Positions 1 through 35,209 of a stretch of DNA of 35,209 bases are shown here, piece after piece. How positions within the stretch are numbered: position 1 is the stretch's first letter; each line of letters starts with the position of its first letter. The notes under the pieces were generated by a model that was given only the letters and a program-made list of their open reading frames with translations, was not told the DNA's origin and made no database searches. The position numbers were made by a program, and so were the translations under genes. The DNA comes from Kineosporia sp. R_H_3 (GTDB lineage Bacteria > Actinomycetota > Actinomycetes > Actinomycetales > Kineosporiaceae): contig NZ_MWLL01000143.1 of assembly GCF_002198675.1 (NCBI RefSeq), positions 1-35,209 on the forward strand, read 5' to 3'.

Positions 1-117
1 CCCGGCCTGCAGGTCGTGCACCGGCATCGACCCGTCCGAGACCACGTGAGCAGCAGGCACCGCGGCGTCCGGCTCACCGCCGGGCACCTCGCCCTCTGTC
101 TGCTCGTCGCTGCTCAC
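1..117 (-). CDS. Partial N-terminus of an unidentified protein, cut by the left edge
   Basis: An open frame runs from a GTG at 117 leftwards off the window. It reads VSSDEQTEGEVPGGEPDAAV and continues into an acidic, low-complexity N-terminus with an internal ATG at 27. A TAGTGT box sits 7 nt before the GTG, the same arrangement seen before other apparently leaderless genes in this window. I see no Shine-Dalgarno sequence. Only 39 codons are visible and no domain can be recognised. The start could instead be the ATG at 27. The gene lies downstream of, and in the same direction as, the GIY-YIG gene. Confidence 0.4.
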   Translation of the reverse strand, partial: MSSDEQTEGEVPGGEPDAAVPAAHVVSDGSMPVHDLQAG

Positions 118-124
118 GAGAACA

Positions 125-130
125 ACACTA
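125..130 (-). promoter_or_regulatory. Candidate -10 box of a leaderless promoter
   Basis: The minus strand reads TAGTGT, 7 nt before the GTG at 117. No -35 hexamer is evident. An 11-bp interrupted palindrome, GACAGTCTGTC, lies upstream at 143-153 and could be an operator. Confidence 0.4.
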
Positions 131-224
131 GGGACGGGGTCCGACAGTCTGTCCCCTGCGAGACCCGTTCCCGCAGAACAACTTTGCGTGACAGTTCGCT
201 ACTCGTCCGACCCCGTGCGCGCCT

Positions 225-1154
225 TCACCGGACCGCCGGATCCCTGACCGGCAACCGCAGCAGAACCGCGGCGAGCTCTGCGTTACGCCGGACGAACGGC
301 TCCCAGGCGTCGGGGCAGGTGACCGGGGCCGCCGGACGGTCGCACACCTGCTGCTCCCACCCGTCGAGCCGCCCGGCCCGCACCCGGAACGACACGAGCA
401 CCCCGTCGGACCAGCCGCTCAGGGCGAGGTCGCCGCCTCCGTCGACCGTGACCCGTTGCGGCGCGACGACCCAGTCGACCGCGGCGAGCTCCTCCTGCAG
501 CCTGGCCGCGACCTCGAACTGCTCGTGCGCGACGGCGGCGTCCCGGCGGGCCAGCAGGTCGGCGCGGACGGCGGCCACGGCGGCGGGCTCCCGGTGCAGG
601 ACGGCGGACACGGCGTCGACGAGGTCGGGCAGCCGGGCGTGGTCGACGCCGCGCAGCCTCGCCATCTCGCGCTCGGAGCCGCTGAGCGTGCGGCCCGCGT
701 ACGCGAGCGGGTGCACCCGGTGCAGCGCGGAGACGGCGAGCCGGGCCTGGCCGCCGCCGAGGTACGGGCCGAAGCAGACGACGTCCGGGCCGGACGACGG
801 CAGGTGCACCGCCTCCAGACCGGGCGACCGCGGGGACGTCGTGAGCCTCAGGTACGTCGGGATCTCCAGCCCGCCGCGGGCCCGGTTCCACCGCGGCAGC
901 CGGCGTTCGAGCAGGTTGCGCTCGACCCAGGCCGCCTCGTGCTCGGACGCGCACACGAGCGCCTCGACGGCGACGACCTGCGGCACCATCCGGCGCAGCC
1001 GCGGGCGGTCCCGCAGGGCACCCCAGTACGACGCCACCCGGCGGCGCAGGTCGCCGGCCCGCCCGACGTAGAGCACCCGGCCGGCCTCGTCGCGGAAACG
1101 GTAGGTGCCGGGCTCCGCGGGCAGCGCCGCCACGACGTCCGGTCGTGCGCCCAT
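225..1154 (-). CDS. Stand-alone GIY-YIG nuclease (UvrC N-terminal-like)
   Basis: The 309-residue protein starts with a GIY-YIG domain: GTY at about 16-18, YVG at 29-31, the GRAGDLRRRV helix at 31-40 corresponding to the UvrC helix with the conserved Arg, and the metal-binding Glu at about 78. A UVR-like helical segment (EQFEVAARLQEELAAV) follows at about 205-225. In mycobacteria a related module is fused behind a DnaQ-type 3'-5' exonuclease, as in Rv2191-type proteins; here the exonuclease part is absent. A role in DNA incision or repair is inferred from the family. The ATG overlaps the sensor kinase stop codon by one base (TGATG), so it is probably translated from the same mRNA by coupling. 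That is an unexpected partner for an export operon. Confidence 0.85.
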   Translation of the reverse strand: MGARPDVVAALPAEPGTYRFRDEAGRVLYVGRAGDLRRRVASYWGALRDRPRLRRMVPQVVAVEALVCASEHEAAWVERNLLERRLPRWNRARGGLEIPTYLRLTTSPRSPGLEAVHLPSSGPDVVCFGPYLGGGQARLAVSALHRVHPLAYAGRTLSGSEREMARLRGVDHARLPDLVDAVSAVLHREPAAVAAVRADLLARRDAAVAHEQFEVAARLQEELAAVDWVVAPQRVTVDGGGDLALSGWSDGVLVSFRVRAGRLDGWEQQVCDRPAAPVTCPDAWEPFVRRNAELAAVLLRLPVRDPAVR

Positions 1155-2578
1155 CAGCGGTCACGCGCCGGCGGCCCGAGCGGGAGCGTCACGACGGCCC
1201 GGGTCCCCCCGCCGGGTGCCTCCTCGACCGACGCCGTCCCGCCGTGCGCGGACGCCGCGTCCGCGACGATCGCCAGGCCCAGCCCGCTGCCCGGCAGCGA
1301 CCGGGCGTCGTCCGCGCGCCAGAACCGCTCGAAGACGTCGGTGCGGTGCTCGGCCGCGATGCCGGGCCCCTCGTCGTCCACCGTCAGCCGGACGGCGTCG
1401 GGCCCGCCCGGCTCCAGCCGCACCGACACCGTCGACGCCGGCGGCGAGAACTTCACCGCGTTGTCAAGGAGGTTCACCACCGCCCGCTCGAGCGAGACGG
1501 CGTCCGCATCGGCGAGCGTGCACGGCACCAGGTCGGCCGCGACGGTGCGGTCGCCCGCGCGGCGCCGGGCCCGCTCGACGGCGGTGACGACGACCTCGTC
1601 CAGGCGCACCTCCGCGCGCGGCCGCGCCGGCTCGTCGTGGGAGAGGACGACGAGCTCGGAGACGAGGCCGGAGAGCTCGTCGAGCTGACCCGTGACGTCG
1701 GCGAGGAGCGCCTCGCGGTGGGCCGCCGGCAGCGCCCGCCCGGTGCGCTCGCTGCGGACGAGGAGGTCGAGGTTGGCACGCAGGCTGGTCAGCGGCGTCC
1801 GCAACTCGTGCCCCGCGTCCGAGATGAGCCGGGCCTGCCGGGAGCGGGCGTCCGCGAGCGCCGAGGTCATGGCGGTGAACGCGGTCGCGAGCCGGCCGAC
1901 CTCGTCCTCGGCGGGCACGTCGGGCACCTCGACCCGCACCGTGAGGTCCTGCGTGCGGGCGATCGTCTCGGCGGCGTCGGCGAGCGCCCGCACGGGCCGC
2001 AACCCGTTGCGGGTCACGGCGTACCCGGCGAGGACGGCGAGCAGCGCACCGGGCAGCCCGATGACGAGCAGCGTCAGCCAGAGCCGTTGCGCGAGCACGC
2101 CGAAGTCGGTGAGGTCACCGCCGACGCGGGCGGTCCAGCCGTTGTCGAGCGGGCGGCTGAGCACGAGCACCGGCTGGCCGAACTCCCCGCGGACCGCGGG
2201 CAGCGAGGAACCGGTGATCATCCGGAGTCGGCCCGGCATCGGCTCGGCGACGGTGAGGTCCGGGGCACCGTCCGCCCGGCAGACCGTGCCGTCGGGCGCG
2301 GTGAGCTGCACGAGCACCTGGCGCCGGCCGCTCAGCGCGACCGGCGCCTGCGTCGTCACGGTCTCGCAGAACGTCGTCGCGTCGGTCGTCACCCCGACCG
2401 GGAGCCGCTCCAGGGCGTTCGCGACCGCCTGCAGCTGGTCCTCGACCTGCGAGACGGTGGTCCGGGCGGCGACCACGACGACCGCTCCGCCCGCGACGAG
2501 GAAGAACCCGAACCCGGTGACCGCCGTCCGCAGCGCGAGCCGGGCCAGCAGCGACCGGGGCCGCCCGAGCCGCCTCAC
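1154..2578 (-). CDS. Two-component sensor histidine kinase (HAMP-HisKA-HATPase)
   Basis: The 474-residue membrane kinase partners the regulator upstream. TM1 is at about 15-39, an extracytoplasmic sensor region at 40-165, TM2 at 166-188 and HAMP at 189-243. The H-box GHELRTP carries phospho-acceptor His257, followed by the N-box [12 protein letters not shown] (369-380), the G1 box DDEGPGI (401-407) and the G2 box GSGLGLAIV (430-438). All catalytic motifs are intact. The sensor loop holds two Cys (71 and 100) that could form a disulfide. I chose the GTG at 2578 because it overlaps the regulator stop as GTGA; the open frame continues to 2746, but that extension only shadows the regulator. The layout resembles MprB/TcrY-type kinases. 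The signal is unknown, though the ABC neighbours suggest an envelope-active compound. Confidence 0.93.
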
Positions 2579-3285
2579 ACCGACGTCCCGCTGCCGCTGC
2601 CGCTGCCGTTCGCGGGCCGGACGACGTACCCGACACCGCGCACCGTGTGCAGCAGCCGCGGCCGCCCGCCCGCCTCGGTCTTGCGCCGCACGTACCCGAC
2701 GTAGACCTCGAGGGTGTTCGAGCCCGGGTCGAAGTCGTAGCCCCACACCTCGGCGAGGATCTGCGCCCGGGTGAGCACCTGGCGCGGGTGGAGCATGAGG
2801 TACTCGAGGAGCTCGTACTCGGTGCGGGTCAACGGGACCGGCTCACCGGCCCGGGTCACCTCGCGCGCCGCGGTGTCCATCCGGAGGTCGTCGACGACGA
2901 GCACCCTGCCGCCCTCGGCCGTCGCCCCGGCCCGGCGCAGCAGCGCGCGGACCCGGGCGAACAGCTCCTCGAGGGCGAACGGCTTGGGCAGGTAGTCGTC
3001 CGCGCCGGCGTCGAGGCCGCGGACCCGGTCGCCCGTCGACTCCCGGGCCGTGAGCATGAGCACGGGGACGCCGTCCCCGGCCGCCCGCAGCCGCCGGCAG
3101 ACCTCGAGGCCGTCGACCTTGGGGAGCCCGAGGTCGAGGAGCACGAGGTCCGGCCGGTGCGTCGCCACCGCCGCGAGCCCGGCCTCGCCGTCCGTCGCCG
3201 AGACGACGGTGTAGCCCTCGAACTCCAGGCTGCGCTCGAGGCTGGCCCGCACGGCGGGGTCGTCCTCGACGACGAGCACCAACAT
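2575..3285 (-). CDS. OmpR/PhoB-family response regulator
   Basis: The 236-residue regulator has a receiver domain with acidic pocket EDD (7-9), phospho-acceptor Asp51 in LLDLGLPK and Lys100 in YLPKPF. A winged-helix DNA-binding domain fills about residues 130-225 ([38 protein letters not shown]). A low-complexity [11 protein letters not shown] tail ends the protein. Two ATGs compete. The one at 3294 has GAGG directly against it, whereas the one at 3285 has GAGG nine bases upstream, so I use 3285. The stop overlaps the kinase start. It probably binds the direct repeats before the ABC ATPase and autoregulates the operon (inference). Confidence 0.95.
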
Positions 3286-3294
3286 GCTGGCCAT

Positions 3295-3298
3295 CCTC
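3295..3298 (-). promoter_or_regulatory. Ribosome binding site that decides the regulator start
   Basis: GAGG lies 9 nt upstream of the ATG at 3285 but touches the alternative ATG at 3294. The first distance is workable for initiation and the second is not, so the regulator should begin MLVLVVEDD. Confidence 0.6.
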
Positions 3299-3326
3299 GC
3301 GGGTGCGGGCGGGTCGCGGCGGGAGG

Positions 3327-4127
3327 TCAGGCCGTGACGTCGCGGCGGGCGAAGGACGCGGCCGCGGCGCCGGCACTGACGAGCAGGTACCCGCCGGCGG
3401 TGAGGAGGGCCGCCGCGAGGGTCACCTCGGCGGTCCCGTTCGACGCGATGGCCGAGAGCAGCTGGCCGGGCAGCCAGCGGGCCGAGCCGTCGACGGTGCC
3501 GGCGATGATCGTCTCGACGAGGAAGAGCCAGCCGAAGCCGACGGCGACGGCGGGGATCGACGCCCGCATGAGGATGCCGAGCGCGCTGCCCAGCGTCGCG
3601 TAGCCGGCGGTCGCGAGCGCGACCTCGCCGATGGTCCGCACCGAGTCGGTGAGGCCGTCCGCGGTGAACCACGCGGTCGTGTCGACGCCTTGGCCGGAGG
3701 CGAGCGCGGACGCGACCCCGGCGGCGACGACCGCCGCGGCGAGGACCGCCCCGACGCTGAACGTGACGATCGCGGCCCAGGTGCCGGCGAGCCACCGGGA
3801 ACGGTGCGGCTGCCGGATGAGCAGGTTGCGCAGGGTGCCGGTCGTGTACTCGCCGGCGATCGCGGCGGCGGCCACGCAGAGCGCGATGATGCCGAACAGG
3901 CCCACGGCGCCGCTGAGCCCGGCGAGCAGCCCGGACGCCTGGGAGAGGCTCTCGACCGTCGCCCCGCCGCCCGGCCTCGGTGGCCCGTCGGCCGCGGGCG
4001 CGGCGTCGGCGAAGACGAACGTCAGGGTCGTGACGAGGGCGGTGACGGCCGCGGTGGCGGCGTACGTGCCCCACAGCAGGGCGGGCCGGCGGAGCTTGGT
4101 CCAGGCGGCGAGGAAGGATCCGTACAT
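3327..4127 (-). CDS. ABC-2-type permease subunit
   Basis: The 266-residue integral membrane protein has about six hydrophobic segments, at roughly 17-40, 67-93, 110-140, 168-188, 192-215 and 230-258. The cytoplasmic sequence [22 protein letters not shown] after TM2 is typical of ABC-2/NatB-BcrB-like permeases, where EYxxGTL is a recurring motif. The start ATG has AGGAG about 7 nt upstream. It should pair with the BcrA-like ATPase encoded just upstream to export a lipophilic peptide, antibiotic or ion; the substrate cannot be read from the sequence. It lies 41 bp before the regulator. Confidence 0.88.
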
Positions 4128-4143
4128 GGGAGGTCTCCTGAGG

Positions 4144-4187
4144 AAGGCGTGGACGTGGGAAGGCGTGGACGTGGGAGGGCGTGGGAG
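4144..4187. repeat. 16-bp tandem repeat between ATPase and permease genes
   Basis: AAGGCGTGGACGTGGG occurs at 4144-4159 and again, head to tail, at 4160-4175. A shortened third copy (AGGGCGTGGGAG) follows to 4187. It fills much of the 92-bp gap between the ATPase stop and the permease ribosome binding site. Confidence 0.85.
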
Positions 4188-4219
4188 CTGTTGCGGGGCA
4201 GGCGGTCCGGAGCGCGGGC

Positions 4220-5215
4220 TCAGCGGACGTCGCCGCTCCCCGCACCGGTGAGGGAGAAGAAGGCGTCCTCGAGGGTCGGGCGCTCGAGCTCGAGCCGGGT
4301 GAGGACGACGCCCACGCCGTGCGCACGCCGGTTCAGCTCGGCGGCGCGGGCGAACGCCTCGCCGTCCGGCGTCCCCGCGGCCAGCGGCACGGTGACCTCG
4401 CCGCCGGCGCTCGTCGCGGGCCAGTCGAGCGCGGCGGCGACGTCGGCGAGCACGTCGGCGTCCTCCGGCCGCTCGGTGCGCAGGACGATCCGCGGGTGCT
4501 GGGTCGCGACGAGGTCGGCGACGGAGCCCTGGAACACCAGCCGGCCCCGGCGGATCATCACGAGGTGGTCGGCGACCTGCTCGACCTCGGCGAGCAGGTG
4601 GCTCGACACGAGGACCGTCATGCCCTCGTCGCGGAAGCTCGCGAGCAGCTCGCGCATCTGGGCGATGCCGGCCGGGTCGAGGCCGTTCGTCGGCTCGTCG
4701 AGGACGAGCAGCCGCGGCTGCGGCAGCAGCGCCGCGGCGATGCCGAGCCGCTGCTTCATCCCGAGGCTGTACGAGCGGAACGCGTCGTCGCCGCGGGCGC
4801 CGAGGCCGACCCGCTCGAGCACCTGAGGCACCCGCGCGGTCGGCAGCCCGCCGACCCTGGCGAGGACGAGCAGGTTGTCCCGCCCGCTGAGCGCCGGGGT
4901 GAACGCGGGCCCCTCGATCATCGCGCCGACCGAGCCGAGGTAGCGGGCCGGGTGCGCGAGCGGCTCGCCGAGCACGGTGCCGCTGCCGGACGTCGGCCGT
5001 ACGAGGCCGAGCAGCATCCGGATCGTCGTGGTCTTGCCGGCGCCGTTCGGGCCCACGAACCCGGAGACCACCCCCGCGGGGACCTCGAGGTCGAGCGCGT
5101 CGACGACGGTCCGGCCGCCGTAGGTCTTGGTGAGGCCGGTCGTTCGGACGGCGGCGGTCGCCGCGGGGCCGGGCGCCGCGGCCGTCGGGCGGGGATCGGT
5201 GTCGACGAGCGTCAT
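4220..5215 (-). CDS. ABC transporter ATPase, BcrA-like
   Basis: This 331-residue nucleotide-binding subunit is the first gene of the operon. Walker A is GPNGAGKT (55-62). The signature is the variant YSLGMKQRL, usual in BcrA/NatA-type ATPases. Walker B is [13 protein letters not shown] and the H-loop is [12 protein letters not shown]. About 22 low-complexity Ala/Pro residues precede the domain, and a C-terminal extension of about 100 residues follows it, as is common in the drug and lantibiotic export branch. The ATG has AGGAGG about 4-6 nt upstream. Expression is probably controlled from the direct-repeat region at 5284-5376 by the downstream two-component system. Confidence 0.93.
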
Positions 5216-5316
5216 GGTTCCTCCTGGTGGGCTGCCCCCGGCGTCGCGGGGGAGGCGGTCTTCCAGGAGGTTGGTTCCCGGACCTGAGAGCCGGGTAAGA
5301 CCGGTGCCGCACAGAT

Positions 5317-5376
5317 CGTGAGAACGGCTCAGGGTGAGGACGCTCGGCGTGAGAGCGGCTCACCGGGAGGACCCTC
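5317..5376. promoter_or_regulatory. Direct-repeat cluster, candidate regulator binding region
   Basis: A 29-bp block at 5317-5345 recurs at 5348-5376 with five mismatches. Each block contains two GTGAG-like cores, giving GTGAGAACG, GTGAGGACG, GTGAGAGCG and GGGAGGACC with starts 15-16 bp apart. Two looser cores, TGAGAGCC at 5285 and TAAGACCG at 5296, extend the series towards the ATPase. OmpR-family regulators bind tandem direct half-sites, so this is a reasonable operator for the operon's own regulator. The last block runs into the stop codon of the isomerase gene. Confidence 0.55.
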
Positions 5377-6625
5377 AGCCGTCGAGCAGCCCCCGGGCGA
5401 GCGCCGACGCGAGGCTCGGCGCGGCCGGCAGCCGGGGGATCAGGGTCGCCTGCAGCGCGTGGTAGACGTCCGGCTTGCCCTCCCAGACGGCGGACGACGG
5501 CCGCCCCTGCGGGTCGAGCTCGTGCCACCACGAGCCGCCCGCGCGGTCGACGACCTGCGTCGCGACGTGGTCCCACCACGTCTCGTACCAGGCGCCGTAC
5601 TCCGGCTCCCCGGTCACCCGGGCCAGCGTCGCCGCGGCCCCGACCGCCTCGGCGGCCACCCAGTGCATCCGCTCCCGGACGACGGGGACGCCGTCCCAGC
5701 CGTGGGTGTAGACGAAGCCGGGGTGCCCGTCGACGGCCCAGCCGTGCGTCGTCGCGGCGGCGAACAGGCCGCGGGCGGCCTCGCGCAGCCACGCCGGTGC
5801 CCCCGCCCGGTCGGGGTCCCGGTCGGCCGCCGCGTCGAGCGCGGCGTCGAGGTGGAGCAGGAGCCGCGACCACTCCAGGCCGTGCCCGACCGTCACGCCG
5901 TACGGCCGGAACTGGTCGGCCGGCGTCTCGGCGTTGTACTCGAGCAACGGTTGCCAGCCGGCGTCGAAGTGCTCGGGGATCATCCAGCCCGTCGTCCGGG
6001 CGAGACGCATGACCTTGTCCGCGACCCGCAGCGCCTGGTCGAGCCGGCCCGGGTCGGCGGTGACGTCCGCGGCCGCGAGCAGGGCCTCGACGAGGTGCAT
6101 GTTCGCGTTGACGCCCCGGTACGGGTCGGCCGCCGTCCAGGCCCGGTCGTAGGAGTCGACGACCATCCCGTCGTCCGCCCGCCAGAACCGCTCGTCGACG
6201 ACCCGCAGGGCCTCGGTGAGCAGCGCCTGCGCTCCGGCTGCTCCTGCGAGGACGGCCGAGGAGGTCCCGAGGACGACGAACGCGTGCCCGTACGCCTCCT
6301 TGGCGTCCGAGACCGGCCCGTCGTCGTCCGCGCTCGCGAACCAGCCGCCGTGCGCGTCGTCGCGGAGCATCCCGGTGAGCGCCGCGACCCCGTGCGCGAC
6401 GAGCGGTCGGCAGCCCGGCCGGCCGAGGAGCGTCCCGAGGGCGAAGACGTGCGTCATCCGGCACGTGATCCACAGGTGGACCGGGTGCGCCGGGTCGGGC
6501 CTGCCCTGCGTGTCGAGCCACCCGAACCCGCCGGCCGGACGGCGCGACGCCCGGGCGAAGTCGAGCAGCCGGTCCGTCTCGGCCTCGAGCCAGCGGGAGT
6601 GCGCGGGCCGGTTCAGCCACGTCAT
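5375..6625 (-). CDS. AGE-family sugar isomerase/epimerase
   Basis: The 416-residue protein belongs to the N-acylglucosamine 2-epimerase (alpha/alpha barrel) superfamily. Diagnostic stretches are HLWITCRMTHVFALG (50-64), DAKEAYGHAFVVLG (107-120), GHGLEWSRLLL with His248, and GKPDVYHALQATLIP with His389. These two histidines correspond to the catalytic pair of YihS/mannose isomerase-type enzymes, so aldose-ketose isomerisation of mannose or a related sugar is more likely than N-acylglucosamine epimerisation (inference). I chose the ATG at 6625 because it has GAGGAG about 12 nt upstream and begins at the conserved N-terminus; the open frame continues to 6715. A TACCGT box at 6678-6683 on the minus strand may be its -10. 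It diverges from the protease gene. Confidence 0.85.
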   Translation of the reverse strand: MTWLNRPAHSRWLEAETDRLLDFARASRRPAGGFGWLDTQGRPDPAHPVHLWITCRMTHVFALGTLLGRPGCRPLVAHGVAALTGMLRDDAHGGWFASADDDGPVSDAKEAYGHAFVVLGTSSAVLAGAAGAQALLTEALRVVDERFWRADDGMVVDSYDRAWTAADPYRGVNANMHLVEALLAAADVTADPGRLDQALRVADKVMRLARTTGWMIPEHFDAGWQPLLEYNAETPADQFRPYGVTVGHGLEWSRLLLHLDAALDAAADRDPDRAGAPAWLREAARGLFAAATTHGWAVDGHPGFVYTHGWDGVPVVRERMHWVAAEAVGAAATLARVTGEPEYGAWYETWWDHVATQVVDRAGGSWWHELDPQGRPSSAVWEGKPDVYHALQATLIPRLPAAPSLASALARGLLDG

Positions 6626-6677
6626 GGCGGGTGGTTCTCCTCGTCCGTCCGGTGGCCCTCGGGGCCGGTCGGCGCTC

Positions 6678-6683
6678 ACGGTA
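6678..6683 (-). promoter_or_regulatory. Candidate -10 box for the sugar isomerase gene
   Basis: TACCGT on the minus strand would give a leader of about 45 nt containing the GAGGAG ribosome binding site. No clear -35 is visible. Confidence 0.3.
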
Positions 6684-6776
6684 GTGCCCGTCCCGCGGCG
6701 CGGCCGGAGGGCCACGTGGCGGGACGCACCCCGGAACGTGGTGTCCTCCGGCGCAGCCGCGCGTCAAGATGAGCCC

Positions 6777-7730
6777 GTGACCTCCTGGCTCTCCCGGCTG
6801 CTGCGGCGGGGCGCCCCGCTGCCGCGCGGGGTGCCGGCCAGGCCGTTGTCCGCCGTCACCGTGCCGGCCGGCGCGAGAACCCGGGACCGGGCCCCGCAGG
6901 GGCCGACCCTGGACGACGGCGGGGGGCCGTGGCTGCCGCGCTGGGAGCCGCTGCCGCCGGTCCCGCCGACCCTGCCCATGGTCCGGGCGGTGCCCCCGCG
7001 CGGCGCGGCCCCGGCGCGGGACGCCGGCAGCGGGCACAACCGCCCGGTGCCGCAGCCGATCGAGGGGGCCGGCCTGCCGTGGTCCGCGGTCGGCCGGGTC
7101 GACGTCCCGGGCGGCTGGGGCAGCGGCGTCCTCGTCGGGCCGCGGCACGTGCTCACCGCGAGCCACGTCGTCGCCTGGGGCCGGGGCGGCCGGCCCGCGC
7201 CGGACCGGGCCGTCCCGGGCTGGCTGCGGTTCACCCCGGCGGCGCGCCCGGGGCGGGCGCCGCACGGCGTCGCGGACGGTGTCGCGGTGCACTACGCGCT
7301 CGCCGTCGTCCCCCCGGTCATCGAGCCGTTCGAGGAGCGCTACGACTACGCGATCTGCGTGCTCGACCGCCGGATCGGCGACGACGTCGGCTGGCTCGGC
7401 GTCCGCGGGTACCGCGACGAGTGGGACGGCGAGCCGCTGTGGACGCTCGTCGGCTACCGCGGCGCGACGGCCGCGCACGCCGAACCCGTTGCCGTGTCGG
7501 GGCTCCCGCTCGACGGGCACGACGAGCAGAGCGACGACAGCCAGGTCATGTTCCACTCCGCGGCGGTCGCCGTCGGCTCGTCCGGCGGGCCGGTCCTCGC
7601 GCAGTGGCCGGGGGAGCCGGTGCCGAGCGTCGTCGCCGTCCAGAGCTGGTCGAACGAGCACCGGTCCGGCGCCTGCGGCGGCCACCGGCTCGTCGAGCTC
7701 GTCGCGGCCGCGATCCGGGAGCATCCCTGA
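6777..7730 (+). CDS. Trypsin-like serine protease, no signal peptide
   Basis: The 317-residue protein has a chymotrypsin-fold catalytic triad: His130 in LTASHVV, Asp190 in YDYAICVL and Ser269 in GSSGGPV. Residues 1-100 are a basic then Pro/Gly-rich linker with no hydrophobic segment, so there is no evident export signal; it may act inside the cell or be exported in a non-standard way. The GTG at 6777 is preceded by CAAGAT and 6 nt, resembling the leaderless starts elsewhere in the window, and no Shine-Dalgarno is seen. The stop lies 56 nt before the first ATG of the GH15-like gene, so the two are probably cotranscribed. The substrate is unknown. Confidence 0.8.
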   Translation: MTSWLSRLLRRGAPLPRGVPARPLSAVTVPAGARTRDRAPQGPTLDDGGGPWLPRWEPLPPVPPTLPMVRAVPPRGAAPARDAGSGHNRPVPQPIEGAGLPWSAVGRVDVPGGWGSGVLVGPRHVLTASHVVAWGRGGRPAPDRAVPGWLRFTPAARPGRAPHGVADGVAVHYALAVVPPVIEPFEERYDYAICVLDRRIGDDVGWLGVRGYRDEWDGEPLWTLVGYRGATAAHAEPVAVSGLPLDGHDEQSDDSQVMFHSAAVAVGSSGGPVLAQWPGEPVPSVVAVQSWSNEHRSGACGGHRLVELVAAAIREHP

Positions 7731-7786
7731 GCGCCGCCGAGGACCCACCCGCCGCCGGCCCGTCCGCGGTCCCGTGGCTGCGCAGG

Positions 7787-9130
7787 ATGCGGCTGCCCGC
7801 CGCCGTGCTCGGCGTCGTCGTCGTCGCGGTGGCGACCATGGGGTTCGTCCCGCGCGGCCGCGCGCCGTCGCTCCCGTCGTCGCTGTACTCGGTGGGCGTC
7901 GGCGTGGCCGCGGACGGCGGCCGGGTGCCGCTGCCCGTCGGGAAGGACGCCGGCGAGAACCCGTTCCACCCCGGGACCCGGGTGCTGCTCCCGGCCCGGG
8001 ACGCGACGCTCACCGAGATCGTCCGGGTCCGCGCACGGGCGGCGCAGGAGCAGGCCTGGCTGGCCGCCGCGTGCGTGCCCGGCGCCGGCACCCGGTTCGC
8101 CGACCTCTCCGCGACGGCCCTGCTCGACCTGCGCGTCCTGACCCTCACCGGCGGTGCCATGGTCGCCGGGTGGACCGACCGCTGGCGCTACGTCTGGCCT
8201 CGGGACGCCTCTGCCGGGGCCGCCGCGCTCGCCGTCTCCGGGCACGTCGACGACGCCGCGCAGGTCATGGCGTTCCTCGAGCGGCAGCAGCGTCGCGACG
8301 GCCGCTTCGAGGCCCGCTACCGCCCCGACGGGTCCGGCGCCCCCGACGACCGGGGCATCCAGCTCGACGGCAGCGGGTGGGCGCTCTGGGGTCTCGCCGC
8401 GGTCGCCCGGGCGACCCCGCCGCAGGACCGGGCGGGCGTCGTCGCGGCCCGGCGGGCGCTGCTCGACCGGTCCGTCGCGGCCCTGCTCCGGGTCACCTCG
8501 GACGGCCGGGAGCTGCCGCCGCCGTCACCGGACTACTGGGAGGTCCGCGAGCGCCGGGTGACCCTCGGCAGCGTCGCGCCGATGATCGCCGGGCTGCACG
8601 CGGCGTCCGAGCTCTACACGGTGCTCGGCGAGCCGGGCCGGGCCCTCCGGACGCAGGGGGCGGCCGAGCGGCTCACGGCCACGGTCCGGGACCGGTTCGC
8701 AGGCTCCGGCTACCAGCGTTACCCGGACCGCGGCGGCGCCGACAGCGCCGTGGCGATGATGATGCCGCCGTTCCAGCCGGTCGCGGACCCGCAGGTCGTC
8801 GCGGCGTTCCGGGCCGCACCGGCCCGGTTGGCCCGCCCCGGCGGCGGGCTCGCCCCGGGCGAGCAGTGGCGCGAGCAGACCGTGAGCTGGACGCCGGAGA
8901 CCGCGCTGTTCGCGCTCGGGGCCGCCGCCTCGGGCGACCGGGCGGAGGCCGTGCAGCGGCTCACCTGGCTGGACTCCCGGCGGACGCCGCTCGGCTCGCT
9001 GCCCGAGAAGGTGCTCGCCGACGGCCGCCCGGCCGGCGTCGCGCCGCTCGCCTGGACCGCCGCGCTCGTGCTCCTCACGCTGCACGAGCTCGACGGGACC
9101 GCGGGGACGGGCTGCACCGCCGGGGGCTGA
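7787..9130 (+). CDS. GH15 glucoamylase-like protein with N-terminal membrane anchor
   Basis: The 447-residue protein carries GH15 (alpha/alpha)6-barrel sequences: RYVWPRDAS (134-142), IQLDGSGWALWGL (191-203), PDYWEVRERR, where Glu252 sits where the general acid is expected, and the C-terminal WREQTVSWTPETALFALGAA. The family includes glucoamylases, glucodextranases and actinobacterial trehalases. An N-terminal hydrophobic stretch (about 4-22) after one Arg suggests a signal anchor facing outwards. The ATG at 7787 is the first standard start; the frame is open further upstream, including a CTG overlapping the protease stop as CTGA, so coupled initiation there is possible. It follows the protease and converges with RNase Z. 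Confidence 0.8.
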   Translation: MRLPAAVLGVVVVAVATMGFVPRGRAPSLPSSLYSVGVGVAADGGRVPLPVGKDAGENPFHPGTRVLLPARDATLTEIVRVRARAAQEQAWLAAACVPGAGTRFADLSATALLDLRVLTLTGGAMVAGWTDRWRYVWPRDASAGAAALAVSGHVDDAAQVMAFLERQQRRDGRFEARYRPDGSGAPDDRGIQLDGSGWALWGLAAVARATPPQDRAGVVAARRALLDRSVAALLRVTSDGRELPPPSPDYWEVRERRVTLGSVAPMIAGLHAASELYTVLGEPGRALRTQGAAERLTATVRDRFAGSGYQRYPDRGGADSAVAMMMPPFQPVADPQVVAAFRAAPARLARPGGGLAPGEQWREQTVSWTPETALFALGAAASGDRAEAVQRLTWLDSRRTPLGSLPEKVLADGRPAGVAPLAWTAALVLLTLHELDGTAGTGCTAGG

Positions 9131-9148
9131 GCGGACGGTCGGGCCGCT
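9130..9148. terminator. Weak hairpin between convergent GH15 and RNase Z genes
   Basis: AGCGG at 9130-9134 can pair with CCGCT at 9144-9148 across a 9-nt loop. There is no T tract. It lies in the 25-bp gap between two converging genes. Confidence 0.25.
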
Positions 9149-9155
9149 GCGAGGG

Positions 9156-10103
9156 TCAGGCCCGCCGGGCCGGCAGCGCGAGCCGGTCGAGGTCGCGGAC
9201 GGCGACCACCTCGAGGTCCGCGCCGGCCGCCCGGACCGCGCGCCGGGCCTCGACGGCGAACTGCTCGACGTCGTCCCCGTAGCGGCGGGAGAAGTGGGTC
9301 AGCGCGAGCAGCCGGGCCCCCGCCGCGACGGCGATCTCGGCGGCCTGCCGGGCCGTGAGGTGCCCGTACGCCGCGGCGAGGTCGGCGTCGACGTCGAGGT
9401 ACGTGCTCTCGCAGAGCAGGACGTCGACGTCGCGGGCGATCTCGACGGCCCCGGCGCACACCCGGGTGTCCATGACGACGGCGACCGACTGCCCGCGGCG
9501 CGGCTGCGTCACCTCGTCGAGGAGCACGACCCGGTTGCCGATCGCGATCTCCCCGGTCTCGGCGAGCCGGCCGACGTCCGGTCCCGAGATCCCGAGCGCC
9601 ACGAGCCGCTCGGGTCGGAAGGTCACGCCGTCCGGCTCCTCGACCCGGTACCCGACCGCCGGGATCCGGTGGTCCAGCGCGGCCGCCGTGAGCACCCATT
9701 CGCTGCCGCCGGCGAGCCCGCGGGCCTGGACGCCGTCCGACTCGACGGGCACCTCGACCGCAGGCACCGGCCCGGCCGGGGCCCCGGCGTGCCGCAGCAC
9801 CCGGACGTCGCGCAACGAGGCGGCGGGGAAGTGCAGCACCGCCGGCCCCGGGGCGTCGTCGACGGCCCGCCGCGCGAGGACCCCCGGCAGGCCGAGGCTG
9901 TGGTCGCCGTGCAGGTGCGTCAGGCAGATCCGGTCGACCGACGCCGCGCTCACGCCCGCGAGGAGCAGCTGGCGCTGGGTGCCCTCGCCCGGGTCGAAGA
10001 GGATCGTCAGGCCGTCCCACCGCAGGACGTAGCCGTTGTGGTTGCGGGTTCGCGTCGGGACCTGCGATGCCGTGCCGAGGATGACCAGCTCGCGGGAGGA
10101 CAC
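9156..10103 (-). CDS. rnz: Ribonuclease Z (tRNA 3' endonuclease)
   Basis: The 315-residue metallo-beta-lactamase-fold protein fits RNase Z/ElaC, which removes tRNA 3' trailers. The zinc motif THLHGDHSLGLPG (62-74) is the RNase Z form of HxHxDH. The N-terminus VILGTASQVPTRTRNHNGYVLRW with FDPGEGTQRQL (36-46) is typical. Further metal ligands lie in VMDTR and LTHFSRRY. Length matches the short bacterial form. Translation begins at GTG 10103, preceded by TAGTGT and 6 nt with no ribosome binding site, so the mRNA is probably leaderless. It diverges from the ABC ATPase gene; the two starts are 48 bp apart. Confidence 0.92.
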   Translation of the reverse strand: MSSRELVILGTASQVPTRTRNHNGYVLRWDGLTILFDPGEGTQRQLLLAGVSAASVDRICLTHLHGDHSLGLPGVLARRAVDDAPGPAVLHFPAASLRDVRVLRHAGAPAGPVPAVEVPVESDGVQARGLAGGSEWVLTAAALDHRIPAVGYRVEEPDGVTFRPERLVALGISGPDVGRLAETGEIAIGNRVVLLDEVTQPRRGQSVAVVMDTRVCAGAVEIARDVDVLLCESTYLDVDADLAAAYGHLTARQAAEIAVAAGARLLALTHFSRRYGDDVEQFAVEARRAVRAAGADLEVVAVRDLDRLALPARRA

Positions 10104-10109
10104 CGGGGC

Positions 10110-10115
10110 ACACTA
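10110..10115 (-). promoter_or_regulatory. Candidate leaderless -10 box for rnz
   Basis: TAGTGT on the minus strand lies 6 nt upstream of the GTG start. It is 23 bp from the opposing -10 box of the ABC gene, so the two polymerase sites would overlap. Confidence 0.5.
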
Positions 10116-10138
10116 GCCGGGGCGCCCCGGCGGCGGCA

Positions 10139-10144
10139 TAGGCT
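10139..10144 (+). promoter_or_regulatory. Candidate leaderless -10 box for the ABC ATPase
   Basis: TAGGCT lies 7 nt before the GTG at 10152. No Shine-Dalgarno or recognisable -35 is present. Confidence 0.5.
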
Positions 10145-10151
10145 GCGCGTC

Positions 10152-10832
10152 GTGGCAGTCCTGCTCAGTCTCGACGGCGTCAGCCGCAGCTACGGCGACC
10201 GGGTCGTGCTGCACCCGGTGAGCCTCGACGTCGCGGCGGGCGAGTGCGTGGCCCTGCTCGGCATCAACGGCTCCGGCAAGTCGACGCTGCTGCGGATCGC
10301 CGCGGGGCGCGACAAGCCGTCGTCCGGCACGGTGACGTTCGACGGGCACGTCCTCGACGAGGAGGACCTGCACGCGCGGGCCCGGATCGCCGTCGTCGGG
10401 GACGTCGCCGCCACCTACCCCGACCTCACCGTCCGCGAGCACCTCATGCTCGTCGCGGTCTCGCACGGCGTCGGCGACGAGGCCGCCGCCTGGGTCGACT
10501 GGGCCCTCGAGGACCGCCACCTCGTCGACAAGGCGGACGCGCTGCCGTCGTCGCTGTCCTCCGGGCAGCACCAGGCGATGCTCCTGGCGTCCGCGCTCGT
10601 CCGCCCGCGCGACCTGCTCGTGCTCGACGAGCCGGAGCAGCGGCTCGACCCCGGCGCCCGGGGCCGGCTCGCGGACCGGCTCTCCGCCGAGCGCGAGGAC
10701 GGCACCGCCGTCCTCCTCGCGACCCACCACCGCGAGCTGGCGCGCGCGGTCGCCGACCGGGTCGTCGTGCTCGAGGACGGCCTGGTGCTCGCGGAGGGGA
10801 CCCCGGACGACGTCTTCGCCGACGGCCGATGA
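10152..10832 (+). CDS. ABC transporter ATPase with atypical Q-loop
   Basis: The 226-residue ATPase has Walker A GINGSGKST (37-45), signature LSSGQHQ (135-141), Walker B LLVLDEP (155-161) and H-loop LLATHH. In the Q-loop region the expected Gln is not apparent; the sequence reads IAVVGDVAATYPDLTV. Signature position 2 is Ser instead of Gly. GTG 10152 is the first start after the -10 box and places the domain at once. The stop overlaps the next ATG (ATGA), so the large membrane protein is its likely transport partner. Confidence 0.88.
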   Translation: MAVLLSLDGVSRSYGDRVVLHPVSLDVAAGECVALLGINGSGKSTLLRIAAGRDKPSSGTVTFDGHVLDEEDLHARARIAVVGDVAATYPDLTVREHLMLVAVSHGVGDEAAAWVDWALEDRHLVDKADALPSSLSSGQHQAMLLASALVRPRDLLVLDEPEQRLDPGARGRLADRLSAEREDGTAVLLATHHRELARAVADRVVVLEDGLVLAEGTPDDVFADGR

Positions 10833-12673
10833 CGCACGCCGCCGACCGCCCCGCGCCGGGCTCCGACGAGCCGGACGAGGACGACCTCCCCGCGCGCGAG
10901 GACCCGTACTGGGACGACCTCACCGCGGAGACGTTCGCCTTCCTGCGCCGGCTGCGGGCCGCCGAGCGCCGCCGCAAGATCGGCAGCGCCGCGTACACGG
11001 CGTACGTGGCCCTCGTCGTCGCGCTCGTCTACGTCGTGCCGTACGTCTGGTACGCGCTCGTGCAGCCCGTCCCCGTGGCCTCGGAGCGGACGGCACCGGC
11101 CTGGGCGCTCGCGGGCGTCGGGCTGGGGATGCTCGTGCTCGTCGGGTTCCTCCGGGACGGCGGGTGGCGCGGGCCGGCCGTGGTCGACCGCCCGACGGCC
11201 GCCTGGCTGCTGCCGTCGCCGACCCACCGCAGGGCGCTGCTCGTGCCGCGCTGGCGGACGGCGCTCGCGCTCGGGGCGGCGTCCGGCGTCGTCGTCGGGG
11301 GCCTGCTCGGCATCGTCGGCCGGGTCGTCTCCGGCGGGACGGCCGGGGAGGTCGCGGCCGGGGGTGCCGTCGCCGGGTTGCTGCTCGGGGCCGGCGGGAC
11401 GGCGCTCGGCGGGGTCGCGGAGACCACGCGGCGCCCGCTGCGCCGGGCCGCGCTGCTGTGGGTCGCGCCGGGTGTCGTCCTCGGGGCCGCGGTGCTCGCG
11501 GCGCGGGCCGGCCGTGGCGGGGCGCAGGACTCTCTCGCCGGCGGCGGGGTCGGCGTCGACGGGGTCGTCGCCGCGGTGCTGCTGTGGAGCGGGCCGTGGG
11601 GCTGGGCGGTCCAGCCGCTCGTCGCGGCGCTGCCCGGGCGGGCACCGGGCGGCGTCGACGCGCTGTGGCCCGCCGGGCTCGTGCTCGCCCTGCTCGCGAC
11701 CGCGCTGCTCGTCCGGCACGTCGACGGCCGGGTCGCGACCCTCGAGGCCCGGACGCTGCGCGACCGCGCCGACGCGGTCGCCCTCGTCGGGGCCTCGATC
11801 CTCTCGCTCCAGCCGCGCCGGGCCCGGCTCACCGTGCTCGCCGCGCAGGGCCACGCGCCGTCCACCCGGGTGCGGCTGGCGGTGCCGCGGCAGCGCTGGC
11901 TCGTCGGGCCGTGGCGGGACGCGACGGCCCTGCTCCGGGCGCCGTCCCGGCTCGTGTGGTCGGTGCTGTGGCTGGTCGCCGCCGTGGCCCTGCTCGCGGC
12001 CTCCTGGCGGGCCGGGGTCGGCCCGCTCGACCCGGCCCTGCTCCCGCGGACGGCGGAACGCGCCCGGCTCGGGGAGAAGGTGCTCCTCGGTGTGCCCGGG
12101 CTCGTCGCGCTCTACCTGTCGGCCGCCCAGCTCGCGGAGCCGGCCCGGCTCGACGCGGACGACGTCCGCCGGCTGCGGATCCGCCCCACCGCCGCGACCC
12201 GGCAGGCGCTGGCGCACGCCGTCGTCCCGGTCGTGGTCCTCGCCGTGCTGCTCGTCGCGGCGCTGCTCGTCACGTGGGGGCTCACCGGGGTCACTCCCTG
12301 GGCCGGGGCGTCCGGCGTGTTCTCCGGCGGCGGGGCGGACGGCGTGGCGGTGCTGCCGTTCGACACGTCCGTCGTCCGGATGGGGCTCGTGGCCGCGCTG
12401 CCTGCGCTGCCGGTCATGGTCGGTGCGGCCCTCGTCAGCGCCTACCGCGGCGACGCGCCGCTCACCCTGCTCGCGTCGGGTGCCGGCTCGCCGATGGGCG
12501 ACCCGGGGCCGGCGTCGCTGCTCGCCTGGTACGCCCGGGCGCCGATCGTCGCCGTCCTCCTGCTCGTGCCGACCCTGCTCGGCTGGTCGGTGGCGGGCAC
12601 CGTGACGGCGGTCGGTGCGGTCGCCATGCTCTCGTGGGCGGGCATCCGCGCCGAGGCGATGCTCCGGGCCTGA
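10829..12673 (+). CDS. Large polytopic membrane protein, partner of the ABC ATPase (DUF6297-like)
   Basis: The 614-residue protein starts with an acidic cytosolic segment ending in DPYWDDLTAETFAFLRRLRA (about 26-45), then has about ten to twelve hydrophobic segments split by a basic central region (about 305-355, including LQPRRARLTVL). A second conserved-looking cytosolic patch is QRWLVGPWRDATALLRAPSRLVW. I believe this matches the actinobacterial family DUF6297, though that is from memory and unverified. Translational coupling to the ATPase (ATGA) argues it is the permease. The double arrangement of membrane blocks suggests two fused half-permeases, which is inference. Substrate unknown. 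A 10-bp tandem repeat begins at its stop codon. Confidence 0.82.
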   Translation: MTHAADRPAPGSDEPDEDDLPAREDPYWDDLTAETFAFLRRLRAAERRRKIGSAAYTAYVALVVALVYVVPYVWYALVQPVPVASERTAPAWALAGVGLGMLVLVGFLRDGGWRGPAVVDRPTAAWLLPSPTHRRALLVPRWRTALALGAASGVVVGGLLGIVGRVVSGGTAGEVAAGGAVAGLLLGAGGTALGGVAETTRRPLRRAALLWVAPGVVLGAAVLAARAGRGGAQDSLAGGGVGVDGVVAAVLLWSGPWGWAVQPLVAALPGRAPGGVDALWPAGLVLALLATALLVRHVDGRVATLEARTLRDRADAVALVGASILSLQPRRARLTVLAAQGHAPSTRVRLAVPRQRWLVGPWRDATALLRAPSRLVWSVLWLVAAVALLAASWRAGVGPLDPALLPRTAERARLGEKVLLGVPGLVALYLSAAQLAEPARLDADDVRRLRIRPTAATRQALAHAVVPVVVLAVLLVAALLVTWGLTGVTPWAGASGVFSGGGADGVAVLPFDTSVVRMGLVAALPALPVMVGAALVSAYRGDAPLTLLASGAGSPMGDPGPASLLAWYARAPIVAVLLLVPTLLGWSVAGTVTAVGAVAMLSWAGIRAEAMLRA

Positions 12674-12730
12674 CCTGACCCGACCGGACCTGAGCGGATC
12701 TGACCGGACCTGACCGGACCTGACCGGACC
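12671..12730. repeat. 10-bp tandem repeat after the membrane protein gene
   Basis: Six head-to-tail units of TGACCGGACC span 12671-12730. The last three are identical and the first three have one or two changes (TGACCTGACC, CGACCGGACC, TGAGCGGATC). The first TGA is the stop codon of the preceding gene. The period is close to one helical turn. The rest of the gap to 12911 holds no gene I can support. Confidence 0.9.
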
Positions 12731-12911
12731 TGCCGCAAAGGTGCCCGCGCATCGCGTGGCCCGAGGGCGAATGCCCGGACCGCTCCGGGGCAGAGGACCA
12801 GGTACGGGGGGCCGCACGTCGCGCGAGGGGCACGACGGCCGGCGCACCGCACCACTGACGTAGCGGGCCCGAGCACGACGGTCCGACGGATGAGCACGGG
12901 AGGACGCCGTT

Positions 12912-13226
12912 GTGAGCGAAGGGACCGGACCGTCCCGGACGGTCGTCGAGGGGGCACCCGACGCCTGCGCACTGCCCGACACCTACGCGCTCAAGGACCT
13001 CGAGCGCAGGATCTGCGAGGACGACAGCATCACCGAGCTGGGCGTGCGGCTGTCCGTGCGCGGCGGGCGGATCGTCGTCCAGGGCACCGTGGCGAGCCCG
13101 GGCCGCCGGGACGCCGTCCTCGCGCTCGTCCGCGCGGCCTGCCCGGGCTGCCCCGTCGTCGACGAGACACGGCTCACCGACGGCGACCTGTCGACGCCGC
13201 CGCACGGTGCCGAGGTGATCCGGTGA
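12912..13226 (+). CDS. Small BON-domain protein
   Basis: The 104-residue protein contains one BON (OsmY and nodulation) domain at about 27-92: DLERRICEDDSITELGVRL, then the typical IVVQGTVASPGRRDAVLALV, then VVDETRL. BON domains usually bind lipid surfaces or act as accessory modules. There is no signal peptide or membrane segment, so this copy is probably cytosolic. The GTG start has a strong GGGAGGA 7 nt upstream. The stop overlaps the phosphoesterase start as GTGA, so the pair is cotranscribed and may cooperate. About 24 N-terminal residues look disordered. Confidence 0.82.
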   Translation: MSEGTGPSRTVVEGAPDACALPDTYALKDLERRICEDDSITELGVRLSVRGGRIVVQGTVASPGRRDAVLALVRAACPGCPVVDETRLTDGDLSTPPHGAEVIR

Positions 13227-13972
13227 TCCGGGTCGCCGCCGTCGGGGACGTCCACCTCGCACCGGACGTCGCGGGCCGGCACCGCGCCGGGCTGGAGGGG
13301 GTCGCCGAGCACGCCGACGTCCTGCTGCTCGCCGGCGACCTCACCCGCCACGGGACGCCCGAGGAGGCCGTCGTCGTCGCCAGCGAGTACGCCGACCTCG
13401 GGCTGCCCGTCGTCGCTGTCCTCGGCGACCACGACTACCACAGCGGGGCCGAGGCCAAGGTCGCCGACCTGCTCGTCGAGGCCGGGGTGACCGTGCTCGA
13501 GGGGGAGGGGCTCGTGCTCGACCTGCCCGCCGGGCGGCTCGGGATCGGCGGGGTGAAGGGCTTCGGGCTGGGGTTCGCCGGCCGCTGCGGCAGCGACTTC
13601 GGCGAGCCGGAGATGAGGGCGTTCAGCCGGCACGGCCGGGAGGGCGCCGAGCAGCTCGCGCGGGCCCTGCGGTGCCTGGACGACCTCGACGACGCCGTCG
13701 ACGTCAAGGTCGCGCTCACGCACTACGCGCCGGTCGACGAGACGCTGCTGGGGGAGCCGTCAGAGATCTGGCCGTTCCTCGGGAACTACCTGCTCGGCGA
13801 GGCCATCGACGCCGGGGGCTGCGACCTCGCCGTGCACGGGCATGCGCACGCGGGGCGGGAGAAGGGCATGACGCTCGGCGGGGTGCGGGTCCGCAACGTC
13901 GCGCAGCCGGTGATCCGGGCGGCGTACGCGGTGTACGAGGTGTCGTCGACGCGGGTGCTCGTCGGGCGGTAG
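13223..13972 (+). CDS. Calcineurin-like metallophosphoesterase
   Basis: The 249-residue soluble enzyme has the two-metal phosphoesterase motifs in order: GDVHLA (8-13), AGDLTRHG (38-45), GDHDYHS (68-74, in place of the usual GNHD), THYAP and HGHAHAG. The GNHD Asn is replaced by Asp, which could alter the second metal site. The substrate cannot be predicted; the superfamily covers protein phosphatases, nucleotidases and cyclic nucleotide phosphodiesterases. GTG 13223 overlaps the BON gene stop. The neighbouring minus-strand remnant converges with it. Confidence 0.88.
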   Translation: MIRVAAVGDVHLAPDVAGRHRAGLEGVAEHADVLLLAGDLTRHGTPEEAVVVASEYADLGLPVVAVLGDHDYHSGAEAKVADLLVEAGVTVLEGEGLVLDLPAGRLGIGGVKGFGLGFAGRCGSDFGEPEMRAFSRHGREGAEQLARALRCLDDLDDAVDVKVALTHYAPVDETLLGEPSEIWPFLGNYLLGEAIDAGGCDLAVHGHAHAGREKGMTLGGVRVRNVAQPVIRAAYAVYEVSSTRVLVGR

Positions 13973-13980
13973 CGAGGGGC

Positions 13981-14001
13981 TGCGGGACAGAGCAACCCGC
14001 A
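13981..14001. terminator. Hairpin between convergent genes
   Basis: TGCGGG at 13981-13986 pairs perfectly with CCCGCA at 13996-14001 across a 9-nt loop. It sits in the 32-bp gap between the phosphoesterase stop and the kinase-remnant stop and could act in both directions. There is no T tract. Confidence 0.4.
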
Positions 14002-14004
14002 CAG

Positions 14005-14346
14005 TCAGGTGACGCCAAGGTCGGTGAGAAGGCGCCGGGCGTCGTCCAGGCCCTTGGTGTTCTCGGCCGGGTCGATGCCACCGGTGAGGTCGTCCGCGGC
14101 GACCCGCCCGGCGAAGTACACGCCCTGGACGGCGGCCCGCACGCGGCGGAACAAGTCGAGGTGCCGCAGCTCGCCGGCTCCCGCGACGAGGTCCGCGAGC
14201 GCGGTCGCCGGCACCGACTTGGCGACGTAGGTCGACCCCTGGTGCTCGACCGACCAGGTCCGGGAGTTCATGCCGCCGGTCAGCGGCGTGATCCGGGCCC
14301 CTTCGATGCCCCAGAACGTTGCGAGGGCCTCTTGGAGGTCTGCCAT
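14005..14346 (-). pseudogene. Internally deleted aminoglycoside phosphotransferase-like kinase
   Basis: The 113-residue frame begins like a phosphotransferase (APH/choline kinase fold): ITPLTGGMNSRTWSVEHQG, then TYVAKSVP with a possible ATP-binding Lys43. It ends like the C-terminal helices of such enzymes (RRVRAAVQGVYFAGRVAADD, ENTKGLDDARRLL). The whole central lobe is missing: there is no HGDxxxxN catalytic loop and no metal-binding DxD, and full-length relatives are nearly three times longer. The junction appears to fall near residues 60-66 without shifting the frame. The ATG retains a good GAGAAGG ribosome binding site, so a short protein may still be made. I read it as a deletion remnant; a dedicated small protein is the alternative. 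Confidence 0.6.
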
Positions 14347-14424
14347 CGGCGCACCTTCTCATGTCATGCCACACGCTCGACGAGCTGCTCGCGGGCCGGC
14401 GCTCCGGCGGCGGCCCCCGGGGGA

Positions 14425-14477
14425 TGCACCCACGGCTGCACGGGCACCCGCGTCGCGGGCGTGCACCGATGGGTGCA
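14425..14477. repeat. Inverted-repeat element, copy 1
   Basis: The left arm TGCACCCACGGCTGCACG (14425-14442) pairs imperfectly with the right arm GTGCACCGATGGGTGCA (14461-14477). The 18-nt spacer contains its own palindrome (CCCGC-GTC-GCGGG), so the unit can form one long hairpin. Confidence 0.8.
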
Positions 14478-14507
14478 GCTGCGCGGGTGCTCCCACCCCG
14501 CTGATCC

Positions 14508-14559
14508 TGCACCCACGGCTGCACGGCGCGTCGGGAGCGGCCGTGCAGCGATGGGTGCA
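14508..14559. repeat. Inverted-repeat element, copy 2
   Basis: The left arm is identical to that of copy 1 (14508-14525). The right arm CGTGCAGCGATGGGTGCA (14542-14559) is complementary to it at 16 of 18 positions. The 16-nt spacer differs from that of copy 1. The two copies lie 83 bp apart, start to start, in the same orientation. Confidence 0.8.
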
Positions 14560-14706
14560 GCGGGACGGGTGGACTGGGGATGCACTGGGCACGACCCCGT
14601 GGACCACCCGCACCGGGCGCGTTCGCACCGCACTCCCGCACCCCGATCCTGCCCGGGCGTCCGCCGCGACCCGCGCTGCGGCCGACGAGCCTGCGCCGTT
14701 CCGAAC

Positions 14707-15714
14707 CTACGGAGCTGCCGGTCCGAGACCGGTCCGTGCGTCCCCGCCGAGGTGGTCCTCGAGGAGCGCGAGGGCGCCCGCGGCGGCGGCCGTGAGAGCC
14801 GTCGGCGGCCGGCCCGCCCAGAGCGTGGCGAGGGCGGGCGGTGTCAGGGGCACGATCTCGAGCGTCTCGAACTCCTCGCCCGCCAGGAGCTCTGCGGCAT
14901 CCGGGCGGCGGTCGACGGCGGCGAGGTCGAGCAGGACGACGACGTCCGGGCGCAGCCGTGCGAGGTCGGTGACGAGGCCGAGCACCCGGAGCGACGCCTC
15001 GACCTCGCCCACCGTCCGGTGCACGCCGAGCTCCTCGCGCAGCTCCGTGGCGACCGTCGTGGCGAGGTGCCGGCCGTCCCCGGCGGGCTCGAGCATCCCG
15101 GACGGGGCGACGTGCCAGCGGCCCGGATCGGTCCCGACCCGGGTGCTCCGCAGACCGAGGACGACGCCCGTCTCCCCGTGGGGACCGTCGTCTCCAATGC
15201 CGGTCCGGACCACGAGCAGCACCGAGACCCCGAACGCGGCGGCACGGCCCGTGCCGCTCGTCGTCGGGTCACCGGCGACCTCGTGCGCGCGATGGCGCAG
15301 CGGCAGGTCCGCGAGCGAGGTCGGGTCCGGCCGATCGTCCGTGCCGTCACCCGAAGCGGCTGCAGCGCGGACGATCTCGTCACGCACGGCGTCGCACGTC
15401 GCGAGCATGTCGAAGTACCCGCCGGGCACGACGCGGACCACCGCCCCGCCGGAGCCGCCCGCACCGTCCGGTGTCTCGACCCGGTCCAGGCACAGGACCG
15501 CCCCGTCGTGCACCCGCCCGCCGGCGCGCAACCCGTCGAGGAACGGCCGGCCGCCCTCGGCGAGCACCGCATCCACCACCCGCGGCCGGTCGTCGAGGAC
15601 GACACGGGCCCCGGGCAGTCGCCGGGCGGCGACCGGGTACGTCGCGCCGGCCCGGTGGACGAGGCCCGGCGTCCCGGCGTACAGCCGCGCGAGGACGGCG
15701 AGCGGGTCGGTCAC
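14707..15714 (-). CDS. Nudix hydrolase-like protein with degenerate box
   Basis: The 335-residue protein has a Nudix-like segment at about 205-250: WHVAPSGMLEP, a gap, then ATELREELGV. The consensus REUxEExGU appears as TELREELGV with the first Arg replaced by Thr. The metal-binding Glu pair is kept. An N-terminal region of about 170 residues (RVVLDDRPRVVDAVLAEGG, DRVETPDGAGGSGGAVVRVVPGGYF, then ATCDAVRDEIV) is not one I recognise and may position a large substrate. A hydrolase of nucleoside-diphosphate derivatives is a family-level guess; activity is uncertain. Start is GTG 15714 with GGCAGG about 8 nt upstream. The inverted repeats follow its stop and could terminate its transcript. Confidence 0.7.
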   Translation of the reverse strand: MTDPLAVLARLYAGTPGLVHRAGATYPVAARRLPGARVVLDDRPRVVDAVLAEGGRPFLDGLRAGGRVHDGAVLCLDRVETPDGAGGSGGAVVRVVPGGYFDMLATCDAVRDEIVRAAAASGDGTDDRPDPTSLADLPLRHRAHEVAGDPTTSGTGRAAAFGVSVLLVVRTGIGDDGPHGETGVVLGLRSTRVGTDPGRWHVAPSGMLEPAGDGRHLATTVATELREELGVHRTVGEVEASLRVLGLVTDLARLRPDVVVLLDLAAVDRRPDAAELLAGEEFETLEIVPLTPPALATLWAGRPPTALTAAAAGALALLEDHLGGDARTGLGPAAP

Positions 15715-15782
15715 CCGCCGAGCCTGCCAGACGTCCCCGCCCGGCAGGCCCGACGGGCCGACAGGCCAACGGGATCAGGCGG

Positions 15783-17381
15783 TCACGCGATCTGGTTCAT
15801 GATCTGCCAGCCGCTGCCGATCGAGCGCCTCGGGCCGAGCTTCCCGGTCGTGAGACCCGGGTACAGCCACAGCCCGCCGCCGCTCGTCGACTTCGCACGC
15901 GTCACGAGATCGGGGACGCCGTCCCCGGTCATGTCGCCGACGCCGGCGAACAGCCACATCGCGTTCCAGCCGGTCCCGATCGTCACCCGGGTGCCGAGCG
16001 CGCCGTTCGCGTAGCCGGGGTAGAGGTACAGCGTGCCGGTCGAGGCCTGGCGCACGACGAGGTCCGGGATGCCGTTGAGCGTCATGTCGCCGACGCCGAC
16101 GACGCGGTCCATGCCGCTCCAGCCGCTCTTGAGCGCCGACCGCGCCCGCAGCCCGCCGGACCCGTTGCCCGGGTACAGGTAGAGCACGCCGTTGGACTTC
16201 TGGAGCGCGACGAGGTCCGGCTTCCCGTCACCGGTGAAGTCACCGATGCCGGTGATCGCCGTCATCCCGCTCCAGCCGGTGCCGAGGCTCCGGCGGGTGC
16301 CCCACGTCGTTCCCCCGGTACCGGGGTAGAGCCACAGCGTGCCGCCGGTGCTCCGGACGAGCAGGTCGACCTTGCCGTCACCGGTGAGGTCACCCGCGGT
16401 CTCCACGAGGTTGTACGACGTCTTCGAGAACGTCCCCGCGGCGACCCGGGGCTGGAAGACGTTGCCCGTCTTCGCGCCGTTGCCCTTGTAGAGCCACAGC
16501 TGCGACGTCGACGACTGCCGGGCGAGGAGGTCGTTCTTCCAGTCGCCGTTGACGTCGTTCGCCACGGACGGCGCGGGAGCCTTCGCCGGGTTCGCCGTCC
16601 ACGCGGAGCACTTGGCGTTGAAGTCGTACGTCCCGTCGGTCCACTGCGTGAGGAAGGTCTTGCCGCCCGAGAAGCTCGTCGCGCTGCAGGCGGCGACGGC
16701 CGTCGCCTCGCCGTGCCGTCCCGTGGCCACCCAGGCCGGGACGCCGGGCAGCCACCACGGTCCGACGACCGTGTTCCACAGCCCGGCGTTGGAGTAGATC
16801 CCGATCGCGTAGCCGCTGTCCTCGAGGCCCCGCATGAGGCCCTCGACGACGAACCGGTTGCGCTGCATGGCGGCCCGGGTCGTGGCCGCCGGCCAGGCCT
16901 GGGACGAGCGGGGCTCGACGTCGATCCAGACCGTCGACGGCTTCCAGCCGATGTCGCTGAGGGTCGCCGCGGCGTACTTGGCCTCGGCGTACCCGACGTT
17001 GCGGAGCTTGCCGGCGTCGGTCGAGCCGGTCCACGGCCCGCCCGAGGTGCCGTACTGCGTGATCTGCGCGGCCGTCGGGTACGTCGCCATCGTGTACGCG
17101 TGGGCCGGCTTCGCGTTGTCGATCGACCACTGGCGCTGGTCGTCGACGCAGGGGTTCTCGGTGAACGCGAGCCCGCGGGTCAGCCCGATGATGACGAAGG
17201 ACGTGTTCGCGGGCGACGGCATCGGCTGCGAGCCGGGACCGGGGCACTGCGGCCACGAGATGTCGTACACGTACGGCGCCGCGGCCCGTGCGGACGGCGA
17301 GACCGCGACGGCGCCGACCCCCGCGGCCGCGAGTGCGGCGACGGCGGTGACGCAGGAGATGAGAAGTGTCCGCCTGTTCAT
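15783..17381 (-). CDS. Secreted GH25-like hydrolase with five FG-GAP/VCBS repeats
   Basis: The 532-residue exported protein has a signal peptide at about 1-34 (MNRRTLL, a hydrophobic core, then ARA-AA), with a possible weak Tat motif. Residues 36-265 resemble glycoside-hydrolase-like DUF1906/GH25 domains: YDISWPQC near the start, IIGLTRGLAF, VWIDVEP with Asp154/Glu156, GIYSNAGLWNTV and TQWTDGTYDFN. Then come five repeats with acidic Ca-binding-like loops (NDVNGDWKNDL, GDLTGDGKVDL, GDFTGDGKPDL, GDMTLNGIPDL, GDMTGDGVPDL), each followed by LWLYPG or LYLYPG, as in an integrin-like propeller. The fourth loop has lost its Asp-Gly pattern. Cell-wall binding or cleavage is likely. ATG 17381 has GGGGAGGA 5 nt upstream. 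Confidence 0.87.
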   Translation of the reverse strand: MNRRTLLISCVTAVAALAAAGVGAVAVSPSARAAAPYVYDISWPQCPGPGSQPMPSPANTSFVIIGLTRGLAFTENPCVDDQRQWSIDNAKPAHAYTMATYPTAAQITQYGTSGGPWTGSTDAGKLRNVGYAEAKYAAATLSDIGWKPSTVWIDVEPRSSQAWPAATTRAAMQRNRFVVEGLMRGLEDSGYAIGIYSNAGLWNTVVGPWWLPGVPAWVATGRHGEATAVAACSATSFSGGKTFLTQWTDGTYDFNAKCSAWTANPAKAPAPSVANDVNGDWKNDLLARQSSTSQLWLYKGNGAKTGNVFQPRVAAGTFSKTSYNLVETAGDLTGDGKVDLLVRSTGGTLWLYPGTGGTTWGTRRSLGTGWSGMTAITGIGDFTGDGKPDLVALQKSNGVLYLYPGNGSGGLRARSALKSGWSGMDRVVGVGDMTLNGIPDLVVRQASTGTLYLYPGYANGALGTRVTIGTGWNAMWLFAGVGDMTGDGVPDLVTRAKSTSGGGLWLYPGLTTGKLGPRRSIGSGWQIMNQIA

Positions 17382-17496
17382 GTTGTCCTCCCCAGGAGGC
17401 GGTAGTTCAACGCTAGTTCGCCGTCCGTGGCGTGATCCGGGCCTTGCAGCACCTGTCCAGTCTTTGTCAGAGAGCGTCCGTGCCCCTGACGGGTCG

Positions 17497-18378
17497 TCAC
17501 GTCCCGCGCGCCACGTCGACGTGCACGTGGTCGAGGTGGCGCAGGACCGCGTTGCGCGTCGGGCCCTGCGGCGGCACGTAGGGCCGCCACCCTGCAGAGG
17601 ACCGGGACGCCGTCCAGATCCGGTCGTCGAAGATGACGTTGTCGACGTCGAGCTCGTCCGCGTGCGCGACGAGCCACTGCGCGACGAGCCAGCCCCGCCG
17701 CGACGTCTGCGCGGACACCGGGCGGAAGAACACGTCGACGGCGCGACCCTCGTAGTGCGCCGACCCGGGCATGTGGCCGGTCGACACCCCGCCGGGCTCG
17801 AACCCGCCGAGCGCGAGCTTGCCGGCCGCGCCGCGCAGGGCCGTCCGGACGCCCTCCGCCCGCGGCGTGAGGCCGCTCGCGGTCTCGTCCTCGCGGGCGA
17901 GGTCGTCGCGGGAGCGCCGCTCGGCCGCCGACACGGTGCAGGAGAGCGCCCCGTCGCGGGTGCGGAGCGCGGTGACGACGGCCCGGTCGGCCGCCGGCAG
18001 CCCCACCGGCAGGGTCTTCGCCAGGGCTGCGCTCGTGAGTCGCTTCGCCTCCTCGGGCTCGAGCCGGCGCTCGCCGTCCGCCGTCGTCACGGAGCAGGAC
18101 GGACCGCCGAGCAGGCCCGGCAGCCACGCGTCCGGCCAGCCGACGACCCGGACGGCGGCCGTGCCCACGAGGAGCACGAGCACGAGGGCGGCGCCGAGGA
18201 CCGCCTGCCGGCCGCGCCGGGTCAGCCGCAGCCGGGGGCCGGCCGACGGCCGCGGGTAGCCGTACACGGTCGCGCCGTCCGGCACGTCCGGGAGCGGCTC
18301 CCGAGCGCCGTCCTGGGGCACGGTGCCGTCGGCACCGGGGTCCGTCGACGGCCCGGCGGCGATCCCTCCCCTGCCCAT
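17497..18378 (-). CDS. Membrane-anchored VldE/M15-like zinc peptidase-fold protein
   Basis: The 293-residue protein has a cytosolic N-terminus, one membrane segment (about 57-79) and an extracytoplasmic region. The C-terminal domain (about 175-290) has the ARB_07466/VldE-type pattern: STGHMPGSAHYEGRAVDVFF with His202, His208 and Asp215, then HLDHVHVDV with His284/His286. The His-Asp-HxH set matches D-Ala-D-Ala/M15-like metallopeptidases, suggesting a role in cell-wall peptide trimming or binding; this is inference. Cys95 and Cys147 could form a disulfide. I chose ATG 18378, which leaves about 100 bp for promoters; a GTG at 18459 is the alternative. No good ribosome binding site is seen for either. 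It lies upstream of the secreted GH25-like gene on the same strand. Confidence 0.75.
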   Translation of the reverse strand: MGRGGIAAGPSTDPGADGTVPQDGAREPLPDVPDGATVYGYPRPSAGPRLRLTRRGRQAVLGAALVLVLLVGTAAVRVVGWPDAWLPGLLGGPSCSVTTADGERRLEPEEAKRLTSAALAKTLPVGLPAADRAVVTALRTRDGALSCTVSAAERRSRDDLAREDETASGLTPRAEGVRTALRGAAGKLALGGFEPGGVSTGHMPGSAHYEGRAVDVFFRPVSAQTSRRGWLVAQWLVAHADELDVDNVIFDDRIWTASRSSAGWRPYVPPQGPTRNAVLRHLDHVHVDVARGT

Positions 18379-18470
18379 GTACGCAAGGACGCGCGTCGGA
18401 GCGGGCCGGTTGTCACACCTACGGTGGAGGTTTCGCGCCGCGAACCGTGACAGATCCACCTCGATCCGGC

Positions 18471-18476
18471 CAAGAT
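18471..18476 (+). promoter_or_regulatory. Candidate leaderless -10 box for the small membrane protein
   Basis: CAAGAT lies 6 nt before the ATG at 18483. The same hexamer at the same distance precedes the protease GTG at 6777. Confidence 0.3.
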
Positions 18477-18482
18477 CGAGGC

Positions 18483-18932
18483 ATGAGTGATCTCGGGGAG
18501 AGCTCGTCCGGACCCCGGCGGCCGCTGTCGGCCGAGGAGCGCGAAGAGGCGGACGGGGCGTGGGCCCTGATCGTCGCCGCGGTCCTCGCCGTGTCCTTCG
18601 CCGGTGCCGCCTGGTGGGCCTCCGGCCGACCGCTCGTCGCCCTGTTCGTCGCCGTCGGGGCCTTCTGCGCCCTGTGGCTGCTCATGGCCTTCACCCCGCC
18701 CGACCCGGGCGACGTCGCGGCACCCCTGCCCCGCGGCCGGACCGTCGTCCTCATCGGGGCCGGGCTGGGGTTCGGGGCGGCCGGCCTGCTGGGCTCCGTG
18801 GTGACGCCGTGGCTCGGGCTCGGGCTCGCCGTCGTCGTCGGCGCACCCCTCGGCGCCCTCCTCGGTGGTGTCGTGGCGAAGGCCCTGCTGGTGCTCCGGC
18901 GCCTCGGTCGTGCCCTGGTGGGCGGGCGGTGA
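18483..18932 (+). CDS. Small membrane protein of unknown function
   Basis: The 149-residue protein has a short cytosolic N-terminus (SAEEREEADGAW) followed by four hydrophobic segments at about 28-47, 50-72, 89-107 and 109-135, ending in a basic tail (LRRLGRALVGGR). I do not recognise a family. The ATG at 18483 gives a sensible N-terminus; GAGG nearly touches it, so initiation may be leaderless. It is divergent from the VldE-like gene and 49 bp upstream of the HAD gene, so it may share a transcript with the sugar phosphorylase module. Whether it takes part in sugar uptake cannot be told. Confidence 0.7.
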   Translation: MSDLGESSSGPRRPLSAEEREEADGAWALIVAAVLAVSFAGAAWWASGRPLVALFVAVGAFCALWLLMAFTPPDPGDVAAPLPRGRTVVLIGAGLGFGAAGLLGSVVTPWLGLGLAVVVGAPLGALLGGVVAKALLVLRRLGRALVGGR

Positions 18933-18981
18933 CCGACCGGGTCGAAGGGCGGCCCGAACCGGCCGGTGCTGTGCTGGTCGC

Positions 18982-19749
18982 ATGACCACGAGCCCTGCCC
19001 TCGCCACCCGCTTCGGCCTGCCGGACGGGGTCGAGGCGTGCCTGTTCGACCTCGACGGCGTGCTGACCCGGACGGCCACCGTGCACGCCGCGGCCTGGAA
19101 GGAGATGTTCGACGCCTTCCTGCGGACCCGCGCCGAGCGCAGCGGCGAGGAGTTCGTGCCGTTCGACCCCGAGGACGACTACGAGGCGTACGTCGACGGG
19201 ATGCCGCGCGCCGACGGCACCCGGGCGTTCCTCGCCTCCCGCGGCATCGACCTGCCCGAGGGGTCGGACGACGACGAGCCGGGTGCGGCCACCGTCACGG
19301 GTCTGGGGAAGCTCAAGAACGACATCGTCGTGCGCCGGATCCGCGAGGACGGCGTCTCGGTCTACGACGGGTCGGTCGAGTACGTCCGGGCGGTGCGGGC
19401 CGGCGGCCTGCGGACGGCGGTCGTGTCGTCGTCCGCGAACACCGCGGATGTGCTGCGGGTGACGGGCATCGAGGACCTCTTCGACGCCCGGATCGACGCC
19501 GGCGTCGCCCGCGAGCGGAACCTGCGCGGCAAGCCGGCCCCGGACACGTTCCTCGCCGGTGCCGCCGCGCTCGACGTCCCCGCCCGCAAGGCCGCGGTGT
19601 TCGAGGACGCCCTCGCCGGGGTCGAGGCCGGGCACGCGGGCGGCTTCGCGGTCGTCGTCGGCGTCGACCGGTCCGACCAGGCCGACGCGCTGCGCGCCCA
19701 CGGCGCGGACGTCGTCGTCGCCGACCTCTCCGACCTGCTCGGCCGATGA
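18982..19749 (+). CDS. HAD-family beta-phosphoglucomutase
   Basis: The 255-residue HAD hydrolase-fold enzyme has motif I FDLDGVLT (Asp23 nucleophile, Asp25 acid/base), motif II VVSSSAN, a motif III Lys in RGKPAPDTF, and motif IV FEDALAGVEAG. The cap region with HAAAWKEMFDAFL, together with the unusually long insertion DDYEAYVDGMPRADGTRAFLASRGI, is typical of the actinobacterial beta-PGM group. The expected reaction is beta-glucose-1-phosphate to glucose-6-phosphate. The gene overlaps GH65 by ATGA, and that pairing strongly supports the assignment. The start is ATG 18982; the open frame upstream shadows the membrane protein gene. Confidence 0.9.
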   Translation: MTTSPALATRFGLPDGVEACLFDLDGVLTRTATVHAAAWKEMFDAFLRTRAERSGEEFVPFDPEDDYEAYVDGMPRADGTRAFLASRGIDLPEGSDDDEPGAATVTGLGKLKNDIVVRRIREDGVSVYDGSVEYVRAVRAGGLRTAVVSSSANTADVLRVTGIEDLFDARIDAGVARERNLRGKPAPDTFLAGAAALDVPARKAAVFEDALAGVEAGHAGGFAVVVGVDRSDQADALRAHGADVVVADLSDLLGR

Positions 19750-22190
19750 CGACCCCGCTCTACGGCGTCCCCGTCGCGCAGCCGGGCCGGCGCTACGCCG
19801 CGCCCGCCGACGGGTCGGCCGACGGCTCGCAGACCGAGGACGTCTTCACCGTCGAGCCGTGGGCGGTCACCGAGCCGGTGCTGCGGCTCGACGTCCTCGC
19901 GCGGACCGAGTCGGTCTTCGCGCTGTCGAACGGGCACGTCGGCGTCCGCGGCAACCTCGAGGAGGGCGAGCCGCACGCGCTGCCCGGCACCTACCTGAAC
20001 TCCGTGCACGAGAAGCGGCCGCTGCCGTACGCCGAGGCGGGCTACGGGTACCCCGAGTCGGGCCAGACCGTCGTCGACGTGACCAACGGCAAGATCATCC
20101 GGCTGCTCGTCGACGACGAGCCGTTCGACGTCCGCTACGGCACGCTGCACCGGCACGAGCGCCGGCTCGACCTGCGCGCCGGGACGCTCGCGCGCGACGT
20201 CGAGTGGACGTCCCCCGCCGACAAGACCGTGAAGGTCACGACGACCCGGCTCGTCTCGCTGACGCACCGCTCCGTCCTCGCGATCGCGTACGAGGTGGAA
20301 CCGGTCGGCGCGCCCGCGCGGGTCGTCGTCCAGTCCGAGCTCGTCGCCAACGAGGACCTGCCCCCGGCCGGTGACGACCCGCGGGTCGCCGCGGCGCTCA
20401 ACGCGCCCTTCGACGCCGTCGAGCACGAGGTCCGCGGCACGTGGGCGAGCCTGCTGCACCGCACCCGGGCCAGCGCGATCGGTGTCGCGGCGGCGATGGA
20501 CCACGTCGTCGAGGTCGTCGGCGACGACGCGGACGGCGTCGAGGTCGCCGTGACCTCGCAGGCCCAGCCGGACTGGGCGCGCGTCACCTTCACCGCGGCG
20601 CTCGCCCCCGGGCAGCGGCTGCGCGTCGTCAAGCTCGTCAGCTACGGCTGGTCGTCGCTGCGCTCGACCCCCGCCCTGCGGGACCAGGTCGCCGCCGCCC
20701 TCACCGGGGCCCGGCACACCGGCTGGCCCGGTCTGCTGAAGGACCAGCGAGCGTTCCTCGACGGGTTCTGGGCCGGCGCGGACGTCGAGATCGAGGGCGA
20801 CCCCGCGCTCCAGCAGGCCGTCCGGTTCGCGCTCTACGGCGTGCTCCAGGCGGCGGTGCGCGCGGAGGAGCGGCCGATCGGCGCCAAGGGCCTCACCGGC
20901 ACCGGGTACGACGGCCACACCTTCTGGGACACCGAGACCTTCGTGCTGCCGATGCTCGCGCACACGTGGCCGCCCGCGGTCGCCGACGCCCTGCGCTGGC
21001 GGCACGCGACCCTGCCGAAGGCGAAGGAACGGGCCCGCCAGCTCGGTCTGGCCGGTGCGGCCTTCCCGTGGCGGACCATCACGGGCGAGGAGTGCTCCGG
21101 CTACTGGCCCGCGGGGACCGCGGCCTTCCACATCAACGCCGACGTCGCGGACGCCGTGATCCGCTACCACGACGCCGTGCGCGACGACGACTTCGACGCC
21201 GGAGCCGGTCTGGAGCTGCTCGTCGAGACCGCGCGGCTGTGGACGAGCCTGGGCCACATCGGCCGCGACGGCTGCTTCCACGTGGACGGCGTCACGGGCC
21301 CCGACGAGTACTCGGCCGTCGCGGACGACAACGCCTACACGCTGCTCATGGCGCAGCGGAACCTGCGGGCCGCAGCGATCGCCGCGACGAACTACCGGGA
21401 CGGCGCCGCCGCGCTCGGCGTCGACGCCGCGGAGGTCGCCGGCTGGCGCGAGCGCGCGGACGCCGTCGTGCTGCCGTTCGACGCCGACCTCGGGGTGCAC
21501 GAGCAGTCCCGCGGCTTCACCCGGCACGAGCCGTGGGACTTCGCGGCGTCCCGCGGGGAGCACCCGCTCATGCTCCACCACCCGTACTTCGAGCTGTACC
21601 GCCGCCAGGTCTGCAAGCAGGCCGACCTCGTGCTCGCGATGCACCTGCGCGGGGACGCCTTCACCCCGCAGGAGAAGGCGGCGAACTTCGCCTACTACGA
21701 GGCGATCACCGTGCGGGACTCGTCGCTCTCGGCCTGCACCCAGGCGGTGCTCGCGGCCGAGGTCGGCTGCCTCGACCTCGCGTACGACTACGCGTGCGAG
21801 GCGGCCTTCATGGACCTGCACGACCTGCAGAACAACACCCGCGACGGCCTGCACATCGCCTCGCTCGCCGGGGCGTGGACGGCGCTCGTCTCCGGGTTCG
21901 GCGGCATGCGCGACCACGACGGCACGCTGATCTTCGCGCCCCGGCTGCCGCCACGGATCACCCGGATGAGCTTCCGCATCCGGCACCGCGGGCTCTACCT
22001 GCACGTCACCACGGACGGCGCCCGGGCCACCTACGAGCTCGTCGACGACGGCCGGAGCATCGACATCGTCCACCACGGCACGACGCTCACCCTGCACTCC
22101 GGCGAGCCGGTCACGCTGCCGGTGCCGCCGCTCGAGCTCCCGCCGCCGGCCGTCCACCAGCCGCCGGGCCGCGCACCGCGGCGGCGCTGA
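19746..22190 (+). CDS. GH65 disaccharide phosphorylase
   Basis: The 814-residue enzyme fits family GH65 (maltose, trehalose, kojibiose and nigerose phosphorylases). The N-terminal beta-sandwich begins near 35 (ESVFALSNGHVGVRGNLEEG, 55-74). The (alpha/alpha)6 barrel contains GTGYDGHTFWDTETFVLPML (385-404), the catalytic acid Glu521 in VTGPDEYSAV and the phosphate-loop region NNTRDGLHIASLAGAW. A C-terminal Pro-rich tail follows. It inverts the bond to give beta-glucose-1-phosphate, which the overlapping HAD gene product would convert. The exact disaccharide cannot be decided from the sequence; trehalose and maltose are the commonest in Actinobacteria. No signal peptide, so it acts in the cytosol. 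Confidence 0.92.
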   Translation: MTTPLYGVPVAQPGRRYAAPADGSADGSQTEDVFTVEPWAVTEPVLRLDVLARTESVFALSNGHVGVRGNLEEGEPHALPGTYLNSVHEKRPLPYAEAGYGYPESGQTVVDVTNGKIIRLLVDDEPFDVRYGTLHRHERRLDLRAGTLARDVEWTSPADKTVKVTTTRLVSLTHRSVLAIAYEVEPVGAPARVVVQSELVANEDLPPAGDDPRVAAALNAPFDAVEHEVRGTWASLLHRTRASAIGVAAAMDHVVEVVGDDADGVEVAVTSQAQPDWARVTFTAALAPGQRLRVVKLVSYGWSSLRSTPALRDQVAAALTGARHTGWPGLLKDQRAFLDGFWAGADVEIEGDPALQQAVRFALYGVLQAAVRAEERPIGAKGLTGTGYDGHTFWDTETFVLPMLAHTWPPAVADALRWRHATLPKAKERARQLGLAGAAFPWRTITGEECSGYWPAGTAAFHINADVADAVIRYHDAVRDDDFDAGAGLELLVETARLWTSLGHIGRDGCFHVDGVTGPDEYSAVADDNAYTLLMAQRNLRAAAIAATNYRDGAAALGVDAAEVAGWRERADAVVLPFDADLGVHEQSRGFTRHEPWDFAASRGEHPLMLHHPYFELYRRQVCKQADLVLAMHLRGDAFTPQEKAANFAYYEAITVRDSSLSACTQAVLAAEVGCLDLAYDYACEAAFMDLHDLQNNTRDGLHIASLAGAWTALVSGFGGMRDHDGTLIFAPRLPPRITRMSFRIRHRGLYLHVTTDGARATYELVDDGRSIDIVHHGTTLTLHSGEPVTLPVPPLELPPPAVHQPPGRAPRRR

Positions 22191-22272
22191 CCGGCGTCCG
22201 GTCCGACGGGCGCGGACGGCGATCCCGGGGTTGCATGGAGGCGCCCACCGCACCTGATCGAAGGAGAACCCC

Positions 22273-22707
22273 ATGCCCACCCGTTCCGCGACGACGACGT
22301 GGTCCGGCGGACTGCAGGACGGCGCCGGCCGCGTCGAGCTCTCGAGCTCCAAGGCCGGCTCGTACGACGTCTCGTTCCCGCGCCGTGCGGCCGACGACGC
22401 CGAGGGCGTCACGAGCCCCGAGGAGCTCATCGCCGCGGCGCACAGCGCCTGCTACGCGATGCAGTTCTCCGCGCTGCTCGGCCAGGCCGGCGGCACGGAC
22501 ATCTCGCTCGACGTCTCCGCCGACGTCTCGCTCGCACCCGACCCGGCGGGCGGGTTCCGGATCAGCGGCATCGTGCTCCACGTGCGGGGCGGGGCGAGCG
22601 GGCTCGACGCCGCGACGTTCGCGGGCGTCGCCGAGGACGCGAAGAACAGCTGCCCGGTGAGCAAGGCGCTCACCGGGACGACGATCACTCTCGACGTGCA
22701 GGGCTGA
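22273..22707 (+). CDS. osmC: OsmC-family peroxiredoxin
   Basis: The 144-residue protein has the OsmC/Ohr two-cysteine arrangement: Cys60 in AAHSACYAMQ and Cys127 in AKNSCPVSKAL, with the early Arg and SPEELIAAAHS typical of OsmC proper. It would reduce organic hydroperoxides with low-molecular-weight or lipoylated thiols. The ATG has GAAGGAG about 6 nt upstream. It follows GH65 by 82 bp, which is long enough for its own promoter. Its last 23 bp overlap the end of the opposing c-di-GMP gene. Confidence 0.92.
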   Translation: MPTRSATTTWSGGLQDGAGRVELSSSKAGSYDVSFPRRAADDAEGVTSPEELIAAAHSACYAMQFSALLGQAGGTDISLDVSADVSLAPDPAGGFRISGIVLHVRGGASGLDAATFAGVAEDAKNSCPVSKALTGTTITLDVQG

Positions 22708-25027
22708 CGTCGGGGGCGGTGCTCCGCAGGTCCACCACGCGTGGCGCCGGGCCGGTGCCCGGCGCCACGCGGTCGTCCGGGGCGCAGCAGGGCCAGCCGC
22801 CCAGCGCCCACCGGTCCGCCCACGCGGCGAACGCCTCGACGGACATCGCCGGCGCGTAGAGCAGCCCCTGGCCGTGATGCACGCCGAGGTCGGTCACGGC
22901 CCGCGCGGCGCGGACCGTCTCGACGCCCTCGGCGACGACCCGCAGCCCGAGGTCGCGGGACAGCGTCACGATCGCGCGGAGCATCGCGGCGTCCCGGGGG
23001 TCGTCCGCGAGGTCCTGGACGAACGAGCGGTCGACCTTCACGGTGCTCACCGGCAGCCGCTTGAGCCGCGAGAGCGAGGAGTAGCCGGTCCCGAAGTCGT
23101 CGATGGCGATCCGCACCCGCCGCCGGGCCAGACGTTCGATCGCGGCGACGGCGGCGTCGTTCGCCAGCGAGGACTCGGTGACCTCCAGGCGGAGCCGGTC
23201 CGGGCCGAGACCGTGCCGTTCGATGCAGTCCAGCACGAGGCCGTCCACGCCCGGTGCCGCGAGCGCGACGGGGGAGACGTTGACGGAGACCGCGAGGTCG
23301 GCTCCCGTGTCGCGCCACGCCGCGGCCTGCCGGGCGGCGGCCTGCAGCACGTACGTCGTGAGCTCCTCGATGAGGCCCGCCTGCTCGGCGAGCCGGACGA
23401 AGTCGGCCGGGGCCTGCGGCCCGAGGCGCGGGCTCGACCAGCGGACGAGCGCCTCGGCGCCCTGCACCGTGTGCGTCCGCAGCGCGACGAACGGCTGGTA
23501 CTCGACCCGGACCGTGCCGTCCTCGAGCGCGGCCCGCAGCTCGGTGACGAGCGCCAGCCGGCCGCTCGCGTCGTGGTCCCGGCGGGCGTCGAAGAGCGCG
23601 TAGCCGAGCCGCTCGCGCTTGGCCCGGTACATCGCGAGGTCCGCCCGCATGAGCAGCGTCGTCGGGTCGTCGCCCTGCGTCGGCGCGAGCGCGATCCCGA
23701 CGCTGCCGCCGATCCGTGCAGTGCCACCGGGCGTCGTGCACGGCGTGTCGAGGGCCGCGAGCAGGTCCTCGGCGACGCCCCGCGCGTCGAGCGCCGACTC
23801 CAGGCCGCCGAGCAGGACGGCGAACTCGTCACCGCCGAGCCGGGCGACGAGCCCGCGCGCGCCGATCGCGACCCGGACCCGGTCGGCGACCTGGACGAGC
23901 ACCCGGTCGCCCGCCTGGTGCCCGTGCGAGTCGTTGACGTCCTTGAAGCCGTCGAGGTCGACGAGCAGGAGGGCGCTCGCGCGCCGGGTACGGCGGCCCT
24001 CGTCGAGGACGTGGGTCGTCTGCTCCAGGAGCATCTCCCGGTTCGGCAGACCGGTCAGCGCGTCGTGCAGCGCCCGGTGCCGGACCTCGGCCTCCGCGGT
24101 GCGCCGGGCGTCGGCGGCCGCCACGATGCCGGCGACGGCCTGGAGGAACCACAGGTCGTCGTCGCCGAAGCGGTCCCGGTCGTGCGCCGTCGCGAGGAGC
24201 ACGCCCCACGGGTCGCTCGGCGGGCCGACGACGACCGCCGCGAGCGCCCGGACGCCCTCCGCGCGCAGCGGGTCGTCGTCCCGCGGCGGTCCGCCGTCGT
24301 CCGCGCCGGTGCCGTCGTCCAGGTCTGTGCCGTCGTCCAGGTCGGTGCCGTCGTCCAGATCGGTGACGACCGCCTGCCGGGTCGCGAGCGCCCTCCGTGC
24401 AGTGGCGGCTCCGGCGAGCGCCGGCTCCCCGACGGCCCAGGGCGCCGCCGTGGCCCAGCCCGGCGCCGCGACCGCCGCGGTGAGGAGGTGCCCGACCCGG
24501 CCCCGGCCGGATGCCGTCGCCCGCAGGAGCACCGTCGCCGGCAGACCGATCGTCGTGGCGACGGTCCGCACCGCCTCGGCGGAGACGTCGGCCATCGAGG
24601 TCGCCCCGAGCGCCACCTCCCCGAGCCGGACGACCGCGACCTGCTGCTTGGCCCGGACGGCGAGCTGCAGCTCGAGCCGGCGGCGCTCGGCCCCGCCGGC
24701 GAAGACGCTGAGCCGGCCGGCCGGCAGGCCCTGGGCGTCGTGGAGGGCCTGGGTGACGACGGTCAGGGCGATCTCGTCGCCGTCGCTGCGCCGGCGCGTC
24801 ACCTCGTGCGGGGTGCCGAGCAGATCGGTGCCGGCCTGGCCGCCGGGGCCGAGCGTCGGGTCGGGCGCGCCGAGGACGTCGGCGGCACGCCACCCGAACA
24901 GCTGCTCGGCGGCCGGGTTCCAGACGGTGACGTGCTCGTCCGCGTCGACGGCGACGAAGGCGGCGGGGACGAGGTCGACCACCGGGCGCAGCCGTTCGAG
25001 GGCCGCGACGAGCCCGACTGCGATCAC
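22685..25027 (-). CDS. PAS-GAF-GGDEF-EAL c-di-GMP protein 1
   Basis: The 780-residue soluble protein has PAS (about 10-110), GAF (about 130-305), GGDEF (315-475) and EAL (490-740) domains. The cyclase signature GGDEF is intact at 398-402. The inhibitory RxxD site five residues before it is missing (GARG there). The EAL domain keeps EALVRW (525), NVSP, EVTES, DDFGTGYSS, KVDRSF and EGVET, so it may be an active phosphodiesterase. Three exact DLDDGT repeats (223-240) interrupt the GAF domain. There is no membrane segment. GTG 25027 follows TAACGT by 6 nt and has no ribosome binding site. It is a paralogue of the gene at 26831-29188. Confidence 0.92.
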   Translation of the reverse strand: MIAVGLVAALERLRPVVDLVPAAFVAVDADEHVTVWNPAAEQLFGWRAADVLGAPDPTLGPGGQAGTDLLGTPHEVTRRRSDGDEIALTVVTQALHDAQGLPAGRLSVFAGGAERRRLELQLAVRAKQQVAVVRLGEVALGATSMADVSAEAVRTVATTIGLPATVLLRATASGRGRVGHLLTAAVAAPGWATAAPWAVGEPALAGAATARRALATRQAVVTDLDDGTDLDDGTDLDDGTGADDGGPPRDDDPLRAEGVRALAAVVVGPPSDPWGVLLATAHDRDRFGDDDLWFLQAVAGIVAAADARRTAEAEVRHRALHDALTGLPNREMLLEQTTHVLDEGRRTRRASALLLVDLDGFKDVNDSHGHQAGDRVLVQVADRVRVAIGARGLVARLGGDEFAVLLGGLESALDARGVAEDLLAALDTPCTTPGGTARIGGSVGIALAPTQGDDPTTLLMRADLAMYRAKRERLGYALFDARRDHDASGRLALVTELRAALEDGTVRVEYQPFVALRTHTVQGAEALVRWSSPRLGPQAPADFVRLAEQAGLIEELTTYVLQAAARQAAAWRDTGADLAVSVNVSPVALAAPGVDGLVLDCIERHGLGPDRLRLEVTESSLANDAAVAAIERLARRRVRIAIDDFGTGYSSLSRLKRLPVSTVKVDRSFVQDLADDPRDAAMLRAIVTLSRDLGLRVVAEGVETVRAARAVTDLGVHHGQGLLYAPAMSVEAFAAWADRWALGGWPCCAPDDRVAPGTGPAPRVVDLRSTAPDVSPARRE
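24309..24362. repeat. 18-bp coding tandem repeat (DLDDGT x3)
   Basis: Three 18-bp units, GTGCCGTCGTCCAGGTCK on the plus strand, run head to tail with one change per unit. On the coding strand they give DLDDGT three times, followed by a decayed GADDGG. The repeat lies inside the GAF domain of the first c-di-GMP protein. Confidence 0.9.
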
Positions 25028-25033
25028 GCGGTT

Positions 25034-25039
25034 ACGTTA
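25034..25039 (-). promoter_or_regulatory. Candidate leaderless -10 box for c-di-GMP protein 1
   Basis: TAACGT on the minus strand lies 6 nt before the GTG at 25027. A TTGAC sequence is directly adjacent, too close to be its -35. Confidence 0.45.
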
Positions 25040-25087
25040 CGTCAACTCGAAGGTCAAGATCGCGGGAATGCCCAGGTCGGTCGGGCC

Positions 25088-26380
25088 TCAGGACCAGGGA
25101 CTCCCGTACGCCAGGCCCCAGCAGTTCGCGGGGTGGTCGCGCGGTGCCGCGGCGCCGTACCGGCGGGCCGGGTCGGCGACCCGCAGGAGCAGCCAGGCGG
25201 CGTCGTCCGGCACGTCGACGTCGGTGACGACGAGCTCGCCGAGCCGGGCCGGGATTCGCGCCACGACGCGGACGCCGGCGTCCGCGGGGTCGGTCGGGCG
25301 CACCGTGTTCGGGGCCGCCGGTGCGGTCCCCTCCGGGTGCGCCGACGTGAGCAGCTGGAGCTCGACGGGGCGGCCCGCGCCGTCCGGCAGCTCGACGTCG
25401 ACGACGAGGGTGCGCCGGCCGCCCGGCCGGCCGGCGTCGAACCGGCCGCCCATCCGGACGCCGTCGAGCGCGGCGTCCAGGCGCAGCCGGACCTCCCGCG
25501 TCGCGAACGTGCGGCGCGACTCGAGCGCCTCCCGGACGCCCTCGCGGCTCAGCTCGCGGACCCACAGCCCGGTGCGGCCCTTGCCGACGAGGCCGTACGA
25601 CCGGCCGTGCTCGTCGCTGGAGCCGGTGAGCCCCGGCCGCCAGCCGGCGTCGAGGACGTCGACGACCGGCGACGGCAGCCGCTCGGCGTAGCCGCCGAAG
25701 AGGAAGTCCTCGGTGCGGTTGAAGACCTCCGTCGCGACGAGGCGCGGCGGGAGCGTCGCCCCCGGGTCGAGGTCGGGACCGGGGACGGCGAAGTTGTGCA
25801 GCCGGCCGGGTTCGCGGCCGGGGTGGTTGTAGCCGAAGAGCGCCGTGCGCTCCTCGCGGGCGAGGAACTCGTGGACGCCGGCCGTCGAGCCGGGGGTGAG
25901 CACCGGGACGAAGCCGTCGGAGAACCAGACGTTGACGTGGCCGAGCCAGGGCTCGGTCCACTCGAAGCCGCGGACGGCGGTGAACTCGCCGGGGGCGTCG
26001 TGGTGGTCGGCGACCTGCCCGACCCGCAGCCACTTCGCGTCGTCGATGGACCTCGGCGTGAGCCGGCCGAGGGCGAGCGCGTCCCGGGTCGGGTACTGCT
26101 CGAGCGACAGGGTCGCGACGAGGTCGCGGGGGGTCGACGCGTGGTCGGTGAGCGCGGCGGCGTCGAGCCCGGCGGCCCGCATCTGCGCGAAGGCCCGCTC
26201 GGGGTCACCGAGACCGTCGGAGTTCAGGGAGTGGTTGTGCAGGTCGGCCTGGATCGCGTGCAGCACCGCGGCGTCCCTGCCGGCCTGCCCGGCCTCGGGC
26301 ACCCCAACGAGCCGGGACCGGCGCCACGGGTCGTCCGCGGGGCGCTGGTCGGTCTGCCCATCGGTCCGGTGGGTGCTCAC
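25088..26380 (-). CDS. PHP-domain (CehA/McbA-like) metallophosphoesterase
   Basis: The 430-residue protein has a PHP fold with metal-ligand motifs ADLHNHSLNSDG (45-56: Asp46, His48, His50), LTDHAS (78-82), GFEWTE, YNHPGREPG and GSSDEHG. This spread of His/Asp residues matches the CehA/McbA-type branch, which includes carbaryl/ester hydrolases and many uncharacterised enzymes. Residues from about 300 onward form a beta-rich tail (LVVDVELPDGAGRPVELQLL, WLLLRVADPARRYG) typical of the same proteins. There is no signal peptide. GTG 26380 has TAGGGT 8 nt upstream and no ribosome binding site. It diverges from the thioesterase gene with 65 bp between starts. Substrate unknown. Confidence 0.85.
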   Translation of the reverse strand: MSTHRTDGQTDQRPADDPWRRSRLVGVPEAGQAGRDAAVLHAIQADLHNHSLNSDGLGDPERAFAQMRAAGLDAAALTDHASTPRDLVATLSLEQYPTRDALALGRLTPRSIDDAKWLRVGQVADHHDAPGEFTAVRGFEWTEPWLGHVNVWFSDGFVPVLTPGSTAGVHEFLAREERTALFGYNHPGREPGRLHNFAVPGPDLDPGATLPPRLVATEVFNRTEDFLFGGYAERLPSPVVDVLDAGWRPGLTGSSDEHGRSYGLVGKGRTGLWVRELSREGVREALESRRTFATREVRLRLDAALDGVRMGGRFDAGRPGGRRTLVVDVELPDGAGRPVELQLLTSAHPEGTAPAAPNTVRPTDPADAGVRVVARIPARLGELVVTDVDVPDDAAWLLLRVADPARRYGAAAPRDHPANCWGLAYGSPWS

Positions 26381-26388
26381 GTGCTGCG

Positions 26389-26394
26389 ACCCTA
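26389..26394 (-). promoter_or_regulatory. Candidate leaderless -10 box for the PHP gene
   Basis: TAGGGT on the minus strand, 8 nt before the GTG at 26380. The same hexamer, at 6 nt, precedes the LigD polymerase gene. Confidence 0.35.
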
Positions 26395-26432
26395 CCGATG
26401 CCCGGCAGCAGCGGCTGCGCCGGGGCAGCGCC

Positions 26433-26438
26433 TATGCT
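26433..26438 (+). promoter_or_regulatory. Candidate leaderless -10 box for the thioesterase
   Basis: TATGCT lies 7 nt before the GTG at 26446. It is a close match to the TANNNT consensus, and there is no Shine-Dalgarno before the start. Confidence 0.55.
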
Positions 26439-26445
26439 CCGCGGC

Positions 26446-26844
26446 GTGGAGCCGTACCGTCACCCGCTGAGCCCCCGGTACCTCGAGGTCGACCGGCAGG
26501 GCGTCGTCTTCAACGCCTGGTACCTGGCGTACTTCGACGACGCGATGACGGCCTTCCTCGCGGCGCGCGGCCTGCCGTACACCGACCTCATCGCGGGCGG
26601 GTACGACGTCATGCTCGTGCGGACCGAGCTCGACTGGTCGGGCGGGCTCGGCTACGGCGACACCGCCCACGTCGAGGTCGACGTCGCGGCCGTCGGCCGG
26701 ACGAGCTTCACGCTGACCTTCGACGTCGTCCGGGACGGCGTGAGCCTGTGCCGCGGCCGGACGGTCTACGTGCTCGTCACCGCCCAGGGCAACGAGAAGA
26801 CGCCGATCCCCGACCGGATCCGGGCGCTGCTCAGCCCGGCGTGA
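26446..26844 (+). CDS. 4HBT-type hotdog acyl-CoA thioesterase
   Basis: The 132-residue single hotdog domain has the 4-hydroxybenzoyl-CoA thioesterase signature: RYLEVDRQGVVFNAWYL with catalytic Asp16, then LAYFDDAMTAFL, and the central helix to strand ELDWSGGLGYGDTAHVEV. It would hydrolyse an acyl-CoA; the chain is not predictable. The start is GTG 26446 by its -10 box; an ATG at 26398 in frame would add 16 residues that do not belong to the fold. Its 3' end overlaps the opposing c-di-GMP gene by 14 bp. A link with the PHP gene is suggested only by the shared divergent promoter region. Confidence 0.88.
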   Translation: MEPYRHPLSPRYLEVDRQGVVFNAWYLAYFDDAMTAFLAARGLPYTDLIAGGYDVMLVRTELDWSGGLGYGDTAHVEVDVAAVGRTSFTLTFDVVRDGVSLCRGRTVYVLVTAQGNEKTPIPDRIRALLSPA

Positions 26845-29188
26845 GCGACGGGCCGGGCGGCGGTACCGGGTGGTCCGCCCGCCAGGCCGTGTACCACGTC
26901 CGCAGCTCCGCGGCCGGCAGCGGCCTGGCGTAGAGGTAGCCCTGCGCCCGGTCCACGCCGAGGTCGGCGAGGGCGGCCTCCACGGCGGCGGTCTCGACGC
27001 CCTCGGCGATCGTCCGCAGCCCCAGCTCCTCGGCGAGGGCGACGACGGACCGGACGATCGCGGCGTCCCGGCGGTCGTCGACGAGCCCCGTGACGAACGA
27101 CCGGTCGATCTTGATCGTGTCGACGGGCAGCTGCTTGAGCCGGCCGAGCGACGACCAGCCGGTGCCGAAGTCGTCGATCGCGACCCGGATGCCCCGCCCC
27201 CGCAGCTCGCGCAGGACGTCGACGGCGGCGTCGTGGGCGAGCGCCGACTCCGTCACCTCGACGCGGAGCATCTCCACCGGCATCCCCGACGCGGCGACCG
27301 ACCGCAGGAAGTAGCCGGCGTACCCGTCGTCCCGCAGGAGCATCGGCGGGAGGTTGACCGCGATCGGGACGCGGAAGCCGTCCCGGGTCCAGCGGACCCA
27401 TTGCCGCGTGGTGTGCCGCAGGACGAGGTCGGTGAGGTCGCCGGCGAGCCCGCTGGACTCCGCGAGCGCGACGAAGTCGCCCGGTGACTGCGGGCCCAGG
27501 GTGGGGTGCGTCCACCGCACGAGTGCCTCGACGCCCGTCACGTCGCGCGTGCCGAGGTCGACGACCGGTTGGTAGTGCACGGTGAGCGCGTCGTCCTCGA
27601 GCGCGGCCCGCAGGTCCGAGACGAGGCTCAGCCGCGAGGTCGTGCCGTCGTCGGTGCGGGGGTCGTGGACGGCGTGGCCGCAGCGCTCGCGCTTCGCCCG
27701 GTACATCGCGGTGTCGGCGCGGCGCAGGAGCTCGAAGGGGTCGCAGCCGCCGGGCGCGGAGATCGCGATGCCGATGCTGCCGGCGAGCCCGATCGGCCCG
27801 GCGGGCGATGTGAAGGGCAGCCGCAGCAGGCTGCCGAGGTCGGCGGCGACCCACGTCGCGTGCTCGGGACCGGGCAGCCGTCGCAGGACGACGGCGAACT
27901 CGTCGCCGCCCAGGCGGGCCACCATGTCCGAGGAGCGCATCCGGCCGCGCAGCCGGGTCGCCACCTGGCGCAGGACGGCGTCGCCGACCTGGTGCCCCTG
28001 CGAGTCGTTGACGTCCTTGAAGCCGTCGAGGTCGATGAGGAGCAGGGCGCACGTCCCCTCGTCGCGGGCCGACCGCGGGGCCGCCAGCACCTCCGCGAGA
28101 CGCTCCCCGAGCGTCTCGCGGTTCGGCAGCCCGGTGAGGGCGTCGTGCGTCGCGCGGTGCCGGACCTCCGCCTCGATCTCGCAGCGCGCGGCGGCCTCGG
28201 CCACGACGTTCGCCACCGAGTGCAGGAAGACCAGGTCGTCGCCGGTGAACGAGCCGGCCCGCCCGGAGTGCGCGGAGACGGCGCCCCAGGGGGCGGCCAG
28301 GCCGCCGATCGGCACGCACGCGGTGCTCCGGACCCCGGTGTCGCGCAGGAGCCGGACGGCCCACGCGGGCAGCGGCACGTCCGGCGCCTCGATGTCGTCG
28401 AGGACGATCGGCGTCCCGGAGGTCACGACCTGCCAGGCGAGCGGCAGCCCGTCGCGGGCCTCGGCGTCGGCGTACGTGTGCCTGTCCTCCGGGATGGCGT
28501 AGCCGCGCGTCGCGACGAACCGGAGCGCGCCGTCGGGCTCCCGCCGCACCGCCGCGGCGGCGACGAGGTCCAGGGTGCTGACGACGGCGGCGATCGCCGC
28601 GTCGATCACAGGCTCGAGGGTGTGGGCACCGAGGGCGGTCTGGCCGAGCGCCGCGACCGCGGCCTGCTGCCGCATCCGGGCGTCGAGCCCGGCCCGCAGC
28701 ATCGTGCGCTCGCTGTGGTCCGTGAACGCCGCGATCCAGCTCGTCACGCGGCCCGCGCCGTCGGTGACGGCCGACAGCAGCACCTCGACGTCGACGAGGT
28801 GGCCGTCCTTGTGCAGCCGCCGGGCCTCGTAGCGGTGCCCGACGGCCGCTTCGCCGGCCCTGGCCCGCTGCTCCTGCAGGCTCTGGTCCAGGGCGGGGGA
28901 CCCCTGCCTGGGGACGGCGCCCGGATCGGGGCCGGGGTCGTCCGGGATCAGCGGGTTCGGGCCGCCGACGACCTCGGACGCCCGCCAGCCGAAGAGCGAC
29001 TCGGCCGCGAGGTTCCACGTGAGGACCCGCTGGTGGGCGTCGACCTCGACGAGGGCGACCGGTGCGTTGCGGACGATCCGCGCCAGCCGTTCCCACCCCG
29101 GCTGCGTGGGCAGCTCGTCCTCGTCCCGGGCGCCGGCGGGCCCGGCAGGGGCGCCGGCCATCGACCGCAGGCGGCGAGGCTCCGGCAC
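26831..29188 (-). CDS. PAS-GAF-GGDEF-EAL c-di-GMP protein 2
   Basis: The 785-residue soluble protein has PAS (about 32-155), GAF (about 170-335), GGDEF (342-505) and EAL (520-770) domains. GGDEF is intact at 427-431, and the inhibitory site RSSD (418-421) is present at the right distance. EALVRW (554), VNLPP, EVTES, DDFGTGWSS, KIDRSF and EGVET are all kept in the EAL domain, so both activities are possible. Order and sequence mark it as a paralogue of the protein at 22685-25027. I chose GTG 29188 because AAGGGA lies 7 nt upstream; the frame is open to 29278 and an ATG at 29161 is also possible. Confidence 0.9.
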   Translation of the reverse strand: MPEPRRLRSMAGAPAGPAGARDEDELPTQPGWERLARIVRNAPVALVEVDAHQRVLTWNLAAESLFGWRASEVVGGPNPLIPDDPGPDPGAVPRQGSPALDQSLQEQRARAGEAAVGHRYEARRLHKDGHLVDVEVLLSAVTDGAGRVTSWIAAFTDHSERTMLRAGLDARMRQQAAVAALGQTALGAHTLEPVIDAAIAAVVSTLDLVAAAAVRREPDGALRFVATRGYAIPEDRHTYADAEARDGLPLAWQVVTSGTPIVLDDIEAPDVPLPAWAVRLLRDTGVRSTACVPIGGLAAPWGAVSAHSGRAGSFTGDDLVFLHSVANVVAEAAARCEIEAEVRHRATHDALTGLPNRETLGERLAEVLAAPRSARDEGTCALLLIDLDGFKDVNDSQGHQVGDAVLRQVATRLRGRMRSSDMVARLGGDEFAVVLRRLPGPEHATWVAADLGSLLRLPFTSPAGPIGLAGSIGIAISAPGGCDPFELLRRADTAMYRAKRERCGHAVHDPRTDDGTTSRLSLVSDLRAALEDDALTVHYQPVVDLGTRDVTGVEALVRWTHPTLGPQSPGDFVALAESSGLAGDLTDLVLRHTTRQWVRWTRDGFRVPIAVNLPPMLLRDDGYAGYFLRSVAASGMPVEMLRVEVTESALAHDAAVDVLRELRGRGIRVAIDDFGTGWSSLGRLKQLPVDTIKIDRSFVTGLVDDRRDAAIVRSVVALAEELGLRTIAEGVETAAVEAALADLGVDRAQGYLYARPLPAAELRTWYTAWRADHPVPPPGPSLTPG

Positions 29189-29295
29189 GGCGCTGTCCCT
29201 TCTGGTCGGGAGACACCGAGGCACGATCTCGGTCACAATGCCCGTCGGCCGTCGGGTGCAGTGACATGAGTGTTTCACCCCGGTCCGACGTGGAT

Positions 29296-30606
29296 CTACG
29301 GCTTGTCCCGTTCGTCGTCGGCCGTCGTGGCCCGCTCCGCCTCGTACGCGGCCATCCGCTCACGCATCCGGACCCACGGGTCGTAGTCGGCCTCCAACGG
29401 GCCCTGCTCCGGCCGGTCCGCCTCCGGGACGTGCTGGAGGTTGACCCGCACCCGGTACCAGACCGAGCTGCTGCCGCGCATGCCGTCGACGAGGACGTCG
29501 GCCGGCTCGAGCAGCGGGACGACGTCCGGGTGCCGGGCCTTCCAGCGCTCGAGCGCCTCGAGCGCCTCGGGTTTGGTCTTCGTCCGGGCCACCTCGACGA
29601 GCGGCATCGTCGACCGGCGGCGGCCGTCCGGCGTCCCGGAGCCGCGCGGCGGCTTCTCGGCCGGGCCGAGCCGTTCGGCGAGGGCGAGCAGCGGCTCGAG
29701 CGAGCCGGCCGCGGTCCCGATGCCGGCCCAGGGGTCGCCGAGCTCGGCGTACCGGGCGAGGACGGCGGGCAGCGTGAACCGCTCGGGCCGGCAGCCCGGG
29801 ACCTCGTCCCACGTCAGAGGTGTCGAGACCCGGGCGTCGGCGGTCGGCCGGACCGAGTACGCCGACGCGACCGTGCGGTCCTTGGCGTTCTGGTTGAAGT
29901 CGACGAAGACGCCCTCGCGCTCCTCCTTCCACCACCGGCTCGTCGCGAGGTCCGGCGCGCGGTTCTCGACCTCGCGCGCCACGCTCTGCGCCGCGAGCCG
30001 CACCTGCGGGTACGGCCACAGCGGGTCGACCCGCGCGTAGATGTGGAAGCCGCGGGACCCGGACGTCTTCGGCCAGCCGACGAGGCCGTGGTCGGCGAGC
30101 ACCTCGCGGACGACGAGGGCGACCTCGACGGTCTGCTCCCACGGGACGCCGGGCAGCGGGTCGAGGTCGATGCGCAGCTCGTCGGGGCGGTCGAGGTCCT
30201 CGGCCCGGACCGGGTGCGGGTTGAGGTCGACGCAGCCGAGGTTGACGACCCAGGCCAGCCCGGCGGCGTCCCGGACGACGACCTCCTCGGCCGAGGTCCC
30301 CGACCGGTAGTGCAGCGTCACCGAGTCGAGCCAGTCCGGCTTGTTCGACGGGACCCGCTTCTGGAAGAAGGCCTCCTCGTCGATGCCCTTGACGAAGCGC
30401 TTGAGGATCATCGGCCGGCCCGCGACCCCGCGCAGGGCGCCGTCGGCGACCGCGAGGTAGTAGCGGACGAGGTCGAGCTTGGTCACCGGGGCCGGTCCCG
30501 CGGGCCCGTCGAGGAGCACCTGCGGGAACACGACCTTGTCCGGGCTCGAGACCTTGACCTCGCGCCCGGCGACCTCGAGCGTCACGGACGACGATCCGGC
30601 TGCCAT
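29296..30606 (-). CDS. ligD: Stand-alone LigD-type polymerase/primase
   Basis: The 436-residue protein is the archaeo-eukaryotic primase-type polymerase domain of LigD with no ligase or 3'-phosphoesterase domain. Catalytic features are ELRIDLDP (Asp147, Asp149), TSGSRGFHIYAR (181-192, His188) and VDFNQN (Asp236). Early LigD sequences such as SPDKVVFP (21-28) and VNLGCVDLNPHPVR are present. A C-terminal region of about 130 residues (TMPLVEVARTKTKPEALEALE, SSSVWYRVRVNLQHVPEADRP) is typical of actinobacterial separate PolD proteins. It fills gaps in end joining or excision repair. Neither Ku nor a ligase is in the window. ATG 30606 follows TAGGGT by 6 nt, suggesting leaderless translation. Confidence 0.93.
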   Translation of the reverse strand: MAAGSSSVTLEVAGREVKVSSPDKVVFPQVLLDGPAGPAPVTKLDLVRYYLAVADGALRGVAGRPMILKRFVKGIDEEAFFQKRVPSNKPDWLDSVTLHYRSGTSAEEVVVRDAAGLAWVVNLGCVDLNPHPVRAEDLDRPDELRIDLDPLPGVPWEQTVEVALVVREVLADHGLVGWPKTSGSRGFHIYARVDPLWPYPQVRLAAQSVAREVENRAPDLATSRWWKEEREGVFVDFNQNAKDRTVASAYSVRPTADARVSTPLTWDEVPGCRPERFTLPAVLARYAELGDPWAGIGTAAGSLEPLLALAERLGPAEKPPRGSGTPDGRRRSTMPLVEVARTKTKPEALEALERWKARHPDVVPLLEPADVLVDGMRGSSSVWYRVRVNLQHVPEADRPEQGPLEADYDPWVRMRERMAAYEAERATTADDERDKP

Positions 30607-30612
30607 CGGCCC

Positions 30613-30618
30613 ACCCTA
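30613..30618 (-). promoter_or_regulatory. Candidate leaderless -10 box for the LigD polymerase
   Basis: TAGGGT on the minus strand lies 6 nt before the ATG. A perfect 12-bp palindrome, CAGGACGTCCTG, stands 9 bp upstream at 30628-30639 and could be an operator. Confidence 0.45.
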
Positions 30619-30627
30619 CGGTCAGGT

Positions 30628-30639
30628 CAGGACGTCCTG
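30628..30639. promoter_or_regulatory. 12-bp perfect palindrome upstream of the LigD polymerase
   Basis: CAGGACGTCCTG is self-complementary and lies in the short gap between the DUF2795 and LigD polymerase genes, just upstream of the candidate -10 box. It is followed by two tandem GTCCTGGTCAGC units at 30658-30681. Confidence 0.4.
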
Positions 30640-30657
30640 GCCAGTGTCATGGGCGGC

Positions 30658-30681
30658 GTCCTGGTCAGCGTCCTGGTCAGC
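30658..30681. repeat. 12-bp tandem repeat at the end of the DUF2795 gene
   Basis: GTCCTGGTCAGC occurs twice in succession, with a related GTCCTGGCCAGT at 30635. The second copy contains the DUF2795 stop codon. Confidence 0.75.
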
Positions 30682-30958
30682 GTCGCGGGCCCTCCACCAC
30701 GAGCCCGAGCGCCTGGGCGACGTCCTGGACGTTCTCGAAGGTCTCGCCGGGCGGCAGCGATCCGAGGAGCGTGACGACGTCCTCGGAGGCGTGGTTGTCG
30801 ACGGCCCGGAGCACGAGCGCCTCGCGCTGCGCCGGGTAGACCTCCTTGCCGAGGGCCCGTGCGACCTCCGCCCGGGTGTCGACGTCGGCCCGGGGGACGC
30901 TGCCCGTGGTGCCGCTGCGCCGGCCGGTGAACTCGTCGTCGTATCCCTGGTCGCTCAT
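30677..30958 (-). CDS. DUF2795 family protein
   Basis: The 93-residue soluble protein matches the actinobacterial DUF2795 pattern: TRAEVARALGKEVYPAQREALVLRAVDNHASEDVVTLLGSLPPGETFENVQDVAQALG. In that family a short conserved repeat carries the YPA and DVVxLLxxLP elements. The function is unknown. The first 25 residues are polar and disordered. ATG 30958 is preceded by TATGCA and 6 nt, a poor leaderless -10, and no ribosome binding site. It lies 70 bp upstream of the LigD polymerase gene on the same strand, so cotranscription is possible. Confidence 0.8.
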   Translation of the reverse strand: MSDQGYDDEFTGRRSGTTGSVPRADVDTRAEVARALGKEVYPAQREALVLRAVDNHASEDVVTLLGSLPPGETFENVQDVAQALGLVVEGPRR

Positions 30959-31140
30959 GACTGGTGCATACCCGGCCGCTCGCGGGACCAAACACGCTGC
31001 GCCGCAAGGGGGCGGGCGGCGGCTGCGGGCCACGCGGCCGCCACCCTGCCTCCCCGGGACGTCCCGCCCGGGGGCGGTCCGACCATGGTGCCCGACCCGG
31101 CGCCCGCGGGGGCGTCGTCCGGAGAACCCGCGGGCCCGGC

Positions 31141-31533
31141 TCAGCCGGTGATGAGCTCGGCGAAGCTGTGGCCGCGCACGTAGGCGAGCTCGTCGCGCAG
31201 GGACTGCGCGTCACGGCGCAGCTCGAACGTCCCGAGCCGGTCGAGGTCGTCGAGGACGGCGCGGACGGCGTCCAGCGTCGTGTCGTCGATGTGGTCCGAG
31301 CAGCCCGCCACCGCGGCGAGCAGCCGGATCGCCCGGCCGGCGCGCGCGCCGAGGTCGGGGTGGACGACGGCGAGCGCCTCGATCTCGAGCCGGTGCGCCC
31401 GCGCGATCCGCTCCCAGCGCCGACCGGCCCGGGTGCCGCGCAGCTGCTCGTGGAGCAGCAGCACCGGCGCGCAGCCGGCCGCCGCGTCGTCCGTGAAGGG
31501 TCGGGGCCGACCGGTCCCGCAGCTGGCGTCCAT
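31141..31533 (-). CDS. Hypothetical protein, helical
   Basis: The 130-residue soluble protein is of no family I recognise. It is predicted mostly helical from its sequence (LLHEQLRGTRAGRRWERIARAHRLEIEAL, then AGRAIRLLAAVAG, TLDAVRAVLDDLDRLG and DAQSLRDELAYVRGHSFAELI). It has Cys at 5, 21 and about 82. A strong AGGAGG 6 nt upstream of ATG 31533 supports the start; the frame is open upstream to 31863, where it shadows the opposite gene. It diverges from the membrane phosphoesterase and shares with it a region carrying a large palindrome. The 182 bp after its stop holds only GC-rich hairpins. Confidence 0.7.
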   Translation of the reverse strand: MDASCGTGRPRPFTDDAAAGCAPVLLLHEQLRGTRAGRRWERIARAHRLEIEALAVVHPDLGARAGRAIRLLAAVAGCSDHIDDTTLDAVRAVLDDLDRLGTFELRRDAQSLRDELAYVRGHSFAELITG

Positions 31534-31643
31534 GAGGTTCCTCCTGCGGGCCACGCCCCGCCGTCGCGTCGTCCGGACCCCTGGCCCGCACGTCCTACGG
31601 GTACCCACGTCGGACGCCGGGCCGCCGACCTGAGCGGATGCGA

Positions 31644-31665
31644 CGAGGAGGTCGCGACGTCCTCG
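31644..31665. promoter_or_regulatory. 22-bp near-perfect palindrome between divergent genes
   Basis: The arms CGAGGAGGTCG and CGACGTCCTCG match as inverted repeats at 20 of 22 positions around a TCGCGA centre. It sits mid-way in the 214-bp divergent region and is a candidate binding site for a dimeric regulator. Confidence 0.45.
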
Positions 31666-31747
31666 CGGGATACCCGCCGGACGCGGGCGTCCCGGGAGGA
31701 TCCGCCCCGGATGCCGCGAAACCGCTCGGAGCGCCCCCGGCGCGGGC

Positions 31748-33592
31748 ATGATCGGACGGGTGGACGTCACCGCGTTGCGCCGCCGGTCGAAGGAGCTCGG
31801 GTTCACGCCGCAGGACCAGGTGCGCTGGCTGTCGCCGGTCGAGCTGGCCCGGACGGCGGTCACCGCCGGGCTCGGATCGCTGTTCGCCGACTACACCGAC
31901 CGGCGCGAGACGCAGGCCGCGCTGCCCGCGACGCCGCTGTCCGTCCCCGCGGACCCGGACGGCGGGGTCTGGTGGGACTACATGGCCGACACCGGCGACG
32001 GGTTCGACCCGACGTACACGATGGTGAGCCTGCTCGCGGCGCCCCGGGTCGACGTCCTGCCGCCGGACGGCGTCCCGGCGGGCTCCGCCGCCGCACGCCC
32101 GGTCTCGCTCCCCCGCGGGCGGGCGCTCGTCCTCGGCGGGGACGAGGTCTACCCGGTCTCGTCGACGAGCAACTACGAGGACCGGCTCAAGTCCCTCATG
32201 CGCGCGGCGTGGGAGCCCGGTGCGCTGGCTCCCGGCGAGCGCGAGCCCGCCGTCTACGCCCTGCCGGGCAACCACGACTGGTACGACGGCCTCACGGCGT
32301 TCCTGCGGGTGTTCGCCCAGCGGCGGATGGTCGGCGGGTGGCGGTCCGAGCAGACCCGCAGCTACTTCGCCGTGCGGCTGCCGGCGAAGTGGTGGCTCGT
32401 CGGTGTCGACACCCAGCTCGGCACCTACCTCGACGGCCCGCAGCTGGAGTACTTCCGCCGCAACCTGTCCGCGCACCTCGAGCCGGGCGACGCCGTCGTC
32501 GTCTGCGCCCCGACGCCGACCTGGGTGCACACCGCCGAGGACGACCCGGACGCCTTCAACTCCCTGCACTTCTTCGAGCGCGAGGTCGTCCGCTGCCACA
32601 CCGACGACGACGGACGGACGACGCCGACGGGCGCGAGCGTGCGGCTGTGGCTGACCGGCGACCGGCACCACTACGCCCGGTACGCCGAGCAGATCGACGA
32701 CCTGCCGCCGCGCCAGCTCGTCACGTGCGGGCTCGGCGGCGCCTACCTCGCCGAGACGCATCGGCTGCCCGAGCGGCTCGTGCTCCCGGCGCCGGGCTCG
32801 AAGATGGCCTCGCCGGACGAGCCGGCCGACTTCGACCTCGTGGCCCGCTGGCCGGACGCCCCGCTCTCCCGCCGGCTCGTGCGGGGCCTGCTCGGCGGGC
32901 CGCCGCACGGCCTCGCCTTCCGCAACCCGGGCCTGTGGCGGCTGCTCGGCGGCGTGCACGCGGTGGCGCTGCTGCTCCAGGCGTTCGTGCTCGGGCTCGT
33001 CCAGCGGAGCAACCCCGTGCTCGTGCTGCGCAACGCGTCCCCGCGCGACGCGCTCGACCTCGGCTGGCAGACCGCGGTCTGGCTCGCGGTCGCGGTGGCC
33101 GTCGCGGTCCTGCTGCCGCTGCTGCGCGGCCGGGCGCCGCGCCGCCCCGGCGAGGTGCTCCTCGCCGTCGTCCTCCAGCTCGTCGTCTCGTCGGCGTCGT
33201 TCGCCGCGGTGCTCGCCGTGCCGTGGCCGACGGGCTGGCCGGACTGGGTCGTCCTCGGGGTCGCCTTCGGCGCGACGGTGCTCGTCACCGGGCTCGTCGC
33301 GTGCGAGGCGCTCGCGGTCTACATCCTCGTGGCCCGCAACCACACCGTGGCCTCGTGGCAGATGTCGGCGCAGTCCGTCGAGGACTACAAGGGCTTCCTG
33401 CGGATCCGGGTGGACGCCGACGGCCGGCTCACGCTGTACCCGCTCGCCGTGACGACGGTCTGCCGGGACTGGGACGTCGTCGCCGTCGACGGCGCGGCGA
33501 CGCACCAGCCCGGCGTCCACGCCCGGCCGGTGCCGGCGGGCGGGCTGCCCGCCGTCCGGCTCGTCGAGCCGCCGGTGGTCGTCGAGCGCTGA
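31748..33592 (+). CDS. Membrane-anchored calcineurin-like metallophosphoesterase
   Basis: The 614-residue protein has an N-terminal metallophosphoesterase domain with GGDEVYP (130-136), GNHDWYDG (174-181) and LTGDRHHYARY (302-312), which supply the two-metal site. An upstream ADTGDGFDPTYT (80-91) is also rich in Asp. About four membrane segments follow (399-417, 442-458, 470-490 and 500-525), then a soluble tail of about 85 residues (VEDYKGFLRIRVDADGRLTLYPLAV). The enzyme is thus tethered to the membrane, with its active site probably cytosolic as no signal peptide is seen. Substrate unknown. ATG 31748 has no ribosome binding site; GTG 31760 with CATGAT 7 nt upstream is an equally good start. 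Confidence 0.87.
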   Translation: MIGRVDVTALRRRSKELGFTPQDQVRWLSPVELARTAVTAGLGSLFADYTDRRETQAALPATPLSVPADPDGGVWWDYMADTGDGFDPTYTMVSLLAAPRVDVLPPDGVPAGSAAARPVSLPRGRALVLGGDEVYPVSSTSNYEDRLKSLMRAAWEPGALAPGEREPAVYALPGNHDWYDGLTAFLRVFAQRRMVGGWRSEQTRSYFAVRLPAKWWLVGVDTQLGTYLDGPQLEYFRRNLSAHLEPGDAVVVCAPTPTWVHTAEDDPDAFNSLHFFEREVVRCHTDDDGRTTPTGASVRLWLTGDRHHYARYAEQIDDLPPRQLVTCGLGGAYLAETHRLPERLVLPAPGSKMASPDEPADFDLVARWPDAPLSRRLVRGLLGGPPHGLAFRNPGLWRLLGGVHAVALLLQAFVLGLVQRSNPVLVLRNASPRDALDLGWQTAVWLAVAVAVAVLLPLLRGRAPRRPGEVLLAVVLQLVVSSASFAAVLAVPWPTGWPDWVVLGVAFGATVLVTGLVACEALAVYILVARNHTVASWQMSAQSVEDYKGFLRIRVDADGRLTLYPLAVTTVCRDWDVVAVDGAATHQPGVHARPVPAGGLPAVRLVEPPVVVER

Positions 33593-33608
33593 TCGGCCCG
33601 GCAGCAGG

Positions 33609-33637
33609 CAGGGCCCGCCCAGAGGGGGCGGGCCCTG
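33609..33637. terminator. Strong bidirectional terminator hairpin
   Basis: CAGGGCCCGCCC pairs perfectly with GGGCGGGCCCTG across a 5-nt loop (AGAGG). The 12-bp GC stem lies between the converging phosphoesterase and Rieske genes, so it can end both transcripts. No U tract follows, as is common in high-GC Actinobacteria. Confidence 0.85.
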
Positions 33638-33653
33638 TGCACGGAGCGGGTGG

Positions 33654-34106
33654 TCAGGCGGAGACCACGTTCTCGCCGTCGACCTTGACCGCGACGGCGG
33701 CCAGCGGGGTCGTCGCCGGGCCGTTCTTCACGGCGCCGTCGAAGCCGAACTTCGAGCCGTGCGACGGGCAGTCCAGCTCACCGCTCGCGGCCGCGACCGT
33801 CGTCCCCTGGTGGGTGCAGACGGCGCTCACCGCGGTGACCGTGCCGGCGGTCGCCTGGACGAGCGCGATCGGCTTGCCGTCGGCGCCCTTGGTCACGAGC
33901 GCACCGCCGACCGGGATGTCGGCGAGCTTGGCGAGGACGGTGCCGGCGGCGCCGGCCGCCGCGGTGCCGCCGCCGGTGGTGTCGGACGACTCGTCGTCGC
34001 TCCCGCACGCCACGAGGGTCGGCACGCCGAGCAGGCCGAGGCTGATGAGGCCGCACACCTGCATGACGCTGCGACGGTCGGGGGTGGTGAGTTCCTGCTG
34101 CTCCAC
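33654..34106 (-). CDS. Exported Rieske [2Fe-2S] lipoprotein
   Basis: The 150-residue protein has a twin-Arg-like start (PDRRSVMQVCG) and a lipobox LVAC with Cys34, then a Ser/Asp/Gly linker and a Rieske domain (about 55-150). The cluster ligands are Cys97/His99 in CTHQG and Cys113/His116 in DCPSHGSKF. The extra cysteine pair that forms the disulfide in bc1-type Rieske proteins is absent. It should be a folded, Tat-exported, membrane-tethered electron carrier. GTG 34106 has AGGAGG 8 nt upstream. An ECF-type promoter sequence stands 45 bp upstream, and the anti-sigma and sigma genes lie further upstream on the same strand. Confidence 0.88.
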   Translation of the reverse strand: MEQQELTTPDRRSVMQVCGLISLGLLGVPTLVACGSDDESSDTTGGGTAAAGAAGTVLAKLADIPVGGALVTKGADGKPIALVQATAGTVTAVSAVCTHQGTTVAAASGELDCPSHGSKFGFDGAVKNGPATTPLAAVAVKVDGENVVSA

Positions 34107-34150
34107 GAGTGGTCCTCCTAGGGACGTCAGAGTTCGTCTCTTGACCGAGG

Positions 34151-34176
34151 CAACGCCATGATCAGGGGCTCGGTTC
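34151..34176 (-). promoter_or_regulatory. Candidate ECF sigma promoter before the Rieske gene
   Basis: On the minus strand GAACC (34172-34176) is separated by exactly 16 nt from CGTTG (34151-34155), the GAAC-N16-CGTT layout of ECF sigma promoters. It lies about 45 nt before the Rieske GTG. A direct repeat, TGAATCC twice, precedes the -35. Confidence 0.5.
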
Positions 34177-34232
34177 GAGGATTCAGGGGATTCACAGGTT
34201 GCGATTGCGTGAACCGGGCGGTCGGCTCGCGG

Positions 34233-34967
34233 TCAGACGGAGCGCACCGGCACCGTGAGCAGGACGGCCCCGGTCGCGTCGTCGACGAGCTTGACGTCCG
34301 CGACCTCCTTCGGCGCCACGGTCACCGGCACCCGGGCCTTCCAGCCGCGCTTGTAGCCCGCCGGGACGACCCACGTCTGCACCGGGTGCGTCCAGCCGCC
34401 GGAGTCGACGAGCTCGATCCGGCACGTCGTGCCCGAGGTCAGCCCCCACGGGGCGACGACGAGGATGCTGCCGCGGCCCTCGCCGTGCGCGAGCACGTGG
34501 ACGTCGGCCCCGACCGGGGACGCGGCGTCCTGCGCCGTGCCCTCCGCCACGAGGACGTCACCGGGCTGGACGACCTCCCGGCCCTCGTAGGTCTCGGTGA
34601 GCTCCCGGACGACGAGGACGCCGGCGGGGACGGCGAGCAGCAGCGCGGCGGCCGCCGCGACGAGGACGGTCAGCCGGCGGCGGTGCTGGCGCCGGTGCCG
34701 CATCTCGTCCAGGGTCCGCCGCAGCAGCGCCTCGTCGGGCACCTCGGCGTGCGGCACGGTCTCGTCCCGCATGACGTCGAGGAGCGCGGGCAGCGCCGCG
34801 AGCCGGACGAACTCGTCGCGGCACGCCGGGCACAGCGCCTGGTGCTCGCGGACGGCGTCCGGCAGCGGCTCGCCGCGCAGCAGGGCGACGGCGGCGTCCT
34901 CCCGGAGGGCGGCGCAGCCGCTCGCGGACGAGCCGTTCGGCATCGGGCTCAGGGGGCTCGCGGTCAC
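34233..34967 (-). CDS. Zinc-finger anti-sigma factor
   Basis: The 244-residue protein begins with a zf-HC2/ZAS-type domain: EHQALCPACRDEF with His42, Cys46 and Cys49. It then has one membrane segment (about 100-120) preceded by an Arg/His-rich stretch, and an extracytoplasmic domain (about 121-244) with a single Cys. It should sequester the sigma factor at the membrane and release it on an envelope or redox signal. Its GTG overlaps the sigma stop codon (GTGA), which fits the usual sigma/anti-sigma stoichiometric coupling. The extracytoplasmic region resembles that of RskA/RslA-type factors in length; the family subtype is inferred. Confidence 0.87.
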   Translation of the reverse strand: MTASPLSPMPNGSSASGCAALREDAAVALLRGEPLPDAVREHQALCPACRDEFVRLAALPALLDVMRDETVPHAEVPDEALLRRTLDEMRHRRQHRRRLTVLVAAAAALLLAVPAGVLVVRELTETYEGREVVQPGDVLVAEGTAQDAASPVGADVHVLAHGEGRGSILVVAPWGLTSGTTCRIELVDSGGWTHPVQTWVVPAGYKRGWKARVPVTVAPKEVADVKLVDDATGAVLLTVPVRSV

Positions 34968-35209
34968 GGCACGAGCCCCCGCTCCTCGCAGGCGACCCGC
35001 AGCGCCCGCAGCGCGTAGTAGGCGCGGGACTTCACCGTGCCCTCGGGGATGCCCAGCCGGGCGGCCGTCTCGGCCACGCTGCGGTCCCGGAAGTAGAGGT
35101 GCTCGAGGACGGCGCGGTGGTCGGTCGTCAGCGTGGTCAGGGCCTCGGCCATCCCGTGCGCGAGGAGCACCCGGTCGAGCATCTCGTCGACGCCGCCGGC
35201 CGCGAGCAC
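34964..35209 (-). CDS. ECF RNA polymerase sigma factor, C-terminal part, cut by the right edge
   Basis: The visible 81 C-terminal residues contain sigma region 4: EALTTLTTDHRAVLEHLYFRDRSVAETAARLGIPEGTVKSRAYYALRALR. This includes the -35-binding helix-turn-helix with the typical GIPEGTVKSR. The protein's start lies beyond 35209, so the start shown is only the window edge. By neighbours (anti-sigma overlap, Rieske downstream) it resembles the SigK/SigL-type ECF group. It would drive the GAACC-N16-CGTT promoter before the Rieske gene (inference). Confidence 0.9.
   Translation of the reverse strand: MLAAGGVDEMLDRVLLAHGMAEALTTLTTDHRAVLEHLYFRDRSVAETAARLGIPEGTVKSRAYYALRALRVACEERGLVP

Follow-up and report, generated by a model that had tools for sequence, protein, structure and literature searches.

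What are the repeated arms at positions 14425-14559 of the window, and have they anything to do with the shortened kinase gene that lies beside them? The window, that is the whole stretch of 35,209 nucleotides of Kineosporia sp. R_H_3 DNA analysed here, had been read in an earlier note as carrying at this position two tandem inverted-repeat elements of about 52 bp with shared arms, similar to REP/BIME elements, directly before a deleted kinase gene. The locus was compared with the rest of the R_H_3 genome (G000), with that of Kineosporia sp. A_224 (G001), with a third genome of the genus (G002, 88% complete) and with further genomes of the family; contigs and loci of these genomes are given below by their C and L numbers.

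Organisation of the window locus

Four copies of an arm of around 17-19 bp are present at 14425-14559; the first and third are right-type, the second and fourth left-type. The two TGCACCCA...TGGGTGCA pairs are found where they had been placed, at 14425-14477 (53 bp) and 14508-14559 (52 bp) with a spacing of 83 bp, and they are beyond chance. When the locus was set beside the rest of the genome, however, these pairs proved to be out of phase with the unit whose length is constant, which is formed between them by the second and third arms. This is a 64-bp palindrome at 14461-14524 (plus strand) with arms GTGCASCGATGGGTGCA / TGCACCCACGGSTGCAC about a 30-bp centre; its 17-bp left arm, GTGCACCGATGGGTGCA, and 17-bp right arm, TGCACCCACGGCTGCAC, face the opposite way to the arms of the pairs first described. 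Its register and length are those of 23 of the 24 full copies in two species, and the family model introduced below matches it at 14458-14527 (E 3e-16, where E-values are rough and the window copy is itself one of the 13 training copies).

The first and fourth arms are half-units that flank the 64-bp unit, one on each side. The left half-unit (a right-type arm at 14425-14443, plus strand, the first arm of the first 52-bp unit) is identical over 19 bp to 14508-14526 and lies in a partial model match at 14398-14444. The right half-unit (a left-type arm at 14541-14559, plus strand, the last arm of the second 52-bp unit) belongs to a stretch, 14537-14571, that is 86% identical to 14455-14489 and gives a partial model match at 14539-14571 (E 1e-4). 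Each of the 52-bp units is thus made of one arm of the 64-bp unit and one adjoining half-unit, and half-unit, unit and half-unit together form a composite of about 150 bp (14414-14562, no strand assigned).

The 64-bp phase is preferred because its length is constant, and not because the other arrangement is missing elsewhere. Pairs of the latter type occur in at least seven cases in R_H_3; at 41-54 bp they are less constant in length but non-random (53 and 52 bp in the window, 54 and 53 bp on C98, where there is a local duplication, 53 bp on C164, 44 bp on C38 and 41 bp on C261), and the 53-bp pair on C164 stands without any 64-bp unit. The genome search for the gapped pattern that the earlier note had proposed gave four places in the 7.26-Mb R_H_3 genome, the two of the window and two further ones, both on contig C98, against none for the reversed control. 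The stretch 14400-14580 had no match in the plasmid collection or in the phage collection, and an element borne by a plasmid or phage was rejected on that ground.

To the left lies an APH-family (kinase-like) gene (14005-14346, minus strand), which is a neighbour and not part of the element. Its 113-aa product has suffered an in-frame internal loss relative to a 292-aa protein of A_224 that matches PF01636: residues 1-54 and 57-110 align with residues 1-54 and 239-292 of this relative, so that some 180 residues are missing, and the short protein itself gave no Pfam match. The deletion suspected earlier is therefore real. Its junction, however, is near 14174, so that some 250 bp separate it from the closest arm; it is then no evidence of a deletion driven by the element, and that reading was rejected. 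A metallophosphoesterase gene also lies on this side. On the right, the composite is adjoined by what appears to be a relic of a DUF222/HNH-type gene, from its 3' end (14588-14698, plus strand), one frame of which resembles by eye the C-terminus of ORF L161:1795-3648, an ORF that matches DUF222 and HNH; a Pfam search of 14582-14698 gave no match, and stretches similar to 14588-14698 occur at at least eight places in A_224. A NUDIX gene lies beyond it. In A_224 the two flanks of the window locus are found apart, the left on C22 and the right on C205; because C205 ends there, in the tail of a DUF222/HNH gene, the split may reflect a breakpoint or an assembly gap alike.

A 64-bp palindrome family in two Kineosporia species

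A sequence-only model of the 64-bp unit (family 1), built from 13 copies including that of the window and with a background that starts near E 0.07, was used to search the genomes. In R_H_3 it found 13 full copies, spread over 10 places, with partial copies at two more (C38 and C164), on 11 contigs in all, and in A_224 11 full copies at eight places. These were the only two of 13 Kineosporiaceae genomes with matches; none was obtained in the other 11 (G002 and 10 more). The absence of other copies in this or related genomes, which would have counted against the earlier view, is thus not what was seen: copies occur elsewhere in R_H_3 and in its sister species, and they form the genome-wide, mostly extragenic palindrome family that had been foreseen, with tandem arrangements of alternating arms (the extragenic placement being judged from crude ORF calls). 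The 18-base arm with up to 3 mismatches matched 62 and 64 times on the two strands of R_H_3, as against 93 and 92 times for the reversed control, and since the control gives more, such matches are noise; matches with 0-1 mismatch are mostly members of family 1, a few lying in other sequence (for example on C240 and C269).

When the species genome collection, from which the genome under study was perhaps excluded, was scanned for the exact pattern, 13 stretches were returned: four in A_224, four in one Kineosporiaceae metagenome-assembled genome (MAG), one in an Actinomycetales MAG, two in Cellulomonas composti and two in Serratia. In the Kineosporiaceae MAG the family-1 model aligns over 64 bp at five places and over 62 bp at one, with different centres; the aligned length is 63 bp in the Actinomycetales MAG and mostly 61 bp in C. 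composti, and therefore a near-constant unit length extends beyond the genus. One of the two C. composti stretches is a tandem array of related units (L051:2825-3490) with a period of about 148 bp and five model-matched units. All eight viral contigs that fitted the pattern (L171-L178) carry one related kind of sequence with 46-55% GC; the two Serratia stretches (L047 and L050) look like them, and both groups were treated as unrelated to family 1. These phage and Serratia sequences hold closely spaced GGGTGCA / TGCACCC repeats, which to our eye resemble iterons within the replication gene of an enterobacterial phage. Among the papers listed, none dealt with a 64-bp family of this kind by title or abstract opening, and a search with the arm string gave none on the topic by title among the matches listed.

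Locus by locus, five of the eight A_224 places sit at R_H_3 loci that also bear units (one of these, C38, only degenerate units), so those copies must have been resident for a long time. At one shared locus (L039/L099), where the flanks are nearly identical, the differences counted by eye fall on 3 of the 34 arm positions and on 12 of the 30 in the centre. The size of the array differs at others: C239 has two units where G001:C211 has one, and C175 has one where G001:C216 has two. Furthermore, the unit of C42 is absent from the matching locus G001:C191, and the array of C98 is absent from G001:C132, which has another repeat array in its place (L124:4230-4340), made of 12-bp CGGTCATCGGCT- / GACCGAGCCGAT-like repeats whose core is GGGGT/ACCCC. 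These repeats formed no further array in the fetched sequence, and elsewhere they gave only scattered matches with 2-3 mismatches. The whole-genome look-up of counterparts left out the R_H_3 places on C164, C206 and C261 and the A_224 places on C53 and C230. For the differences in presence and absence, loss of ancestral copies is as good an explanation as movement.

The window composite itself was also found at another locus in the sister species. Its closest match, at G001:C189:11216-11366, is 88% identical over 151 aligned positions, the centre included. The C189 locus aligns end to end with G000:C258, where only a remnant is left, and hence is not orthologous to the window locus. The same composite at two non-orthologous loci means dispersal, or duplication with differential loss; no clean transposition event was seen.

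Proposed recognition as duplex DNA and the alternatives

Conservation within the unit was measured on the 24 full copies of the two species, 23 of which enter the figures; the partial units (C38, C164 and the half-units) were left out. The one copy that departs from 64 bp is 63 bp long. Taken pairwise, the copies have a mean identity of 0.88 over the arms and 0.54 over the centre, compared with 0.31 expected from composition, and a GGG-G core opposite C-CC is retained in the centre; the copies were oriented by their better-scoring strand, which may inflate any left/right asymmetry. No covariation was detected between facing arm positions: 84.6% of the cells are paired, as against 86.6% after shuffling (the observed value was equalled or exceeded in 494 of 500 shuffles), two cells show double-sided changes where shuffles give 5.5, and pairing summed over the 17 arm positions is 14.0 compared with 14.26 under independence, in a test whose power is reduced by kinship among the copies. 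The dyad is thus kept as sequence and not as base pairs, and we therefore read it as a probable site of duplex-DNA recognition.

The placement of the units was compared with that of 2000 random points for family 1 and for a second, 76-bp family described below. Of the 20 family-1 places, 19 were entered (all but C261, which lies at the start of a contig) and 18 tested; for family 2, 26 of 58 copies were tested. Twelve of the 18 places and 21 of the 26 copies have an ORF 3' end no more than 60 bp away, compared with 486 of the random points, and 6 and 11 respectively have one on both sides, compared with 26. The reading frames used were defined as stop-free, which is crude in GC-rich DNA, so that only the contrast with the random points counts; L039, for example, was scored as convergent, where its flanks look divergent by eye. 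The window unit is one of the six family-1 places with no ORF 3' end within 60 bp. Enrichment of this kind fits REP-type repeats and bidirectional terminators alike.

On balance, it is somewhat more likely than not that the composite of the window belongs to a small, REPIN-like family of interspersed, non-autonomous palindromes that are recognised as duplex DNA by a putative protein of non-RAYT type, though our preference for this reading is a modest one. Such a protein, possibly a transposase or recombinase, would hold both arms at a fixed spacing of about six helical turns, and this recognition would keep arms and spacing constant. Copies would spread seldom and persist where they do little harm, and arrays would lengthen or shorten through recombination between arms; the full unit of the window with a half-unit on each side would be what remains of such turnover.

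The conserved arms, the fixed length, the saturating centre and the lack of covariation would also be expected if the units were binding sites of a resident DNA-binding protein (a regulator, nucleoid protein or insulator) that grips two arms at a fixed spacing, and were functional rather than mobile. The disparity between arms and centre within the nearly identical flanks of L039/L099 is consistent with this, and the full-copy number of only 13 could also come from a regulon of such sites. We nevertheless think it unlikely, since the sites lie mostly by ORF 3' ends and not by promoters, differ between sister species, occur in tandem arrays and as half-units, and include one 150-bp composite at two loci.

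That the units act as bidirectional transcription terminators, or as RNA hairpins at 3' ends, is very doubtful. The potential hairpin is stable and units of both families are enriched between ORF 3' ends, but the base pairs do not covary and the window copy, with 5 of the 17 other tested places, has no ORF 3' end within 60 bp. A search for T-run terminators gave no site in 13900-14800 (terminators that lack a U-tract fall outside it), and no Rfam family was matched in 13800-15200, the best hit being RF04011, a miRNA model, at a chance level of 21.5 bits against a cut-off of 100. An origin of the dyad in RNA structure is likewise disfavoured by the lack of covariation and of an Rfam family.

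The REP/BIME-like label first given to the locus is apt for the layout, which is extragenic and interspersed with alternating arms, and is not borne out for the machinery. Enterobacterial BIME arrays are also tandem with alternating arm orientation; their copy number is far higher than that seen here, their arms are unrelated to those of family 1, and no TnpAREP was found in these genomes. The Y1-type (RAYT) transposase gene that the label led one to expect was not found: PF01797 had no match in R_H_3 or in either of the other two genus genomes (drafts with completeness of 100, 100 and 88% for G000, G001 and G002), in a search that did find it in five of the 14 control genomes, among them E. 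coli. Membership of a RAYT-borne REP family was rejected on this ground. The GT[AG]G motif is absent from the hairpin foot, the consensus ending in GGCC...GGC (unit ends only were searched, shifted feet lying outside the search), though GTGG does lie within the reverse complement of most family-1 right arms; and no compensatory hairpin changes are supported in family 1, where kinship of the copies limits power. Inverted conserved arms about a fixed spacer and interspersed extragenic copies at many loci are present. With the three other tested features of RAYT-borne REPINs not found, family 1 is not filed as REPIN in spite of this REPIN-like layout.

As described in PMC3116915, REPINs are inverted doublets of conserved arms of about 16-17 nt with a less conserved spacer of fixed length, extragenic, with tandem clusters and singlet remnants, all of which is true of family 1 (its inverted arms being of about 17 nt); they are accompanied by RAYTs, compensatory changes are common in those of Pseudomonas, and REP doublets in strain SBW25 are counted in hundreds. 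The Kineosporia family differs in that no RAYT was found in the genus, and in having no GT[AG]G ends, no compensatory changes and 13 full copies. Most tnpAREP subclasses have GT[AG]G feet nearby, according to PMC6006769. A classical RAYT-borne REPIN or BIME that has lost its RAYT, or whose RAYT gene the draft assemblies fail to include, is for these reasons highly improbable. The CGTC-tagged palindromes described in PMC3733652 also form dimers and reportedly lack a dedicated transposase, a further likeness to the palindromes here; the family-1 consensus has no CGTC at its ends, and its unit is longer and fixed at 64 bp. The same paper also refers to REP-like families without a tag from other bacteria. 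The word Actinobacteria is absent from its main text, though it does name M. tuberculosis.

Further palindromes in the genus

An inverted-repeat scan of 1.06 Mb of fetched R_H_3 and A_224 sequence, followed by clustering of the arms, gave a second family, a 76-bp palindrome of the form CCGCTCATGCTCGCG-N3-GGTACCG-N26-CGGTACC-N3-CGCGAGCATGAGCGG that is present in all three genus genomes. With 150 candidates scored for each genome and hits on either strand included, a model of seven copies matched 106 times in G000, 55 times in G001 and 63 times in G002, and had no match in 10 other Kineosporiaceae genomes. Examples with the fixed length of 76 bp are L149:5833-5908, L139:9-84 and L147:10380-10455, and copies often lie between convergent ORF ends. 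Part of the model matches, 59 copies, was taken for measurement and one was skipped at a contig end. The anchor spacing is 72 bp in 54 of the 58; the other four (66, 66, 66 and 78 bp) also give 72 bp once the outer arm is re-anchored by eye. Among the 54, from which identity and pairing were calculated, identity is about 0.9 in the arms and 0.44 in the centre, compared with 0.29 expected. Along almost the whole of the arms, pairing is no different from that under independence; centre positions 24-27 and 29 show a mild excess (0.59 as against 0.42, for instance), which is a hint of a weak hairpin constraint there. MITEs have a similar short, non-coding and interspersed layout with inverted terminal repeats; the palindromes here differ from them in that no target-site duplication was seen in 53 family-2 copies.

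A bolder proposal, decidedly speculative, is that several families of duplex-DNA palindromes, unrelated to one another and each of fixed length (64 bp, 76 bp and possibly more), are present in the genus. Each would sit between convergent genes with a protein of its own holding both arms, and the complex would act there as a roadblock to, or an insulator against, transcription or replication that converges on it; spread and retention would then come about through that protein and not through a RAYT and a single-stranded hairpin. REP-type repeats are usually attributed to RAYT transposases acting on single-stranded hairpins, and a genus with two fixed-length palindrome populations, no RAYT found and non-covarying arms offers a test case for REP-like repeats recognised as duplex. 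The shared and unshared sites of the two Kineosporia genomes permit a direct test of spread by duplex recognition.

A k-mer count for additional families was dominated by codon bias. Two more repeated palindromes were observed in the fetched sequence, one with arms CTTTGCTCTGCC (seven places) and one with arms CACAGCTTCGTCGTTGC (six places, one of them in A_224); the former brackets the latter at several places, forming a larger composite (L041:5031-5180, L149:16995-17155, L159:18699-18970 and L165:447-730). There is also a long, near-perfect palindrome around ACTAGCGCGTATGACCC, with one copy each in A_224 and R_H_3 (L094:4755-4813 and L156:13917-13975).
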